A stretch of 64,000 nucleotides of DNA, from NCBI RefSeq assembly GCF_023806485.1, contig NZ_JAMSLR010000004.1, positions 310,001 through 374,000 on the forward strand, given 5' to 3'. A program made the position numbers and the translations under genes. This document shows, piece by piece, positions 1 to 64,000 of the stretch; positions within the stretch are counted from its first letter, which is position 1; every line of letters starts with the position of its first letter. The notes beneath the pieces were generated by a model. The model saw only the letters and a list, made by a program, of their open reading frames with translations. It ran no database searches and was not told the origin of the DNA. Source of the DNA: Thermalbibacter longus (GTDB lineage: Bacteria > Chloroflexota > Chloroflexia > Thermomicrobiales > Thermomicrobiaceae).

Positions 1-1
1 C

Positions 2-58
2 GGCGACGAGCCGATTATTTCCGACCTCGACCTCGACGAGGAGTCACCGTTGGGCTGA
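2..58 (+). CDS. C-terminal end of an unidentified protein (5' truncated)
   Basis: An open frame enters from the left edge and stops at TGA 56-58, giving a very acidic tail that ends DLDLDEESPLG. Only 18 residues are visible, so no family can be assigned. The acidic, low-complexity ending looks like the natural C-terminus of a soluble protein. A GC-rich inverted repeat about 60 bases downstream could terminate its transcript. Confidence 0.45.
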   Translation, partial: GDEPIISDLDLDEESPLG

Positions 59-115
59 CCCGGATCCTCGGCAGCCGCGGCTGTTTGCCCTCCAGCCGAG
101 ACAGCGATTGCCGAC

Positions 116-144
116 ACCGGCCCGCGCTCTGCGCTCGGGCCGGT
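116..144 (+). terminator. GC-rich inverted repeat after the truncated gene
   Basis: ACCGGCCCG (116-124) is the reverse complement of CGGGCCGGT (136-144), giving a 9-bp stem with an 11-base loop. No U-tract follows, as for several other hairpins between genes in this window. It could be a terminator for the gene entering from the left; this is inference from position and shape only. Confidence 0.35.
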
Positions 145-249
145 TCGCTGTTCAGCGAAAGGGCACGGCTACGGCGAGCGCCAGCTCGACCGTATGGCCC
201 GGTCACACGATTGCGACAGGATCTCGGCAGCGCAGGGTAGCCTTGCCGT

Positions 250-510
250 TTAGCGCAGGACGACGGTTAACGCCACCAGCAGCAAGAGGATGAGCAGGGT
301 AATCAGGAGAAGCCGTCTGAGGTCCGCGCGGATGATGGCGTATTCCTCATCGACGCGACCCCACGGCGAGGCGATGGTTCCCTGGCTCGACGGCTGGGCG
401 GCGCGTGGAGCGACCGCAGCGGTCCTCTTCGGCTGCGCGTTGGTCGACGGCGCGGTCCGGCGCTTAGGTGGCCGGCGATGGGGCATCTGTCGCTGTTGGC
501 GTCGTGCCAT
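250..510 (-). CDS. Small membrane-anchored protein with basic N-terminus (hypothetical)
   Basis: An 86-residue protein. The first ~45 residues are rich in Arg, Gln and Pro (disordered, strongly basic). Around residues 50-65 a short segment contains WGRVDEEYAIIRADLRR. Residues ~68-86 form one hydrophobic helix of Leu, Ile and Val that ends with the protein, so it looks like a tail-anchored or single-pass membrane protein. The segment just before the helix looks conserved in style, but I do not recognise the family. No strong ribosome binding site precedes the ATG at 510. The next gene upstream on this strand ends at 644, so it may be the last gene of that operon or stand alone. Confidence 0.5.
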   Translation of the reverse strand: MARRQQRQMPHRRPPKRRTAPSTNAQPKRTAAVAPRAAQPSSQGTIASPWGRVDEEYAIIRADLRRLLLITLLILLLLVALTVVLR

Positions 511-643
511 AGGCTGCGCGTATCCTCGCCATTACCTGGTTGTGCCGGTAGCGTCTCGGGAAGGCGGGCGCTCCGATACGCTCACCCCCGCGCCACAGTA
601 TACATGCCACTGGCGGCGGGACGCTCGGAGCTCTGACGGCGGC

Positions 644-1459
644 TCAATCCGGCGCCAAGACCTCCACCAGCGAGCCGCGTGCGATCTCCCAGGCGCGCGC
701 GGCGTTGCCTTCGCGTACGGCGATCTCCAGCCCTCCGTGACTCCCGAACAGCGCCAGTGTCCGGCCCGGGGGCACATCGCCGAACGCGCGCACGATGCCC
801 CGGATCGAGAGCGCGCCGCAGCGAACGAGCACGCGCTCGGGCGGTGCCGGCAGGTGCTCGGGCCGGATCAATGTGCGGCAGTTGCCGAACCGGTCGATGG
901 AGACGACGGGACCCGTCGTGCGGTCGCCGAGCTGGCGCACGGGCTCGACGTCGAGCTGGACGAGGGTAGCCGGCTCGATCAGGCTGCCAACCTCCGCGGG
1001 CTGTCGCCCCAGCGCCAGCCGGGCGGCTACCGGCCCGAAGAGATCGCGGCCGTGGAAAGTGCGCGCGACCGGATGGCGAAAGTGCTCGGGGCGATCAAGC
1101 GTCACGGCGATCTCTACGGGATGGTGCTGGAAGACTAGCGTCCCCAGGCCGTTATCCGGCAGAACGAAGCAGTGCCCGCCGGCGAGACAGGCTACCGGCC
1201 GGCGCTCGGTTCCGACGCCGGGATCCACAACGGCGAGGTGGACAGTTCCCGGGGGGAAGGCTTCCCAGGCAGTTGCGAGCTGGAAGGCTCCCTCGAGCAC
1301 GTCTTGCGGCGGCACCTCGTGGGTCAGGTCGACCAGCCGAGCCTGCGGCGCGAGGCTCAGGATCACCCCTTTGACCTGCCCGACATAGTTGTCGTGCAAC
1401 CCGAAATCGGTGAGGAGGGTGATGATCCCGCTCGGTTGCCAGGGTTGATGGCGAGCCAT
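644..1459 (-). CDS. SAM hydroxide adenosyltransferase (DUF62 / SAM-dependent chlorinase-fluorinase fold)
   Basis: A 271-residue protein of the family that splits S-adenosylmethionine with hydroxide to adenosine and methionine, the non-halogenating relatives of fluorinase. Visible signatures are LLTDFG near residues 14-19, VVDPGVGTERR near 77-87 and LPDNGLG near 99-105, which form the SAM pocket and the Asp/Arg/His water-activating centre in the family. Length is normal. The start at 1459 has GGAGG eight bases upstream. It lies 33 bases after ggt on the same strand and is probably co-transcribed with mobA and ggt. Why SAM breakdown should be linked to gamma-glutamyl transfer is not evident; both touch methionine/glutathione-type sulphur metabolites, but that is speculation. 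Confidence 0.88.
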   Translation of the reverse strand: MARHQPWQPSGIITLLTDFGLHDNYVGQVKGVILSLAPQARLVDLTHEVPPQDVLEGAFQLATAWEAFPPGTVHLAVVDPGVGTERRPVACLAGGHCFVLPDNGLGTLVFQHHPVEIAVTLDRPEHFRHPVARTFHGRDLFGPVAARLALGRQPAEVGSLIEPATLVQLDVEPVRQLGDRTTGPVVSIDRFGNCRTLIRPEHLPAPPERVLVRCGALSIRGIVRAFGDVPPGRTLALFGSHGGLEIAVREGNAARAWEIARGSLVEVLAPD

Positions 1460-1492
1460 TGTCTCGTCCTCCCGGGCCGCCTGGCCGCTCGC

Positions 1493-3124
1493 TCACCACG
1501 CCAACGCGTAGGCGTCCGATCGAGGGTCGGCGGCGGCTTGGAACACGCAACCGGCCAGGTCTACAGCTACGGCCTGGCAGGAGCCGATCGGCCCCCACTT
1601 GCCCAGCCGCACGACCCGGTGACCGCGCGCCTGCAAGCCCTCGATCGTCTGGTTCGGCATGCGACCTTCGACGTGTAGCTCGTCGCGCTCGCCGTGCGGC
1701 CAGTTCGACTCGTGGCCAGGCGCGAAGCTGCGCCAGCGCGGCAGCTCGATAGCCGCCTGGAGCGCGAGGCCATAGTCGAGCACGTGCACCAGCACCTGGA
1801 AGATCGTCTGAACCTGGCCGTCGCTGCCCGGCGTGCCGATCGCGAGCGCGTGAGTGTCACTCAGCATGAGCGCCGGGCTGATCGTGTGGCGCACCCGCTT
1901 GCCTGGCTGGAGCGCGTTCGGATGGCCTGGATCCAGATGCCAGTAGGTCATGCGGTTGTTGAGGAGCACCCCGGTGGAGCCAGCGACGAAGCCGGAGCCG
2001 AACGCCATGTTGATGCTGGCGGTGACCGAGACCACGTTGCCGTCACGGTCCGCTACCGCGAAGTAGGTCGTGTCGCCCTCCCGCTCGGCTCCAGCCGGGA
2101 CTTCCGCCCGGGCGCGCTCGGGATCGATCAGTTGCACGCGCTGGCGGGCGTACTCGGAGCTCAGCAGGAAATCTGGAAGCGGGCCGGAAAAGCGCGGGTC
2201 GCCGTTGTACGCCTCGCGGTCGGCGAAGGCGAGCTTCTTGATCTCGACCATCAGGTGAATGAGTTCGGCCGAGAGCGGCCGGTAGCGCGCCGGCTCGAAG
2301 CACGAGAACATCAGCAGTTCCTGGAGCAGCACATGTGCCGACGAGTTCGGGGGAGGGGCGAACACCTGGTAGCCCCGGTAGGAGATGGACAGAGGCTCGA
2401 CCACCTCGGCTCGGAAGGCGTTGAGGCTGTCCTCGTCCAGCAGGCCGCCGGCAGCGGTGCAGGCACGAGCAATCTCCTGCCCGACTGGCCCGCGGTAGAA
2501 CGCGTCGTGTCCATCTCGTGCCAGCAGCTCGAACGTCCGGGCCAGATCCCGCTGGATCAGCACCTGGCCTGGCCTCGGAGGTGCACCGCCGGGCAGAAAG
2601 ACGCGGCGGCTCGTGTCGAACTCCGCGAGCAGCGGCTGATGCGCCTCGAGGTAGGCCGAGAGGTTGTGGCTCACCGGGAAGCCCCCGGAGGCTAGGCGGA
2701 TCGCCGGGCCGAGCACCGACGCGAGGTCGAGCCGTCCCCAGCGCTCGAGCATGACGATCCAGCCCGAGAGCGCGCCCGGCACTGAGGCGCTGAGCGGGCC
2801 ACGCTCGGGGATTCCCTGGGCGAAGCGGTCGATTGTCGCCGCCCGCGGGGCTGGCCCGGTACCGTTCACCGCGTAGACTCGTCCGCTCCCGCCTTCGTAG
2901 ACGAGGGCGAACAGGTCTCCGCCCAGGCCGGACATGTGTGGCTCTACGACGTTGAGCGCCGCCGCGACCGCGACGGCCGCGTCGACCGCGCTTCCGCCTC
3001 GCTGCAGGATCTCCAGCCCGGCGAGCGACGCGAGTGGATGCCCGGACGCAACCGCGCCTCGCCGTCCCATCACCACTGGTCGTCCTGCCTGCTCGGCGAA
3101 GATCCGTACTGGCCGGCTCGCCAT
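1493..3124 (-). CDS. ggt: Gamma-glutamyltransferase family protein
   Basis: A 543-residue Ntn-hydrolase of the gamma-glutamyltranspeptidase family, which autocleaves before a Thr and transfers or hydrolyses gamma-glutamyl groups. The N-terminal region has the family features GGSAVDAAVA and MSGLGGD. The cleavage site/nucleophile region reads GDTTYFAVADRDGNVVS, followed by FGSGFVAGSTGVLLNNRM, and GTPGSDGQ occurs near the C-terminus. No clear Sec signal peptide is present, unlike classical periplasmic GGT, so a cytoplasmic enzyme is likely, as in GGT-like acylases. The ATG at 3124 has GGGAGG five bases upstream. It sits between mobA (37-base gap) and the SAM-cleaving gene (33-base gap). Confidence 0.9.
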   Translation of the reverse strand: MASRPVRIFAEQAGRPVVMGRRGAVASGHPLASLAGLEILQRGGSAVDAAVAVAAALNVVEPHMSGLGGDLFALVYEGGSGRVYAVNGTGPAPRAATIDRFAQGIPERGPLSASVPGALSGWIVMLERWGRLDLASVLGPAIRLASGGFPVSHNLSAYLEAHQPLLAEFDTSRRVFLPGGAPPRPGQVLIQRDLARTFELLARDGHDAFYRGPVGQEIARACTAAGGLLDEDSLNAFRAEVVEPLSISYRGYQVFAPPPNSSAHVLLQELLMFSCFEPARYRPLSAELIHLMVEIKKLAFADREAYNGDPRFSGPLPDFLLSSEYARQRVQLIDPERARAEVPAGAEREGDTTYFAVADRDGNVVSVTASINMAFGSGFVAGSTGVLLNNRMTYWHLDPGHPNALQPGKRVRHTISPALMLSDTHALAIGTPGSDGQVQTIFQVLVHVLDYGLALQAAIELPRWRSFAPGHESNWPHGERDELHVEGRMPNQTIEGLQARGHRVVRLGKWGPIGSCQAVAVDLAGCVFQAAADPRSDAYALAW

Positions 3125-3161
3125 GTTTCCTCCCGCTGATCCGGCTGGCCTCTTGTCGCCT

Positions 3162-3800
3162 TCAGTCCTCTAGATTCTGCTGCATTTCACTCCGGGCACG
3201 TTCGAGCGCCCAGGCGAACGATTCGGGTGTGTTGGCATTGAAGAAGGAGAGCAGCTCGGGGTCGTGCTGCCGGATCACCTCCTCCGGTATCCGGCGAACC
3301 CGGACATCAGGGAAGAACCCGATGACCTTCAACTGGCTCGCTCGTAGTCGCCGCTCGATCGCAGGCAGGCAGGAGCGGGCGTAAATCGCGTGCAGGGTCT
3401 CGAGCGTCTCCTGGCCCCCTTGTTCGCTACGCTCCGCGGCCAGTGCCGGGATCAGCACATCGTAGTCGAAGGGTTGCTCGCGCATGAACCGGAGCAATCC
3501 CGGGTTCACGAACGGCAGGTCGCAGGCCAGTACCAGGCAGCGCTCGAAGGCTGCCTCGGCGATGGCGGTGTAGATACCCCCGAGGGCGCCGGCGCCCGGG
3601 AAGCGATCCGCAACGACTCGCACGCCGAACCGTTCGTACTCCGGCCGGCCGGTCGCGACGATAAAGAGGTCGTCGGTGAGCGGACGCACCCGCTCGAGCA
3701 CGCGTTGGAGCAGCGGCTCACCGAGGAAGTCGAGCAACGCTTTGTCGCGACCCATCCGGCGACTCTGGCCACCGGCGAGGACAGCGATACTGAGTCTCAA
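3162..3800 (-). CDS. mobA: Molybdenum cofactor guanylyltransferase
   Basis: A nucleotidyltransferase that attaches GMP to molybdopterin to form MGD. The N-terminal signature LAGGQSRRMGRDKALL begins about residue 8, ACDLPFV supplies the metal-binding Asp, and GALGGIYTAI follows the family pattern. I chose a TTG start at 3800 because GGAG lies six bases upstream and the family signature then falls at the normal distance from the N-terminus; a longer open frame extends to 4055 but its extra 85 residues do not look like MobA. Length (212 aa) is typical. It is the first gene of the mobA-ggt-SAM hydrolase set. A TACAAT box at 3842-3847 on this strand could be its -10. Other Moco genes in the window (moaB, moaA) are not adjacent. 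Confidence 0.87.
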   Translation of the reverse strand: MRLSIAVLAGGQSRRMGRDKALLDFLGEPLLQRVLERVRPLTDDLFIVATGRPEYERFGVRVVADRFPGAGALGGIYTAIAEAAFERCLVLACDLPFVNPGLLRFMREQPFDYDVLIPALAAERSEQGGQETLETLHAIYARSCLPAIERRLRASQLKVIGFFPDVRVRRIPEEVIRQHDPELLSFFNANTPESFAWALERARSEMQQNLED

Positions 3801-3891
3801 GGCGTGCTCCGTCGACCGCACTTCCCGCGCCCTGTCGCTCCATTGTACCGGCACTCCGTTCGGTACTGGAAGCGGTGTAGAGGCCTGCTCA

Positions 3892-3920
3892 TTGTTGACG
3901 AGCGGGCCCTGAGGTATACT
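3892..3920 (+). promoter_or_regulatory. Promoter for the SWIM zinc-finger gene leader
   Basis: TTGTTG (3892-3897), 17 bases, TATACT (3915-3920). It fires away from mobA, and transcription would start near 3927, giving a leader of about 185 bases before the ATG at 4111. Confidence 0.55.
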
Positions 3921-3993
3921 GGCGGTGACATCTCCCGGGTGTGAGCGAGAGGACGCCGGCCATGAACGGCCGTCCACAAGAGGGAGCGAGCGG

Positions 3994-4089
3994 GTGAGTG
4001 AGCACCAGGCCGCGCGATGCCTGGTGCTCATTCGTTTTGGAAGGTCTGCGTGCAAAGGGCGTCATCTGGTGACAGGAGATCCGAATTGA
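3994..4089 (+). CDS. Possible 31-residue leader ORF across the attenuator-like hairpin
   Basis: GTG 3994 to TGA 4087-4089 encodes 31 residues. GAGGGAG lies seven bases upstream, a good ribosome binding site. The ORF runs through the perfect hairpin at 3999-4030 and ends 21 bases before the SWIM gene start. It may be a real small protein, a leader ORF whose translation opens the hairpin, or chance. No amino-acid run is apparent, so no effector can be guessed. Confidence 0.3.
   Translation: MSEHQAARCLVLIRFGRSACKGRHLVTGDPN
3999..4038 (+). terminator. Terminator-like hairpin inside the leader of the SWIM gene (candidate attenuator)
   Basis: TGAGCACCAGGC (3999-4010) pairs perfectly with GCCTGGTGCTCA (4019-4030), and G-U pairs can extend the stem to about 16 bp. 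TTCGTTTT follows at 4031-4038. It lies between the promoter at 3892-3920 and the coding start at 4111, so it would block the downstream gene unless opened. Confidence 0.6.
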
Positions 4090-4110
4090 CTCGTGAAAGG
4101 AGAGGCTCCG

Positions 4111-4383
4111 ATGAATTCGGCGCTGATCGGCAAGATCGAGAAGGCCCGGCGCTACGCGGCCGAGCCGCACCGGGCCCAGCTCCAGTCGCTCCACGTTCGC
4201 TTCCGCGGCGAGCATGATACCTACGACGTTCGTTTCCAGGACAAGCAATGGACTTGCACCTGCCACTCCTTCACCGCGCTCGGCCTGGGCACCTGCAGCC
4301 ATATCATGGCCCTAGAGCGCATCCTGGCGCCGATGATCCCTGACGACGTGCCGGCCAGCGGCACGCAGCCGCTGTATAGCTGA
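4111..4383 (+). CDS. Small SWIM-type zinc-finger protein
   Basis: A 90-residue protein with Cys49-x-Cys51-x10-Cys62-x-His64, the SWIM (CxCx(n)CxH) zinc-binding pattern, in the context QWTCTCHSF...GTCSHIMALER. SWIM fingers mediate DNA or protein binding in SWI2/SNF2-like ATPases, MuDR transposases and bacterial recombination accessory proteins. Here the finger stands almost alone after a basic N-terminal helix (KIEKARRYAAEPHR). The ATG at 4111 was chosen over one at 4093 because AAGGAG lies eight bases upstream. No neighbour explains its role. The long leader with a terminator-like hairpin suggests conditional expression. Function is unknown; nucleic-acid binding is an inference from the finger. 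Confidence 0.75.
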   Translation: MNSALIGKIEKARRYAAEPHRAQLQSLHVRFRGEHDTYDVRFQDKQWTCTCHSFTALGLGTCSHIMALERILAPMIPDDVPASGTQPLYS

Positions 4384-4474
4384 CTCCGATCCCTCCTGCC
4401 CGCTCGCCGGTCAGCGATCTGGATCGCATCGCTGCCGGCACTGGGTGAGCTGTCGATTGCTGGAAACCTGGTCT

Positions 4475-4502
4475 CCTGCCCGGCTCCTGGTAGCCGGGCA
4501 GG
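4475..4502. terminator. 11-bp perfect inverted repeat downstream of the SWIM gene
   Basis: CCTGCCCGGCT (4475-4485) and AGCCGGGCAGG (4492-4502) form an 11-bp stem with a six-base loop. There is no U-tract. It sits about 90 bases after the SWIM stop codon and before the methyltransferase, so it probably ends the former transcript or structures the latter's leader. Confidence 0.4.
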
Positions 4503-4661
4503 TCGTGCTGCCGAGCGCTGGCAGCAGGTATGCTGTCCGGTTGCCGGCAACGGCTTTCCGTCCCTCAAGCAGTCGCGGTAGCCGGTCGGCGAGGGATCGA
4601 TGGGCATCTGCCCGCCGACCTGCGACGAGCGACGTCGTATCCGAGCGCAGGGGAGTGTGCG

Positions 4662-5447
4662 ATGAGCGAAGGTGACCGGTCGAATGAGGTGGTGCGCGCG
4701 TGGGAGGAGCTCGCGGCTTGGTACGACGAGAAGATGGGGGAGGAGGGCGATCTCTGGCACCGCACGCTGATCGACCCAGGTCTGCTCCAGGTGCTCGGCC
4801 AGGTAGCCGGGCTGGAACTGCTCGATTTGGGCTGCGGCAACGGATACCTCTGCCGGCGCTTCGCCCGCGAAGGAGCGCGAGTGACCGGCGTGGATGCGTC
4901 GGCCCCGATGATTGAACGCGCCCGCCAGCGGGAGGTTCGCGAGCCGCTCGGCATCACCTACCACATTGCCGATGCGGCTGATCTCTCCATACTCGGCGAT
5001 GCCTCGTTGGATGTCGTCGTCTCCAACATGGCTCTCATGGACATAGCGGATGCTGCCGGGGCGATCCGGGAAGCAGCCCGGGTGCTGCGCCCCGGTGGGC
5101 GACTGGTGTTCAGTATCTTGCATCCTTGCTTCGACCTGCCGGGTGGCGCCTCTGGCTGGGTGATCGAGCGATTCGATTTCACCAGCACGATCTGGCGCAA
5201 GGTGAGCCGCTACCGCGAGCAGTTCGTCGCGCCGGTCCCTTGGCAGCTCGACGGTGGCCGGTTGGCCTACACGCCCGCCTACCACCGGCCGCTCTCGTGG
5301 TACGTGCGCACGCTGCGCGTGGCAGGCCTAGTCGTGACCGCCTTCGAGGAGCCCGCTCCCACCGAGGAGTTCCTCGCCGCTTCCCCGCAGGGTTCCTGGA
5401 TTGCGGAGATCCCGCTCCACTGCGTGATCGAGGCCCGGAAGGAGTAG
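4662..5447 (+). CDS. Class I SAM-dependent methyltransferase
   Basis: A 261-residue methyltransferase of the Methyltransf_11 type. Motif I LLDLGCGNGYLCRRFA is at about residues 53-68, motif II GVDAS ends with the ribose-binding Asp78, and VVVSNMALMDI plus VLRPGGRLVFSILHP form the later core motifs. The start at 4662 has GGGGAG six bases upstream; an open frame continues upstream to 4530 but without family resemblance. The substrate is not deducible. The short N-terminal helix with WYDEKMGEEGD resembles small-molecule methyltransferases such as those acting on quinone-like or polar acceptors. It appears monocistronic, with the next gene (5455) convergent. Confidence 0.82.
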   Translation: MSEGDRSNEVVRAWEELAAWYDEKMGEEGDLWHRTLIDPGLLQVLGQVAGLELLDLGCGNGYLCRRFAREGARVTGVDASAPMIERARQREVREPLGITYHIADAADLSILGDASLDVVVSNMALMDIADAAGAIREAARVLRPGGRLVFSILHPCFDLPGGASGWVIERFDFTSTIWRKVSRYREQFVAPVPWQLDGGRLAYTPAYHRPLSWYVRTLRVAGLVVTAFEEPAPTEEFLAASPQGSWIAEIPLHCVIEARKE

Positions 5448-5454
5448 ATGGGGC

Positions 5455-5730
5455 TCAGTTCGTCCAGAGCTGTACAGGCTGCGGGGCATCGACAGGCAAG
5501 GTGAGGACGAGCCGCTGTCCAGGGGTGAGGATGAGCTCACCCGCGTGCCAGCCGTTCTCGTCCAGCCGTGGATCGCTCATCCACAGTTCCAGGTGACGGT
5601 GGTAGAGCCATCTCGGCTGGGGCGGGGCCGGTCCCCAGAGCAGCTCGAAGGCGAGCACGCTAGCTGCCAGGTAGTGCCGGAGCAACCGTGTGCCAAAACG
5701 GGAAATCGACTTGGCCATCGATATCGTCAC
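5455..5730 (-). CDS. Small hypothetical protein translationally coupled to the c-di-AMP receptor
   Basis: A 91-residue protein starting at GTG 5730, whose GTGA overlaps the stop codon of the DarA-type gene by four bases; a start at ATG 5718 is the alternative. The N-terminal third is basic and amphipathic (SISRFGTRLLRHYLAASVLAF), and the rest is rich in Trp, Leu and Pro (WLYHRHLELWMSDPRLDENG, then a short beta-rich stretch LILTPGQRLVLTLP). I do not recognise a family. The coupling suggests that its dosage is tied to the receptor, perhaps as a partner; that is inference from gene arrangement only. Confidence 0.5.
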   Translation of the reverse strand: MTISMAKSISRFGTRLLRHYLAASVLAFELLWGPAPPQPRWLYHRHLELWMSDPRLDENGWHAGELILTPGQRLVLTLPVDAPQPVQLWTN

Positions 5731-6056
5731 TGGAACCGATCGAACCGCTCGACTGGGAGCATGAACACGGTGGCGCCGCCGACGACGACCTCGATCAGGT
5801 TCGGGGGATACCATTCGTGCAGGTCGCCGACGATCTCCGGTGGCACGACTTCCGTTCGCTGGCGGCAGTTCTCCTCGATGATGCGGAGCACCTGGTGCAC
5901 CGATGGGTCGTCCACGCCGATGAGCAGGGTGGTATTGCCCATGCGCAGGAACCCGCCGGAGCTCGAGATCCTGGTCGCCCGGAAGCCCGCGTCGCTGAGC
6001 GCGGTCAGGAGCTGGTTGGCGTCATAGTCCTGGACGATGGCGATGAGGAGCTTCAT
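5727..6056 (-). CDS. darA: Cyclic-di-AMP receptor, PII-like (DarA/PstA family)
   Basis: A 109-residue member of the PII-like c-di-AMP-binding family (DUF970). The start MKLLIAIVQDYDANQLLTAL and the motif SSGGFLRMGNTTLLIGVDD match the nucleotide-binding loops of Bacillus DarA/PstA, and EENCRQRTEVVPP follows the family pattern. Members bind c-di-AMP as trimers and presumably signal to unknown partners. No diadenylate cyclase or phosphodiesterase gene is in this window. It is followed by an overlapping small gene (5455-5730). An extended -10 (TGC TATAGT, 6108-6113) lies upstream. Confidence 0.9.
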   Translation of the reverse strand: MKLLIAIVQDYDANQLLTALSDAGFRATRISSSGGFLRMGNTTLLIGVDDPSVHQVLRIIEENCRQRTEVVPPEIVGDLHEWYPPNLIEVVVGGATVFMLPVERFDRFQ

Positions 6057-6107
6057 GAATCCTCTCTCTACCGGCTCTGTGCGGTCACGCCGGAGCGCAC
6101 GCCAGGG

Positions 6108-6113
6108 ACTATA
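6108..6113 (-). promoter_or_regulatory. Extended -10 promoter for darA
   Basis: On the minus strand TATAGT is preceded by TGC (extended -10). No good -35 box is seen at the usual spacing. The start of transcription would fall about 45 bases before the darA ATG. Confidence 0.4.
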
Positions 6114-6158
6114 GCAGCCTGCTCAGGGCTCACGCCAGAGGGTGAACCGAGAGGACGC

Positions 6159-6186
6159 TTGACAGTGGCGCTCGCTTCGCTAGAGT
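6159..6186 (+). promoter_or_regulatory. Promoter of the creatininase/MBL/CapA operon
   Basis: TTGACA (6159-6164), 16 bases, TAGAGT (6181-6186). Transcription would start near 6193, about 24 bases before the GTG at 6217. Confidence 0.65.
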
Positions 6187-6216
6187 GACCAAGAGAGGAC
6201 TGCGCCGGAGGGTATC

Positions 6217-7023
6217 GTGGCACCGCTCTCGCTGGCCGAGTTGACGTGGCAGGAGGCGGCCGGCCTGCTCGGGCAACGGCCGGTTGGCTTGCTGCCAGTG
6301 GGGGCGATCGAGGCACACGGGCCGCATCTCCCGCTCGATACAGACGTTCGGATCGCCGGCGCGATGGCGCTCCGCGCCGCACAGTTGCTGGAACGCGATG
6401 GCCTTCCCGTGCTCGTCCTCCCGCCGATCGTCTACGGGGTTAGCTTCGTGGGCACGTGCTTTCCTGGTACCAGCCCAGCCGATCCGGATGCCCTCGAACT
6501 GTACCTGCGCAGTGTGCTCCTGCACCTGTGCGAGCAGGGCTACCGCGCGCTCGGCATCTGCAACGCTCACCTGGAGCCGGCTCACGTCTCGGCTGTGCGC
6601 GCGGCCGCCGACGCGGCGCAGTCGGCGACTGGGGTACCGATCGCCTTCCCAGACAAGCGCGAGCAGCGATGGGCTGTCCGGCTCTCAGAAGAGTTCCAGC
6701 GAGGGGCTCGCCACGCTGGCAGCTACGAGACGTCGCTGCTAATGGCGATCAGTCCCGAGGCAGTGCGCGTGGTCGCGCTCGAGGACTTGCCGCCGCTCTG
6801 GATCGACCTGCCAGCCCAGCTTCGAGCGGGAGCGCGGACGTTTGCGGAGGCCGGCAGTCCTCTGGGCTACTTCGGCGACCCGGCCCGGTCGAGCGCTGAG
6901 GAGGGAGAGCGGCTCTTGGCTGCCCTCGCGGCGATGGTGCGCGAGGCGGTGCTCGAGGCCCTGGCGTCCCGCGGGGGCGTCACGCCGCCAGCCGAGCGCG
7001 ACCCGCGCGGTCGACCTTCCTGA
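6217..7023 (+). CDS. Creatininase-family amidohydrolase
   Basis: A 268-residue metal-dependent amidohydrolase of the creatininase/MftE family. The metal-binding segment VGAIEAHGPHLPLDTD is at about residues 28-43 (Glu32, His34, His37, Asp41). NAHLEPAH replaces the more usual GNGGN motif at the second metal site, and the late Glu lies in GSYETSLLMA. The start is GTG 6217 with GGAGG five bases upstream. The family includes creatinine hydrolase, a riboflavin-pathway formamide hydrolase and the mycofactocin peptidase; the substrate here is not clear. It heads an operon with a metallo-beta-lactamase-fold hydrolase and a CapA-like lipoprotein. Confidence 0.83.
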   Translation: MAPLSLAELTWQEAAGLLGQRPVGLLPVGAIEAHGPHLPLDTDVRIAGAMALRAAQLLERDGLPVLVLPPIVYGVSFVGTCFPGTSPADPDALELYLRSVLLHLCEQGYRALGICNAHLEPAHVSAVRAAADAAQSATGVPIAFPDKREQRWAVRLSEEFQRGARHAGSYETSLLMAISPEAVRVVALEDLPPLWIDLPAQLRAGARTFAEAGSPLGYFGDPARSSAEEGERLLAALAAMVREAVLEALASRGGVTPPAERDPRGRPS

Positions 7024-7064
7024 CGGGCGAGCTCGCGTCCGAGCAGAGAGCGAGGAGGTGGGTC

Positions 7065-7712
7065 GTGGAGCCTGAAATCGTCTGGTATGCCCAGTCAGCG
7101 TTCCGCATCGAAGTAGATGGGTTGCGCATCTACCTCGATCCGTACCATCTGCCACCAGGCCAGCCGCCGGCCGACGTGCTGATGATAAGCCACGACCACG
7201 GCGATCACCTGTCCGGCGAGGACATCGCTCAGATCCGGAATGCCGACACAGTCGTGTTCGCGAGCCCGCCGGCGGCAAAGAAGCTCGCCCCACCGGTCAC
7301 GACCTTGGCCCCCGGGCAGAGTGCGCGGCACGGCGGGCTCACCGTGCGGGCCGTGCCGGCGTACAACGTCAACAAGTTCCGCAGCCCCGGAGTACCGTTC
7401 CATCCGCGGGAGGGCCAGCACGTCGGATTCGTGTTCGAGATCGGCGGCCTGCGTTTCTACTTCGCCGGCGACACCGACGTCATCCCGGAGATGGCTGAAA
7501 TCGGGCCGGTCGACTACGCTTTCCTGCCGGTCAGCGGCACGTATGTCATGACAGCCGAAGAGGCAGCAGAGGCCGTGCGGCAGATTCGCCCGCGGGTCGT
7601 GATCCCGATGCACTACGGGAGCATCGTCGGCTCGGTTGAGGATGCCCACCGGCTCGCGCGGCTCGTCCCGGAGGGGGTCGAAGTGCGCATCCTGACCCCG
7701 ATAAGCCGCTAG
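7065..7712 (+). CDS. MBL-fold metal-dependent hydrolase (UlaG/UPF0173-like)
   Basis: A 215-residue protein with the metallo-beta-lactamase metal motif HDHGDH at about residues 43-48, FAGDTDVIPEM around 137-147 and VIPMHYGSIVG near 183-193. The short length and the WYAQSAFRIEV N-terminus fit the L-ascorbate-lactonase-like/UPF0173 branch. GTG 7065 follows GAGGAGG. It lies 41 bases after the creatininase-like gene and 23 before the CapA-like gene, so the three are probably co-transcribed. The physiological substrate is unknown. Confidence 0.85.
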   Translation: MEPEIVWYAQSAFRIEVDGLRIYLDPYHLPPGQPPADVLMISHDHGDHLSGEDIAQIRNADTVVFASPPAAKKLAPPVTTLAPGQSARHGGLTVRAVPAYNVNKFRSPGVPFHPREGQHVGFVFEIGGLRFYFAGDTDVIPEMAEIGPVDYAFLPVSGTYVMTAEEAAEAVRQIRPRVVIPMHYGSIVGSVEDAHRLARLVPEGVEVRILTPISR

Positions 7713-7735
7713 GCGCCGAACGGCGAGGCTGGGCG

Positions 7736-9457
7736 ATGGCTCACCTGTTGAGCCGGCGCCGCTTGCTGGCCTCGCTGGGTAGCGCGCTTCTCGTGGCCTG
7801 CCGCGTCCGCGAGCCGCCTTCCCCAGTGCCCAGCCCTAGCACGACGCCGACGCCAGCGGTTGTTCGCCGCCGCTCTGCCCAGCTAAAGCGCGGCACGGTA
7901 GGTGCGTCTCGGGAGCTGGGCATCTGGATCGAGCCGGAACTTCCGGCGGCGTTTGCTCCTCGGGCAGCGAGCTTCGAAGCGTTACTCTCTGCTGCGCTTC
8001 CTCCTGGGTGGCAGCTAGTGCGCGTCGATGCGCCGGAAGAGGCGAGCGTGCGGGTTCGGCGAGCGCCCGGCTCAACCAGCCCGCTGACCCTAGCTGAACG
8101 CCCCTTGGTGCCGGTTACGTCTCACTGGAACCTGGTGAGCGCTATCTCGGGCCATGCGCTCAGTGGGCTGCTGGGCGGGACGATCTCGGACTGGCAGGCG
8201 CTGGGTTCGCCGGAGCCGCTCCCGGTGGAACCGGTAAGCCTCCGAACCGGCGGCCTGCAGCTTGCCGGCGCTGTCCACGAAGCGAGCGATCCACAGTCCT
8301 GCGCCCAGTTCCTCCTGGTGAGGCCTGGGGCGCTGGCAGTGGTCGAGCCAACGGGACTCGCACCTCAGATGCGCGTGCTAGAGGTCGACGGGAACGATCC
8401 ACTCGCTCTGCCGCCGGAGGAGCTCGAAAAGGTCGGCTTGGCAGATCGTCTAGTGGTCGAGGCGAGCGACGCTCTACAGGGTGTCCTCCAGCGGGTGATC
8501 GGCCAGTTACCGCAGCCGGTGCGGGAGCCGCCTTTTACGATAGCCGTAGCTGGCGACATCATCCTCGGCAGAACCGTGCACCGCATCATGGAGCAGAGTG
8601 GCGACTGGGCCGCGCCGTTCAGGGCCGTCGCGCCGCTGCTCGCCGAGGCCGATCTGACGATTGCTGACCTCGAATGTGCGCTGACTGGCTCGTTTGCGCC
8701 GCCGGACGATCCTTATACGATGCGGTTCATGACCTATCCGCAGGCTGTCGAGGGGCTGCTACTGGCCGGGATCGACGCGGTGTCACTCGCGAACAACCAC
8801 AGCATGGACTTCGGCGCACAGGGCATGCGCGACACGCTCAAGACCTTAGAAGGCCGAGGGATCGCGCACTGCGGGATCGGCGAGACGCTCGCGGAGGCTA
8901 GGCAGCCTGCGCTTCTGCAAGTTGCCGGCACGACGATTGCCCTTCTCGGGTACGACGGCATCAGTGCGGCCTGGTACGGGGCCGGCGTGGACTGGCCGGG
9001 GACGGCCCCACTCGATCCTGAGCTGGTCACGGAAGACGTGAGCGCGGCTTCTAGCCTCGCGGACGTCGTGATCCCGTTCTTTCACTGGGGCATCGAGTAC
9101 ACGTTGCTCCCGACGGACGAGCAACGCCAGATCGCGCGGGCGGTGATCGATGCCGGCGCGACGCTGGTGCTCGGCTCGCACCCGCACTGGCTGCAAGGGT
9201 TCGAGTTCTACCGCGGCAGGCCCATCTTCTACTCGCTCGGCAACTTCGTCTTCGATCAGGAGTGGTCGCAAGAGACGAAGCAAGGGGTGATTCTGCGGTT
9301 GCGGTTCGAGGGCCCCCGCCTGCGCGCGTTCTCGTTCCAACCGGTGCTGATCGAGGACTACCACCGGCCGCGCCCGGCCAATGACCAAGAGCGCGTCGTC
9401 ATGATGGGGCGCATCCGATCGTCGTCGCTGGAGCTTCTCGCCTCGTCCGGCGGGTAG
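7736..9457 (+). CDS. CapA-family lipoprotein (PGA_cap metallophosphatase domain)
   Basis: A 573-residue exported lipoprotein. The N-terminus has Arg-rich RRRLLASLGSALLVAC with a lipobox Cys at residue 22, followed by a Pro/Ser/Thr-rich linker. Residues ~60-255 form an N-terminal domain without a clear name. From about residue 266 the CapA (poly-gamma-glutamate capsule) domain is clear: VAGDIILGRTV, ADLTIADLECALTG, DAVSLANNHSMDFG, PFFHWGIEY, VLGSHPHWLQG and YSLGNFVFDQ carry the calcineurin-like metal ligands. No PgsB/PgsC genes are adjacent, so capsule synthesis is not implied; an envelope-associated phosphatase-like role is possible. It is the last gene of the 6217-9457 operon. Confidence 0.85.
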   Translation: MAHLLSRRRLLASLGSALLVACRVREPPSPVPSPSTTPTPAVVRRRSAQLKRGTVGASRELGIWIEPELPAAFAPRAASFEALLSAALPPGWQLVRVDAPEEASVRVRRAPGSTSPLTLAERPLVPVTSHWNLVSAISGHALSGLLGGTISDWQALGSPEPLPVEPVSLRTGGLQLAGAVHEASDPQSCAQFLLVRPGALAVVEPTGLAPQMRVLEVDGNDPLALPPEELEKVGLADRLVVEASDALQGVLQRVIGQLPQPVREPPFTIAVAGDIILGRTVHRIMEQSGDWAAPFRAVAPLLAEADLTIADLECALTGSFAPPDDPYTMRFMTYPQAVEGLLLAGIDAVSLANNHSMDFGAQGMRDTLKTLEGRGIAHCGIGETLAEARQPALLQVAGTTIALLGYDGISAAWYGAGVDWPGTAPLDPELVTEDVSAASSLADVVIPFFHWGIEYTLLPTDEQRQIARAVIDAGATLVLGSHPHWLQGFEFYRGRPIFYSLGNFVFDQEWSQETKQGVILRLRFEGPRLRAFSFQPVLIEDYHRPRPANDQERVVMMGRIRSSSLELLASSGG

Positions 9458-9529
9458 GATCAATGCCTGCATTCGCCGGGAACCGAAGCGGGGCCGGCGC
9501 TGGCTCGTGCCCCAGACAGGTGGCGTCAC

Positions 9530-10894
9530 TTAGAACTGCTCGACGTACCAGCCAAACTGCTCCAGGCTGATGAGCCCGGAGACCTCGACGCGCGGCTCTG
9601 CCCAGCGACGCTCCGGTGAGCATCTGGTTCCGCCCCAGGCGGCGAGCGCCCCGTCGTATCCTGCAGCCTGCACAGCCGCGATGACCCGCGCGTCGTACTC
9701 GCCCCCGGGATAGGCGAAGTAGCGGATCGGCCGCCCGGTGATCTCCTCGAGTCGAGCCTTGCTGAGCGACACCTCAGCCCAGAGCTGCCCGTCGGGAACG
9801 AGTCTGAGGTTGGGGTGGTGCAACGAGTGCGAGCCGATCTCGTGACCCTGCTCCGCGAGCGCGCGGATCTGCTCGTCACTGAGCCCGCTACGGCCTGGTA
9901 CTACGAAGAACGTGGCCACCATCCCGCGAGCGTTGAGTGCCATTGCCGCCTGCCACTGTCCTGGGCTTCCGTCATCGAAGGTGATGGCAACTGGCCGTTC
10001 CGGCAAGGGGCCTCCACGCAACAGCGCGTCGAACATCTGAGACATCGTAATCGTGGTGTAGCCGTGAGCCAGGAGCCAGTCTAACTGCTGCTCGAACTTC
10101 CAGAGCGGGATGCGGTAACGACCGGCTGGTTCGCCCACCTGGTGGTACATCAGGATCGGCATACGGAAACCGCGCTTGAAGAGTTCGGGAGAGTACTCGG
10201 CTACGCCCTCCTGGCGACCGACCGGGTCAGTGGCGATACCCTCGCGAAGCGCGAGGGATGCGCCGAGGAGCCCGAGCTGGACTTCGTACGGCGTTCCCGC
10301 GAGCTCAGGGTGCCATTCGAAGCGAGCACGCTCGAAATACTGAACGGTGAAGGCCTGGCCAGTGGCATCGACCTCGGTGAACTCCTCGGAGATCGGAAAT
10401 CCGAAGACGGCGAGCCCGCCATGCTGCTCCCAGAAGCGCTTGAACCCGTAAGCCAGCGTGTGGCCAGTCTCCGGGAAGTAGCGGCGGTCAGGAGCCGAGT
10501 TAGCGGAGGGGTCGAGGACAAGTGGCGCAAACGCCGGCTCAGTCCGGCCTTGGGTCAGCACGGCGCCGACTCGCGTCAGCAGAACTCCGCACGACGGGCC
10601 GCAGCCCGGGTGGTGCTCGAAGCGAGCGCGCTCGAAATATTGCACCGTCAGCCCGCTGGCGGCATCGACCACCGGCTCGCTAACTGGATATCCGAAGATC
10701 CTGATACCGCCGTGCTGAAGCCAGAAACTCAGGAAGGGCTCGCTGACGTGGTGGCCGGTCTGCGGGAAGTAGACGATCGAGGGGGCGGCCGAGGCACTCG
10801 CCCGAGGAGAGAGGCTAAGCGATGCTGCCAGCACCAGCAGGACGGTGGATACCAGCCGGAAGAACCACTGTCCGAGCGATCGGCTCTCGCGCAC
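9530..10894 (-). CDS. Exported polysaccharide deacetylase with two N-terminal surface repeats
   Basis: A 454-residue protein with a Sec-type signal peptide (residues 1-~35, ending near ASASAAP). Two repeats of about 75 residues follow: each starts with YFP(Q/E)TGH, contains an FW-x2-HGG...(I/V)FG(Y/F)P(V/I)SE core and ends with VQYFERARFE. This repeat type is common on secreted Chloroflexota proteins. A NodB deacetylase domain follows from about residue 220, with PILMYHQVG, AITFDDGSPGQW, GSHSLHHPN and FAYPGGEYD giving the metal and catalytic residues. It probably trims acetyl groups from envelope polysaccharide, with the repeats as a substrate- or wall-binding module. It is convergent with the CapA operon and has no co-oriented neighbour. 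Confidence 0.88.
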   Translation of the reverse strand: MRESRSLGQWFFRLVSTVLLVLAASLSLSPRASASAAPSIVYFPQTGHHVSEPFLSFWLQHGGIRIFGYPVSEPVVDAASGLTVQYFERARFEHHPGCGPSCGVLLTRVGAVLTQGRTEPAFAPLVLDPSANSAPDRRYFPETGHTLAYGFKRFWEQHGGLAVFGFPISEEFTEVDATGQAFTVQYFERARFEWHPELAGTPYEVQLGLLGASLALREGIATDPVGRQEGVAEYSPELFKRGFRMPILMYHQVGEPAGRYRIPLWKFEQQLDWLLAHGYTTITMSQMFDALLRGGPLPERPVAITFDDGSPGQWQAAMALNARGMVATFFVVPGRSGLSDEQIRALAEQGHEIGSHSLHHPNLRLVPDGQLWAEVSLSKARLEEITGRPIRYFAYPGGEYDARVIAAVQAAGYDGALAAWGGTRCSPERRWAEPRVEVSGLISLEQFGWYVEQF

Positions 10895-11228
10895 GGTTGC
10901 AATCCCTTCTCAAATCCCGTGATCAACGGCTCGGCAAGAAATAGGCACAGGCCACGAAATCGGTGAGGCCCGCGCTCCGTGCGAAAGAGCCGCCGTTGAG
11001 CGACAGTCCGTCTGGGAGACGGAAAACGACCGCCTCTACGAAACGTAACGTTCAAACACGCCATTGGCTTCGCCAAGGAGTCTCCGCGCCTCGCTGGTGC
11101 GCTGACTCGAGTCCGAGCCATCGAGGGAGACAGGAGCTATCGCGACGTGTGCGCTGCAAAGGTGGCTCGTGGGTATAATGCGCGGGGTCTCGGCCGGGCC
11201 AAGGGCTGTGAGCGAGGAGGATGCGAGC
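10895..11228. other. Divergent intergenic region (334 bases)
   Basis: No convincing gene is seen. On the plus strand TATAAT at 11174-11179 is a strong -10 candidate for the ThDP enzyme that starts at 11229, with no clear -35. A small hairpin CCGTCT-GGG-AGACGG lies at 11008-11022. I see no recognisable riboswitch. Confidence 0.5.
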
Positions 11229-12839
11229 GTGTCGAAGCGGATCAAGGGTGGGCAGGCGGTCGTCGAGGCGCTGGAGCGCCTCGGTGTCGAGGTCGTCTTC
11301 GGTATTCCCGGGGTGCACACGCTGGAAATCTACGACGCGCTCTACGACTCGTCCATCCGCCACGTGCTGGCACGGCACGAGCAGGGCGTCGGGTTCATGG
11401 CCGACGGCTACGCGCGCGCCTCTGGCCACCCGGGAGTCGCGATCGTCATCACTGGCCCGGGCGTGACGAATATCGCTACGCCGATCGGCGAGGCGTATGC
11501 TGACTCCTCACCGGTGCTAGTGGTGGCTTCGAACGTCGCACAGCCGTGGCAGGGGCGGATGCTCGGCTACCTGCACGATCTGAAGGATCAACTCGGCGTC
11601 ATGCGGGCCGTGACCAAGTGGTCTGGCCAGGCCCGTCGGGTCGAGGAGGTGCCGAGCCTGCTGGCGGAGGCATTCTGCCAGATGCGGCATGGTCGCCCGC
11701 GGCCGGTCTACGTCGAGGTACCCCTCGATGTGCTGGGTGGCTTCGGCGAGGTCGATCTCGATTCGATCGGCCCAGTCCGGCCGGAGCGGCCGGCCCCGCC
11801 AGCGGCCGCTGTACGGCTCGCAGTTGCAGCGATCGAGCGGGCGAGCCGGGTGGTGCTGTACTGCGGCGGAGGCGCCGTGGCCAGCGAGGCGAGCGCTGAG
11901 CTGGTCGCGCTGGCTGAGCAACTCGGAGCCCCGGTCATCACCAGTATCCAGGGCAAAGGGGCCGTGCCGGAGGATCATCCGCTCTGCCTCGGCACGCTCT
12001 GGGAGCCGGGCAACGCGGTGGATCGTTTGCTGCGGCAGGCTGACCTGGCGCTGGTGTTCGGCTCAAAGCTTGGCGCCCAGGATACCGGGGACAGGCAGCT
12101 CCCGCTGCCGGACACGATCGTTCGCGTCGATATCGATCCCGAGGAGATCCTGCGCAGCTATCTGCCGGCGCTGGCGATCGTCGCCGACGCGCGCGAGACG
12201 GCCAGAGCCTTGCTGGAGGCGCTGCGGTCGCGCGGGATCCGGAAGGAATCCTGGCCGGTCGCCGAAGTCGAGGACGTCAAGCGGCAGGCGCTCGCTGGGG
12301 CCTGGGGGCATGAGCACGCGGCCTACGTGCAGGCCCTGCGCGCGGCCATCCCGCGTGACGGGATCCTGGTCAACGACATGACCATGATGTGCTACGTTGG
12401 CAACCGGCACTATCCGGTGTATCAACCACGCACCTATCTCTTCCCCACCGGCTACGGGACGCTGGGCTTCGCGCTGCCGGCGGCGATCGGGGCCAAGATC
12501 GCTCGGCCGGAGGCCGCCGTGGTGGCGGTTGTCGGCGACGGTGGCTTCCAGTACACGATGCAGGAGCTCGCTACGGCCGTCCAGTTCCGGCTGGGCATAC
12601 CGATCGTCGTGTTCGACGACTCGACCTACACGGCGGTCAAGGAGGCGCAGGCGCGAGAGTACGACTGTCGCTTCATTGCGGTGGATTTGGTGAACCCGGA
12701 CTTCATCGAGCTGGCCGCATCCTACCGGATCCCGGCGGTACGAGCGAACTCGCCGGAGGAGCTCTCTGGAGCGATCGAGGAGGCGTTCACGCGCGACCTG
12801 CCGACGCTTATCGACGTTCCGGTCTGCTTCCCTGTCTAG
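11229..12839 (+). CDS. Thiamine-diphosphate-dependent enzyme, acetolactate-synthase large-subunit-like
   Basis: A 536-residue ThDP enzyme. The N-terminal PYR domain has the catalytic Glu in ARHEQGVGFMADGYAR (about residue 51) and TGPGVTNIATPIGEA. A central TPP_enzyme_M domain follows, then the PP domain with VVGDGGFQYTMQEL and the D...N-type cofactor motif. The start GTG 11229 was chosen because AGGAGG lies eight bases upstream; an upstream ATG at 11169 overlaps the -10 region. No small regulatory subunit gene is adjacent and the gene is single, so biosynthetic IlvB is not proven. Alternatives include 2-oxoacid decarboxylases of the AruI type. It neighbours cimA, an isoleucine gene, but is separated from it by a full leader with its own promoter. 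Confidence 0.75.
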   Translation: MSKRIKGGQAVVEALERLGVEVVFGIPGVHTLEIYDALYDSSIRHVLARHEQGVGFMADGYARASGHPGVAIVITGPGVTNIATPIGEAYADSSPVLVVASNVAQPWQGRMLGYLHDLKDQLGVMRAVTKWSGQARRVEEVPSLLAEAFCQMRHGRPRPVYVEVPLDVLGGFGEVDLDSIGPVRPERPAPPAAAVRLAVAAIERASRVVLYCGGGAVASEASAELVALAEQLGAPVITSIQGKGAVPEDHPLCLGTLWEPGNAVDRLLRQADLALVFGSKLGAQDTGDRQLPLPDTIVRVDIDPEEILRSYLPALAIVADARETARALLEALRSRGIRKESWPVAEVEDVKRQALAGAWGHEHAAYVQALRAAIPRDGILVNDMTMMCYVGNRHYPVYQPRTYLFPTGYGTLGFALPAAIGAKIARPEAAVVAVVGDGGFQYTMQELATAVQFRLGIPIVVFDDSTYTAVKEAQAREYDCRFIAVDLVNPDFIELAASYRIPAVRANSPEELSGAIEEAFTRDLPTLIDVPVCFPV

Positions 12840-13054
12840 CGTGAGGAATGCCTCGCATGCCGGGTGAAGGGCAAGGAGATCGAGTGCTCGCGCCGGCGTC
12901 GTTACGAGTGGCTGCTGCTGTCCCCGATGGGTAGCACGCTCGCCGTGCGGATGACCAGTGCCGCGGCGCACTCGTTTCGACGGGGTGGTCGAGATCGCAG
13001 GTATGGCCGCAAGGCCTGGCAGTTTGCGTTCGGCCCGTTGCCGCGGAGTTGCGC
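12840..13054. other. Region between the ThDP enzyme and the cimA promoter
   Basis: No supported gene. A short hairpin (GTGAGG-AATG-CCTCGC) directly follows the ThDP-enzyme stop and may end its transcript. A 64-codon open frame at 12864-13058 is Arg-rich, lacks a ribosome binding site and is not credited. The remainder of the interval up to 13351 is the cimA promoter and leader. Confidence 0.4.
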
Positions 13055-13084
13055 TTGACGCGTGAAACGCCCGTGTAGTAGCCT
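13055..13084 (+). promoter_or_regulatory. cimA promoter
   Basis: TTGACG (13055-13060), 18 bases, TAGCCT (13079-13084). The start of transcription would be near 13091, about 20 bases before the leader-peptide GTG at 13112 and about 260 bases before cimA. Confidence 0.5.
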
Positions 13085-13111
13085 ACCAGCAGCGGTCGGA
13101 ACGGGGGTAGG

Positions 13112-13258
13112 GTGACCGTGGGCAGCGAGTATCCCCAGTCTTATGAGCATCCGCGCCTGGGCCGTGTGAGCCGGGGCGCAGCGATCATTATCGGGATTAT
13201 TCGGCCCCGCGTGGCGGGGCTTTCGGCGCTGGGGAGGGGCTCGCCCAGAATAGGTTGA
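13112..13258 (+). CDS. Isoleucine-rich leader peptide of cimA
   Basis: A 48-codon frame from GTG 13112 (a second GTG is at 13118; a later in-frame GTG is at 13166) to TGA 13256-13258. Its key feature is ATC ATT ATC GGG ATT ATT at 13184-13201, five Ile codons in six, immediately followed by a GC hairpin (13204-13220). G-rich sequence upstream can serve as a ribosome binding site, and the promoter places the 5' end only about 20 bases before the GTG, as in classical attenuation leaders. The downstream gene makes citramalate for isoleucine synthesis, which matches the codon run. The peptide itself need not have any function beyond being translated. Confidence 0.62.
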   Translation: MTVGSEYPQSYEHPRLGRVSRGAAIIIGIIRPRVAGLSALGRGSPRIG

Positions 13259-13325
13259 CCGTACGACCAGGACATGAATGCGGTTGGAGCGGCCTCCCCA
13301 GAGCGGGGAGGCCGCCAGCGTTTGG
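13204..13325 (+). terminator. Attenuator of cimA: pause hairpin, antiterminator and terminator segments
   Basis: Three RNA segments are visible. GCCCCGC (13204-13210)/GCGGGGC (13214-13220) is a 7-bp hairpin just after the Ile codons. CTGGGGAGG (13229-13237) is perfectly complementary (9 bp) to CCTCCCCAG (13293-13301). GCGGCCTCCCC (13289-13299)/GGGGAGGCCGC (13305-13315) is an 11-bp terminator-like hairpin, followed by only a short T stretch (CAGCGTTT). The last two structures use the same CCTCCCC and exclude each other. A ribosome stalled on the Ile codons would open the first hairpin and leave 13229-13237 free to block the terminator. The weak U-tract is the main reservation. Confidence 0.6.
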
Positions 13326-13351
13326 TGCGCTCGATGGATGGGAGGCAGGCG

Positions 13352-14962
13352 GTGGACGGGACAGATGGGCGCCGGAGGGTTGCGATCTACGACACGACCC
13401 TGCGCGACGGATGCCAGGGGTCGGGTGTCTCGCTGACGACCGAGGACAAGCTGAAGATCGCTCGCGCGCTCGACCGGCTGGGCGTCGCCTACATCGAGGG
13501 TGGTTGGCCAGGTTCCAATCCGAAGGACATTGCATTCTTCGAACGGGCCGCGCGCGAGACCTGGCAGCACGCTCGCATCGCGGCCTTCGGCAGCACTCGC
13601 CGGGCCGGGGTGCGCGCCGACGAGGATCCCAACCTCCGGCTGCTCGTCGAAGCTGGAACCCCGACCGTCACGATCGTCGGCAAGGCTTCCCCCTTCCAGG
13701 TGCAACACGTGCTGAATACCACCCTCGATGAGAACCTGCGTATGGTGGCCGACTCGGTCGCCCACTTGAAGCAGGCTGGCAGGGAGGTCTTCTTCGATGC
13801 AGAACATTTCTTCGATGGCTACTCCGAGGATCCGGAGTATGCCGTGGCAGTACTGCGGGCCGCCTGCGAGGCCGGGGCTGATGCGGTCGTGCTCTGCGAC
13901 ACCAACGGCGGCACGCTCACTGGCCCGCTAGCCGAGGCCGTGCGCCGGGTTGTACGAGCCGTGCCCTGCGCGGTCGGTATCCATACCCACAATGACTGCG
14001 AGCTGGCGGTGGCGAACTCCATCGCGGCAGTCGAGGCCGGGGCGATCCAGGTGCAGGGGACGATCAACGGGCTGGGGGAGCGGGTCGGCAATGCCAACCT
14101 GTGCTCGCTGATCCCGGTATTGGAGTACAAGCTGGGCTACCGCTGCCTGCCGCCGGGGCATCTGGCACGGCTTACCGAGGTCTCGCGCTACGTGGCGGAA
14201 GTGGCGAATCTGGCGCATGATCCGAAGCTCCCGTTCGTCGGTGCTCAGGCATTTACCCATAAGGCCGGGTTGCACGTGCACGCGGTGGCGAAGACGCCCG
14301 CCGCGTACGAGCACATCCCGCCCGAGGTGGTGGGGAACACGCGCCACATCCTGGTGTCGGAGCTGAGCGGCCGGAGCAACGTGGTCGTGAAGGCGAAGTC
14401 GTTCGGGATCGACCTCGGCGGGCAGCCCGACATCGTGCGGCGACTGGTCGAGCAGATCAAAGAGCTCGAGTTCCTGGGCTTCTGGTTCGAGGATGCGGAT
14501 GCTTCGCTCGAGCTGCTCATCCGCCGGGCACTGCCCGGCTACCAGGCGCCGTTCGAAGTGCTGGACTACACCGTGCTAACCGAGTACCGCGGCGGGCGTG
14601 GGATGCTGGCTGAAGCGACTGTCAAGCTACGTATCGGCGACCAGGTGTTCCACACCGCTGCTGAGGGGAACGGGCCGGTGAACGCGCTCGACCAGGCGAC
14701 CCGAAAGGCGCTCCAAGGCTTCTACCCCCAGATCAGCGAGGTGCGATTGGAGGACTACAAGGTGCGCGTGCTCGACGACCACCACGGCACCGGTGCCAAG
14801 GTTCGAGTGTGGATCCGCTCGGGTGACCACCAGCGGAGCTGGAGCACGGTCGGCTGCTCGACGAATATCATCGAGGCCTCCTGGATGGCGCTCGCCGACA
14901 GCCTGACCTACCCGCTAGTGGTACCGGTCACCGAGACAGTGATGCGAGCCTTCCCCGGCTGA
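13352..14962 (+). CDS. cimA: Citramalate synthase
   Basis: A 536-residue acyltransferase of the isopropylmalate-synthase superfamily that condenses pyruvate and acetyl-CoA to (R)-citramalate, the first step of the threonine-independent isoleucine route. The N-terminal IYDTTLRDGCQGSGVSLTTEDK is the CimA form of the metal/substrate motif, with YIEGGWPGSNPKD, GLHVHAVAK and a C-terminal LeuA-type allosteric domain (about residues 385-536) that in the family binds isoleucine. I chose GTG 13352 because GGGAGG lies six bases upstream; the frame opens at 13274 but that part overlaps the attenuator hairpin. Regulation is probably both enzymatic (Ile feedback) and by the Ile leader peptide upstream. 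Homocitrate synthase or LeuA are less likely given the motif. Confidence 0.9.
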   Translation: MDGTDGRRRVAIYDTTLRDGCQGSGVSLTTEDKLKIARALDRLGVAYIEGGWPGSNPKDIAFFERAARETWQHARIAAFGSTRRAGVRADEDPNLRLLVEAGTPTVTIVGKASPFQVQHVLNTTLDENLRMVADSVAHLKQAGREVFFDAEHFFDGYSEDPEYAVAVLRAACEAGADAVVLCDTNGGTLTGPLAEAVRRVVRAVPCAVGIHTHNDCELAVANSIAAVEAGAIQVQGTINGLGERVGNANLCSLIPVLEYKLGYRCLPPGHLARLTEVSRYVAEVANLAHDPKLPFVGAQAFTHKAGLHVHAVAKTPAAYEHIPPEVVGNTRHILVSELSGRSNVVVKAKSFGIDLGGQPDIVRRLVEQIKELEFLGFWFEDADASLELLIRRALPGYQAPFEVLDYTVLTEYRGGRGMLAEATVKLRIGDQVFHTAAEGNGPVNALDQATRKALQGFYPQISEVRLEDYKVRVLDDHHGTGAKVRVWIRSGDHQRSWSTVGCSTNIIEASWMALADSLTYPLVVPVTETVMRAFPG

Positions 14963-15428
14963 GACAGCGTCCTCGAAGCGGTGGCGCCTTTCCCCGGGCG
15001 TATCCTCGCTGTCGCCGAAGGCATCTCAATCTTCTGATCGTCCCCACCTAACGGGTAGCGGGCTGAGGTTGTCGAGCTTTACAGGCTGCGCGCCCCGATG
15101 CTGGGACAGCATCGGCGTGCTCGAGCCCCGTGCCGCCTTCATCTGAACATTGTCACCTCTCGAATATTTACCTCTCCAACCCAACCGTGTATACTGCGCG
15201 GTGATATCATCAACCACTTCTTCTCGAAAGATCGGGTTCGCAAAACCGGTGAGCGAGCGCGACCTGCGCGCTGGACGGCGATTCCGCCGTACCGGCGCAC
15301 CGATGAGCATTCGGGTTCGAGCCCTGCGTCCTGTTCTCTGCGAGCGGCCGGCTCGAGGTCCTCCTCGGGACCGCTAGGTCGTTGCGCCGGTCTAGCGTTG
15401 GATGCTCTAGGAAGCAGGAGGAGAAGTG
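14963..15428. other. Intergenic region before the ABC binding protein (466 bases)
   Basis: No gene seen. An 8-bp hairpin CCGATGCT-GGGAC-AGCATCGG at 15095-15115 may terminate cimA (no U-tract). A promoter lies at 15167-15195. The following ~230 bases are an untranslated leader in which I recognise no riboswitch. Confidence 0.45.
15167..15195 (+). promoter_or_regulatory. Promoter of the ABC substrate-binding protein gene
   Basis: TTTACC (15167-15172), 17 bases, TATACT (15190-15195), preceded by TG. This gives a 5' leader of about 225 bases. Confidence 0.5.
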
Positions 15429-17312
15429 ATGCGGGACCGATCAGCGTTCGACGAGCTTCTGGAGGCAGCGAGTGAGGGGCGGCTGACCCGGCGCGATGTG
15501 TTGAAGCGGGGAGCCGCGGTGGGACTGAGTGCCTCGATGCTCGCCACCTTGCTGGCGGCTTGCGCCCGCGAGGAAGCTGCACCGACCCAGGAACCGGCTG
15601 GGCAGACGCCCGTGGCTGCCCAGACGCCGGCAGCCGCTCAGACGCCACAGGCGGCTCCGACTGAGCAGCCTGCGGCGCAGCGCGGCGGCGGCGGCGAGCT
15701 GCGACTACTCTGGTGGCAGGCACCGACCATCCTGAATGCTCACCTCTCGAGCGGGACGAAGGATTTCGATGCCTCGCGCGTCGTCCTCGAGCCGCTGGCC
15801 GATCTGGACATCAATGGGAACCTGATCCCGATCCTCGCCGACGAGCCACTGCCCAGCCTCGAGAACGGAATGGTCTCACCGGACGGTCTGAGCGTGACCT
15901 GGAAGCTTCGGCAGAGTGTGAAGTGGCACGATGGCACGCCATTTACTGCCCGGGATGTCAAGTTCACATTCGACTACCTCTCGAACCCTGAGACCGCAGC
16001 TACGACCTTCGGCACATACGACCCAGTCCAGTCGGTCGAGGTGGTAGACGAGTACACCGTGAAGGTCAACTTTAAGCAGCCGTGGGCGGCGTGGTTCGAG
16101 ATCTTCACTGGGCCTGATGGGATGATCGTGCCGGAGCACGCCCTGAAGGACTATGTCGGGGCGAAGGCGAAGGACGCGCCGTTCAACCTCCAGCCGATCG
16201 GCACCGGGCCCTACAAGGTGAAGTCGTTCACGCCGGGTGACGTCGTGGTCTACGAGATCAACCAGGACTACTGGGAACCAGGCAAGCCGTTCTTCGACAC
16301 CATCACCCTCAAGGGCGGTGGGGACGCGGCCAGCGCGGCGCGAGCTGTGCTCCAGACCGGTGAGATGGACTATGCCTGGAACATCCAGGTCGAGCCGACG
16401 ATCCTCAAGCAGATGGAGGCCGCTGGTCTCGGAAAGATCCAGTCGACCTTCGGTGGTGGCACGGAGCGAATCGAGATCATGCATGCCGATCCTCAGACTG
16501 AGGTGAACGGCGAGAAGGCGCACTATACCGTGCCACACCCGCACTTCAAGGAACTGAAGGTACGCCAGGCGCTGGCCCTCGCGATCCAGCGGGACGTGAT
16601 CGCCGAGCAGCTCTACGGCCCCGGCGGGAGCGCTACCGCGCTGACGCTCAACGAGAACAAGCAGTTCATGCCGCAGGATCTCACCTGGGAGTTCAACCTG
16701 GAGAAGGCCGCTCAGCTCCTCGACGAGGTCGGAGCCGCACCTGGCCCAGATGGCATTCGGGTTCTCAACGGCCGCCGGATGGACTGGCTGTGGATGACCT
16801 CGATCAACGCGGTGCGGCAGAAGACCCAGGAGATCGTCAAGGCGGCGCTGGCCCAGATCGGGATCAACATCCAGATCAAGGCGGTCGATGCCGCGGTATT
16901 CTTCTCCGGTGACCCCGGTAACCCGGACACCCTCAACCGCGGCGAGTACGACCTCGGTATGTGGACGAACAGCTCCGGTCTCTTCCCGATCATCTGGTAC
17001 AAGCGCTATCTCTCCCGCAATCCTGAGACCGATATCGCCCAGCGATCCAACGACTGGCATACCCCCAACGTGATCCGTTACCAGAACGAGGAGTTCAACC
17101 GGCTCTATACCCAGGTCGAGCAGGAGATCGACCCGGACAAGTACACGCCGCTCTTTCTCGACATGCAGCGGCTCGTGGTCAACGACGTCGCGGAGATAGG
17201 CATCATCGCCCGGAACAGCGTCGCGGTCGTGTCGAATAAATTGACCGGAATCAACCCGACGCCGTACGCGTCCGACCTCTGGGACGTCAAGAACTGGAGA
17301 CGGGAGGGATAG
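15429..17312 (+). CDS. ABC transporter substrate-binding protein, family 5 (peptide/nickel type)
   Basis: A 627-residue exported binding protein. Residues 21-45 combine a twin-arginine motif (TRRDVLKRGAAVG) with a lipobox ending at Cys45 (LLAAC), so it is probably a Tat-exported lipoprotein. A Gln/Pro/Ala/Thr-rich linker follows to about residue 85. The SBP_bac_5 domain shows WKLRQSVKWHDGTPFTARDV, the family signature, and later GTGPYKV and VRQALALAIQRDVI. The ATG at 15429 has AGGAGG upstream; GTG 15426 is an alternative. Permease and ATPase genes are absent; a terminator follows at 17353-17389, so the binding protein is expressed alone here. The ligand (peptide, sugar or other) is not deducible. 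Confidence 0.9.
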   Translation: MRDRSAFDELLEAASEGRLTRRDVLKRGAAVGLSASMLATLLAACAREEAAPTQEPAGQTPVAAQTPAAAQTPQAAPTEQPAAQRGGGGELRLLWWQAPTILNAHLSSGTKDFDASRVVLEPLADLDINGNLIPILADEPLPSLENGMVSPDGLSVTWKLRQSVKWHDGTPFTARDVKFTFDYLSNPETAATTFGTYDPVQSVEVVDEYTVKVNFKQPWAAWFEIFTGPDGMIVPEHALKDYVGAKAKDAPFNLQPIGTGPYKVKSFTPGDVVVYEINQDYWEPGKPFFDTITLKGGGDAASAARAVLQTGEMDYAWNIQVEPTILKQMEAAGLGKIQSTFGGGTERIEIMHADPQTEVNGEKAHYTVPHPHFKELKVRQALALAIQRDVIAEQLYGPGGSATALTLNENKQFMPQDLTWEFNLEKAAQLLDEVGAAPGPDGIRVLNGRRMDWLWMTSINAVRQKTQEIVKAALAQIGINIQIKAVDAAVFFSGDPGNPDTLNRGEYDLGMWTNSSGLFPIIWYKRYLSRNPETDIAQRSNDWHTPNVIRYQNEEFNRLYTQVEQEIDPDKYTPLFLDMQRLVVNDVAEIGIIARNSVAVVSNKLTGINPTPYASDLWDVKNWRREG

Positions 17313-17352
17313 CGAGTCCGGGAATCGTTGCGAGTTATCCGAGCCGCGGGAG

Positions 17353-17389
17353 GCCCGGCAGGGGCTCGGGCTTCGGGCCCCTGCCGGGC
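17353..17389. terminator. Bidirectional 13-bp GC terminator hairpin
   Basis: GCCCGGCAGGGGC (17353-17365) pairs perfectly with GCCCCTGCCGGGC (17377-17389). It lies between the converging ABC binding-protein gene and asd. No U-tract is present on either strand. Confidence 0.6.
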
Positions 17390-17404
17390 GCATTCGGTCC
17401 GACT

Positions 17405-18460
17405 TCAGTCGAGCCAGCCCTCGCGGAGGAGCAGCTCCGCATTCAGCACCGACGCGCCAGCCGCGCCGCGGATGGTGTTGTGACCCAGCACGACGAAGCG
17501 GACATCGAAGACGGGGCAGGGGCGCACCCGGCCAACGACCGATGCCATGCCTCGCTCGACGTCGCGGTCGAGCACGGGCTGTGGCCGGTCTAGCTGATCA
17601 AGCACCACGACAGGTCGCGCCGGCGCCGTCGGCAGGCCGAGCTCTTGCGGCCGAGCGCGGAACTCGGCTAGCACCCGGGCGACCTCGTCCGGTGAGGCTG
17701 GCTGCGCCAGCTTGAGGCTGACCGTCTCGGTATGCCCATCGCGTACCGGTACCCGATTGCAGTGCGCGCTCAGCGTAATGGGCGCATCCAGGAAGCGGCC
17801 GTCTTCCCAGCGTCCGAGAATCTTGCGCGACTCGCTCTCGATCTTCTCTTCCTCACCGCCGATGTAGGGGATCACGTTGTCGATCAGGTCGAGCGAGGGC
17901 ACACCAGGGTAGCCGGCTCCTGAGGCGGCCTGCAGCGTGGTGACGATTCCCTGCTCGATGCCGAACGCATCCTGGATCGGCTTGAGTGCCAGCACCAGGT
18001 GGATGGTCGAGCAGTTGGGGTTGGCGACGATAAAGCCGTCCCGCCAGCCGCGCTCGCGGCGCTGGCGCTCGATGGCGGCCGCGTGGTCTGGGTTCACTTC
18101 GGGGATCATGAGGGGCACATCGGGGTCCATCCGGTGATCGCGAGCGTTGGTGAACACGCGTTTGCCTTCGGCCGCCAGGCCCTCCTCGATCGGGCCGGCC
18201 AGCCCGCCGGGGAGGGCCGAGAAGACGACGGTGCTGTGCAGCGGCTCCTCGTAGTGCTTGACCTTGAGTCCACGCACCTCGTCCGGCGGGGCGCTACTGA
18301 CTCGCCAGTCGCACGCTTCCCAGTACGGCTTGCCAGCCGAGCGCTCGCTGCCGACCAGCTCGGCTATCCTGAACCAGGGATGCCCGGCGAGGAGCTGCAC
18401 GAACCGTTGCCCCACGCTGCCTGTCGCGCCGAGAATCGCGACGTCGATCCGATCGCTCAC
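17405..18460 (-). CDS. asd: Aspartate-semialdehyde dehydrogenase
   Basis: A 351-residue NADPH-dependent enzyme reducing aspartyl-phosphate to aspartate semialdehyde, the branch point to Thr, Met, Ile, Lys and diaminopimelate. The N-terminal ILGATGSVGQRFV is the nucleotide-binding loop, VANPNCSTIHLVLAL holds the catalytic Cys, and ITLSAHCNRVPVRDGHTE the substrate/His region. This is the archaeal/fungal-like ASADH subgroup judging from NPNCSTI and SAHCNRVPV. GTG 18460 is the start because AAGGAGG lies nine bases upstream; the open frame to 18529 overlaps the attenuator. It is preceded on its own strand by a strong promoter and a Thr-codon leader with terminator, and diverges from hom. Confidence 0.92.
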   Translation of the reverse strand: MSDRIDVAILGATGSVGQRFVQLLAGHPWFRIAELVGSERSAGKPYWEACDWRVSSAPPDEVRGLKVKHYEEPLHSTVVFSALPGGLAGPIEEGLAAEGKRVFTNARDHRMDPDVPLMIPEVNPDHAAAIERQRRERGWRDGFIVANPNCSTIHLVLALKPIQDAFGIEQGIVTTLQAASGAGYPGVPSLDLIDNVIPYIGGEEEKIESESRKILGRWEDGRFLDAPITLSAHCNRVPVRDGHTETVSLKLAQPASPDEVARVLAEFRARPQELGLPTAPARPVVVLDQLDRPQPVLDRDVERGMASVVGRVRPCPVFDVRFVVLGHNTIRGAAGASVLNAELLLREGWLD

Positions 18461-18503
18461 GGGTTTTGTCCTCCTTCCCGGCCGCGGCGACCGGCCGCTG
18501 GCC

Positions 18504-18543
18504 AAAACAAAACCGGCAGAGGCGCTCACCTCTGCCGGCGTAC
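18504..18543 (-). terminator. Attenuator terminator of asd with competing antiterminator arm
   Basis: On the minus strand GCCGGCAGAGG (18539-18529) pairs with CCTCTGCCGG (18522-18513) across a six-base loop, followed by TTTTGTTTT (18512-18504): a textbook intrinsic terminator placed between the asd promoter and its coding start. The 5' arm overlaps GTACGCCGGC (18543-18534), which is a perfect 10-bp complement of GCCGGCGTAC (18594-18585) in the leader ORF just after its Thr codons, so antitermination and termination exclude each other. Confidence 0.8.
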
Positions 18544-18544
18544 T

Positions 18545-18690
18545 GCCTATCGGGACTCAGCGCATCAGGTGGCGCCGCCCGCCCGTACGCCGGCGGGCGT
18601 AGTAGTCATCTCGAACCCGGTGCGCTGCGCGGGATGCCACACGGCCTATCCGCTCTCCCTGCTTGCCTACGGCGCCGCCAGCCCGTACGC
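18545..18690 (-). repeat. Imperfect direct repeat in the asd leader, period about 100 bases
   Basis: Two copies of about 46 bases, 18545-18590 and 18644-18690. Read on the plus strand each begins GCCTATC and ends GGCGCCGCC(C/A)GCCCGTACGC (19 of 20 identical); the ~20 bases between differ. Both lie in the transcribed leader and both carry the GTAC-centred segment involved in the antiterminator pairing. Confidence 0.6.
18565..18642 (-). CDS. Threonine-rich leader peptide of asd
   Basis: A 25-residue frame from GTG 18642 to TGA 18567-18565, with AGGGAG about ten bases upstream. It carries five Thr codons, three of them consecutive (ACT ACT ACG at 18606-18598) directly after an internal ATG (18609) and directly before the antiterminator arm at 18594-18585; the last sense codon is also Thr. 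Threonine is an end product of the pathway that asd serves. The arrangement is that of enterobacterial thr-type attenuation. Confidence 0.6.
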   Translation of the reverse strand: MWHPAQRTGFEMTTTPAGVRAGGAT

Positions 18691-18708
18691 TGTCAGCGCC
18701 TCGCAGAC

Positions 18709-18737
18709 ACTCTAGCAGGGCACCGGAGGGGCGTCAA
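18709..18737 (-). promoter_or_regulatory. asd promoter
   Basis: On the minus strand TTGACG (18737-18732), 17 bases, TAGAGT (18714-18709), with TGC just before the -10. Transcription would start near 18702, leaving a leader of about 240 bases. Confidence 0.75.
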
Positions 18738-18769
18738 GTGGCTGAATCGGGACATGGGAGGGGGAAAGC

Positions 18770-19771
18770 ATGACGAACCGGGAGGTCGGAATCGCGCTGC
18801 TCGGAGTCGGTACCGTCGGCGGGGCCGTGGCCAGGACGATCGCTGAGCAGCGCGATGTGATCGAAGCGCGCTCGGGCATCCGCCTGGTGGTGCGGCGGGC
18901 GATGGCCCGCTCGACCGAGCGCGTGGTTCAGGCTGGGCTGCCTGTGGAGGTGGCGACGACGAAGATCGAGGAGGTGATCGGCGACGACGGGGTGGACGTT
19001 GTGGTCGAAGCGATGGGGGGCGAGGAGCCAGCCGCGACCTACATGCGACTGGCCCTAGAGTCGGGAAAACACGTCGTCACCGCGAACAAGGAGGCGCTAT
19101 CCAAGCATTTCGCCGGCCTCGTTGCCACGGCGCGGTCGTCCGGCCGGGCGCTGCTGTTCGAGGCTAGTGTCGGAGGCGGCATCCCGTTGATGGCTAGCTT
19201 GCGCCAGATCCTGGCGGTCAACCGAATCACCCGGATCCGCGGCATCGTCAACGGCACCACGAACTACATTCTGACGCAGATGGCTGAGCGGGGAGCCACC
19301 TACGCCGAGGCTCTTCGGGAGGCCCAGCAGCTCGGCTACGCTGAGCCCGATCCGACAGCCGATGTCGAGGGTTACGACGCGGCCTACAAGCTGGCCATTC
19401 TGGCCTCGCTGGCGGCCGGGAGGCACATCCGGCCTGAACGGGTCGACCGGACCGGGATCACAGGGGTGACACCGGAGCAAGTGGCCGAGGCGGGGGCGCG
19501 GGGTGGAGCGATCAAGCTGATCGCGGGCGCGGAGCTGGACGCTGAGGGGTGGCGGCTGCGCGTCGGGCCGGAGTTCGTGCCCGGCGATCACCTGCTGGCG
19601 CATGTGCGCCTCAACTACAACGCGATGGAGATCACCGGCGATCGTGTGGGGCCGGTAGTGCTCTACGGCCAGGGGGCCGGGCCTCAACCGACTGCCAGCG
19701 CGATCGTCAGCGACATCGTCGACGCCGTCCGCTTCGGGGCGGTCCTCACACCTGAGATCGCACCGGAATAG
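18770..19771 (+). CDS. hom: Homoserine dehydrogenase (short form without ACT domain)
   Basis: A 333-residue NAD(P)-dependent enzyme converting aspartate semialdehyde to homoserine. The nucleotide-binding loop LLGVGTVGGAVAR is at residues ~10-22, VVVEAMGGEEPA and VTANKEALSKH follow, and VNGTTNYILTQM with GYAEPDPTADVEGYDAAYK forms the catalytic core including the proton-relay Lys. The protein ends about 100 residues earlier than the common ~430-residue form; the C-terminal ACT domain that gives threonine inhibition is missing, so control may rest on transcription elsewhere. ATG 18770 has GGAGGGGG upstream. It diverges from asd across the attenuator region and converges on metX. Confidence 0.92.
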   Translation: MTNREVGIALLGVGTVGGAVARTIAEQRDVIEARSGIRLVVRRAMARSTERVVQAGLPVEVATTKIEEVIGDDGVDVVVEAMGGEEPAATYMRLALESGKHVVTANKEALSKHFAGLVATARSSGRALLFEASVGGGIPLMASLRQILAVNRITRIRGIVNGTTNYILTQMAERGATYAEALREAQQLGYAEPDPTADVEGYDAAYKLAILASLAAGRHIRPERVDRTGITGVTPEQVAEAGARGGAIKLIAGAELDAEGWRLRVGPEFVPGDHLLAHVRLNYNAMEITGDRVGPVVLYGQGAGPQPTASAIVSDIVDAVRFGAVLTPEIAPE

Positions 19772-19797
19772 CCAGCGGTCGCCCCGGATGAGCGAGG

Positions 19798-20913
19798 TCA
19801 AGGCTGGTCGAGGAACTCCTGGATGACCGGGCCGATCTGGTCGAAATCCTTGAGGAAGGCGTCGTGCCCGTTCGGCGAGTCGAGCTCCCAGTACTCGGCG
19901 TCCTTACCGAGACGTCGCAGCCGCTCGACCAGGTCGCGCACCTGGGCCGGCCAGAACAGAATGTCGGAGCTGATCCCGATACCGAGCAACCGGGCTCGAA
20001 TCCGAGCGAGCCCGGCGTCGTACCCACCGCGGCCTCGACCGAGATCGTGAGAGTCCATAGCCCGAGTCAGGTAGAGGTAGCTGTTGGCGTCGAAGCGACG
20101 TACCAGCTTCTCGCCCTGGTAGTGGAGGTAGCCCTCGACATCGTAGCGGCAGAGGAATTCCGGCCAGGCCGTGTAGCGCGCCTCCTCGCGCCGGTTGAAG
20201 CGGGCGGTCATGAGCTCGTCGGACTGGTAGGTGATCACGCCGAGCATCCGGGCAATGGCCAGGCCGGTCGCCGGCCCCTCGCCGTCCTCGTACTCGCCGT
20301 TCTTCCAGGCTGGATCGAGCATGATCGCCCGCCGCTGCACCTCGTTGTAGGCGATGCCCTGGTCGCTGAAGCGGCCACCGACCGCGATCGGGATCACGCG
20401 CTCCACGCGCTGCGGGAACATCGCCGCCCACTCCAGCGCCTGCATGCCGCCGAGCGAGCCCCCGAGCACGGCGTGCAGCCGCTCGATGCCGAGGTAGTCG
20501 AGGAGGCGGGCCTGCGCGGCCACGATGTCGCGTACGGTGATGTACGGGAAGCGGAGATTGTAGCGGTGACCTGTCTGCGGGTCGATCGAGCGCGGGCCGG
20601 TGGAGCCGTAGCAACTGCCGAGGATGTTGGGGCAGATCACGAAGTACCGGTCGGTATCGATGGGACAACCCGGGCCGACCATAGGATCCCACCAGCCCGG
20701 GGTGTCTCCGGGAAAGTGCGGCGTAACGTGGCTATTTCCGGTGAGCGCGTGAGCGATCAGCACCACATTGTCACGCCGCGGGCTCAGCGTGCCCCAGGTC
20801 TCAAAGGCGATCTCGACCACCGGGAGCACTGCCCCGTGCTCGGTGACGAAGGGGTGCTCCGGCGTGGCGATCCTGGCGATCTGAACGGTACAGGGGGCGG
20901 TGGTTACGGTCAT
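19798..20913 (-). CDS. metX: Homoserine O-acetyltransferase
   Basis: A 371-residue alpha/beta-hydrolase-fold acyltransferase that activates homoserine for methionine synthesis. The nucleophile elbow GGSLGGMQALEW, the oxyanion/substrate segments ALTGNSH and NILGSCYGSTGP, and the late catalytic Asp and His (SPNGHDAFL) are visible. Acetyl rather than succinyl transfer is assumed from the family name and not proven from sequence. ATG 20913 follows GGAGGG. The minus-strand leader holds a SAM-I riboswitch with terminator, so expression should fall when SAM is plentiful. No metY/metZ gene is adjacent. Confidence 0.92.
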   Translation of the reverse strand: MTVTTAPCTVQIARIATPEHPFVTEHGAVLPVVEIAFETWGTLSPRRDNVVLIAHALTGNSHVTPHFPGDTPGWWDPMVGPGCPIDTDRYFVICPNILGSCYGSTGPRSIDPQTGHRYNLRFPYITVRDIVAAQARLLDYLGIERLHAVLGGSLGGMQALEWAAMFPQRVERVIPIAVGGRFSDQGIAYNEVQRRAIMLDPAWKNGEYEDGEGPATGLAIARMLGVITYQSDELMTARFNRREEARYTAWPEFLCRYDVEGYLHYQGEKLVRRFDANSYLYLTRAMDSHDLGRGRGGYDAGLARIRARLLGIGISSDILFWPAQVRDLVERLRRLGKDAEYWELDSPNGHDAFLKDFDQIGPVIQEFLDQP

Positions 20914-21059
20914 TCGTTCGACCCTCCGGCTCCGTGGCGGCCTCCCCTGGCCGCGCGTCTTTCCCTAGGAAAGCCATTCTTTGCGTGAACGCTCTCCCCC
21001 GAGCGGCGCACCGTCGCGCCGCTCTCGAAGGCCGCTCAGTTGTCCGGTGTGGAGGGATC

Positions 21060-21203
21060 AAAAAACCTCCACGCAAGGTGGAGGGCTTCTCACTTACCGC
21101 GCTCATCGTGCGGAGCTCCGCTCCGCCGGCATTGGCACCTGGCGCATGCGCGCTGGTTGCCGGGCTTCCTCGGGCCGTTCCCTCCACCACTCTGGATGAG
21201 CGC
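21060..21203 (-). ncRNA. SAM-I (S-box) riboswitch with intrinsic terminator, upstream of metX
   Basis: On the minus strand the aptamer is closed by a 9-bp P1, GCGCTCATC (21203-21195) with GATGAGCGC (21107-21099). Between the arms lie the conserved S-box elements CAGAGTGGTGGAGGGA, GGCCC...GAAGCCCGGCAACC and GGTGCCAATGCC. A terminator, CCTCCAC (21084-21078)/GTGGAGG (21072-21066) with TTTTTT (21065-21060), follows. A promoter precedes it at 21231-21259. The metX start lies about 150 bases beyond the terminator. Confidence 0.95.
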
Positions 21204-21230
21204 CGGCGTTCTCTTGCGTTGTTGCTGCCG

Positions 21231-21259
21231 AAGATAGCATCTTTTCCGGCTCGTGTCAA
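21231..21259 (-). promoter_or_regulatory. metX promoter
   Basis: On the minus strand TTGACA (21259-21254), 17 bases, TATCTT (21236-21231), with TGC before the -10. Transcription starts about 20 bases before the riboswitch. Confidence 0.75.
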
Positions 21260-21495
21260 GGGTTTTCACGGCGATGGGAGCGACAGTCTTGCTCGTTGTA
21301 TCGCGTCCTGTTCCATCGCCGCTAGCAAGCGCGGAACCAAAGCCCCGCGCTCAGTTCGAACGCTGGCAGAAGCTATCTCGGGAACCATCTCACGGCCGGG
21401 GCAGTAGAGAACGACGACCGGGCGGCAGTTTCGGGGCTGGGCAAGGACCGGCCGACTCGCACTGGCAAGAAAGGATTCCCGCCCGCACTTCTTGG
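21260..21495. other. Non-coding stretch between the metX promoter and the RNase H-like gene
   Basis: I see no gene, hairpin or promoter that I can support here. Together with the metX leader it makes a 582-base interval (20914-21495) without a protein gene. Confidence 0.4.
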
Positions 21496-21921
21496 CTAGT
21501 GGCCGAGCACGGCGACGATCTCCCGGCGTGGCCTCCAGGAGATCTCGACCCGGCCGAAGCGCTGGAGCAGGGCGCGCGCCCGCTGGTACAGCGGCTTGAG
21601 GTGAGGCTGGCGAACCCTCCATCGCCCGCTCATCTGCTCGGCCATGAGCTGGCTATCGGTGACGATGGCGAGCGAAAGCCGTTCTGGCGACCAGCCGTGC
21701 TCCAGCGCATGGGCTAGAGCGGCTTCTAGGGCTGCGATCAGCGTACGGTATTCGGCCTGGTTGTTGGTGACCTGGTCGCCGAACTCCAGCCGCACGATCT
21801 CCTCGTGCCCCTCGCGATCGGCGAGTCGAAAGCTCCCGTAGCCACGACCGGGGTTGCCGAGCGAGCCACCATCCACGAGCAGGCTCAGATCTGCTCGAGA
21901 ATCCGATCTCTCCGTCATCAC
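21496..21921 (-). CDS. RNase HI-family protein (reverse-transcriptase-like RNase H fold)
   Basis: A 141-residue RNase H-fold protein. The first catalytic Asp is in LLVDGGSLGNPGRG (about residue 17), the Glu in TNNQAEYRTLIAAL (about residue 56) and the second Asp in IVTDSQLMAEQM (about residue 87). The usual final acidic residue (as in REEN.EAD.LA) is not seen: the protein ends WRPRREIVAVLGH. It may be a natural short ending in this lineage, or the tail may be altered (see rejected items). It probably removes RNA from RNA-DNA hybrids. It lies downstream of the EF-G paralogue on the same strand, with 105 bases between. Confidence 0.75.
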   Translation of the reverse strand: MMTERSDSRADLSLLVDGGSLGNPGRGYGSFRLADREGHEEIVRLEFGDQVTNNQAEYRTLIAALEAALAHALEHGWSPERLSLAIVTDSQLMAEQMSGRWRVRQPHLKPLYQRARALLQRFGRVEISWRPRREIVAVLGH

Positions 21922-22026
21922 AGGGATACCCTTCGTTCGACGCGCAGCCGCCTGCGCAGACTGCGCAGCAACCGAACGGGCGCGGAGTGCCCGCGCCCGG
22001 TGAAACGAAAGCAGGAGTCGCGCCGC

Positions 22027-24102
22027 TCAGCTCGCGGCCGCCTGGCGCGCTTTGGTCTCAGCGATGACCTGCTCCGCGAGGTGCTGCGGTACTGGCTGGT
22101 AGTGACTGAACTCGACCGTGAACGTCCCGCGGCCTTGCGTCAGCGAGCGCAGATCGGTGGCATACCGCTGCAGCTCGGCTGCCGGCACCAGGGCCTCGAT
22201 CGTGGTCGTGCCCTGGCCTCCCGGCGTCATGCCCTGCACCTGGGCCCGCTTGCCGTTCAGATCACTCATGACATCACCGGTGAACTGGTCGGGCACGGTC
22301 ACGCGCAGCCGCATGACCGGCTCGAGCAGGATCGGCTTGGCCTGGAGCGCCCCCTTCTTGAACGCCTGGGCGGCCGCGATCTTGAACGACATCTCCGAAG
22401 AGTCGACGGAGTGATACGAGCCGTCGACCAGCGTCACCTTCACGTTGACGACTGGGTAGCCGGCCAGCACACCTTCCTCCATCGCCTCCCGGACGCCCTT
22501 CTCGACCGCCGGGATGAACTGCTTGGGCACGACTCCGCCGACGATCGTCTCGTGGAACTCGAAATCTGCGTCCGGCAGCGGCTCGATGTCGAGGAAGACG
22601 TGCCCGTACTGGCCATGGCCGCCGGTCTGCTTCTTGTGCTTGTACTCCACCCGCCGCACCGGCACTGAGATGGTTTCGCGGTATGGGATGCGCGGCAGGC
22701 CGAACTCGACGTTGACGCCGAACTTCCGGGACATCCGCTCGAGCGCGATCTGGACGTGCGACTCGCCCAGGCCCGAGATCAGCGTCTCGCCGGTCTGCGG
22801 TTCGCGACCGATGTGGAGTGTCGGGTCTTCATCGAGCAGTCGCTGGAGCGCGCTTCCCATCTTGTCCAGGTCGCTCTTGGTCTTGGGCGCGACCGCGACG
22901 GTGTAGGCAGGGGCCGGGAACTGGATACCCGGTAGAACGATCTGCCGCGTCGGCTCGCAGAGCGTCTCGCCGGTGTGCGCGTGCTGCAGCTTGGCGACTG
23001 CGCCGATCTCGCCTGCCGGGAGCTGGCCGACCGGGATCTGCTCCTTGCCCCGCACGACGAAGAGCTGGCCGATCCGTTCCGTCTCGCCACGCTGGGCGAT
23101 GAGTACCTGTGAGTCAGAGCGCATCGTCCCGGAGTAGACCCGGAAATAGGACAGCTTGCCGACGAACGGGTCGGCGATGGTCTTGAAGATCAGAGCCGCC
23201 AGCGGGCCATTCGGGTCGGGCCGCAGCTCGATCTCTTCCCCGCCGGGGGAGGCTGCCGTTACCGGCCGCGGGGCCGGGAAGTAGTCGACGATGGCGTCGA
23301 GCAAGGGCAGTACACCCTTCAGGCTGGTTGCTGCGGCGACGAACACCGGCGTGAGGTCGCCGCGGCCGAACGCCGTGCGGATCCCGGCCCTCAACTCCTC
23401 GACGCCGATCGCCTCTCCCTCGAGGTACCGCACCATCAGATCGTCATCACATTCACACACGCGCTCGATGAGCTGGGTACGGTACGTATCGACCGCATCT
23501 GCCAGCTCGGCGGGGACATCGGCCGGCTGGAGGTCGCCATTACTGCCGAAGAGGTAGGCCTGCCCGCTGACGAGATCGACCAGCCCGCGGAAGTCTTTCT
23601 CCTGGCCAATCGGCATCTGTACCGGCACGACGGAGGCGCCGAAGATCTCCTGTGCCCGGCTCAGGCTGGCAGCGAAGTTGGCGTTCTCACGATCCAGCTT
23701 GTTGACCAGCAGTGCCCGGGGCAGCCCGGCCTCGGCGGCGTACGACCACATCTGCTCGGTGCCGACCTCGACACCGGCCGACGCGTCCATCAGGATTAGA
23801 GCCGCGTCGCTCACGCGCAGTGCCGCCTTGACTTCACCGAGGAAGTCGAAGTAGCCGGGGGCGTCGAGGATGTTGAGCTTGTGCTCGCGCCACTCGATCG
23901 GGATCACGCTGGTCGAGATCGAGATGCCGCGGCGGTGCTCATCGGGGTCCCAGTCGGAGACAGTCGTGCCGTCCTCGACCCGTCCCATCCGGGAGATGGC
24001 ACGGGTTGCGAACAGCATCGCCTCGGTCAACGATGTCTTCCCGGCTCCGCCGTGGGAGAACAAGCCAACGTTGCGCAATCGATCAACCGGATAGGTCTTC
24101 AC
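22027..24102 (-). CDS. Elongation factor G-like GTPase (EF-G paralogue)
   Basis: A 691-residue translational GTPase. G1 is FSHGGAGKTSLTE (about residues 15-27), switch II DAPGYFDF and G4 NKLD; the switch I region reads RGISISTS where canonical EF-G has RGITI. Domains II-V follow, ending in FSHYQPVPQHLAEQVI. The G1 form SHGGAGKT and the stand-alone location, without rpsL, rpsG or tuf, indicate the EF-G-2-type paralogue rather than the housekeeping translocase; its role (translocation, recycling or stress) cannot be told. The start is GTG 24102 preceded by a G-rich stretch. It diverges from the M42 peptidase gene. Confidence 0.88.
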   Translation of the reverse strand: MKTYPVDRLRNVGLFSHGGAGKTSLTEAMLFATRAISRMGRVEDGTTVSDWDPDEHRRGISISTSVIPIEWREHKLNILDAPGYFDFLGEVKAALRVSDAALILMDASAGVEVGTEQMWSYAAEAGLPRALLVNKLDRENANFAASLSRAQEIFGASVVPVQMPIGQEKDFRGLVDLVSGQAYLFGSNGDLQPADVPAELADAVDTYRTQLIERVCECDDDLMVRYLEGEAIGVEELRAGIRTAFGRGDLTPVFVAAATSLKGVLPLLDAIVDYFPAPRPVTAASPGGEEIELRPDPNGPLAALIFKTIADPFVGKLSYFRVYSGTMRSDSQVLIAQRGETERIGQLFVVRGKEQIPVGQLPAGEIGAVAKLQHAHTGETLCEPTRQIVLPGIQFPAPAYTVAVAPKTKSDLDKMGSALQRLLDEDPTLHIGREPQTGETLISGLGESHVQIALERMSRKFGVNVEFGLPRIPYRETISVPVRRVEYKHKKQTGGHGQYGHVFLDIEPLPDADFEFHETIVGGVVPKQFIPAVEKGVREAMEEGVLAGYPVVNVKVTLVDGSYHSVDSSEMSFKIAAAQAFKKGALQAKPILLEPVMRLRVTVPDQFTGDVMSDLNGKRAQVQGMTPGGQGTTTIEALVPAAELQRYATDLRSLTQGRGTFTVEFSHYQPVPQHLAEQVIAETKARQAAAS

Positions 24103-24270
24103 GACAACCCCCCGCCTAGCCCATACCGGCTCGGCCGCCCGCCTGGGCGGCTACGGTTAGCCTCTCATGGGGTGACCGCTTCCTCCACACGTCTAACCCC
24201 TGATGCTTCGCAGCCTGCACCGCGTATTATAGCCCGCTGAGTGGCGGCGGCGACGAAGAGGGAACAGAGG

Positions 24271-25386
24271 ATGGGAGAAGAGACGGTGGCACTCAAGCGG
24301 CGAATCCGCGATCTTACGCTCGAGCTCGCCGCGATCGACGGGGTCTCCGGCCATGAGCAACCGGTTGTCGCCCGGCTCGTCGAGTTGCTCCGGCCGCTGG
24401 TCGACCGGCTCGAGGTGGATAGCTACGGGAATCTGTTCGCCACGCGCATCGCGCGTGAGCCGGCGCCCCACCTGATGGTGTCAGCGCACTCCGACGAGAT
24501 CGGCCTTCTGGTCAAGAGCATCGAACCCGATGGCTTCCTCCGCTTGGAAAAGGTAGGCGGGGTAATCGAGAGCCTGCTGGTCGGCCGGCACGTGCGCGTG
24601 CGGGGATATCGGGGCGTCATCGGCGTGAAGGCGGGCCACTTGCAGACGCCCGAGGAGCGCAACCGGGTACCCGGGCTGCGCGAGCTATACGTCGACCTGG
24701 GTTTCGACACCGCCGAGGCGGTGCGCGCTCTCGGCATCCGCGTGGGCGACGCGGTAGCCTACGACGAGCCGGTCGAGGAGCTGGCAAACTCCGACCGGAT
24801 CTCAGGCAAGGCGCTCGACAACCGGGTGTCCTGCGCTGTGCTCGTGCTCCTGTTGGAGCGGCTGGCCGGCGTTGAATTGCCCTGCACGCTGACGGCGGTC
24901 GTTACCGTCCAGGAAGAGGTGGGGCTGCGCGGCGCGCAGATGGCGACCTACCGTCTGGCTCCCACGGCTGCCATCGTGGTGGACACGATCCCGGCGGGTG
25001 GAACACCCGACGTCGACTATTATCGGGATCTCGGGATCAAGATCGGGGCTGGGCCGGTGCTGGCACTGGCGAGTGGCATGGGGAGCACGCATGGCCACCT
25101 GGCCAACCCGGCGATGCGCGACTTCCTTCTGGGTGTGGCCGAGGAAGCGGGGGTACCGATCCAACCAGCGCTCTTCCCTAGGAGTACCTCCGACGTCGCC
25201 GCCGTCCATCTGGTACGGGGAGGCATTCCGGCCGGGGTGGTGAACATACCGCGCCGCTACGCGCATAGCCCGGTGGAGACGCTGGACCTGAACGATGTGT
25301 CCGCGACGCTGGCCCTGCTCGAGGCTGCTGTCCAGCGCTTCGACAGCGAGGTGAGCCTCGACTTCCTGGCAAGCGAGTGGGGCTAA
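24271..25386 (+). CDS. M42-family metallopeptidase (glutamyl/deblocking aminopeptidase type)
   Basis: A 371-residue dinuclear zinc aminopeptidase. Metal and catalytic segments are visible in order: VSAHSDEIGLL (His/Asp), SGKALDNRVSC (bridging Asp), VQEEVGLRGA (general-base Glu and metal Glu), VVDTIPAG (metal Asp) and the C-terminal RRYAHSPVET (metal His). Such enzymes form large tetrahedral dodecamers and digest peptides. ATG 24271 has GAGGGA seven bases upstream; GTG 24241, ten codons earlier, is possible but lies very close to the putative transcription start after TATTAT (24225-24230). It converges with the phosphoesterase gene. Confidence 0.88.
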   Translation: MGEETVALKRRIRDLTLELAAIDGVSGHEQPVVARLVELLRPLVDRLEVDSYGNLFATRIAREPAPHLMVSAHSDEIGLLVKSIEPDGFLRLEKVGGVIESLLVGRHVRVRGYRGVIGVKAGHLQTPEERNRVPGLRELYVDLGFDTAEAVRALGIRVGDAVAYDEPVEELANSDRISGKALDNRVSCAVLVLLLERLAGVELPCTLTAVVTVQEEVGLRGAQMATYRLAPTAAIVVDTIPAGGTPDVDYYRDLGIKIGAGPVLALASGMGSTHGHLANPAMRDFLLGVAEEAGVPIQPALFPRSTSDVAAVHLVRGGIPAGVVNIPRRYAHSPVETLDLNDVSATLALLEAAVQRFDSEVSLDFLASEWG

Positions 25387-25391
25387 GCCTG

Positions 25392-26129
25392 TCAGAGGGT
25401 CTCCCAATCGGCTGCCCACCACTCGGCGTGGGGCATACCGCTGGCGAGGGCTGCTGCAATCACGGTCCTCGCGTCGACGGGCACGCGGCGCAGCTCGATC
25501 CCCAGCGCTCCGGACTGCCAGCGGATGAGCGCGTACTCGGCCCAGGCTGGGTTACGTACCGTACCCGTCTGCCGGTCGACCTGGAAAGGCAGGCCGACGC
25601 TGCCCGGGTTGAGCAGGATTAGCTCGCCGAAGCGGCGCAGCAACTGCTCGTGCGTGTGCCCGCAGGCGACGATCGTTGCCTGGACTCTGTCGAGCATCGC
25701 GCCGAGTTCGGCGTCTGGCGTGGCCGAGCGCATCGCCTCCGTGTTGGAGCGGGGCGAACCGTGGCAGCAGAGGAGCACCGTCCGCTTATCGAGCGGGATC
25801 TCGATCGTCGAGCGGAACCCGCGCAGGTAGTCTAGATGCTCAGGGCCGAGCTGCTCCCGACACCAGGCGTCGATCTCCTCGATCTTGGCGGTCACTTCGT
25901 CCGGGTTCGGGGAGAACTGCGGTGTCAGCAACCACTCGTCAGCGTTGCCCAGGACGACCGGGCAGCCGGTTGCCCGCAGCAGCGCGATGGCCTCGCGTGG
26001 CTGCGGCCCGGTGGCTGCCACGTCTCCGAGGCAGACGACTCGATCTGGTCGCTCGCGCTCCAGCTCTGCCAGTACGCGCTCCAGCGCGACCGCGTTGCCG
26101 TGAATATCGGCGATGAGGGCGATCAACAA
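25392..26129 (-). CDS. Calcineurin-like metallophosphoesterase (YfcE/MJ0936-like)
   Basis: A 245-residue phosphoesterase with ADIHGN near the N-terminus, CLGDVAATGP, LGNADEW, CCHGSPRS and ACGHTHEQLLRR, the five metal-binding motifs of the calcineurin-like fold. I chose TTG 26129, since AGGAGG lies seven bases upstream and the DIHGN motif then has the usual spacing; an ATG six codons earlier (26147) is possible. Substrates in the family range from cAMP to phosphodiesters. It lies 70 bases downstream of coaX on the same strand and may be co-transcribed. Confidence 0.82.
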   Translation of the reverse strand: MLIALIADIHGNAVALERVLAELERERPDRVVCLGDVAATGPQPREAIALLRATGCPVVLGNADEWLLTPQFSPNPDEVTAKIEEIDAWCREQLGPEHLDYLRGFRSTIEIPLDKRTVLLCCHGSPRSNTEAMRSATPDAELGAMLDRVQATIVACGHTHEQLLRRFGELILLNPGSVGLPFQVDRQTGTVRNPAWAEYALIRWQSGALGIELRRVPVDARTVIAAALASGMPHAEWWAADWETL

Positions 26130-26199
26130 CGTCTGCCCTCCTCGCATTGCGCAAGCCGAATCCTGGCAACGGCGAGCGGCTGCCGGGGAGCCGCGCCGG

Positions 26200-27000
26200 C
26201 TAGCTCCGGGCCGCTACTGACCCGCTCGCCCGCTGGGCAGCCACCCGATCGTGGATGAGCCTCAGGCCGATCAACGTCAGATCGGGCTCGTAGCGTTCGA
26301 TCTCCGGGATTAACGGGGCCATCAACTGGCCGAGCCCGCCGGTGGCGACGACTCGTGGCGGCGATGGCAACTCGGCGCTGATACGACGGATCAGTCCCGA
26401 GACCAGGTCGGCGTAGCCGAGGACGGTGCCGGCTTGCAGGCACTCGATCGTGTTCCGCCCGATCGCTCGTCGCGGTGCTTTCAGCTCGACGCCCACTAGA
26501 CGGGCCGCGCGGCTGACCAGCGCGTCGAGGGCGACCGCCACGCCCGGCGCGATGGCCCCGCCGATGTAACCCCCCTCCGGGCCGACGACGTCGAAGTTGG
26601 TACCGGTGCCGAAATCGATCACCACCGACGGCGCGCCGAAGAGTTCGAAAGCCGCGACGGCGTTGCAGATCCGGTCGGCGCCGACTTCGGCCGGGTAGTC
26701 GGCCAGGATGGGGAAGCCGAAGTCGAGCGCTCCGTTGACCACTAGCGGCTCGACGCCGAGCCGTGCCCGCGCCATTTCGGCCAGCGCGGTCGTCAGCGGG
26801 GGCACGACGCTCGCGAGCGCGATCGCGTTCACCTGGCGCAGGTCGAGGCCCTCGTCAGCGGCGAGCGTCGTCAGCACCGCCCACCACTCGTCCGGCATCC
26901 GGTCGCGCACGGTTGCGAGGCGCCAGCGGGCACGGATCTCGTCGCCCGCGAACAGGCCGAAGACGACATTCGTGTTGCCCACATCGATCGCCAGGAGCAC
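26200..27000 (-). CDS. coaX: Type III pantothenate kinase
   Basis: A 266-residue kinase for the first step of coenzyme A synthesis. The ASKHA phosphate-1 motif AIDVGNTN opens the protein, GADRICNAVAAF and VVIDFGTGTNFDVV carry the catalytic Asp and phosphate-2 loop, and GGAIAPGVAVALDAL and VATGGLGQ follow. GTG 27000 was chosen with GGAGG six bases upstream; the frame is open to 27174 but that part is not family-like. Type III enzymes are typically not feedback-inhibited by CoA. It is divergent from ppc. Confidence 0.92.
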   Translation of the reverse strand: MLLAIDVGNTNVVFGLFAGDEIRARWRLATVRDRMPDEWWAVLTTLAADEGLDLRQVNAIALASVVPPLTTALAEMARARLGVEPLVVNGALDFGFPILADYPAEVGADRICNAVAAFELFGAPSVVIDFGTGTNFDVVGPEGGYIGGAIAPGVAVALDALVSRAARLVGVELKAPRRAIGRNTIECLQAGTVLGYADLVSGLIRRISAELPSPPRVVATGGLGQLMAPLIPEIERYEPDLTLIGLRLIHDRVAAQRASGSVAARS

Positions 27001-27240
27001 AGCGGCCCTCCAGTGTCCGAGGTCATGGGCACAGGCTGGGACTTCCGCTTTACGGCCCGGAACGACACAGCTCTGCCTGCATTGTACTGGAGATTCAGTC
27101 CCGCGTGCCGCTGCCACTTTGCCCGCGCTTTGTCGCCGGATGGCCTGAGGTGGTACGCTCGTCGAGCACACCACAACGGCAAGAGTTCTGTGCCGCCGGG
27201 AGACGAATCGACTTGCGCTTCACATGCGATCAAGGGTGGA

Positions 27241-30063
27241 ATGGTGGAGAAGGAGAGGGGAACAGGCTCCAGCCAGGCGCCCGTGCCCAGAGTGGCAGCC
27301 CAAGACGGGCCTGCGGCATCGCGTGCCGAGCCGATCGAAGGCCTGCGGCAGAATGTGAGCCTGTTGGGCTCGCTGCTCGGTGAGGTGCTGCGGGAGCAGG
27401 GGGGTGAGGAGCTCTTTGCGGCTGTAGAGCACCTGCGCAAGGCGACGATCGCGCTGCGGTCGGGCAGCGTCGGCCATCGGGCTGATTTGGCGGATCTCCT
27501 GGCCTGGGCCGAGGCACAGCCGACCGAGCGGCTGCTGCAACTGGTACGAGCGTTCAGCGTCTACTTCCACCTGATCAATCTGGCTGAGCAGCACCACCGT
27601 ATCCGAACGCTGCGTGAGCGCGAGCGGGTCGATCCGCCGCTGCACGAGTCGGTTGAGGCGGCGCTGGCGACACTGCGCGAGCGAGGGGTCGAACCCGCGG
27701 CAGTTCAGGCTGCGCTGCAGCGCCTCCAGGTCTACCCGGTCTTCACGGCACACCCATCGGAGACCCGGCGACGCACTCTGCTGCACCACCTCGAGCAGGC
27801 AGGGAGGCTAATCGCCGCCCTCGACGATCGCCGGCTCACAGAGCGCGAGCGTAGCCGGCTACTGGAAGAGCTGCGTGCCCGGATCACACTGATCTGGCAG
27901 ACGGCCGAGGCCAGGGCGGAGCGCCCCAGCGTGCTGGACGAGGTACGCAGCGTGCTCGCGGTCCTCGCCGGCCCGATCTACGAGATGGTGCCCGCGTTCT
28001 GGCGCGCACTAGAGACTGCTCTGGCTCGGGGCTACCCGGAGGTCGGCCCGCTCGAGGCTCCCGGCATGCTTCGCTTCGGATCATGGGTGGGTGGTGACCG
28101 CGACGGCAACCCGGCGGTGACGCCCGCGGTCACCCGCGCTGCGGTGCAACTGGCGCGTGCCGCGATTCTCCGCCGCTACCAGGATGAGGTGCAGCGTCTG
28201 GGGCACGACCTGAGCGTCTCGCAGCGGCTGGTGGGGGCCTCGTCTGAGCTGCTGGAAGCGATCGAGCGAGATCGAGATGCCCTTGGCCTGCAACCGGTGC
28301 GGGCCTGGGCCGATGAGCCGTATCGGCGCAAGCTGGGGTTGATCGCCGAGCGCCTGCGCCGCACGGAGCTCGGGCAGCCTGGCGCGTACGGGTCCCCTGA
28401 GGAGTTTCTGGCGGACCTGCGCCAGGTGCAGCAGAGCCTGGAAAGGCACCGGGGAGGGCGTATCGCCGCCGGCGGGCTGCGCGACCTGATCCGCCGCGTC
28501 GAGCTGTTCGGATTTCACCTCGCTGAATTGGAGGTGCGGCAGCACGCCACTCGGCATACTGAGGCGGTGGCGGAGCTGCTCGGGCTGGCCGGCTTCCCCG
28601 GCTACCTGGCGCTCGACGAGAAGAGCCGGCAGCGACTCCTTGTGGAGTGGCTGGCAGCGCCGCCGCTGGCGCTGCCGCGCGAGGCGCTCTCGCCGGAGAC
28701 GCGTGAGGTGCTCGAGACCTTCGAGACCATCGCCGAGATCCAGCGCTTGCACGGTCTGCGTGCCTGCCAGACCTACGTCATCTCGATGACCCGGGCACCG
28801 AGCGACGTGCTCAACGTGCTCTTCCTAGCTCGGGCGTGTGGGCTGGTCGGCTGGGAGGGCGGACGAGGGCGGGCCTGGAGCACGCTCGACATCGTCCCCC
28901 TCTTCGAGCAGATCGAGGAGCTGGATCGCTGCGGGGACGTGCTCGCGTGTCTTCTGGCGATCGAGCCCTACCGGGCCGCGCTGGAGGCGCGCGGTGCCCG
29001 GCAGCAGGTGATGGTCGGCTACTCTGACAGCAACAAGGACGGCGGCTATCTCGCCTCGAACTGGCGCATCTACCGTGCTCAACAAGCACTGGCCCAGGTC
29101 GCCGCGGCCGCTGGGGTGGAGCTCATCATCTTCCACGGTCGCGGTGGGGCGATCGGGCGCGGTGGCGGGCCAATGGGTCGAGCGATCCTGGCACGGCCGC
29201 CCGAGGCACGCTTGCTCACGCTGAAGGTCACAGAGCAAGGAGAGGTCGTCTTCTCCCGCTACCTCGATCCCGCGATCGCCGAGCGGCATCTCGAGCAGGT
29301 CGTCCACGCACTGCTGCTCTCCGCACTCGAGCGCGATCGGCCCCAGCCACCAGGCGAATGGGTCGAGGTGATGGAGCGGCTAGCTGGGGTATCCCAGCAG
29401 GCCTACGAAGAGCTCGTCAAGGGGACGCCGGGATTTCTAGAGCTCTTCACCCAAATCACGCCGTTCCCTGAGCTTGGGACGCTGAACCTGGCCTCGCGCC
29501 CGGTGACGCGCTCGTTTGGGCGGGACAGCGGGCTCCGGCTAGAGGACTTGCGTGCCATCCCCTGGGTCTTCAGTTGGACGCAGGCACGAATCAACCTGCC
29601 TGGTTGGTTCGGCCTGGGCACGGCACTCGGCGCCGAGATCGAGTGTGGGGGGCTCGACCGGCTGCGCGCGATGTACCACGGATGGCCGTTCTTCGCCGCC
29701 GTGCTGGACAATGCGCAGATCAGCCTGGCGACGGCCGACCTCTCGTGCGCGCGCCTGTACGCGACGCTTGCCGGCGATGGGCGGGCCCTGTTCGAGCGGA
29801 TCGTCTCCGAGTACCACCGGAGCGTGGCTGCGATACTGGAGATCTCCGAGCAGCGCTCCCTGCTCGAACGTGCGACCGTCCTTTCACGGCTCATCAAGCT
29901 GCGCAACCCCTACGTCGATGCCCTTCACCTGGCCCACATCGCGCTGCTGCGTCGCTACCGGTCGCTCCCGCCTGAAGGGTCACCCGCTGAGCGTGCCCGC
30001 CTGCTCGACGCAATCCATCACAGTATCAACGGCATCGCTGCTGGGCTGCAGGTCACTGGCTGA
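27241..30063 (+). CDS. ppc: Phosphoenolpyruvate carboxylase
   Basis: A ~940-residue anaplerotic enzyme making oxaloacetate from PEP and bicarbonate. The catalytic His segment VFTAHPSETRRR is near residue 170, GSWVGGDRDGNP near 280, GYSDSNKDGGYLASNW near 595, FHGRGGAIGRGGGP near 632, and the C-terminus ends NGIAAGLQVTG where the allosteric Asp site lies in the family. Full length and intact. ATG 27241 is a reasonable start with AAGGGTGG just upstream; the frame is open further upstream without resemblance. It supplies oxaloacetate, hence aspartate, for the Thr/Met/Ile genes in this window. It converges with queG. Confidence 0.93.
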   Translation: MVEKERGTGSSQAPVPRVAAQDGPAASRAEPIEGLRQNVSLLGSLLGEVLREQGGEELFAAVEHLRKATIALRSGSVGHRADLADLLAWAEAQPTERLLQLVRAFSVYFHLINLAEQHHRIRTLRERERVDPPLHESVEAALATLRERGVEPAAVQAALQRLQVYPVFTAHPSETRRRTLLHHLEQAGRLIAALDDRRLTERERSRLLEELRARITLIWQTAEARAERPSVLDEVRSVLAVLAGPIYEMVPAFWRALETALARGYPEVGPLEAPGMLRFGSWVGGDRDGNPAVTPAVTRAAVQLARAAILRRYQDEVQRLGHDLSVSQRLVGASSELLEAIERDRDALGLQPVRAWADEPYRRKLGLIAERLRRTELGQPGAYGSPEEFLADLRQVQQSLERHRGGRIAAGGLRDLIRRVELFGFHLAELEVRQHATRHTEAVAELLGLAGFPGYLALDEKSRQRLLVEWLAAPPLALPREALSPETREVLETFETIAEIQRLHGLRACQTYVISMTRAPSDVLNVLFLARACGLVGWEGGRGRAWSTLDIVPLFEQIEELDRCGDVLACLLAIEPYRAALEARGARQQVMVGYSDSNKDGGYLASNWRIYRAQQALAQVAAAAGVELIIFHGRGGAIGRGGGPMGRAILARPPEARLLTLKVTEQGEVVFSRYLDPAIAERHLEQVVHALLLSALERDRPQPPGEWVEVMERLAGVSQQAYEELVKGTPGFLELFTQITPFPELGTLNLASRPVTRSFGRDSGLRLEDLRAIPWVFSWTQARINLPGWFGLGTALGAEIECGGLDRLRAMYHGWPFFAAVLDNAQISLATADLSCARLYATLAGDGRALFERIVSEYHRSVAAILEISEQRSLLERATVLSRLIKLRNPYVDALHLAHIALLRRYRSLPPEGSPAERARLLDAIHHSINGIAAGLQVTG

Positions 30064-30116
30064 AATGGCGGCCGGTGCGCAGGATCAGGTTCGCCGCCTG
30101 GGCACGCTGGGGACAC

Positions 30117-31334
30117 CTATCGAGCGGGAGCCGGTGAGCGGCGCCTGAGGAGACGGACGGGCTGGACGGTGAACGGAGGCCTAGGGTCGCGGGGCGGCGG
30201 AGGTGCTTCGATGGCTTGCCGGATCTCGTCTCGGACGTACGGATCCGTCTCGCGCTCCAGCGCAGCCAGGAGCGCAGGGCGGGCCGCTCCGGGGTCGATC
30301 CGGGCCATGGCCCAGGCCGCATGGCCACGAACGAGCGGCAGGTCGTAACGGGTAAGCGTCTCTTCCAGGATCGCGAGGTCGGAGGGCCGCCCGATGTTGC
30401 CGAGCGCGACCGCGGCGTTGCGGGCCAGGCCGGAGCGCTTGGCGCGCAGCACGGCCCGGCCGCGATAGACCTCGCGGAACTCCTCCTCGGTCATCCGCAG
30501 CAGCCAGTCGAGTGCCGGGAAGCAGTGCTCGATACGTTCGGGTCGAAAGTCGGGGTCGGCCACGGGGCGCGCCGCGACGGTGTACGGGCAGATTTCCTGG
30601 CAGAGGTCGCAGCCGAAGACCCAGTTGCCCATGAGCGGACGGAGCTCGCGCGGGATCGGGCCGCGGAGCTCGATGGTCAAGAACGAGATGCAGCGTGGGG
30701 TGTGCAGTGTGTAGGGCCCGACCAGCGCGCCCGTAGGGCAGACGTCGATGCAGGCGGTGCAGCGGCCACACCGCGGGCGGAGCGGAGCGTCCGGCTCGAT
30801 CTCCACGTCGACGACGAGCTCCCCTAACATGACCCACGAGCCATAGCCGGGCACCAGCACCATCGTGTTCTTGCCGTACCAGCCGAGGCCGGCGCGGGCG
30901 GCCGCGGCACGGTCAACGATGCGGGCGGTGTCGACCAGGAAGCGAGCTTCGATCGGCCGGCCTAGCTCGGCTTCGAGGAGCGCGTGCAGCCGCTCCATCC
31001 TCGCGCGCAGCGTCTTGTGATAGTCGCGTCCCCAGGCATAGCGGGAGATACGACCACGCGGCACATCGTCCTGAGGGGGTTGGATATCGGGCTGCCAGTA
31101 CGGCACGCCGACGCTGATGATGCTCCTGGCGGTAGGGTGCAGATTGCGCGGATCGGCGGAGAAGCGCGCCCGGTCCTCGGTGAACCAGTCGAGACCGGCC
31201 ATGTGGCCCTCGCGGATGCGCTCGACGAGCACCCCGGCGGTCTCCGGAAAGGCGTCGGCCGTCGTGACAGCGCTGACGGCCAGGCCGGCCTGGCGGGCGA
31301 GTTCCTGGAGCCGATCCCTCGTGAGCGCCTTCAT
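30117..31334 (-). CDS. queG: Epoxyqueuosine reductase
   Basis: A 405-residue cobalamin-dependent Fe-S enzyme performing the last step of queuosine tRNA modification. DUF1730 segment motifs such as GYGSWVMLGE come first, then a ferredoxin-like pair: CGRCTACIDVCPTGA and, separated, CISF...CDLCQEICP, together two 4Fe-4S clusters. A C-terminal HEAT-like region (about residues 290-365) follows and then a basic tail. The ATG at 31334 overlaps the stop of the upstream sugar-kinase gene by four bases (ATGA), so translation is coupled. It is last in the rseP-ispG-kinase-queG set. Confidence 0.93.
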   Translation of the reverse strand: MKALTRDRLQELARQAGLAVSAVTTADAFPETAGVLVERIREGHMAGLDWFTEDRARFSADPRNLHPTARSIISVGVPYWQPDIQPPQDDVPRGRISRYAWGRDYHKTLRARMERLHALLEAELGRPIEARFLVDTARIVDRAAAARAGLGWYGKNTMVLVPGYGSWVMLGELVVDVEIEPDAPLRPRCGRCTACIDVCPTGALVGPYTLHTPRCISFLTIELRGPIPRELRPLMGNWVFGCDLCQEICPYTVAARPVADPDFRPERIEHCFPALDWLLRMTEEEFREVYRGRAVLRAKRSGLARNAAVALGNIGRPSDLAILEETLTRYDLPLVRGHAAWAMARIDPGAARPALLAALERETDPYVRDEIRQAIEAPPPPRDPRPPFTVQPVRLLRRRSPAPAR

Positions 31335-32335
31335 CGTGGGCTCCTTGCCTCCGAGGCCGCGATGAAGGCTTCCACTTCGGGGAGCGTCGGCAAGCCGGCT
31401 CGGGCGCCGAGCGCGCGCACGGCCAGCGCGCCCATCGCGTTGGCGAACTGCCCCAGGCGCGCCGGCTCCCAGCGACGCAGCAGCCCGTAGACGATGCCGG
31501 CCGCGAAGGCATCACCAGCACCCGTGGTGTCGACCACCGGGACTTCGAAGGCGGGGACGGGAGTGATGTCACGGCGCGTCACAATGACGCATCCCTCAGC
31601 TCCCCGGCTAATCGCCGCCAGGCGAGTCACGTGGAGCGGCATGAGCGCCCGCAGACGCTCGATGGCCACGTCTAACTGGTCAGTTCCGGCCAGATAGCAC
31701 AGCTCGTCGTCGTTGCCGACGATGACGTCATGCTGAAGGGCCAAGCGGAGCCCCTGCTCCGGCTGCAGTTCGGTCAGGTAGACCAGCGGGCCGATCATCT
31801 GCGTGCGAGGTGCGACATGCGCCGGCAGGTCAACGAGGAATTGCCGCAGCTTCGGGTCGTCGACATCGACGACGACCAGGTCGTGCTGAAAGAGCTCGTC
31901 GATCGGCAGCGGGTCACCGAGCTGGAGCCGGGCACCTTGCTCCCACAGGATGGTGCGGTCGGTTCCGTCCTCGCCGGGAGCGACCAGGATAAAGCAGGCG
32001 TCGGTGGGGATGCCCTGTTTGACCCGCACATGGCGGACGTCGCAGCCCTCTGCTGCCAAATCCTGGAGCAGGATCTGCCCCTCGGCGTCGTCGCCGACGG
32101 CGGCTGCTAGCGTGACGGAGACACCGAGCCTGCAGAGCGCGGCGCAGAGGTTGCTCGTGGTGCCGCCGGATTGCTCCTCGCGGTGGGTGACGATAGCGTA
32201 GGAGCCAGGCCGCGGGCTACGGTCTAGAACCAGGAAGCGGTCCCAGGATGCCAGGCCGATGGCGGCGACGCGATCGGTTCGATTTGACGACCTCGTGGGT
32301 TCCATGCCGCCCTGCCATGGCGAGACCAGGCTCAC
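31331..32335 (-). CDS. PfkB-family sugar kinase
   Basis: A 334-residue ribokinase-type kinase. GGTTSNLCAALCRLGVSVTLAAAVGDDAEG is the N-terminal signature region (only its pattern is quoted in part: GG-x4-N-x2-A-x2-LG), and VVDTTGAGDAFAAGI is the C-terminal PfkB signature with the catalytic Asp. The start GTG 32335 overlaps the ispG stop by four bases (GTGA); ATG 32305 is the alternative. Substrate unknown: ribokinase-like, adenosine kinase-like or fructokinase-like specificities are all possible. Coupled to ispG upstream and queG downstream. Confidence 0.82.
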   Translation of the reverse strand: MSLVSPWQGGMEPTRSSNRTDRVAAIGLASWDRFLVLDRSPRPGSYAIVTHREEQSGGTTSNLCAALCRLGVSVTLAAAVGDDAEGQILLQDLAAEGCDVRHVRVKQGIPTDACFILVAPGEDGTDRTILWEQGARLQLGDPLPIDELFQHDLVVVDVDDPKLRQFLVDLPAHVAPRTQMIGPLVYLTELQPEQGLRLALQHDVIVGNDDELCYLAGTDQLDVAIERLRALMPLHVTRLAAISRGAEGCVIVTRRDITPVPAFEVPVVDTTGAGDAFAAGIVYGLLRRWEPARLGQFANAMGALAVRALGARAGLPTLPEVEAFIAASEARSPR

Positions 32336-33501
32336 GCGTCAACGACCGGCACCGAGATCCGGCGATGACCCGTTTCGACTGCCGGCACACCTGCCGCCCG
32401 CTCCGCGAGGACGAGCTGGATCTCTTCCTTGAGCGCTGGGACGATCTCCTGCTCTTCGACCTTTCGCACAATCTTGCCTTTGCGGAAGATGACGCCCTTG
32501 CCGCGGCCGGCAGCGACGCCGACATCCGAGTCGCGGGCCTCTCCCGGTCCGTTGACGACACAGCCCATCACCGCGACCTTGATCGGCTCCTTGATCGTCT
32601 TCAGGTACTCGTCGATCTCGTTGGCCAGCTTGAAGAGATCGACCTCGACGCGGCCGCAGGTGGGGCAGGCGACGAGAGTGGCTCCGTGCTGCCGCAGGTC
32701 GAGGCTCTTGAGGATCTCGTAGGCGACGTACACCTCCTCGACAGGATCGGTCGCCAGCGACACGCGAATCGTGTCCCCTATCCCCTCAGCGAGCAGTGTG
32801 CCGATACCGACCGCCGAGCGGATCGCTCCCGCCTTGGGGGTGCCCGCTTCGGTCACACCGAGATGGAGCGGGTAATCCACCAGACGGGCCATCCGCCGGT
32901 ATGCCTCGACCATCACCGGAACCTCGAATGCTTTGAGCGAGATGACGATGTCGCCGAAGTCCAGGTCTTCGAGGATTCGCACGTGTCCCAGCGCGGTGCG
33001 CACCATGTGCTCCGCAATGAGCTCGGTATGCGTGGCGTTCTGCGCTGCCATCTCGTCGACGAATTCACGGGTCATCGGTGGCAGCGAGCCGAAGTTGACA
33101 CCGATCCGGATCGGCACGCCCCGCTCTTTCGCCTTGCGTACCACCTCGCGAACATCCTCGGGCTTGCGGATGTTGCCGGGGTTGAGGCGAAGCTTGTGGA
33201 TCCCTGCGTCCAACGCCTTCAGTGCCAGGGTGTGCTCGAAGTGGATATCCGCCACCAGTGGCACGGGCGAATACGGGACGATCTCCGGTAGCGCTGCCGC
33301 CGCCACCCGATCCGGCACGGCGAGCCGGACGATCTCGCAGCCGGCGTCGGCAAGCTCGTGGATCTGTCGAAGCGTCGCCTCGGGATCGCGCGTATCGGCC
33401 GTCGTCATCGACTGGACGACGATAGGTGCGTCCCCGCCAATCTGCACATTGCCGACCCAAACCGGTCGAGACTTCCTTCGCTGGTATGCCATCGCGCGCA
33501 T
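32332..33501 (-). CDS. ispG: 4-hydroxy-3-methylbut-2-enyl diphosphate synthase
   Basis: A 389-residue Fe-S enzyme of the MEP isoprenoid pathway. APIVVQSMTTADTRD at the N-terminus, HKLRLNPGNI in the barrel, and the cluster domain with VACPTCGRVEVD and VMGCVVNGPGEA (three Cys plus Glu ligands) are diagnostic. Length is normal for the short bacterial form. The gene follows rseP on the same strand after 116 bases and overlaps the next gene by four bases. In many bacteria dxr, rseP and ispG are adjacent; dxr is not present here. Confidence 0.95.
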   Translation of the reverse strand: MRAMAYQRRKSRPVWVGNVQIGGDAPIVVQSMTTADTRDPEATLRQIHELADAGCEIVRLAVPDRVAAAALPEIVPYSPVPLVADIHFEHTLALKALDAGIHKLRLNPGNIRKPEDVREVVRKAKERGVPIRIGVNFGSLPPMTREFVDEMAAQNATHTELIAEHMVRTALGHVRILEDLDFGDIVISLKAFEVPVMVEAYRRMARLVDYPLHLGVTEAGTPKAGAIRSAVGIGTLLAEGIGDTIRVSLATDPVEEVYVAYEILKSLDLRQHGATLVACPTCGRVEVDLFKLANEIDEYLKTIKEPIKVAVMGCVVNGPGEARDSDVGVAAGRGKGVIFRKGKIVRKVEEQEIVPALKEEIQLVLAERAAGVPAVETGHRRISVPVVDA

Positions 33502-33617
33502 GTCCTCCCAAACAGGTTACGCCGGAGTAAGTTTGCCCTGACCAGGAACGGCTGTCGAGTCGGGCTACTGTGTTTTCTCACCAGGGTGGTAGAGAAATAG
33601 GCGCCGCCTGGCAGGCA

Positions 33618-34943
33618 TCAGCGGATGAGAGGCTCACCGCTGATCAGGCGCCCGATGTCGACGAACGCGATCACGAACATGAAGGTGAGGAGAAGAACGA
33701 ATCCGATAAGGTGCACCAGCCCTTCCTTCTCCGGCGCAATACGTCGACCGCGGATAGCTTCGATCAAGACGAAGAGCAAGCGGCCGCCGTCGAGCGCCGG
33801 GAAGGGGATCAGGTTGAGCACAGCCAGGTTCAAGGAAAGCAGGACGGTCAGGTTGACGAGCGTGATCCAGATCGGCTCCGGGCTGATCGCCAGAATCTCG
33901 GACGTGAGCTGTCCCATGCCGATTGGCCCGGCAATGCCGCTGAGCGAGGCCTCGCCGCGCAGGAGCATCCCGAGCGCTTGGAACATCATGAGCAGCGTGG
34001 CGAAGGTCTGCTCGACACCGCGGAGCGGTACTTCCCACCACGGTACCGGCCGCGAGAAGATGTCTTGCCGGATGAGCAACCCGGCGTGGATCTGGCTCTC
34101 GGCCGGAACCTCGGCCGGTACCGCCATCTCCACAGTCATCTCCTGGCCATCGCGCACGATAGTTACCGGCACAGTCGTTCCGGCATAGTGCTCGAGCGCG
34201 AGCCAGTAGATCGCCGCGTCCTCGATCTGATAGTCGCCGACCCGGCGCAGCTCGTCCCCTGGCTCGAGACCGGCTGCCTGGGCGGGCGAGAGGGCCTCGA
34301 CCTCCGCTACGCTGATCCGGGCTCGGGCCGCCTCGGTGACCCTGATCCCGGTGCGTCCCTGCCCCGGCGGCGGATCCCTTCGTGGCACGACCACCGTCTC
34401 GATCGTTTGCCCCGCTCGGAGCAAGGTAACCGGCATCGGGCGGCCGGCGTGCTGGTCGGTGATTTCGAGCAGTTGCTCCACCGATTCGACCTGCCGGCCA
34501 GCGACTTCGACGAACCGGTCGCCAGGCTGCCAGCCAGCTTCGGCGGCAGGTGAGTCGGGAGCGACTTCGGCGACATAGACCCGCAGCTCCGGCTTGCCCT
34601 GGGCTGCCACTAGGACCATCATCAGCACCATCGCGAGCAGGAGATTCATGAACGCGCCGGCGGCGAAGAATACGGCACGTTGGGGACGAGATTTCGTCTG
34701 CAGGCTCCCAGGCTCGAGGCTACGGCTATCCTCGCCGACAACGCGCACGAAGCCGCCGATCGGGATCAAATTGATCGAGTAGAGAACATCCCCCCGCCTG
34801 ATACCGATGACTCGCGGCGGCAGGCCGATGCCGAACTCGAGAACCTTGATTCCGAACAAACGGGCGGCTAGGAAGTGGCCCAGCTCATGTACCAGGATGA
34901 GGATGGCCAGGATCGGGATAATGTAGAGCGCGGTTGCTGTCAC
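33618..34943 (-). CDS. rseP: RIP metalloprotease RseP (site-2 protease)
   Basis: A 441-residue intramembrane zinc protease. The first membrane helix carries HELGH (residues 19-23), two periplasmic PDZ-like domains lie roughly between residues 115 and 300 (GDRFVEVAGRQVESVEQLLE and GDELRRVGDYQIED), and the C-terminal helices include NLAVLNLIPFPALDGGRLLFVL with the zinc-binding Asp motif. It probably cleaves anti-sigma factors; the single-pass anti-sigma factor at 40970-42562 is a candidate substrate type, though this is inference. A strong promoter lies at 34998-35026. Confidence 0.93.
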   Translation of the reverse strand: MTATALYIIPILAILILVHELGHFLAARLFGIKVLEFGIGLPPRVIGIRRGDVLYSINLIPIGGFVRVVGEDSRSLEPGSLQTKSRPQRAVFFAAGAFMNLLLAMVLMMVLVAAQGKPELRVYVAEVAPDSPAAEAGWQPGDRFVEVAGRQVESVEQLLEITDQHAGRPMPVTLLRAGQTIETVVVPRRDPPPGQGRTGIRVTEAARARISVAEVEALSPAQAAGLEPGDELRRVGDYQIEDAAIYWLALEHYAGTTVPVTIVRDGQEMTVEMAVPAEVPAESQIHAGLLIRQDIFSRPVPWWEVPLRGVEQTFATLLMMFQALGMLLRGEASLSGIAGPIGMGQLTSEILAISPEPIWITLVNLTVLLSLNLAVLNLIPFPALDGGRLLFVLIEAIRGRRIAPEKEGLVHLIGFVLLLTFMFVIAFVDIGRLISGEPLIR

Positions 34944-34997
34944 CGGTTCGCCTCGAAGTCCTCCTTGTTCGCCACCGGCCTCGGCAGCGGTTCCCTA

Positions 34998-35026
34998 ACT
35001 GTAGCGAGCTGGTTAAGACACGTCAA
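34998..35026 (-). promoter_or_regulatory. rseP promoter
   Basis: On the minus strand TTGACG (35026-35021), 17 bases, TACAGT (35003-34998). Transcription would start about 45 bases before the rseP start. Confidence 0.72.
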
Positions 35027-35051
35027 TGTCGACAGTACAATTCGGTGGCTC

Positions 35052-35080
35052 TTGCCACTAGCTGGGGCATGCCGGACAAT
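35052..35080 (+). promoter_or_regulatory. Possible ald promoter
   Basis: TTGCCA (35052-35057), 17 bases, GACAAT (35075-35080), about 80 bases upstream of the ald start; match is moderate. Confidence 0.4.
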
Positions 35081-35167
35081 AACTCCCGGTGTGCCGAGTG
35101 AGGCGTATGGACAGCCTCCCGGGTTCCGATTATTATGTGCGTGTCGTACGATAGAGGAGTGACCGGC

Positions 35168-36280
35168 ATGATTGTCGGAGTGCCGAAAGAGGTCAAGGAC
35201 GCAGAGAACCGCGTGTCCACCACGCCGCATGGCGTTCGAGAGTACGTGCGGCACGGGCACCAGGTGCTCGTCGAATCGGGGGCGGGCGCGGGCAGCGGCT
35301 TCACGGATGACGAGTACCGCGCCGCCGGGGCGACTATTGTTGAATCAGCCGCGGATGTATGGTCGCAGGCCGATATGGTCGTAAAAGTGAAGGAGCCGAT
35401 CGAGCCTGAGTACCCTCTGCTGCGACCCGGCTTGATCCTGTACACCTATCTGCATCTGGCAGCGGATGAAACGTTGACCCGCATCCTGATGGAGAAGGAG
35501 GTGACTGCGATCGCCTATGAGACGGTGCAGCTCGCCGACGGTTCCTTGCCGCTGCTGGCTCCGATGAGCGAAGTCGCCGGCCGGCTGGCGGTCCAGGTCG
35601 GGGCCTTCTATTTGATGAGATCCAACGGTGGGCGCGGTGTCTTGCTCGGTGGTGTCGCCGGCGTGCTACCGGCGAACGTGGCCGTGCTGGGTGGTGGAAT
35701 CGTCGGAACGAACGCGGCTCAGATGGCGCTCGGACTGGGAGCGAACGTGACACTGCTCGACATCAATGTGGATCGCTTGCGCTATCTCGATCACGTGCTC
35801 CATGGTCGCTTCCACACCTTGATGTCGAATCAACAGAACATCGCTGATGTCGTTTGCCAGGCGGATCTGGTGATCGGCGGGGTACTGATTCCGGGTGCCC
35901 GTGCACCGAAGCTGGTGACGCGCCAGATGGTCGCAGCGATGCGGCCGGGGGCGGTGGTGGTAGACGTCTCGATCGACCAGGGGGGGTGTATCGAGACCGC
36001 CCGTCCGACGACGCACAGTGACCCGGTCTATGCAGAGCACGGAGTGATCCACTACTGCGTCACCAATATGCCGGGCGCGGTGCCGCGTACGAGCACCTTC
36101 GCGCTGAGCAACGCGACGCTGCCCTACGGGCTGAAGCTGGCGGATCTGGGCTTCGTTGAGGCAGTCCGTCGTGATCCGGCGCTTGCCAAGGGGGTCAACG
36201 TTTTCCGTGGCCAGATCACGCACCCGTCGGTCGCCGAGGCATTTGGTATTTCGTACGCACCGCTTGACGAAATGCTCTAG
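35168..36280 (+). CDS. ald: Alanine dehydrogenase
   Basis: A 370-residue NAD-dependent enzyme interconverting alanine and pyruvate plus ammonia. [20 protein letters not shown] is the family N-terminus with the substrate Arg; VVKVKEP holds the substrate Lys; [22 protein letters not shown] is the NAD-binding Rossmann loop; [16 protein letters not shown] is the family C-terminal signature. ATG 35168 has GAGGAG eight bases upstream. It stands alone. Pyridine nucleotide transhydrogenase alpha subunits share the fold but lack this substrate set. Confidence 0.94.
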
Positions 36281-36455
36281 AATGTGGGAAGATCGAGAGT
36301 CTGGGCAGTGGCTTGGTCTGCTGCATGATCGTAATAGTTCGCATGTTCGGAACCGGTTGTGGCTATTTTGGGTGAGGCGAGGTTGCCCGATGATCGATTT
36401 TGCTCAGGAGAAGGAAGGGTGCGGTCGACCGTAGGGGGGTAGCTGGAGGGGACGG

Positions 36456-37400
36456 ATGCGAGAGCACATCGACACATTCCTGGTCTCGGTCGGTAAGGAG
36501 CGTGGCCTGTCTGCCAACACGGTTGCTGCCTACCGCAACGACCTCGAGCAGTTCGCTACGTTCCTCGGAAGCGCGTACGGCCTGGGTTCCTGGGCTGACC
36601 TCTCGCCAGCGGAGCTGGGCGACTTCATTGCTTACCTGCGCCAGCGGCAGTATGCCGAGACGACAGTCGCCCGCAAGCTGGCAGCGGTGAAGTCTTTCTG
36701 CCAGTTCCTCAAGGAGCAGGGCATTCTGGCGATCAACCCGGCTGATCGGCTGCCGTCGCCGAAGGTCGGGCGCTTTACCCCGCGAGCCATCACCCCTGAG
36801 GAAGTCACGGCGCTGATCACCGCGGCTTCCAGCGATCCCTCGCCAGAGGGGTTGCGCGATCGGGCGATGCTCGTTACGCTCTACGCGACAGGGATGCGGG
36901 TCAGCGAGCTGACCGCGCTCGATGTCAAAGATGTGGATCTGGAGCGGGGACTGGTCCGCGTAAACCGGAACCCGGAGCGACCGCGGTGGGTTCCACTCAA
37001 CCCGGAGGCCATCGCGACCTTGCAGGAGTATCTGCAGACAGGTCGACCGCTTCTCGTGCAGCGGCCGGATGAGCCGGCGCTCTTCCTGAATCACCGCGGT
37101 AGCCGCTTGACGCGGCAGGGATTCTGGCTGATCCTCAAGCAGTACGCGGATCAGGCCGGTGTCCCAGAGGTAACGCCGCACACGCTGCGCCACTCCTTCG
37201 CGCTGCACGCGCTCAGCCAGGGATGCGAACTGCGCGAGCTACAGCGTATCCTCGGGCACGTCAGCCCGGCGACGACGCTGGTGTACCAGCAGTTGCTCCA
37301 GCAAGCAGCCACCAGCCCAGATGGTCACCTGTCGACCGGTTCCGCCTCGACCTACACCGAGGCGGTATCACAGGGCGTGACTGTCGTCCCTCACGAGTAG
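36456..37400 (+). CDS. xerD: Tyrosine recombinase XerC/XerD
   Basis: A 314-residue site-specific recombinase resolving chromosome dimers at dif. The N-terminal SAM-like core-binding domain (about residues 1-85, VGKERGLSANTVAAYRNDLEQF) is followed by the catalytic domain: ATGMRVSEL (first Arg), TPHTLRHSFALHAL (His-x-x-Arg), LGHVSPATTLVYQQL (His and nucleophilic Tyr). ATG 36456 has GGAGGGG upstream. XerC versus XerD cannot be told with certainty; a single Xer may serve. It is followed by a 13-bp hairpin and glyS. Confidence 0.88.
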   Translation: MREHIDTFLVSVGKERGLSANTVAAYRNDLEQFATFLGSAYGLGSWADLSPAELGDFIAYLRQRQYAETTVARKLAAVKSFCQFLKEQGILAINPADRLPSPKVGRFTPRAITPEEVTALITAASSDPSPEGLRDRAMLVTLYATGMRVSELTALDVKDVDLERGLVRVNRNPERPRWVPLNPEAIATLQEYLQTGRPLLVQRPDEPALFLNHRGSRLTRQGFWLILKQYADQAGVPEVTPHTLRHSFALHALSQGCELRELQRILGHVSPATTLVYQQLLQQAATSPDGHLSTGSASTYTEAVSQGVTVVPHE

Positions 37401-37433
37401 CTCGACACCTGTATCATCTTGCTGAGAGCGTCT

Positions 37434-37469
37434 GTTCCGCCCCTCGTGCCGGACGCCGAGGGGCGGAAC
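37434..37469 (+). terminator. 13-bp inverted repeat between xerD and glyS
   Basis: GTTCCGCCCCTCG (37434-37446) pairs perfectly with CGAGGGGCGGAAC (37457-37469). No U-tract. TATCAT (37412-37417) just upstream could be a -10, in which case the hairpin would lie in the glyS leader; otherwise it ends xerD. Confidence 0.45.
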
Positions 37470-37508
37470 GGTGATGCGAACGAACGCGCGCGACGGGAGA
37501 GCGCCTCG

Positions 37509-38915
37509 ATGAATGCAGGTCAGCCGGCAACCGTGAGTCTCGATACGATCGCCTCACTGGCGAAGCGCCGTGGGTTCGTCTTTCCTGGTAGCGAGATCTA
37601 CGGAGGATTGGCGAACACCTGGGATTTCGGCCCGCTCGGCGCCGAGGTGAAGCGCAACATCAAGAATGCCTGGTGGGAGTTCTTCATCCAGCGCCGGGAC
37701 GATATGGTAGGCCTGGACGGCGGCATTCTGCTGCATCCGCGCGTGTGGGAGGCGTCGGGGCACGTCGAGGAATTCCACGATCCCCTGGTGGACTGTCGCA
37801 ACTGCAAGAGCCGCTTCCGTGCCGATACCCTCCTCGAGGAGCGGTTGAAGATCTCGGTCGAAGGCCTGTCGCTGGAGGACATGAGCCGGGCGATTCAGGA
37901 GCACCAACTTGCCTGCCCGGTCTGTGGCAGGCGTGACTGGACACCAGTACGACAGTTCAACCTGATGTTTCGCACCTTCATCGGCCCGGTGGAGGAACAG
38001 AGCACCCGGGTCTACCTGAGGCCCGAGACGGCTCAGGCGATCTTCGTCGACTTCAAGCAGGTTCTGCAGACGAGCCGGGTGAAGATCCCGTTCGGGGTAG
38101 GGCAGATCGGGAAGGCGTTCCGGAACGAGATCACGCCGGGGAATTTCATCTTCCGGCTGCTCGAGTTCGAGCAGATGGAGATCGAGTACTTCATCCGGCC
38201 GGAATCCTGGCCCGAGACGTTCGAGCACTGGCTCGCTGAGATGGCCAGCTTCCTCAACTGGATCGGTCTCGGGGCCGACCGGATTCGCATGCGGGAGCAT
38301 GGTCCTGAGGAGCTGTCGCACTATTCCAGAAGAACGGTCGATTTCGAATACTCCTTCCCCTTCGGTTGGAAGGAGCTGTGCGGGCTTGCCTACCGCACCG
38401 ACTACGACCTGCGTCGGCACCAGGAGTTCAGCGGGGAGGATCTGACTTACTTCGACCAGGAGCGCAACGAGCGCTTCATCCCGCATGTGGTCGAGCCGAC
38501 CATGGGCGTGGAGCGGCTCTTTCTGGCCCTTCTCGTCGATGCCTACCACGAGGAACCTGCAGTCGACGTGAACGGCAAGCCGTATACGCGGGTCGTGCTT
38601 CGCTTTCATCCGCGGATTGCGCCCTACAAGGCGGCGGTGCTACCGCTCATGCGCAAGCCGGAGCTGGTGGAGCGCGCGCGCGATGTGGCAGCCATGCTCC
38701 GCCAGCACTTCATGGTCGACTACGATGAGACGCAGAGCATCGGCCGTCGCTACCGGCGTCAAGACGAGATCGGTACGCCGTACTGCATTACCATCGACTA
38801 CGAAACGCTCGAGGATCGTGCCGTCACGATTCGTGACCGGGATACCATGGAGCAGGTTCGGGTCCCGATAAGCCGGTTGGTCGAGGAACTGGGCCAGCGC
38901 CTGGCGGCTTCCTGA
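37509..38915 (+). CDS. glyS: Glycyl-tRNA synthetase (alpha2 type)
   Basis: A 468-residue class II synthetase of the eukaryotic/archaeal-like alpha2 form. [26 protein letters not shown] is the family N-terminal block (in part: [11 protein letters not shown]), a Cys4-like zinc pair CRNCK...CPVCGRRDW sits near residues 96-145, [13 protein letters not shown] is motif 2 region, and [14 protein letters not shown] is motif 3. The C-terminal anticodon-binding domain begins at about residue 360. ATG 37509 has GGGAGA eight bases upstream. No T-box is visible in the leader. Confidence 0.93.
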
Positions 38916-38959
38916 AGGCACCGGGCCGGGGATCCTGCTTGCCATTGGGTGCAGGCAGG

Positions 38960-39820
38960 TTACACGTCGGCTTGGTCTCCGACCAGCCGGCGGTAGAGAG
39001 CATCGAGCTCCTCGTCAGAGAAGTAGTGGATGACGAGCCGGCCACCGTGCCTGCCTGGACGCAGTTCGACCCGGGTGCCGAGCGCGCGCTGGAGGTCTTC
39101 CTCCAGGCGCTGCACCTCGCCTGGCGGGGGGCGGCGCGGCGGTCGACGAGATGGCGCGCGCTGCCAGCGGCGAACCAGTTCTTCCGTCTGGCGGACGGTC
39201 AATCCTTGCTGGATCACGATTGCGAGCGCGGCGAGCTGGTCGGCTGCTTGACTGAGCCCAAGCAGTGCGCGGGCGTGGCCCTCAGTAATCTGCCCGGCCG
39301 AGAGCGCTTCTTGTACCGGTGCAGGAGCCTGGAGTAGACGGAGGGTGTTGGCGACGGCTGCGCGGCTCTTGCCGACGCGCTGCGCGATTTCGGCCTGTGT
39401 CAATCCGAACTCCTCGATGAGCTCGTGGTAGGCCTGGGCCTCTTCGATCGGGGTAAGGTCAGCGCGCTGCACGTTCTCGATCAGAGCGAGCTCGAGGGTA
39501 TCACGCGGGCTAGCGTCCCGTACGATAGCCGGGATAGTCCGTAGCCCAGCGAGCCGCGCGGCGCGCCAGCGCCGCTCGCCGGCGACGAGCTGGTAGGGGA
39601 CCTCACCGCTGGACCGGGCCACGACGACAGGCTGAATGACTCCGTGCGCGCGGATAGAGTCGGCGAGTTCGGCCAACCCCTGCTCGTCGATCCGCTGGCG
39701 GGGTTGGCGGGGATTCGGGCCGATGGAGTCGATATCGATCTCCTGAATGCCGTTCGAGCTGGCCGGCCCCTGGATCAGCGCATCGAGTCCTCGGCCTAGT
39801 CCACCTCGTCGCTGTGCCAT
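38960..39820 (-). CDS. parB: Chromosome partitioning protein ParB
   Basis: A 286-residue parS-binding CTP-switch protein. The N-terminal GLGRGLDALI is typical of chromosomal ParB; the ParB/Srx domain carries NPRQPR, VVARSSGEVPYQLVAGERRWRAA (in part: GERRWRAA) and ENVQRADLTPIEEA; the HTH reads LTQAEIAQRVGKSRAAVANTLRLL. A basic linker and a C-terminal dimerisation region follow. parA is not downstream in this window, and I see no canonical parS (TGTTTCACGTGAAACA) nearby, so the usual parAB pair may be split or parA lies elsewhere. Confidence 0.93.
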   Translation of the reverse strand: MAQRRGGLGRGLDALIQGPASSNGIQEIDIDSIGPNPRQPRQRIDEQGLAELADSIRAHGVIQPVVVARSSGEVPYQLVAGERRWRAARLAGLRTIPAIVRDASPRDTLELALIENVQRADLTPIEEAQAYHELIEEFGLTQAEIAQRVGKSRAAVANTLRLLQAPAPVQEALSAGQITEGHARALLGLSQAADQLAALAIVIQQGLTVRQTEELVRRWQRAPSRRPPRRPPPGEVQRLEEDLQRALGTRVELRPGRHGGRLVIHYFSDEELDALYRRLVGDQADV

Positions 39821-39946
39821 AGCGATCTGCCTGCCTCACCCAGTGGTCCACGCCCAGCCTGAGTCTAGCACGAGCGAGCCGGCTCAACGGCTATACTCCG
39901 ACGCGTGCCGGCCAACCCGGCTGCCAAAGTAGATGAGGACACGGCG

Positions 39947-40888
39947 ATGTACTGGATCGCGCAGCTCGTCGGGATCGCGCTGATCAGCGCAGTGCTCAGT
40001 GCCTGGGCTCGTGGGGCACGAACCGATCGTCTGCTTCGGTTGCTGCTCCTGGCGCTGCTCTGGACGATCGCGCTGGGGCTCGTCGTGGCTGGGTTGGGGA
40101 TCATGGTTGCTGGCGCGCGATTGCCGCTCGTCCTCGCTCAAGGGGCGGGCTATACCCTCACGATGACCGGCGTCGCGATGTTGCTTGCGCTGGTGGCGCC
40201 GGTGCGCCGGCTACTCGCGCGGTTTCTCCCTTTCGATGCGGAGTCGGTTCCCGACCAGGTCGGCCTCGCGGTCTTGCTGGCGCTGATCGCCGGGAACCTG
40301 GCGGGATTGATCTGGCTCGCGAGCGATCTGCGCGTGGCACCGGTGTCGGTGGTTCAACTCGTGGGACAGTCGGTCACGCTCGTCGCTGTTGCCGCGCTCG
40401 CGGTCGGATTGGGGATCGAGCGAACCTGGGGATCGACGGCCCGCCGGTTAGGGTTCACTCGCCTCACGTGGGTGCAGGCCGGGACCGCGCTCGGCTTCAC
40501 GGTGGCGCTGTTCGTCATTGCCGGCGCGGCGGGGGCGCTCACGCAGTGGTTACAGCCGGAGCTTGCTCGAGAGATCGAAGATCGGCTCGTGCAGATGACG
40601 CAGGATGTCTCTTCGGTGAGCGGAGCGCTTGCCGTGAGCATTGCGGCCGGGGTCGGGGAGGAGACGCTGTTCAGGGGCGCCATTCAACCGCGCTACGGTA
40701 TCCTCTTGACATCGGCGCTCTTCACCCTGGTGCACGTTCAGTACGGTCTCTCGATCATCACGGCGGGGGTCTTCGCCATCAGCTTGCTGCTCGGGCTCGA
40801 GCGCCGCTACCTGGGGACGACTGCCTGCATTCTGACGCACGCCACCTACAACGCCGTGGCGATTCTGCTCCAGAATCTCGCTCCCTAA
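39947..40888 (+). CDS. CPBP-family intramembrane metalloprotease (CAAX-like)
   Basis: A ~313-residue integral membrane protein with about eight hydrophobic helices. The three CPBP motifs appear in order: GEETLFRGAIQPR (Glu-Glu and Arg), FTLVHVQYG (His) and LTHATYNAVAI (His, Asn). ATG 39947 has GAGG eight bases upstream; a GTG at 39905 in the same frame lies right at the transcription start expected from TATACT (39892-39897) and could be a leaderless start. The family includes Rce1 and bacteriocin-immunity proteins; the substrate is unknown. It is divergent from parB and convergent with the anti-sigma gene. Confidence 0.85.
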   Translation: MYWIAQLVGIALISAVLSAWARGARTDRLLRLLLLALLWTIALGLVVAGLGIMVAGARLPLVLAQGAGYTLTMTGVAMLLALVAPVRRLLARFLPFDAESVPDQVGLAVLLALIAGNLAGLIWLASDLRVAPVSVVQLVGQSVTLVAVAALAVGLGIERTWGSTARRLGFTRLTWVQAGTALGFTVALFVIAGAAGALTQWLQPELAREIEDRLVQMTQDVSSVSGALAVSIAAGVGEETLFRGAIQPRYGILLTSALFTLVHVQYGLSIITAGVFAISLLLGLERRYLGTTACILTHATYNAVAILLQNLAP

Positions 40889-40969
40889 CGGGCTGGGCGA
40901 GCGCGGCGTGAGGGGTTTTGGACGCTGCGCAATAGGCCGGTTCGCTGGAGGCGGACGGAGAACTCGGGA

Positions 40970-42562
40970 TTAGGGCGTAGGCGTCTCGGTTGCCTCCAGC
41001 GGGATGGCGCCGTCCTCTGACCCGCTGGTGGTATCTGAGAGCTTCTCGGTTGCCGGAAACTGCTCCCAGGTCCCGCTCTCGAGCAGCATGTAGACGAAGC
41101 CACGATCGCTCAGCAGCAGGATACCGTGCTCGAACTCCTGAATCCGCGCGCCCTCTGCCATCAGGTGCGCCTCGGGTTCGATTGCGTAGCCCAGTGTCTG
41201 CTGAAGTGCCTGATCACGCCAGGCTGCGCCGAAGTAGCCCCCTGGGGACCAGAGGTTCGGCTCGACCTGCTGGGCGGTTGGCCAGGTGTCGGGCGTCCAC
41301 GTATCGGGCACCGGGAACCACGTGCCATCGGCGACCAGAACGTAGATCGTGGCAGTATCGAACCGCTCGATCATCAGGCCCCGCTGGAAGTCCATCTCGG
41401 TAGCGCTCACGGTGTAGGCATGGCCAAGCGGCTGCCCGAGCTTCTGCTGAACCGGCTCGCTGCCCCAGTAGACCTGGCCGAAGGCGCCGGTGACCGGGAT
41501 CGGCTCTGGCGTCACCGGCACTGGCGTGGCGGTGAGCTCCGGCGTCGGGGTCGCTTCGGGCACCGGAGTGGCCTGAGGCGTCGGAGTCGGCTCAGGCGCT
41601 GGGGTCGGTTCTGGCGTCGACGTTGGTTCCGGCGTCGGGGTCGCTGCTGGCGTGGGGCTCGGTGCCGGCGGTGGCGGAGGCGTGGTAGCGGTCGCGGTCG
41701 AAGCGACAGGCTGCTGTGTCGGCTGCCGGGTTTGGGGCGGTGTGCTTAGGGCTGGGGCAGACGTCGGCGTCGGCGCCGGCGGCGGTGTTGGCTCCACCTG
41801 AGCTTGCGCGGGGCTCGGGGTCGGCGATGGTGGGGCTGGCGTCTCCGTGGGGACCGGTGGCGGAGTCGGAGTGTTGTGGCCAGCGATCACACTCGTCGTG
41901 TGGAAGCGCAGCACCCAGTCCTGGCCGAGCGGGTGTCCCCACTGGTCCTGGGCACTAGCCAGAATCGCTACCGTGTACACGGTGTCGGGGAGGAGCGAGA
42001 CTTGCTGCGTCTCGTCCGCTCCGATGATCAAGGTCGTTCCGCGCCAGCTAATCGGAAGTCGATCGCGCTCGGCGGCCGGCGCGATGCGCAGATTCTCGAT
42101 GACCGACTGGTGATCCATCGGCTTGTTGAAGGTGATCTCGATAGGCTGGTAGATCGGCCAGAGTTGACCGTCTCTCGGTGAAGAGCCTGCGACGGCTGGC
42201 GGGAGGGCGCGCTGGTAGCCGAGGCTGAGCAGGAGCGCGAGGATCACGAGCACGGCGACACTGAGCGCTGCGGTACTGAAGCTCAGCCGGGGACGAAGAT
42301 TCCAGAAGGGACGCCTTCCGGTCTCCGCTCGGGGGCGCTCGATGGTCTCGTGCCAAACTTGCTGGCGGAGCTGTGGGGGCGGCTCAGCCGGCGGCAGATA
42401 GCGTAGTCCGTCGCGGAGTTGTCGATATTCTTCGAGCAGGTTCCGACAATGCGAACACTCTGCGAGATGCTGTTGGAGCTGTGCCTCCTCGGTTGGGGTC
42501 AGCTCCCCGTCCATGTAGGCCGAGATCAGTGGCCTCATGGACTCGCACTCGCGGGACTTCAT
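40970..42562 (-). CDS. Transmembrane anti-sigma factor with large extracellular sensor region
   Basis: A 530-residue protein. Residues ~1-50 form a zinc-finger anti-sigma domain with HLAECSHCRNLLEEY (H-x3-C-x2-C). One membrane helix is at about residues 96-115. Outside lies a bacterial Ig-like/SbsA-type domain (~120-225; PIYQPIEITFNKPMD), a ~130-residue Pro/Thr/Glu-rich spacer of PTPEPTP repeats, then two related repeats of ~60 residues (GQVYWGSEPVQQKLGQPLG... and GAAWRDQALQQTLGYAIE..., each ending in a GTW(F/E) strand). Its ATG overlaps the sigma gene's stop by four bases. It should sequester the ECF sigma factor and release it on an envelope signal, probably after proteolysis. Confidence 0.85.
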   Translation of the reverse strand: MKSRECESMRPLISAYMDGELTPTEEAQLQQHLAECSHCRNLLEEYRQLRDGLRYLPPAEPPPQLRQQVWHETIERPRAETGRRPFWNLRPRLSFSTAALSVAVLVILALLLSLGYQRALPPAVAGSSPRDGQLWPIYQPIEITFNKPMDHQSVIENLRIAPAAERDRLPISWRGTTLIIGADETQQVSLLPDTVYTVAILASAQDQWGHPLGQDWVLRFHTTSVIAGHNTPTPPPVPTETPAPPSPTPSPAQAQVEPTPPPAPTPTSAPALSTPPQTRQPTQQPVASTATATTPPPPPAPSPTPAATPTPEPTSTPEPTPAPEPTPTPQATPVPEATPTPELTATPVPVTPEPIPVTGAFGQVYWGSEPVQQKLGQPLGHAYTVSATEMDFQRGLMIERFDTATIYVLVADGTWFPVPDTWTPDTWPTAQQVEPNLWSPGGYFGAAWRDQALQQTLGYAIEPEAHLMAEGARIQEFEHGILLLSDRGFVYMLLESGTWEQFPATEKLSDTTSGSEDGAIPLEATETPTP

Positions 42563-43149
42563 GGTGGTGCCGTTTCCTCCACCGCTCGATAGATACGCCG
42601 GAACTCTTCCCGTGCTCGAAAGAGTACCGACTTCACCGCCGACCGCGACAGGCCCATTATCTGCCCGATCTCCTCACAGGACAGCCCTTCGTATTCCCGA
42701 AGGATGAGGGCGAGCCGGTGCCGCGGGTTCATCTGGGTCAGCACTCGCTGAACCAGCTCTTGCGTCTCAGTGCGGATCGCCTCGCGTTCCGGATCTTCCA
42801 GATGCCCGTTGAGATGGAGATCCGGTTGCCCTTGCCCCTCCCATGGTAGCCAGCGAATGCGCTTTCGCCGGCGCAGAACATCGAGACACGCGTTCGCGGC
42901 AATCCGATGCAGCCAGGCTGAGACATTCAGATCGTCCGACGTCTGGGGCAAAGCCCGGTAAGCTCGAATAAAGCACTCTTGTGTCAGGTCGCTCGCGTCC
43001 TCGGCATTTCCCATCATGCGATAGATGAACTGGTAGATCGGCCGTTCATAGCGGAGAAAGATCGCCTCGAACGCGGCTTGGTCGCCCTCCTTTGCGCGAT
43101 TCACCCAGCCGATCTCTTCGGCGGCGGACAAGGCGGCCGAGCCGTCCAT
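42559..43149 (-). CDS. ECF RNA polymerase sigma factor
   Basis: A 196-residue sigma-70 family factor of the extracytoplasmic-function type. Region 2 includes FLRYERPIYQFIYRMMGNAEDASDLTQECF (in part: AEDASDLTQECFIRAY), followed by SAWLHRIAANACLDVLRRRKR; region 4 includes LREYEGLSCEEIGQIMGLSRSAVKSVLFRAREEF. The pair with the overlapping anti-sigma gene is standard. A TTGACA-17-TAGGCT promoter lies upstream at 43231-43259, so basal expression appears housekeeping-driven; I see no clear autoregulatory ECF-type (GGAAC-like) site. Confidence 0.93.
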   Translation of the reverse strand: MDGSAALSAAEEIGWVNRAKEGDQAAFEAIFLRYERPIYQFIYRMMGNAEDASDLTQECFIRAYRALPQTSDDLNVSAWLHRIAANACLDVLRRRKRIRWLPWEGQGQPDLHLNGHLEDPEREAIRTETQELVQRVLTQMNPRHRLALILREYEGLSCEEIGQIMGLSRSAVKSVLFRAREEFRRIYRAVEETAPP

Positions 43150-43230
43150 GCCACGTCCTCCACTTTCCTTAAACGTGCAACGATGTCAATGGTTCTGCGG
43201 TTCTATGCAGCGTCGTCTCGCTTCAGCATC

Positions 43231-43259
43231 AGCCTACTCGATCGAACCGGAGTTGTCAA
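43231..43259 (-). promoter_or_regulatory. Promoter of the ECF sigma/anti-sigma operon
   Basis: On the minus strand TTGACA (43259-43254), 17 bases, TAGGCT (43236-43231). A second TTGACA is seen closer to the gene (about 43188-43183) without a matching -10. Confidence 0.55.
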
Positions 43260-43326
43260 TAGATCACTGTACGTACGCCCCAGTTCGGCTTTCCGATGGA
43301 CTCGCTGGCCGCCCGAACGAGGGTGC

Positions 43327-43332
43327 TAGAAT
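43327..43332 (+). promoter_or_regulatory. Extended -10 promoter of the homocysteine methyltransferase-MTHFR gene
   Basis: TAGAAT preceded by TGC (extended -10), about 60 bases before the ATG at 43394. The -35 region is poor. Confidence 0.45.
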
Positions 43333-43393
43333 CGGGAGAGACGCCGATCGTCGATGGAGGCGGCGGCCACGCTCGCATTCCGGAGGTGAAGAC

Positions 43394-45286
43394 ATGGCGC
43401 ACCCGTTTCTCGAGCGGCTGTCCCGCGGCCCGATTCTCTGCGATGGTGCGATGGGGACACAACTGTACGAGCGTGGCGTTCCGCTGGACGCATGTTTCGA
43501 TGAAGTCAACCTGTCCAACCCCAGCCTGGTGGTCGAGATTCATCGCGACTATATCCTGGCCGGTGCTGAGATCATCGAGACGAATAGCTTCGGCGCCAAC
43601 CGATTCAAGCTCGAGCCACACGGATTTTCTCACCTGGTGCGACAAATTAACCGGCAGGCAGCGCGCAACGCCCGCGAGGCGCGAGAGATTACTGGCCAGC
43701 CGGTGCTCATCGCCGGTTCAATCGGCCCAACCGGACGCACATTGGCCCCGATCGGAACGACGCCTCCGGAGGTGGTGCGCGACGCATACCGCGAGCAGAT
43801 CAGCGCGCTGCTGGAAGGCGGCGTCGACCTGTTGATTATCGAGACCATCTTCCAACTCGAAGAGATGCGCCAGGCCGTCTTGGCTGCCTGGGATGTGTGT
43901 GACTTGCCGATCGTTGCCCAGATGACCTTCGCCTCGGACGGCCGGACTATCCATGGGCATACGCCGGAGGAGGTCATTCACACCCTGATGGAGCTGGGAG
44001 TGACCGTTGCCGGGGTCAACTGCAGTGTCGGGCCGCGGCCGACACTCGAAGTGCTCAAGCACATGCTCAGCGAATCCGGCGGCGCGATTCCGCTCGCTGG
44101 TCAGCCGAACGCAGGTTGGCCCCGGCATCTCGGCAACCGGGTCATCTTCACCGCCTCCCCCGACTACTTCGCCGACTACGCGCGCGAAGCCATCACGCTG
44201 GGCGTCAGCGTCGTCGGTGGCTGTTGCGGCACCACGCCGGCCCATATCCAGGCGATGCGCAAGGCGCTCGATGTACTGGAGATTCCAGATATCCGGCGCC
44301 CTGCCGTGATCGAGGTTCGGACGCGCCGGCCGCGTGAATTGCTTGCAGCGGAAGGGCCAACCAGGCTGGCCCAGAAGCTAGGGAAGGAGTTCGTCGTCAG
44401 CGTCGAGATCGATCCCCCGAAGGGCCTGAATCCCCACAAGGCGCTGGCTGGTGCCCAGCTCCTCAAGGGAGCCGGCGTCGAGTTCATAAACGTGGCTGAC
44501 AGCCCGATGGCACGCGTGCGAATGAGCGCGCTCGCTCTCTGCGCGTTGATTCAACAGCACGTCGAGGTCGAGACGATCCTTCACTTCACCACCCGTGATC
44601 GGAACCTCATGGGTTTGCAGTCGGATCTCATCGGCGCGCATGCGCTCGGTGTGCGCAACATTATCGCGCTTACTGGCGACCCGCCGACGCTGGGGAACTA
44701 TCCCCAGGCTACGGCGGTCTACGACGTGGACTCGATTGGCCTCGTCAAGATCATCAAGCAGTTCAACCAGGGGATGGATGTAGGTGGAGCCTCGATTGGC
44801 CAGATGGCCAGCTTCACTGTGGCGGTGGCCTGCGATCCGACACGGCCCAACCTGGACGAGGAGATCGAGCGGCTGCACCGGAAGATCGAAGCCGGTGCCG
44901 ATCTCGTGATGACTCAACCAGTGTTCGCGCTGAGCGTTTGGACTGACTTCCTGCGCCGCTACGAAGAGCGGTACGGCCCAATCCCAGTTCCGGTGCTGCT
45001 CGGCATCTTGCCCCTTCAGAGTCACCGGCACGCTGAATTCCTGCACAACGAGGTGCCAGGCATCACGCTGACCGAGGAGGCCCGCGAGCGCATGCGCCTG
45101 GCCGGCCCGGAGGGGCGGCGAGAAGGGGTGCGGATGGCGCAGGAATTGCTGCTCGAGGCGCGCGAGGCCGTTCACGGGATATACATCATGCCCTCCTTCG
45201 GGCGCTACGAAGTTGCGGCCGAGGTTCTGGAGATCCTGCCGGATCGCCGGCTCCTGGCGGCAGTGCCGGGAGGGCAGCCCTCGTGA
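43394..45286 (+). CDS. Bifunctional homocysteine S-methyltransferase / methylenetetrahydrofolate reductase
   Basis: A 630-residue fusion (YitJ-like). The N-terminal half (about 1-300) is a homocysteine methyltransferase: PILCDGAMGTQLYERG, ETNSFGANRFKLE, GVNCSVGP and VVGGCCGTTPAHI, the last with the paired zinc Cys. The C-terminal half (about 320-610) is a flavin-dependent MTHFR TIM barrel: VVSVEIDPPKG, ALTGDPPTLGNYP and QPVFALSVW. It can thus reduce methylene-THF and present the methyl group to homocysteine or a partner. ATG 43394 has GGAGGTG upstream. In Bacillus the equivalent is under an S-box; none is seen here, only an extended -10 promoter. Confidence 0.92.
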   Translation: MAHPFLERLSRGPILCDGAMGTQLYERGVPLDACFDEVNLSNPSLVVEIHRDYILAGAEIIETNSFGANRFKLEPHGFSHLVRQINRQAARNAREAREITGQPVLIAGSIGPTGRTLAPIGTTPPEVVRDAYREQISALLEGGVDLLIIETIFQLEEMRQAVLAAWDVCDLPIVAQMTFASDGRTIHGHTPEEVIHTLMELGVTVAGVNCSVGPRPTLEVLKHMLSESGGAIPLAGQPNAGWPRHLGNRVIFTASPDYFADYAREAITLGVSVVGGCCGTTPAHIQAMRKALDVLEIPDIRRPAVIEVRTRRPRELLAAEGPTRLAQKLGKEFVVSVEIDPPKGLNPHKALAGAQLLKGAGVEFINVADSPMARVRMSALALCALIQQHVEVETILHFTTRDRNLMGLQSDLIGAHALGVRNIIALTGDPPTLGNYPQATAVYDVDSIGLVKIIKQFNQGMDVGGASIGQMASFTVAVACDPTRPNLDEEIERLHRKIEAGADLVMTQPVFALSVWTDFLRRYEERYGPIPVPVLLGILPLQSHRHAEFLHNEVPGITLTEEARERMRLAGPEGRREGVRMAQELLLEAREAVHGIYIMPSFGRYEVAAEVLEILPDRRLLAAVPGGQPS

Positions 45287-45340
45287 GCGTAGCGGAGCGC
45301 TGAACTTTAGGCCCGGTGCATCGTGAAGAGGTCGTTCTGC

Positions 45341-45346
45341 TATACT
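45341..45346 (+). promoter_or_regulatory. Extended -10 promoter of rplS
   Basis: TATACT preceded by TGC, about 75 bases before the rplS start. A GCCTGC-GTACCG-GCAGGC hairpin lies in the short leader. Confidence 0.5.
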
Positions 45347-45420
45347 GCTAGGGTGTTTGCGCCTGCGTACCGGCAGGCCGGGGTCAGTCGCGAGCGAGAG
45401 CGTGGAGTGGGGAGTGGCTC

Positions 45421-45792
45421 ATGGTCGACGTCGTGCGGAGCATCGCTGAGGAGTACACGCGAGCGGATATCCCACCGTTCAGCCCTGGCGATACGGTGCG
45501 GGTGCACTATCGCGTTGTCGAGGGAAACAATGTCCGCATCCAGCCCTTCGAGGGGGTAGTGATCCGCAGGCGTGGCGGTGGGACCGACGCCACCTTCACC
45601 GTGCGCCGGATCGCCGCCCATGGAGTCGGCGTCGAGCGGACATTCCCTCTGTACAGCCCGCTGATCGAGAAGATCGAGGTGATCCGGCACGGGAAGGTCC
45701 GCCGGGCGCGCCTCTACTATCTCCGAACTCGGACTGGTAAGGCGGCCCGGATCAAGGAGCGTCGCCGGCCAGCCGGCAGCTACCTGCGCTAG
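45421..45792 (+). CDS. rplS: 50S ribosomal protein L19
   Basis: A 123-residue ribosomal protein located at the 30S-50S interface. [41 protein letters not shown] and [19 protein letters not shown] are diagnostic. It has its own promoter and is separated from rpsP-khpA-rimM (about 16 kb away on the opposite strand), which often share an operon with trmD and rplS in other bacteria. The following rnhB and yraN genes match the usual downstream order. Confidence 0.96.
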
Positions 45793-46124
45793 CTCTGCCC
45801 ACGACTGTCCCGCGATTTGGTCATCACGAGCTCGCTTGCAGTTCCCCGCTGTTGGGGTCAGTCCGCTGTGGTCCCCGCTTCAGGCCTTGCCGGGGGGTGA
45901 AGCCTTCCGATCTGGGCGGGAGCGGGGACGGCTACTTCTGGTCGTCCTCTGAAGCCCTCCAGGCGCTTTGCGCGTCCCAGCGCGGTCCGCGCGGTCGGGC
46001 ACTGTTGGCGTCTTCAGAACCCCCTCCAGCACGGCTGATCGATAGGCAATCGCTGGCCTCGCGTCTGTACCTCCCTGTGATACCGCGCTAGGATAGGGAG
46101 CCGGAGAGCCTGGCTACCGTCTCG
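45793..46124 (+). other. Structured intergenic region between rplS and rnhB (332 bases)
   Basis: No protein gene is supported. Two nested-looking RNA structures can be drawn: GTCCCCGCT (45871-45879) with AGCGGGGAC (45921-45929), 9 bp enclosing about 40 bases, and TCTGAAG (45948-45954) with CTTCAGA (46012-46018), 7 bp enclosing a GC-rich stem region. They could be the rplS terminator, a processed leader for rnhB or an unannotated small RNA. TAGGAT near 46089-46094 may be a -10 for rnhB. I found no match to RNase P RNA, tmRNA or SRP RNA core sequences. Confidence 0.35.
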
Positions 46125-46859
46125 ATGGCCGGGCGAGTTGCGGACACGGGAGGGATGGCAATCGCGGGGGCTAGGAACGTGCGCGCTACAACGGCGGAGT
46201 CTCCGCAGCCGGATCCCGAGCTGGAGGCTGCATTCTGGCATCGGGGTAAACAGCGCGTGGTCGGGCTAGACGAGGTCGGTCGCGGCTGCCTGGCTGGCCC
46301 GGTGGTCGCCGCCGCCTGCGTGCTTCCGCCTGGCTTCGTCCCACCGATGCCGGTGCGTGACTCCAAGCAGCTTACCCGCGCGCAGCGCGAGCTCCTGGCC
46401 CGGGTGATCCTTGAGCACGCAGTGGCTGTCTCGGTCGGCGCAGCTTCGCACCGCGAAGTGGATCGCCTCAACGTCAGGCGCGCGACCGCGCTGGCGATGG
46501 CGCGGGCACTCCGTCGTCTCGGCGAGTGGGATCATGTGATCTACGACGGTTTACCGATGCCAGAATTCTCCTCGCCGCGCTTCACCGCAGTGGTCAACGG
46601 CGATGAGCGCTGCCTCTCGATCGCCTGTGCCGCGATCGTCGCGAAGGTGACTCGCGATCGGCTGATGGCGCGCCTAGCGCGTCGCTTTCCGTTCTATGGC
46701 TGGGAGCGCAACGCCGGCTATGGTACGGCCGAGCACCTGGCTGCCCTGGAGGCGCACGGCGTATCTCCCTTCCACCGGCGATCTTTCTCCCCTGTGGGGC
46801 TGTCTCTCAATGGCACCCATCCCCGCGAGACCTGTAGTGACCAGGATCTCGAGCGGTGA
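46125..46859 (+). CDS. rnhB: Ribonuclease HII
   Basis: A 244-residue RNase HII removing ribonucleotides from DNA. VVGLDEVGRGCLAGPVVAAA carries the first Asp-Glu pair, RDSKQLT and SVGAASHREVDRLNVRRAT follow, and VVNGDERCLSIACAAIVAKVTRD with the YGWERNAGYGT tail completes the active site. The start is uncertain: ATG 46125 lacks a clear ribosome binding site and ATG 46155 has one too close; the conserved domain begins only at about residue 45. Its stop overlaps the yraN GTG by four bases. Confidence 0.9.
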   Translation: MAGRVADTGGMAIAGARNVRATTAESPQPDPELEAAFWHRGKQRVVGLDEVGRGCLAGPVVAAACVLPPGFVPPMPVRDSKQLTRAQRELLARVILEHAVAVSVGAASHREVDRLNVRRATALAMARALRRLGEWDHVIYDGLPMPEFSSPRFTAVVNGDERCLSIACAAIVAKVTRDRLMARLARRFPFYGWERNAGYGTAEHLAALEAHGVSPFHRRSFSPVGLSLNGTHPRETCSDQDLER

Positions 46860-47227
46860 ACCGCCAGCGCCACCTCGGGCGGCGGGGCGAGGAGCATGCC
46901 GCGCGGTGGTTGCAGGAGCGTGGCTGGGTCATTCTGGATCGCAACTGGCGGGGATCGGCCGGCGAGCTCGACGTCGTCGCCCTCGACGGAGAGGTGCTGG
47001 TCGGGGTCGAGGTGAAGCTCCGTCGGGGCGAGGAGTTCGGTGCCGCCGAGGAGGCAATCACGCCGTCGAAGCTCACTCGGCTGCTCCAGACCACTTCCGA
47101 GTACCTCTTGCACCATGCTGAGCACAGTGAGCGCCTGTGGCGGGTAGACTTGCTAGCGATTACGCTGGACGCGCGGGGCAGAGTGCAGCGCGTGATTCAC
47201 GTCGAGAACGCGGTAACCGGCGAATGA
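46856..47227 (+). CDS. YraN family protein (UPF0102, predicted endonuclease-like)
   Basis: A 123-residue protein of the restriction-endonuclease-like fold. HLGRRGEEHAARWLQERGW, ILDRNWRGSAGELDVVALDG and VGVEVKLRR give the conserved E-x(n)-GELD-x(n)-E-x-K pattern. It is commonly next to rnhB, as here (4-bp GTGA overlap), suggesting a role in DNA repair or uptake, unproven. Normal length. Confidence 0.9.
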   Translation: MNRQRHLGRRGEEHAARWLQERGWVILDRNWRGSAGELDVVALDGEVLVGVEVKLRRGEEFGAAEEAITPSKLTRLLQTTSEYLLHHAEHSERLWRVDLLAITLDARGRVQRVIHVENAVTGE

Positions 47228-47274
47228 GCGAACACGGCGAGTGCCGGAACGCAGCGTGAGAGCGGAGCCAGGCG

Positions 47275-48498
47275 GTGAGGCTGAGCGAGGAGATCCGACA
47301 ACGGCTCGTGGCCGCTGTGGCAGAGCATGCCGACGCGATGATCGGCTTCGCCCAGCGGGCGGTGCAAACCCGGAGCTTGCCCGGCGAAGAGGAAGCGATG
47401 GCCCGGCTTCTGCGATCGGAGATGGAGCGCCTGGGCTATGACGAGGTCTGGGTCGACCGGGTGGGCAACGTGATCGGCTTGCTACGGGGCAGTGGCGGCG
47501 GCAAGTCAGTGCAATTCAACTCGCACATCGACCATGTGCACGAAGGAGATCCGGCTCTCTGGCCGTACCCTCCATACGCTGGCGTCATCGAGGGAGGAGT
47601 GCTTTACGGCCGTGCGGCGAGCGACGTGAAGGGCGCCCTGGCGGCGCAAGTCTACTTGGGGCCAGTGCTGCGCACTGCGGGGCTGCGACCTCGTGGTGAC
47701 ATTTTCATCACCGGAGTTGTGCTGGAGGAACTCGGCGGGTTCGGCACCGCCACGCTGTGCCAGGAGCTTCGAACCGACTACGCAGTGTTGGGCGAGGCTA
47801 CCAACCTGGAGGTCCGGCGCGGGCATCGTGGACGCATTCTGGTCGAGGTTCGCTTCACCGGAAGATCGGTGCACGCCAGCGCGCCTGAGCGGGGAGCGAA
47901 TCCCCACTACGCCCTGGCTCGCTTTCTTCGGGCGCTCGAGGAGCTGCCGATGCGGAGCCACCCTGACCTGGGGCGCTCGACTGTGGCCCCGACGCTGATC
48001 GCGACCGATCAGACCAGCAGCAACGTGACGCCTGGGGTGCTGGCACTCTCGCTCGACTGGCGCAATGTCCCCGGCGAGGAGCCGGAGGATGTCGTGGACC
48101 GGGTGCGCGAGCTTGCCCAGGCGAGCTTGACTCCCGGAGTGACAGCCGAGGTGCGGGCAGTTGGACGCCGGGTTCGCAGCTACACTGGCCTGGAGGCGGA
48201 GATGCCACCGACACGCGGGTTCGTGCTTCCGGGGGAGCACCCGCTGGTGCGCGCAGCGGCCACGACACTGGGCGAAGTCTTCCAGCGCCAGGTGCCGGTG
48301 GGGCTGTGGCAGTTCGCGACCGACGGTGGACACCTCGCGCGGGCCGGCATCGCGACCATCGGTTTCGCGCCGGCAGAGGAGCGGTTCGCGCACACCGTAA
48401 ACGATCAGGTAAGCCTGCACCAGTTGCGACAGGCGCTTCTCGGCAACGCGGCGCTCGCGCTCGCGCTGCCTGACGCCGAAGAAGGGAGCCCTCGATGA
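47275..48498 (+). CDS. M20-family metallopeptidase (YgeY-like)
   Basis: A 407-residue zinc hydrolase of the peptidase M20/ArgE/DapE family. Metal motifs: [26 protein letters not shown] (bridging Asp), VLEELGGFG (general-base Glu pair) and [14 protein letters not shown], with the C-terminal [11 protein letters not shown] His. It most resembles the YgeY/SsnA-associated hydrolases, but no selenium genes are near. GTG 47275 is the start. Its stop overlaps moaB by four bases (ATGA). Substrate unknown. Confidence 0.85.
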
Positions 48499-49004
48499 GC
48501 GCGTCCGCCGAAGCTCACCGCGCCGCGGCCCCGCAGCAGGTGCGCTGCGCGGTCGTGACCGTCAGCGATACCCGGACGCCGGAGACGGATGCCAGTGGCG
48601 CGCTTATCCGGGAGGCGCTCGAGCGGCATGGGCACACCGTGGTGGCATACCAGATCGTGCCGGATGAGCCGGAGCGGATCGGCCCGTTGCTCGACGAGCT
48701 GGCTGGGCGCGGCGACTGCGACGCGATTCTGATCAACGGCGGCACCGGCATCGCCCGGCGAGACACGACGTACGAGGTGGTGGCGGCGCGGCTGGAGAAG
48801 CGGCTGGACGGCTTCGGCGAGCTCTTCAGGATGCTCAGTTACCAGGAGATCGGGCCGGCGGCGATGCTCTCGCGGGCGACGGCTGGGGTGTATCGCGACC
48901 GGATCGTAGCCCTGATGCCAGGATCGCCGAACGCGGTACGACTCGCGATGGAGAGGCTGCTGCTGCCCGAGCTGGCCCACCTGGTCTACGAGATGAGGAA
49001 GTAA
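48495..49004 (+). CDS. moaB: Molybdenum cofactor biosynthesis protein B
   Basis: A 169-residue MoaB/Mog-type protein, binding molybdopterin and activating it (adenylylation in the family). [35 protein letters not shown] and [14 protein letters not shown] are diagnostic. MoaB versus Mog cannot be decided by eye. It overlaps the M20 peptidase stop by four bases and is followed by hisS after 23 bases, so it sits in an operon unrelated to other Moco genes. Confidence 0.9.
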
Positions 49005-49027
49005 CGCGCAGGCGAGGAGTCGGCACC

Positions 49028-50395
49028 ATGACGCGCGAGGCCAGGGCTGAGACGTCGCGCTCACCCCAAGTGCTGCGGGGGATGCGCGATTTCTTGCCGC
49101 AACAGATGCTGCTGCGACAGGAGATCGTCGACCGCTTCAAGGCAGTGTTCGAGCGCTTCGGCTTCGAGCCGATCGACACCCCGCTGCTCGAGTACTACGA
49201 GGTCCTGGCGGGGAAGTACGGCGAAGAGGGCGAGAAGCTGATGTACCACTTCCAGGACCACGGTGGTCGGGAGGTGGGCCTGCGCTACGATCTGACCGTG
49301 CCCCTGGCACGCTTTGTGGCCGCGCACCGGCACGAGCTGACGTTCCCGTTCAAGCGCTACCACATCGGCCCGGTCTTCCGCGCGGAGAGGCCGCAGCGCG
49401 GCCGCTACCGGCAGTTCTGGCAGTGCGACGTCGACACGGTCGGCACTCGATCGATGCTGGCCGACGCCGAGGTGCTCCTGGTCTGGATCGAGGCGCTCGC
49501 TTCCGTCAACATCCCGAATGTCGTCGTTCAGGTCAACCATCGGAAACTGTTACAGGCGCTGGCGTCGCACGCGGGCGTGCCAGCCGAGCAGGCGCTCACT
49601 GTCTACCGAGCGATCGACAAGCTGGAGAAGATTGGCCCAGAGGGGGTTCGGGAGGAGCTTCTTCGCCACGGTGTGTCCGAGCCGGCTGCCCAGGGAGTGC
49701 TGGGCCTGGTGCAGCTCCGCGGTGAGCCAGGTCCGGTTCTCGCCGAAGTGCGCCAGCGCCTTGCCGGTGACCCGCAGGCGATGGAGGCGGTGGCCGAGCT
49801 CGAGGAACTCTTCCGCTACCTAGGTCTCCTCGGAGCTGACCCCCGGCGCTACGCGCTGAACCTGGCGCTAGCCCGCGGCCTCGACTACTACACTGGTCCT
49901 GTCTTCGAAGCGGTGGTTGAGGAACCGGCGATCGGTTCGCTCGGGGGCGCGGGCCGCTACGACGGGCTGATCGGCATGTTCCTGGGCGAGGATATTCCGG
50001 CGACCGGCGGCTCGCTCGGGCTCGAGCGAGTCGTCGAGGTGGTTCAGGAGCTGCAACTGCTCCATGCCCCGTCGACCGTGACCCAGGCGTTGGTGACGGT
50101 GTTCGACGACGAGAGCTGGGGTGTCGCGCTCGGGTTGGTCCAGGAGCTGCGCGCAGGCGGGGTCGCGGCCGAGGTCTACCTGGGAGAGCGGCGCGACTTG
50201 CGCCGGCAAGTCCAGTACGCGGATCGCAAGGGAGTGCCGCTGGTGCTGTTCTGTGGTCCCGACGAGCTAGCGGCCGGCGTGGTCACGATTCGCGAGCTGG
50301 CCAGCGGCGAGCAGCACCGGGTCGCCCGGGCTGACCTCGTGAGCGAAGTGCGGCGTCTCCTCGCTGCACGCGACCCTCGTTCGGCGAGCACTTGA
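49028..50395 (+). CDS. hisS: Histidyl-tRNA synthetase
   Basis: A 455-residue class II synthetase. VLRGMRDFLPQQM opens the core; RYDLTVPLARFVA, HIGPVFRAERPQRGRYRQFWQCDVD (motif 2; in part FRAERPQRGRYRQF) and LARGLDYYTGPVFEA (His-binding) follow, then GGRYDGL-like GAGRYDGLIGMF. The C-terminal anticodon-binding domain starts at about residue 350 (VTQALVTVFDD). No T-box or other leader is visible because it lies 23 bases after moaB in an apparent operon. Confidence 0.95.
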   Translation: MTREARAETSRSPQVLRGMRDFLPQQMLLRQEIVDRFKAVFERFGFEPIDTPLLEYYEVLAGKYGEEGEKLMYHFQDHGGREVGLRYDLTVPLARFVAAHRHELTFPFKRYHIGPVFRAERPQRGRYRQFWQCDVDTVGTRSMLADAEVLLVWIEALASVNIPNVVVQVNHRKLLQALASHAGVPAEQALTVYRAIDKLEKIGPEGVREELLRHGVSEPAAQGVLGLVQLRGEPGPVLAEVRQRLAGDPQAMEAVAELEELFRYLGLLGADPRRYALNLALARGLDYYTGPVFEAVVEEPAIGSLGGAGRYDGLIGMFLGEDIPATGGSLGLERVVEVVQELQLLHAPSTVTQALVTVFDDESWGVALGLVQELRAGGVAAEVYLGERRDLRRQVQYADRKGVPLVLFCGPDELAAGVVTIRELASGEQHRVARADLVSEVRRLLAARDPRSAST

Positions 50396-50475
50396 GGCGC
50401 TCCACCACTGGTTTCGGAGCCTGGTGCCGGGTAGATCGACCCTCCACGAGTTCGGCCATGTGCCTTCCTGGCAAC

Positions 50476-50504
50476 TTGACGCTGGCGGAAGGCTGGCGCA
50501 GAGT
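50476..50504 (+). promoter_or_regulatory. Promoter of the PIG-L deacetylase gene
   Basis: TTGACG (50476-50481), 17 bases, CAGAGT (50499-50504), about 45 bases before the ATG at 50552. Confidence 0.45.
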
Positions 50505-50551
50505 AGCCGGGTGCGTGCAGGCGCGAGCATCTGCGAGAAAGAGGACGAGGC

Positions 50552-51247
50552 ATGAGTAGCGAGCCGATGAACCGGGTGATGGTTGTGGTGGCGCATCCGG
50601 ACGACATGGAGTTCAGTTGCGGTGGCACAGTTGCGAAGTTCGCTCGCGAGGGGCGCCATATCGTCCTCGTCCAGTGCACGTCCGGCGACAAGGGCACTAA
50701 CCGGCGGGATCTGACACCGGAGCAACTGGCCCGGCTGCGCGAGGAGGAGGAGCGCGAAGCCTGTCGTCGCCTGGGCGTGGCGGAGGTAGTCTTCCTGGGT
50801 CTCCCGGACGGCGAGCTCGTGCCCGATCTGGCCTTTCGCGAGAAGATCGTCCGGCAGATCCGCCAGCACCGGCCGGATATCGTCATCACGCATGACCCGT
50901 TCCGGCCCTATGCGCTGCACCCGGACCACCGAGCCGTCGGCATCACGACGGTCGACGCGGTCTACCCCACGGCCCGCGACCCGTTGTACTTCCCCGAGCA
51001 CCTGAAAGAAGGGCTCGAGCCGCACAAGGTGGCCGAACTCTGGCTGTTCGGAGCTGAGTATCCGGATCTGTACATCGACATCTCGGAAACGCTCGATGCC
51101 AAGGTGCACGCGCTACGGGCGCACGTGAGCCAGGTGGGCGAGGCGAAGGATCTGGAAGAGCGTATCCGCGAGCGAACCGCGGAGGTAGGAGCCAGCCAGG
51201 GCATCCCCTACGCCGAGGCGTTCAAAGTGATCAAAATGCGGCGCTAG
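50552..51247 (+). CDS. PIG-L family deacetylase (BshB/MshB-like)
   Basis: A 231-residue zinc-dependent N-acetylglucosaminyl deacetylase-like protein. The metal motif AHPDDMEFSCGGT is at about residues 13-25, and ALHPDHRAVGITTVDAVYPTARDP holds the second His pair. Family members deacetylate GlcNAc-malate (bacillithiol), GlcNAc-inositol (mycothiol) or other amino-sugar conjugates. No thiol-synthesis partners are near. It stands alone before the trp leader. Confidence 0.85.
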   Translation: MSSEPMNRVMVVVAHPDDMEFSCGGTVAKFAREGRHIVLVQCTSGDKGTNRRDLTPEQLARLREEEEREACRRLGVAEVVFLGLPDGELVPDLAFREKIVRQIRQHRPDIVITHDPFRPYALHPDHRAVGITTVDAVYPTARDPLYFPEHLKEGLEPHKVAELWLFGAEYPDLYIDISETLDAKVHALRAHVSQVGEAKDLEERIRERTAEVGASQGIPYAEAFKVIKMRR

Positions 51248-51375
51248 CGACGGGTCCGGCCCTTACTCGCGTCCGTTTCGCCATATTCGGCGCGACACGT
51301 GCCGGGTGCGGAGGACGCCGTGTCAGCGTTCTCCATCGATCGGTGGTGCTGGGAGATCTTCAGCATTTCCAGGGC

Positions 51376-51404
51376 TTGACAGTGGTTCGGCCAGTCGCTA
51401 CAGT
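51376..51404 (+). promoter_or_regulatory. trp operon promoter
   Basis: TTGACA (51376-51381), 17 bases, TACAGT (51399-51404). Transcription would begin near 51411, at the start of the T-box leader. Confidence 0.78.
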
Positions 51405-51410
51405 ATGAAT

Positions 51411-51725
51411 CTAGGGACAACCCGATAGCGCCAACGACGACGAACGGAGCGAGTACGCGCCGGAGCGGGGCTCAGCGAGCCGGCGGGTGGTGAGAAGCCG
51501 GCGCCAGCGCGGGCGCGGAATGGATCCGGGAGTTGCGCCCCGAACGCGACAAGCTAGTAGGCGGCGCCGGAGACTCCACCGTTACCTGGGAGCTGGGTAT
51601 CGGATCGGGCAGTGGCCTGGTCCCGTACTCGTAGAGGTGGGATGCCCGCGTGAGCGGCATCCAACCAGGGTGGCACCGCGGAGTGAATTGAACCTCCGTC
51701 CCTGCTGGGACGGAGGTTTTGTTTT
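51411..51725 (+). ncRNA. T-box riboswitch (tryptophan type) of the trp operon
   Basis: The T-box consensus AGGGTGGCACCGCG is present at 51667-51680. It is followed by the terminator CCTCCGTCCC (51693-51702)/GGGACGGAGG (51707-51716) with TTTTGTTTT (51717-51725). Upstream lies a long structured Stem I region; GGAATGGATCC around 51518-51527 places a TGG (Trp) codon followed by A in a plausible specifier loop. Uncharged tRNA-Trp should stabilise the antiterminator and switch on trpE and the genes behind it. The specifier assignment is inference supported by the downstream genes; the T-box itself is directly visible. It fills most of the 508-base gap before trpE. Confidence 0.92.
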
Positions 51726-51755
51726 GGCTCTTGGCTCGCGAGAGGATTGCGCAGC

Positions 51756-53399
51756 ATGGCGGAAGCGGTGGCCGCGCATCGAAGACATCGGACCTCGACG
51801 CCTCCGACTGCGGCCCGGTATCGCCCCACGCTGGCGGAGGTGGCCGCGCTGTCGGCTCGCGGTAACCTGATCCCGATCTACCGGGAAATCGTGGCCGACC
51901 TGGAGACGCCAGTCTCCGCCTTCCTCAAGGTCGCTCGCGGTCGCTATGCCTTCCTCCTGGAAAGCGTCGAAGGCGGGGAGCGGCTCGCACGCTACTCCTT
52001 CATCGGCGCCGACCCGTTCCTGACGCTGGAACTCCGCGACGGCCAGGCGGTCGCTCGCTTCCACGGCCATCGCGAGTCGGCTGAGGTGACCGGTCCACCG
52101 GTGGCGTTCGGTGGGCTCGACTATTATGGGTACCCCGCGAGCGAGCGCCGGTTCACCTTCGATGACCCGCTGGTCGCGCTGCGCCAGTACCTGGAGCCGT
52201 ACCAGACCGTCTCACTGCCCAGCATGCCTCGCTTCCTGGGGGGCGCGGTCGGTTATCTCAGCTACGAGGCTGTCCGCTACTTCGAGCGCTTGCCGGTTGC
52301 CCCGGTCGATCCGCTAGGCTTCCCTGACGGCTTCTTCATGTTCGTCGACTCGATGCTGGTCTTCGACCATCTGGAGCGAACGATCAAGGTCGTCAGCCAC
52401 GTCCACGTCGACGAGCGGACGCCGCTCGAGCAGTCCTACGGTGAAGCCGTGGATCGTATCGAGCGACTGGTGGCCCGTTTGAACGGCCCACTTCGGACGC
52501 CGCTCGGGCGAGAGCCGATCGACGAGCGTCCGTTGCCGGACCGCCTGGTTCCGAACGTCGATCAGGCGACATACGAGGCAATGGTCGGCCGGGCTAAGGA
52601 GTACATCGCAGCCGGCGACATCATTCAGGTCGTTCTGTCCCAGCGGCAGGCGCTGCACACTGGGGCTCACCCGTTCACCGTGTACCGCGCGCTGCGCCGG
52701 GTGAATCCCTCGCCCTATATGTTCTTCCTCCAGCTCGGCGATGACCACCTGATCGGCTCGTCGCCGGAGATGCTGGTCCGGCTCGACGGCGACACGCTGC
52801 TGATGCACCCGATCGCTGGCACGCGGAGGCGTGGCCGCACCGACGAGGAGGACGAGGCGCTGGCCAACGAACTGGCGAACGACGAGAAGGAACGGGCCGA
52901 GCACATCATGCTGGTCGACCTCGGCCGCAACGACATCGGCAGGGTTTCTCGACCCGGCACGGTCCGTGTGCCCAAGCTGATGGAGATCGAGCGCTACAGC
53001 CACGTGATGCACCTGGTGAGTCACGTCACCGGGATACTGCACCCCGATCTCACCGGGTTGGACGCGCTTCGCGCGTGCTTCCCGGCGGGCACGGTTAGCG
53101 GCGCGCCGAAGATCCGCGCTATGCAGATCATCGCCGAGCTCGAGCCGGAGCGACGCGGCCCCTACTCAGGGGCGGTCGGCTACGTCGACTTCGGTGGCAA
53201 TCTGGATACCGCGATCACGCTGCGCACGATCGTGATGCGCGGTCAGACGGCATATCTCCAGGCCGGCGCCGGCATCGTCGCCGACAGCGTGCCGGAGCTG
53301 GAGCACAAGGAGTGCCATCACAAGATGCGGGCGCTGGTGCGCGCGATCGAGCTGGCGGAGGAGATAGAGCGAGAGCTCCGGGAGGGCGGCACACCATGA
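51756..53399 (+). CDS. trpE: Anthranilate synthase component I
   Basis: A 547-residue chorismate-utilising enzyme forming anthranilate with TrpG. The N-terminal [19 protein letters not shown] (in part LLESVEGG) is the tryptophan feedback site. The catalytic domain has VQVVLSQR-like [45 protein letters not shown] and [21 protein letters not shown] 51756 has GAGAGGA about nine bases upstream; a TTG three codons earlier is possible. It is first in the T-box-controlled operon and overlaps trpG by four bases. Confidence 0.95.
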
Positions 53400-54019
53400 T
53401 CCTCTTGATCGACAACTACGACTCATTTACCTACAACCTCTTCCAGTACTTGACCGAGCTGGGAGCCGACGTGGTCGTCCGGCGGAACGACGCGATCACC
53501 GTCACGGAAGCCGAAGCGCTGGAACCTGACGGCATCGTGATCTCGCCGGGGCCATGCACCCCGCGCGAGGCCGGGGTGTCGGTTCCTCTGATCCGCGAGC
53601 TCGCCGGCCAGGTGCCGATCCTGGGGGTCTGTCTCGGTCACCAGGCGATCGCGGAGGCGTTCGGCGGTCGCGTGGTACGAGCGCCCAGCCTGATGCATGG
53701 CAAGACCTCGCTGATCTACCACGACGGGCAGGGAGTCTTCGCCGGGCTGCCCTGCCCGTTCGTCGCCACGCGCTATCACTCGCTGATCGCGGAGGAGGCG
53801 AGCCTGCCCGAGGTGTTGGAAATCAGCGCCCGTAGCGAGGACGGGCTGATCATGGGGCTTCGCCACCGCACGGGGGCGATCGAGGGCGTGCAGTTCCACC
53901 CTGAGTCGATCCTGACCGAGGTGGGCAAGGACCTTCTGAAGAACTTCCTGCAACTGGTCGAAGCGCGTCGTCAGACCGGACAAGCGTCGGCTCTGGTCGC
54001 TACGGGAGGTGAGGGATGA
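53396..54019 (+). CDS. trpG: Anthranilate synthase component II (glutamine amidotransferase)
   Basis: A 207-residue class I glutamine amidotransferase supplying ammonia to Trp[40 protein letters not shown] (nucleophilic Cys about residue 81) and [12 protein letters not shown] (His, Glu) are all present. The ATG overlaps the trpE TGA (ATGA). Because the fold is shared with PabA it may also serve folate synthesis. Confidence 0.95.
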
Positions 54020-55062
54020 TCGTCGACGCGATTCGCAAAGTCGCCGGTGGGGAAGTGTTGACGCAGGCGGAGGCTGCCGAGGCGATGGAAGCGATCATGA
54101 CCGGCGAGGCGACGCCGGCCCAGATTGCCGCGCTGGTCACTGCCCTGCGCCTGCGCGGCGAGCGCGAGGAGGAGATAGCTGGCTTCGCCCAGACGATGCG
54201 CCGCCATGCCGTGCCGGTCGCCCTCTCGCTCCAGGATCCAGTCGTCGACACCTGCGGAACAGGGGGAGACGGCGCCCGGACGTTCAACATCTCGACGGCG
54301 GCTGCCTTCGTGGTCGCCGGCGCGGGTGTGCCGGTCGCCAAGCACGGTAATCGGGCAATGTCGAGCCACAGCGGCTCTGCCGACGTGCTCGAGGCGCTCG
54401 GCGTGCGGATCGATCTCGGGCCGGACGCGGTCGCCCGCTGTGTTCAAGAAGTCGGTATCGGCTTCATGTTCGCGCCGCGCTTCCACCCGGCCATGCGCCA
54501 CGCGGCGCCGGTGCGTCGTGAGATCGGCATCCGCACCGTCTTCAATGTTCTGGGGCCGATGACCAACCCCGCAGGGGTGCGGCACCAGCTCATCGGCGTC
54601 GCCATGCCCGACCTGGTGGAGACCGTGGCCCGGGTGCTGGCGCTGCTCGGGACAGAGCACGCGCTGGTCGTGTACTCGGGCGACGGTCTCGACGAGCTGA
54701 GCCTGGGTGCGCCTAACCGGGTCTATGAGGTCCGTGCCAACGGCTCGACGACCGTGCACCAGTTCACGCTCGACGCCGCCGAGCTGGGCTTAACTCCCGT
54801 CGCCTCGGAGGCGGTGCGGGGAGGCTCGGCCGCCGAGAACGCGGCGCTGATTCGCCGGGTGTTGCAGGGCGAGCCGGGTCCTGCGCGCGAGATCACGCTG
54901 CTCAACGCGGCGGCAGCGCTCTACGCGGCCGATAGCGCCTCCTCGCTCGGGGAGGGTCTTCTACTGGCGGCACGGTCGATCGACAGCGGCGCCGCGCTCG
55001 CCCGGTTGGAGGCCTTGATCGAGCTTTCGAACCGGCTGATCGAGGCCGAGGTGCAGGTCTGA
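54016..55062 (+). CDS. trpD: Anthranilate phosphoribosyltransferase
   Basis: A 348-residue enzyme joining anthranilate to [21 protein letters not shown] binds PRPP pyrophosphate, [21 protein letters not shown] binds anthranilate (in part [17 protein letters not shown]), and [12 protein letters not shown] is the family signature. The start overlaps trpG by four bases, and the stop shares one base with the trpC ATG. Confidence 0.95.
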
Positions 55063-55865
55063 TGGCACGAGAGCAGGCGACGTTTCTCGACCGCATCCTC
55101 GAGCGGACACGCCAGGATTTGGCCAGGCGCCAGGAGGCTCAGCCGCTCGCCGCACTCGAGCGAGCGCTGGCCGCCCGGCCGCCCTCGGTACCCTTCGCCG
55201 CCACGCTGCGCGGCGAGCGTGTCCGGGTGATCGCCGAGGTGAAGCGTGCTTCACCTTCGAAGGGACCGATCGCGCCGGGGGTCTCCGCCGAGGCAGTGGC
55301 ACGCGACTATCTGGCGGGTGGTGCGGCAGCGATCTCCGTGCTGACCGACGAGCCGTTCTTCCAGGGCTCACTGGCCGATCTGGAGACTGTGAGCCGCCTC
55401 GCACACGCCGCGTGGCCACCTCGACCGGTGCTGCGCAAGGACTTCATCGTGGATCCGCACCAGGTGGCGGAGGCGCGCGCCCACGGCGCCGACGCGGTGC
55501 TCCTGATCGTGGCCGCGCTCTCAGACGGTAGCCTCCGCGAGCTGATGGCGGCAGTGCGCGACTACGGGCTAGAGGCCCTCGTCGAGGTGCACGACGAGGC
55601 GGAGCTCGAGCGAGCGCTCGCAGCGGGGGCCCAGGTTGTCGGGATCAACAACCGTGATCTGCGTACCTTCATTGTCGATCTGTCGGTGAGCGAGCGACTC
55701 GCGCCGCTGGTGCCGCGCGATCGGGTCGTCGTGGCGGAGAGCGGCATCCACAGTCGCGCCGATGTCGAGCGCCTGGCGGCCGTGGGGGTGCACGCCGTTC
55801 TCGTCGGGGAGTCGCTGATGACCGCGCCGGATCGGCGGGCAGCACTGGAGGCGCTATGCCGGTGA
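55062..55865 (+). CDS. trpC: Indole-3-glycerol-phosphate synthase
   Basis: A 267-residue TIM barrel. IAEVKRASPSKG carries the catalytic Lys, VLTDEPFFQGSL, VLRKDFIVDPHQV, INNRDLRTF and VAESGIHSRADV follow in the standard order. It overlaps trpF by ten bases. Confidence 0.95.
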   Translation: MAREQATFLDRILERTRQDLARRQEAQPLAALERALAARPPSVPFAATLRGERVRVIAEVKRASPSKGPIAPGVSAEAVARDYLAGGAAAISVLTDEPFFQGSLADLETVSRLAHAAWPPRPVLRKDFIVDPHQVAEARAHGADAVLLIVAALSDGSLRELMAAVRDYGLEALVEVHDEAELERALAAGAQVVGINNRDLRTFIVDLSVSERLAPLVPRDRVVVAESGIHSRADVERLAAVGVHAVLVGESLMTAPDRRAALEALCR

Positions 55866-56584
55866 GGCCTGGCATCGTCAAGCTCTGCGGGATGCGCACT
55901 CCCGAGGACGCGCTGGCTGCGGCCGCGGCCGGAGCCGACCTGATCGGGCTGGTCTTCGCGCCGAGCAGGCGCCAGGTCTCGCTTAGCCTCGCCTGCGCCA
56001 TCGTCCAGGAGCTCGAAACGTTACCGGCCCGACCGGCCGTCGTCGGGCTCTTCGTGAACGCGCCGGCCGCCGAGGTGCTCCGGCTCGCCGAGACGGTGCC
56101 ACTCGACCTGATCCAGCTCTGTGGCGATGAGCCAGCGGCCTACTTGGACAGCTTGGATCGCCCGGTGCTCCGCACCCTTCGTCTTCGCCCCGGCATTACC
56201 AGCCGCGAGGCGCGCGCACTGGCGACTACGTACTTCGAGCGGCCGCGCCCGCCGCGCGCCCTCGTGGTGGACGCGCACGTGCCCGGGCACTTCGGCGGCA
56301 CGGGCACCCTGGCAGACTGGGAGCTTGCGGCGGAACTCGCCACGGAGTTCCCGGTTGTCCTGGCCGGAGGGCTACATCCAGGCAACGTCGCGCAGGCGAT
56401 CGCCAGGGTGCGCCCGGCTGGGGTGGACGTCTCCAGCGGCATCGAGACCCAAGGGCGCAAGGACCCTGCCAGGATTCGCGCGTTCGTCGCGGCGGCCCGC
56501 GCGGCGTTCGGCGCTCTGGATGAGGAAGCTCGCGATCTCTCCCCTGAGCCGCAGCCGACCCTCGCCTGGAAGGAGGAGTTATGA
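55856..56584 (+). CDS. trpF: Phosphoribosylanthranilate isomerase
   Basis: A 242-residue TIM barrel. [28 protein letters not shown] (in part [12 protein letters not shown], with the catalytic Cys), [16 protein letters not shown] and [15 protein letters not shown] plus GVDVSSGIE are diagnostic. It overlaps trpC at its start and trpB at its end (ATGA). Confidence 0.95.
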
Positions 56585-57801
56585 CCCTCGAGACGAGTAC
56601 ACGACCGACCTCCCAGTTGCCGGATGAGCGCGGGCGCTTTGGACAGTTCGGCGGCATCTACGCGCCAGTGACGCTGTTGCCGGCCATCGAGGAGTTGATT
56701 GAAGCCTATAACGAGGCGCGCCAGGATCCAGCCTTCCAGGCCGAGTTCGAGCGGCTGCTCCGGCACTACGTGGGCCGTCCGACGCCGCTCTACCACGCGG
56801 CCAAGCTAAGCCGGGAGGTCGGTGGGGCGCAGATCTACCTGAAGCGGGAGGATCTGGCACACACCGGCGCGCACAAGATCAACAACGCGGTCGGCCAGGG
56901 GTTGCTCGCCAAGCGGATGGGCAAACCGCGCGTGATCGCCGAGACGGGGGCGGGCCAGCACGGCGTCGCGACGGCGACGGTCTGCGCCATGCTCGGCCTC
57001 GAGTGTGTGGTCTATATGGGCGAGCTCGATATCCAGCGCCAATCCCTCAATGTCTTCCGCATGAAACTGCTGGGCGCCGAGGTAAAGGCCGTTACCTCGG
57101 GCAGCCGCACGCTCAAGGACGCGATGAACGAGGCGATCCGGGACTGGGTAACCAATGTCCGCACCACGTACTACCTCATCGGCTCAGTCGCCGGCATGCA
57201 CCCCTATCCGATGATGGTGCGTGACTTCCAGTCGGTGATCGGGCGAGAGACACGGCAGCAAGCCCTGGAGCTGTGCGGCCGTCTGCCTGACGCGATCGTT
57301 GCCTGCGTCGGAGGCGGCTCGAACGCGATGGGGATCTTTTACCCCTTCCTGGAGGATTCGGAGGTCGAGCTGCACGGGGCCGAAGCGGCCGGCGAGGGGA
57401 TCGAGACCGGCCGGCACGCCGCCAGCCTGACAGCGGGGCGCGTCGGGGTGCTCCACGGCTCCCGCTCGTATGTGTTGCAGGACGATGATGGGCAGATTCT
57501 GGAGGCGCACAGCATCTCGGCCGGGTTGGACTACCCGGGTGTCGGGCCGGAGCACAGCTACCTGAAGGAGATCGGCCGCGCGACGTACCACCCGATTACG
57601 GACCGCGAGGCGCTGGAGGCGTTCCAGCTCCTCTGTCGCACCGAGGGGATCATCCCGGCCCTGGAGCCGGCGCACGCGGTGGCGCTGGCGGTTCGCCTGG
57701 CCGCGGAGCGCAGCCCAGACGACATTATCGTGGTCAATCTCTCTGGTCGTGGAGACAAGGACATGCACACCGTCGCGCAGGCGCTGGGGGTGACCTTATG
57801 A
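56581..57801 (+). CDS. trpB: Tryptophan synthase beta chain
   Basis: A 406-residue PLP enzyme. [18 protein letters not shown] carries the PLP Lys, [14 protein letters not shown] and [15 protein letters not shown] the phosphate-binding Gly/Ser-rich loop, and [10 protein letters not shown] the communication segment. The N-terminal block reads [18 protein letters not shown] where many TrpB1 proteins have GYFGPFGGRYVPETL, a mild variation. It overlaps trpF and trpA by four bases each. Confidence 0.95.
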
Positions 57802-58619
57802 GCGGAGTGCGACAGAGCCGTATCGCGGAGACGTTCGACCGGCTTCGGAGCCGGCGCGAGATCGGGATCTTCCCCTACTTGACCGTGGGCTTTCCGGAGC
57901 GCGAGAGCACGCTCCAGCTCGTGCCGGCGCTGGTGGAAGGTGGAGCAGCGGCGATCGAGCTGGGTATTCCCTTCTCCGATCCTCTGGCCGACGGGGTAAC
58001 GGTTCAACGCGCGAGCCAGATCGCGCTCGGCAACGGGGTGACGGTGCGCTTCTGCCTCGAGACCGCGGCCAGCCTGCGCCGGTCGGGCGTTGACGTGCCG
58101 CTCGTCTTCATGGGATACTTCAACCCACTGCTCCAGTTCGGGCTGGAGCGGTTCGTGTCTGCTTGTGCTGAGATCGGCGTAGACGGGCTGATTATCCCTG
58201 ATCTGCCGCCGATCGAGAGCGACGAGCTGGCCGCGATCTGCCACCAGTACGGGCGTGATCTGATCTTCATGGTCGCACCGACGAGCACCGATGCGCATCT
58301 GCAAGCCGTCGCTCGCCAGGCGAGCGGGTTCGTGTACTGTGTCTCGCTGACCGGCGTGACCGGAGCTCGCGACCGGCTCGATGCGGGCGTCGGTGCCTTT
58401 CTCGCGCGCGTGCGGCGTCATATCGATCTTCCGTTGACGCTCGGTTTCGGCATCGCCCGTCCAGAGCACGTGCAGGAAGCGGCTTCAGTCGCCGATGCTG
58501 TGGCCGTCGGCAGCGCTTTGCTCGAGCGGATCAGTCAGGCTACGCCTGATCGGCAGGTCGAAGCGGCGCGATCGTTCATCGAGTGGCTGCGCTCACCGTT
58601 GCTATCGAGCGCGGGGTGA
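57798..58619 (+). CDS. trpA: Tryptophan synthase alpha chain
   Basis: A 273-residue TIM barrel converting indole-glycerol phosphate to indole. [21 protein letters not shown] carries the catalytic Glu and Asp (in part [13 protein letters not shown]), [13 protein letters not shown] and [11 protein letters not shown] follow, then [15 protein letters not shown] and the phosphate-binding [11 protein letters not shown] and AVAVGSAL. It ends 24 bases before aroH. Confidence 0.95.
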
Positions 58620-58643
58620 GACGATCACTAGGAGGGGAAGGGC

Positions 58644-59015
58644 ATGGGCTGGTGCCGGGGCATCCGCGGGGCGACCACGGTGGAGCGAAACGACGCGACC
58701 GACATGCTGGAAGCGACGCGGGAACTACTCACGGCACTAGTCGAAGCCAACGGCATTCAACCCGACGATGTGGCCAGCATCATCTTCACGACCACGCCGG
58801 ATCTCACCGCGACCTTCCCGGCCGTGGCGGCCCGCGAGCTCGGCTGGGTACACGTGCCGCTCCTGTGTGCTCACGAGATGGACGTGCCGGGGGCGCTGCG
58901 GGGCGTGATCCGGGTATTGATGCACGTGAACACGGACAAGTCGGCTCGCGAGATCAAGCACGTCTACCTGCGCGGCGCGCGCGAACTGAGGCCCGAGTGG
59001 GCGTTCGACGGTTAG
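58644..59015 (+). CDS. aroH: Chorismate mutase, AroH type
   Basis: A 123-residue trimeric-barrel chorismate mutase. [14 protein letters not shown] provides the first Arg, [22 protein letters not shown] the Glu and second Arg region (in part [17 protein letters not shown]), and [13 protein letters not shown] the C-terminal Tyr/Arg. It diverts chorismate towards Phe and Tyr, so its location behind a Trp-specific T-box is notable. It is followed by the DAHP synthase after 33 bases. Confidence 0.93.
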
Positions 59016-59048
59016 CGTCCGGGGAGACCGGTTAGGGAGGGGGCATCG

Positions 59049-60113
59049 ATGATCGTCGTCATGGAGCCTGGCGCGACGCAAGAGCAGATCGAGACAGTCG
59101 TCAAGCGCGTGGCCGAGTTCGGTTTCGGTACCAAGATCGTCGTCGGTGCCGAGCGCTCGATCGTGGGCGTGCTGGGAGCACCACTGCCGGATACGCTCAA
59201 GGAGGCGCTCGAGCTCCTCCCCGGCGTCGAAGAAGTGGTCCGGATCACCAAGCGGTACAAGCTGGTCAGCCGGGACTTTCACCCGATCGATACCGTCGTC
59301 CACGTCCGCGATGTCGCCATCGGAGGGAACGAGGTGGCGGTCATCGCTGGGCCGTGCTCGGTCGAGAGCGAAGAGCAGATCATCGAGACGGCGCGGGCAG
59401 TAAAGGCGGCTGGCGCCCGGCTGCTGCGTGGCGGCGCGTACAAGCCGCGCACCTCTCCGTACGAGTTCCGCGGCCTCGGCGAGACGGGACTGAAGTATCT
59501 CGCCAAGGCGCGCGAGGAAACCGGATTGCCGATCGTCACCGAGGTGCTGAGCCCGCAGGATGTCGACCTGGTGGCCGAGTACGCCGACGTGCTGCAGGTG
59601 GGCGCTCGCAACTGCCAGAACTACCTGCTCCTGGAGGCCGTGGGAAAGGCGAAGAAGCCGGTCTTGCTCAAGCGCGGGATGTCCGTCCAGATCGAGGAGT
59701 GGCTGCTCGCGGCCGAGTACGTGATGGCCCAGGGGAACGAGCAGGTCATCCTCTGCGAGCGCGGCATCCGCACATTCGAGACGTTCACGCGCAACACGCT
59801 CGACCTAGCGGCTGTGCCAGTCGTCAAGCGGCTGAGCCATCTGCCGATCATCGTCGACCCCAGCCACGGCACCGGGCGCTGGTACCTGGTACCCTCGATG
59901 ATGCTGGCCGCGGTCGCTGCCGGAGCCGACGGGTTGATCGTCGAGGTTCATCCGAACCCTGACCATGCCCTCTCTGACGGCGCGCAGTCGCTGACCTTCG
60001 AGAACTTCGCGACGGTGATGCCGCGGTTGGCAGCGGTCGCCCAGGCGGTCGGCCGTTCATTGCCGTTGCCCCAGGTGCCGGAGGCTGAGACTGCGCTCTC
60101 CCCGGCCGATTAG
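59049..60113 (+). CDS. aroF: 3-deoxy-7-phosphoheptulonate synthase
   Basis: A 354-residue type I-beta DAHP synthase, first step of the shikimate pathway. Residues ~1-70 are a ferredoxin-like regulatory domain ([18 protein letters not shown]), as in Thermotoga where it mediates feedback inhibition. The barrel carries [55 protein letters not shown] and [11 protein letters not shown]. It is part of the trp-aro set and probably under the T-box. Confidence 0.95.
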
Positions 60114-60126
60114 GTTGGTGCACTCG

Positions 60127-60801
60127 ATGGCAAGCTCTATCGATGACGTGCTGGCCCAGATTCGTTTCGACGAGCGGGGCCTGGTGCCTGCCATCGTGCA
60201 GGACGCCGCGACTGGCCAGGTTCGTATGCTCGGGTATGCCAACGCGGAGGCGATCGAGCGAACGCTCGCGACCGGCCTGGTGCACTTCTGGAGCCGTAGC
60301 CGGGAGCGCCTCTGGATGAAGGGCGAGACGTCGGGCCACATCCTCGAGCTGGTCGAGCTTCGCCCTGATTGCGACGGCGATGCGCTACTCATTCGGGTGC
60401 GCCCGCGTGGGCCGACCTGCCACCTGGGGCGGGAGAGCTGCTTCGACTCCGAGCCGCTGGCCCGCGGTTCGGTTCCCCAGCCAGCGACCGTGCAGGTGAT
60501 CGAGGACGTCGCGAGCGTGATCGCCGCGCGCCGGCGCGAGCCGCGCGCTGGCTCGTACACCAGCTACCTCTTCCAGGAGGGCATCGACAAGATCGCCAAG
60601 AAGATCGGGGAGGAATCGGCCGAAGTCATCATCGCGGCTAAGAACGCCGACGCTAGCGCGCTCGCGAACGAAGCCGCGGATCTGCTCTATCACCTCGTCG
60701 TCTTGCTGGAGGCAGCGGGGGTCGACAGAACGCAGGTTTGGTCCGTCTTGCGCGAGCGGCGAGGCCGGACGCAGCCGGATCAGGGCTCCGTGTCCTCGTA
60801 G
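60127..60801 (+). CDS. hisIE: Bifunctional phosphoribosyl-AMP cyclohydrolase / phosphoribosyl-ATP pyrophosphatase
   Basis: A 224-residue fusion for histidine steps 2 and 3. The HisI part (about 1-115) has GLVPAIVQDAATGQVRMLGYAN (in part VRMLGYAN), FWSRSRERLWMKGETSG, DCDGDALLIRV and GPTCHLGRESCF with metal-binding Asp/Cys. The HisE part (about 140-215) has YLFQEGIDKIAKKIGEESAEVIIAAK and ADLLYHLVVLL. ATG 60127 lies 13 bases after aroF. Its last 22 bases overlap convergently with rimM. It is the only his pathway gene here and ends a tryptophan-regulated operon. Confidence 0.93.
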   Translation: MASSIDDVLAQIRFDERGLVPAIVQDAATGQVRMLGYANAEAIERTLATGLVHFWSRSRERLWMKGETSGHILELVELRPDCDGDALLIRVRPRGPTCHLGRESCFDSEPLARGSVPQPATVQVIEDVASVIAARRREPRAGSYTSYLFQEGIDKIAKKIGEESAEVIIAAKNADASALANEAADLLYHLVVLLEAAGVDRTQVWSVLRERRGRTQPDQGSVSS

Positions 60802-61337
60802 TAGAGCGGGGGGCGCACAGTCATCCGGCCCCGCTCGAGATCGACGTCCAGAATGACTGAGCGGAGCGCGGGGAGCAGGGTCTCGCCACGGCTGCCGCGA
60901 ACGACGTAGACATCGTTGGCGCCGGTCTCGATGATCTCGACTAGCTCGCCGAGCGACTCGCCGGCCTCGTTGAACACCTCGAGGCCCAGAAGCTGGAACT
61001 GGTAGTACTCGTCCTCTCCGAGCGGGGCAGCCTGTTCCAGGTCGATGCGCACGATTTGGCCACGCAACTCCTCGGCTGCCTCGCGCGTTGCGATCCCCTC
61101 CAGCCGAAGCACGGCGATGTCGCCCTGGAGCCGCGCGCCGAGGAGACGTCTGGGGCTCTCTTCGCCCTCGAGATAGACGCGCTCGAGCCGGGGAATCCGC
61201 TCCGGGAAGTGTGTCCAGATGCGCAGGCGCACATCCCCACGCAAGCCGGATGCGCCCACGATCCGACCGATCGAGAGCTGCGTCGTCTGGCTCTCACGCT
61301 TCGGTGGCAGGTTGCTGCTCCGGCTCGATCTGGTCAT
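60780..61337 (-). CDS. rimM: 16S rRNA processing protein RimM
   Basis: A 185-residue protein assisting 30S maturation at the S19/head region. The N-terminal RimM barrel begins LSIGRIVGASGLRGDVRLRIW, followed by a PRC-barrel domain (EYYQFQLLGLEVFNEAG, GANDVYVVRG, LLPALRSVILDVDLERGRMTV in part). The best in-frame start is ATG 61337, which overlaps khpA by 44 bases; its first ~20 residues are polar and not family-like, but no other start is visible. Converges with hisIE (22-base overlap). Confidence 0.92.
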   Translation of the reverse strand: MTRSSRSSNLPPKRESQTTQLSIGRIVGASGLRGDVRLRIWTHFPERIPRLERVYLEGEESPRRLLGARLQGDIAVLRLEGIATREAAEELRGQIVRIDLEQAAPLGEDEYYQFQLLGLEVFNEAGESLGELVEIIETGANDVYVVRGSRGETLLPALRSVILDVDLERGRMTVRPPLYYEDTEP

Positions 61338-61650
61338 CGATCGTCAAGCTGGCGTGTACCCCGTAACGAATAGCGGTGATGCTCAAGAGGGTTCGCATGG
61401 CCCGCGCGATGCGTCCCTCACGACCGATCACCTTGCCGAGCTGATCAGGCGCTACCGAGAGACGGATGATCACTGCCCGGCCGCGGCGGCGCGATCTGAT
61501 CTGGATGGCGTCGGGTCGCTCAACGAGCTGGCTGGCCAGGTACCGGATCAGGCCGCTCAGCTCGCTCACCGCTCGCTGCGGATCGGCGGCGCGGTCGGGA
61601 GGACGGCCGGGACGCCGCTGGTAGGGCCGGGCCGGGCCTGTGCCGGACAT
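61294..61650 (-). CDS. khpA: KH-domain RNA-binding protein KhpA
   Basis: A 118-residue single-KH protein. The KH core reads VERPDAIQIRSRRRGRAVIIRLSVAPDQLGKVIGREGRIARAMRTLL (in part LGKVIGREGRIARAM, containing GxxG), embedded in flexible ends. Its place between rpsP (15-base gap) and rimM is the conserved ribosomal-operon arrangement. Confidence 0.92.
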   Translation of the reverse strand: MSGTGPARPYQRRPGRPPDRAADPQRAVSELSGLIRYLASQLVERPDAIQIRSRRRGRAVIIRLSVAPDQLGKVIGREGRIARAMRTLLSITAIRYGVHASLTIDDQIEPEQQPATEA

Positions 61651-61665
61651 GGCCCGTACCTCGTG

Positions 61666-62010
61666 CTAGAGCGACTGCTCGGCAGCAGCCTCGGACGGCG
61701 CCGCCGACGCAGCCGGCCCCGACGACTTCTGTGAAGACGCCGGCTTGTTGGCCGCCTCCGGCTGGCGGCCGGGCAACACACCGGCCTTCACGAGGATCGA
61801 GCGCACAGTCTCGGTCGGCTGGGCACCGTGCTCCAGCCAGTAGCGCGCGCGCTCAGCGTTCACCTGGATCGTCGCCGGCTCGGTTCGTGGATTGTAGTAG
61901 CCGACTGCCTCGATAAAGCGGCCATCGCGTGGCCAGCTCGCCTCCGCCGCCACGATGCGGTAGTGTGGCTGGCCCTTCCTTCCCATCCGCCGCAGTCGCA
62001 GCTTGATCAT
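61666..62010 (-). CDS. rpsP: 30S ribosomal protein S16
   Basis: A 114-residue protein. [33 protein letters not shown] and [18 protein letters not shown] are diagnostic. The C-terminal ~35 residues are an Ala/Ser/Pro/Glu-rich extension beyond the usual ~80-85-residue core. First gene of rpsP-khpA-rimM; trmD and rplS, often next, are missing from this cluster. A promoter and a long-range leader stem lie upstream. Confidence 0.96.
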
Positions 62011-62073
62011 CGTCTCCCGACTCCAACCCCTCGTGTGATCCCGACACGCTCATTGTCTCGGTGCGCGAAACAG

Positions 62074-62119
62074 GGGCGCTCCAGTAGACTCCAGGTGCGC
62101 AAACGCAACGGGAGCGCCC
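62074..62119 (-). other. Leader RNA stem of rpsP
   Basis: On the minus strand GGGCGCTCC (62119-62111) pairs perfectly with GGAGCGCCC (62082-62074), 9 bp across a 28-base loop, within the ~115-base leader between the promoter and the rpsP start; CTGTTTC follows. It could be an autoregulatory or attenuation structure. Confidence 0.4.
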
Positions 62120-62129
62120 GCAACTCTGA

Positions 62130-62159
62130 ACTGTAGCAGAGTATTCGAACCGACGTCAA
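62130..62159 (-). promoter_or_regulatory. rpsP promoter
   Basis: On the minus strand TTGACG (62159-62154), 18 bases, TACAGT (62135-62130), with TGC before the -10. Confidence 0.68.
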
Positions 62160-62176
62160 ACGACTTCCGGCATCTG

Positions 62177-62205
62177 TTGCGCGTGGCGCGACACTATGCT
62201 ATCGT
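62177..62205 (+). promoter_or_regulatory. moaA promoter
   Basis: TTGCGC (62177-62182), 17 bases, TATCGT (62200-62205), with TGC before the -10. The ~75-base leader contains GACCGG (62229-62234)/CCGGTC (62266-62271), which could close a stem just before the ribosome binding site AAAGGAG (62274-62280). Confidence 0.55.
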
Positions 62206-62288
62206 GAGGATAGCAAAGCGATCCCTGCGACCGGGGTAGGCGAGAACGCGCTGAGCTTCGATGCGCCGGTCCGAAAGGAGTAGCGCTG

Positions 62289-63338
62289 ATGGCAGCCCAA
62301 GTGCTGGTGCAGCCGGAGATCCAGGACGACCGCGCGGTACCCCGGGCCGGAGAGCGCATTACTCGCGACGCCTACGGTCGCCCGATTACCTACCTGCGCG
62401 TTTCCCTCACCGACCGCTGCAACCTGCGCTGCGTCTACTGCATGCCGGCCCACGGGGCGAAGTTCGCGCCGCGCGAGGAGCTGCTGACCGACGAGGAGTT
62501 GCTGACCGTCATCCGGGCGGCCGCCAAAATCGGATTCAGCAAGATCCGCTTGACTGGCGGCGAGCCGACCATCCGGCCCCACGTGGTCGACCTCGTGCGC
62601 GAGATCGCCCGCATCCCCGGCATCGAAGATATCTCGATGACCACGAACGGGCTGTTGCTGGAGCGCATGGCGCACGACCTCAAGGCGGCCGGTCTCAGGC
62701 GTATCAACATCAGCATCGATACCCTCGATCCGATCCGCTACAAGGTGATGACCCGCGGGGGCAAGATCGAAAAGGTCTGGGCCGGGATCGCGGCGGCCGA
62801 GGACGCGGGTCTCACGCCGATCAAGCTGAACGCCGTGGTGGTGCGCGGCATGAACGACCACGAGGTGCCGGATCTCGCCGCGCTGACCATCGATCGTCCC
62901 TGGCAGATGCGCTTCATCGAGGTGATGCCTCTCGAGGGGGTCGCTGACGTCCACGACACTGGGCTGGTGACCACCGCGGAGACGATCGAGCTGATCGAAC
63001 GAGTCCACGGCAAACTGATCAGGCTGGAGGCGCCACTCGGCGACCCAGCACGGGTCTACCAGATCCCGGGCGCGCAGGGGACGCTCGGGTTCATCAGCCC
63101 GGTGAGCGAGCCGTTCTGCGCCTTCTGCAACCGCATCCGCTTGACAGCCGATGGCAAGCTGCGCCTCTGCCTGCTCCGCAACGACGAGGTGGACGTGCGC
63201 GAGATCCTGCGCTCCGGCGGCACGGAGGACGATCTGATCGAGCAGATCCGGTTCGGTGTCTGGCGCAAGCCGTGGGGCCACGGGCTGCGCGAGGGCGACC
63301 GGAACACCGGCCGGGGCATGAGCCAGATCGGCGGTTGA
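62289..63338 (+). CDS. moaA: GTP 3',8-cyclase
   Basis: A 349-residue radical-SAM enzyme for the first step of molybdenum cofactor synthesis. YLRVSLTDRCNLRCVYCMPAHG carries the CxxxCxxC cluster (in part DRCNLRCVYCMP), RLTGGEPTIRPHVVDLV and MTTNGLLLERMA follow, and the second cluster uses EPFCAFCNRIRLTADGKLRLCL. The C-terminus ends in Gly-Gly, as in active MoaA. AAAGGAG lies eight bases before ATG 62289. It stands alone with its own promoter. Confidence 0.95.
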   Translation: MAAQVLVQPEIQDDRAVPRAGERITRDAYGRPITYLRVSLTDRCNLRCVYCMPAHGAKFAPREELLTDEELLTVIRAAAKIGFSKIRLTGGEPTIRPHVVDLVREIARIPGIEDISMTTNGLLLERMAHDLKAAGLRRINISIDTLDPIRYKVMTRGGKIEKVWAGIAAAEDAGLTPIKLNAVVVRGMNDHEVPDLAALTIDRPWQMRFIEVMPLEGVADVHDTGLVTTAETIELIERVHGKLIRLEAPLGDPARVYQIPGAQGTLGFISPVSEPFCAFCNRIRLTADGKLRLCLLRNDEVDVREILRSGGTEDDLIEQIRFGVWRKPWGHGLREGDRNTGRGMSQIGG

Positions 63339-63500
63339 TTTGGCCGCTGCTGGCTGAGGCGCTCTCCTAGTCGGCACGTCTGCTCTCCCGCCGCAGTCCT
63401 CCACGCTCTTTCCGTTTCGGGCAACCGTCAGGCCCGGCAAACCCGTGGGCGCGGCGACAAGCCTCCTCTCGTCCCGTGCGTGCCACTCGCCTTCCTGCAA

Positions 63501-63529
63501 TTGACCGTGCCGAGCCAGCCTGCTAGCCT
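63501..63529 (+). promoter_or_regulatory. Promoter of the M24-family gene
   Basis: TTGACC (63501-63506), 17 bases, TAGCCT (63524-63529), with TGC before the -10. About 95 bases before the coding start. The rest of the 289-base gap after moaA shows nothing I can name. Confidence 0.55.
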
Positions 63530-63627
63530 GCGGCACGAAGGCTGCCGGCCTCTGCCGGAACGTCATCCTGCGAGCGGGAGGAGTGGCCGGCGAGTTGCCC
63601 GGGGTGTCGTGGCGAGGGGAAGGCGGC

Positions 63628-64000
63628 ATGAGCGCGACCAATCTGGTGCGTGAGAAGCTTGTCCAAGCGACCCAAGTGCTGCAGGAGCTCGACCTCGATC
63701 TCTGGTTGCTGATGGCGCGGGAGAGCGACGTGATCGGCGACCCCAGCTTGCCGCTGGTGGTCGGCACCAGCGTGACCTGGGAGTCGGCCTTCCTGGTCTC
63801 CCGGACGGGCGAGCACACCGCGATCGTCGGCACCGGGGACGTGGAGAACATTCGGCAGACGGGTGCCTGGGACAACGTGGTCGGCTACGTGGAAGGAGTC
63901 AGCCGGCCGCTGCTCGAGGCGCTCGAGCGGTACGACCCTCGAACCATCGCGCTCAACTACTCTCGCGACGACGTGCTGGCCGACGGGCTTACCCACGGGC
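63628..64000 (+). CDS. Xaa-Pro aminopeptidase-like (M24/creatinase N-domain) protein, 3' truncated
   Basis: The first 124 residues of a protein that runs off the right edge. LDLDLWLLMARESDVIGDPSLPLVVGT and TWESAFLVSRTGEHTAIVGTGDVENI resemble the creatinase/prolidase N-terminal domain of M24-family proteins (in part LDLWLLMARESDV). The metal-binding pita-bread domain would lie beyond the window, so activity cannot be judged. ATG 63628 has GAGGGGAAGG upstream. Confidence 0.65.
   Translation, partial: MSATNLVREKLVQATQVLQELDLDLWLLMARESDVIGDPSLPLVVGTSVTWESAFLVSRTGEHTAIVGTGDVENIRQTGAWDNVVGYVEGVSRPLLEALERYDPRTIALNYSRDDVLADGLTHG

Follow-up and report, generated by a model that had tools for sequence, protein, structure and literature searches.

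The gene for citramalate synthase (cimA) in the 64-kb window, by which we mean the whole stretch of DNA analysed, is preceded by a leader that is very probably a ribosome-mediated transcription attenuator of the trp/thr/ilv type, which would sense charged tRNA-Ile and control cimA. The parts of this leader, their conservation, selection at the codon level, the alternative pairings and the linkage to cimA are established (Table 1). An ilv-type attenuation layout had been proposed in a sequence-only reading of the locus; its Ile run, its hairpins of 7 and 11 bp and its 9-bp antiterminator pairing each lie in the sequence where it had placed them, its interpretation is largely upheld, and Ile codons, hairpin and antiterminator pairing recur in all 15 relatives, the folding being computational.

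Table 1. Features of the cimA leader, in window positions.
Feature	Positions	Strand	Basis
Probable promoter: TTGACG (13055-13060), 18-base spacer, TAGCCT (13079-13084)	13055-13084	+	by eye
Leader ORF, 46 aa, C-terminal end ...AAIIIGIIRPRVAGLSALGRGSPRIG, stop TGA 13256-13258	13118-13258	+	start common to four genus members
Possible protector strand (region 1) CCCCAG, partner CTGGGG of the antiterminator strand	13133-13138	+	unconstrained fold, predicted
Control codons ATC ATT ATC GGG ATT ATT (Ile Ile Ile Gly Ile Ile)	13184-13201	+	codon table, 15 homologues
7-bp hairpin GCCCCGC-GTG-GCGGGGC, probable RNA polymerase pause hairpin, directly 3' of the Ile run	13204-13220	+	98% of cells paired, 14 homologues
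Antiterminator 5' strand, core CTGGGGAGG (13229-13237)	13226-13242	+	duplex with 13287-13304; kept in 15 homologues
11-bp terminator-like hairpin GCGGCCTCCCC-AGAGC-GGGGAGGCCGC, 5' half (13293-13301) shared with the antiterminator	13289-13315	+	-27.0 kcal/mol; 95% of cells paired
Weak U-tract CAGCGTTTGG, 3' of the hairpin	13316-13325	+	sequence
Shine-Dalgarno GGGAGG of cimA	13340-13345	+	sequence
cimA, citramalate synthase, controlled gene	13352-14962	+	TIGR00977, E 4.6e-208

The gene downstream of the leader is indeed citramalate synthase, its product scoring 691.7 bits against TIGR00977 (cut-off 450), which upholds the pathway link in the proposal. Its start is most likely the GTG at 13352, which places the 11-bp hairpin upstream of cimA; an in-frame ATG at 13274 is unconserved. 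Directly upstream of cimA, at 11169-12839 (+) of the window, lies a thiamine-diphosphate enzyme of the acetolactate-synthase kind, which passes the cut-off only of the 5-guanidino-2-oxopentanoate decarboxylase model (516.5 versus 500) and is not a biosynthetic IlvB by cut-off; same-family matches adjoin cimA in G005, G006 and G011 too. The leader frame had been taken to run from 13112 to 13258. This frame and its stop hold, but its start does not: GTG 13112 and GTG 13118 are both in frame with the Ile run, and it is the 46-aa start at GTG 13118 that is conserved, being common to four genus members, with ATG at the same place in L003 and L004. Shine-Dalgarno-like bases precede the leader ORF in most of the 15 homologues. 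A strict consensus scan of the window locus called neither promoter nor terminator; by eye, TTGACR and a TAGGCT/TACACT-like box, 17-18 bases apart, are present in all 15 upstream sequences.

The Ile run is exceptional within the window, since at least five Ile in six codons occur at one of 127,964 positions on both strands and in all frames of the 64 kb (binomial 1.5e-6 per position). Relatives with the hairpin were inspected for missing Ile codons, and 15 of 15 carry four or five Ile (rarely Leu, Met or Thr) among the last six or seven codons before it. Four control-codon columns are Ile in 15/15, 14/15, 15/15 and 13/15 leaders, with ATT/ATC wobble between leaders. Immediately downstream, within the first hairpin, residues vary (E replaces R, L or Q replaces V, and T, P or G replaces A) while the stem bases are unchanged, and non-synonymous changes fall in the loop and at mismatched positions. 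Wobble in the Ile run together with constant stems fits selection on both codons and RNA. ATT makes up 8% of the Ile codons in seven window genes and three of the five in the leader (Fisher p=0.008 against six genes). At the control positions, a preference for codons that are rare in the genes of the genome (ATT 8%, CTT 5%, ACT 6%, GTA 5%) is seen in the G000 leaders of cimA, ilvB, leuA and asd alike. One tRNA normally reads both ATT and ATC, so differences in isoacceptor charging are not the explanation of the rare control codons, which might instead be favoured because wobble makes their decoding slow or because they avoid structure.

Searching 41 genomes for the CimA protein identified true cimA (at least 71% identity) in 15, all of them in the family of the window, and the other matches, at about 33% identity or less, resemble leuA or other family members. 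Fourteen upstream regions were aligned, and the fifteenth, L045, was found on a split contig. Each of the 15 has the same order of elements, namely a leader ORF opened by a start codon, the Ile run, an immediately adjoining GCCCCG-N-CGGGGC, [G]GGGAGG, the stop, a CCTCCC...GGGAGG hairpin and then cimA, and this anatomy persists in relatives whose cimA is only 71-73% identical. A covariance model of the leader core (R1) was run on 158 genomes of the class and on 400 genomes of the phylum that lie beyond the family. It matches 15 of the 158, once each and always upstream of cimA; the leader is missing from six family members in which cimA was not detected, some of those genomes being incomplete. 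No credible copy was found among the 400 genomes sampled across the phylum, where the best match (E=0.039) lies inside an acetyltransferase-like coding frame and was set aside as chance. Elsewhere in the phylum cimA often directly follows what reads as leuB, and inspection of 21 cimA upstream regions of other classes revealed no leader ORF rich in Ile codons; the one frame that was flagged there (L048) is coding sequence.

Within the window copy, the core CTGGGGAGG of the antiterminator strand pairs over 9 bp with CCTCCCCAG of the terminator-like hairpin, and GCTC (13239-13242) with GAGC (13287-13290) provides a possible extension. When the region 3' of the first hairpin is paired with the 5' half and loop of the terminator, the resulting duplex reaches -29.8 kcal/mol in the window (p=0.003 versus dinucleotide shuffles), and each of the 15 leaders outdoes its shuffles (p 0.001-0.021, -19 to -31 kcal/mol). 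Because antiterminator and terminator share a strand, the two are mutually exclusive in the computed folds. The pairing strands differ by genus, being CTGGGGAGG/CCTCCCCAG in the window and GCGTTGGGGAGG/CCTCCCCAGCGC or GGGAGGCATC/GATGCCTCCC in other genera. The expectation of a covarying antiterminator was borne out in that the pairing is kept, with changes, in 15 of 15, but not in its statistics: compensatory changes are almost absent and the pair counts of the alignment do not rise above alignment shuffles, as the helices barely vary within the closest genera. Covariation was therefore dropped as proof, and the case rests on conservation, wobble and the shuffled-sequence tests.

The position of the leader stop codon, whose first base in the 15 leaders lies from 2 bases upstream to 12 bases downstream of where the antiterminator strand ends, implies that a terminating ribosome should cover or abut that strand. 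With a ribosome placed computationally on the stop codon, the terminator fold is obtained in all eight leaders tested. With a ribosome placed on the Ile codons, the antiterminator is the minimum fold of the free RNA for the window copy and for the three U-tract leaders (L013, L014 and L045), whereas in the other four of the eight leaders the terminator outweighs the antiterminator at equilibrium. For these, kinetics must be invoked, as the antiterminator can form first, and we infer that it would win kinetically during transcription.

The first hairpin is nearly invariant among the 14 homologues and hence gives no covariation signal. It was considered as a protector and rejected, as it has no strand in common with the antiterminator; a role as a pause site is suggested instead. 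In the unconstrained fold, the antiterminator strand pairs with the early leader ORF, enclosing the Ile codons and the first hairpin, with CCCCAG pairing to CTGGGG in the window and CCCCAA to TTGGGG in L003. This protector has P 0.86 in the window (shuffle p=0.05) and P 0.62-0.87 in 14 of 15 leaders, where shuffled leaders also reach 0.2-0.6 and single-leader p values span 0.03-0.5; with four genera combined, p is about 0.009. A protector pairing of the early frame is thus predicted with weak support and taken as probable.

We propose that, as a ribosome moves through the 46 codons of the leader, RNA polymerase, which the first hairpin probably delays, would make the remainder. When isoleucine is ample, the ribosome would reach the stop codon and cover or abut the antiterminator core, such that the 11-bp hairpin would form and transcription would end. 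When isoleucine is short, the ribosome would halt on the Ile codons, leaving the antiterminator strand free to pair with CCTCCCCAG, and cimA would be transcribed. Should translation fail altogether, the early frame would probably hold the antiterminator strand, in the manner of a classical protector, and termination would be favoured. The stalling, pausing, termination and isoleucine response of this scheme are what we infer from the arrangement of the parts.

The step that calls for most caution is termination. The sequence-only reading had flagged the U-tract as weak, which is a real weakness in the genus of the window, the window copy having GTTT only, some six bases past an extended G+C stem; it does not apply to L013, L014 and L045, where GGGAGG is followed by a canonical TTTTTT (six or seven T), as in a plain intrinsic terminator. 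A good U-tract is missing in 12 of the 15 homologues. In the window's genus, the L006-L012 genus and L005, the stem is lengthened by G+C pairs that occupy the place where other homologues have the U-tract, with only short runs of T some bases further on. The leuA and ilvB hairpins of the same genomes have undergone the same U-tract-poor change. A weak U-tract was considered as a genus-wide habit and rejected, because TTTTGTTTT is retained elsewhere in the window, at asd and at the trpE T-box. The long stem may be enough at the growth temperature, or a factor may assist. The weak U-tract is accounted for only in part. An Ile-sensing leader of the same kind might, in the window's genus, carry a hairpin without intrinsic termination, acting through Rho/NusG or as a pause or processing site, with ribosome position still setting the fold. 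The erosion of the U-tract in the window's genus, a related thermophile-like genus and L005 in favour of a longer G+C stem speaks for such a leader, as does the like alteration at ilvB and leuA. However, L013, L014 and L045, like the ilvB leaders of another family, have plain intrinsic terminators at the homologous positions, and high temperature may lower the need for U; we regard this variant as unlikely. Tentative, and likewise on the unlikely side, is a broader proposal for the thermophile-like genera, in which the U-tract terminators of cimA, ilvB and leuA would have been rebuilt as long G+C stems, the switch operating through factor- or temperature-dependent termination and leuA combining a Leu T-box and a Leu leader in series.

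Alternative folds that open and close the ribosome-binding site of cimA, that is, translational attenuation, would agree with the complementarity of CCTCCCC to the Shine-Dalgarno GGGAGG and with the leuA leaders of a related family (L166, L167, L169-L171), which do without the second terminator. The Shine-Dalgarno, however, lies 25 bases past the hairpin and takes part in neither window fold, and homologues carry plain terminators at the position of the cimA hairpin, making this reading improbable. A leader peptide that acts as an arrest peptide, sensing isoleucine or another ligand, is less probable again: the motif IIxII[RE]PRVAG is conserved, but wherever the hairpin persists its residues still vary (E for R, Q or L for V, and T, G or P for A), and the Ile codons are kept but wobble. 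That the hairpins are accidents of G+C-rich intergenic DNA has a negligible chance of being true. The overall folding energy of the window leader is indeed unremarkable (z -1.48), and it is therefore conservation, not energy, that carries the case; the same anatomy in 15 genomes over the full range of cimA divergence refutes chance.

Further leaders at ilvB, leuA and asd of the same genomes, each with codons to match, strengthen the attenuator reading of cimA. The ilvB leaders (L172-L175 and L190-L204, of which L173 is upstream of ilvB at G000:C12:104706) are rich in Leu, Ile and Val, for example LLVRSLILLIVGILIILRASGLGG before the stop, and have an antiterminator of the cimA type, GGGAGGC (p 0.001-0.14), and a terminator GAGCCTCCC..GGGAGGCTC; this leader is conserved across several families, with a canonical U-tract terminator in other families. 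At leuA (L068:11707-12206 in G000; L069, L070 and L152-L165), a Leu T-box (RF00230), with CUC as its specifier by inspection, is followed by a Leu-rich leader ORF, a hairpin and a second terminator, the last of which is missing in the related family L166, L167 and L169-L171. How well the antiterminator of the leuA leader is supported varies by genus, from strongly to not at all. Before asd, an attenuator-like leader element at 18565-18642 (-) of the window encodes the Thr-rich MWHPAQRTGFEMTTTPAGVRAGGAT up to its stop and has a hairpin, followed by a canonical terminator CCGGCAGAGG..CCTCTGCCGGTTTTGTTTTGG at 18539-18512 (-). Thr-rich leaders precede asd in relatives too; with the region chosen for the test, no antiterminator was established for asd outside its own genome. 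No leader is present at ilvD.

A T-box or riboswitch was also considered for cimA and rejected, as its leader has no Rfam match at E<=1 except two chance ones and falls below the gathering threshold for every Rfam leader family. Over the whole window, the only match at the Rfam gathering threshold is a SAM riboswitch (RF00162) at 21100-21202 (-), with 83.4 bits. Upstream of trpE (51894), AACCAGGGTGGCACCGCGG and a U-tract terminator at about 51450-51790 (+) constitute a T-box that the gathering scan leaves unreported.

These observations would add citramalate synthase to the genes under leader-peptide attenuation, and a deep-branching, partly thermophilic group to the bacteria that use it, and they point to a pathway-wide logic of Ile codons at cimA, Leu codons at leuA, mixed codons at ilvB and Thr codons at asd. 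The Leu T-box and Leu leader in series at leuA offer two tRNA-sensing devices that can be compared on one transcript, and versions of one terminator with and without a U-tract make the need for the U-tract directly testable. In the open-access literature searched, we found leader-peptide control described neither for cimA nor for this bacterial group.

Leader-peptide attenuators are classical, as in E. coli trp, thr and ilv. The leaders of E. coli ilvGMEDA (ilvL) and thr (thrL) resemble that of the window in having a leader peptide with end-product codons and competing antiterminator and terminator before a biosynthetic gene; ilvL contains ...IIIPPCGAALGRGKA, of similar wording to the cimA leader, a likeness to be treated as a lead only. 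The window leader differs in controlling cimA, which is absent from E. coli, in using Ile only and in its weak U-tract, and, unlike the textbook E. coli case, its first hairpin and antiterminator strand are separate. The demonstrated likeness is one of layout. Leader peptides with hairpins are predicted for ilvB in Actinobacteria, where codon replacement in the Streptomyces ilvB leader was without effect (PMC1262725), so that homology of mechanism is not to be assumed. The attenuator of Corynebacterium ilvBNC is reported to have been tested by mutation (PMC11857589). Actinobacteria ilvB (PMC1262725) and Corynebacterium ilvBNC (PMC11857589, PMC10272879) share a short Ile/Val/Leu ORF and a terminator hairpin with the cimA leader and differ in gene and phylum. 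T-boxes are known in Chloroflexi (PMC2494555), and a 2025 survey reported tandem riboswitches to be marginally enriched in Thermomicrobiota (PMC12452182). T-box leaders (RF00230) sense uncharged tRNA and serve leuA and trpE here, whereas the cimA leader would instead use the ribosome.
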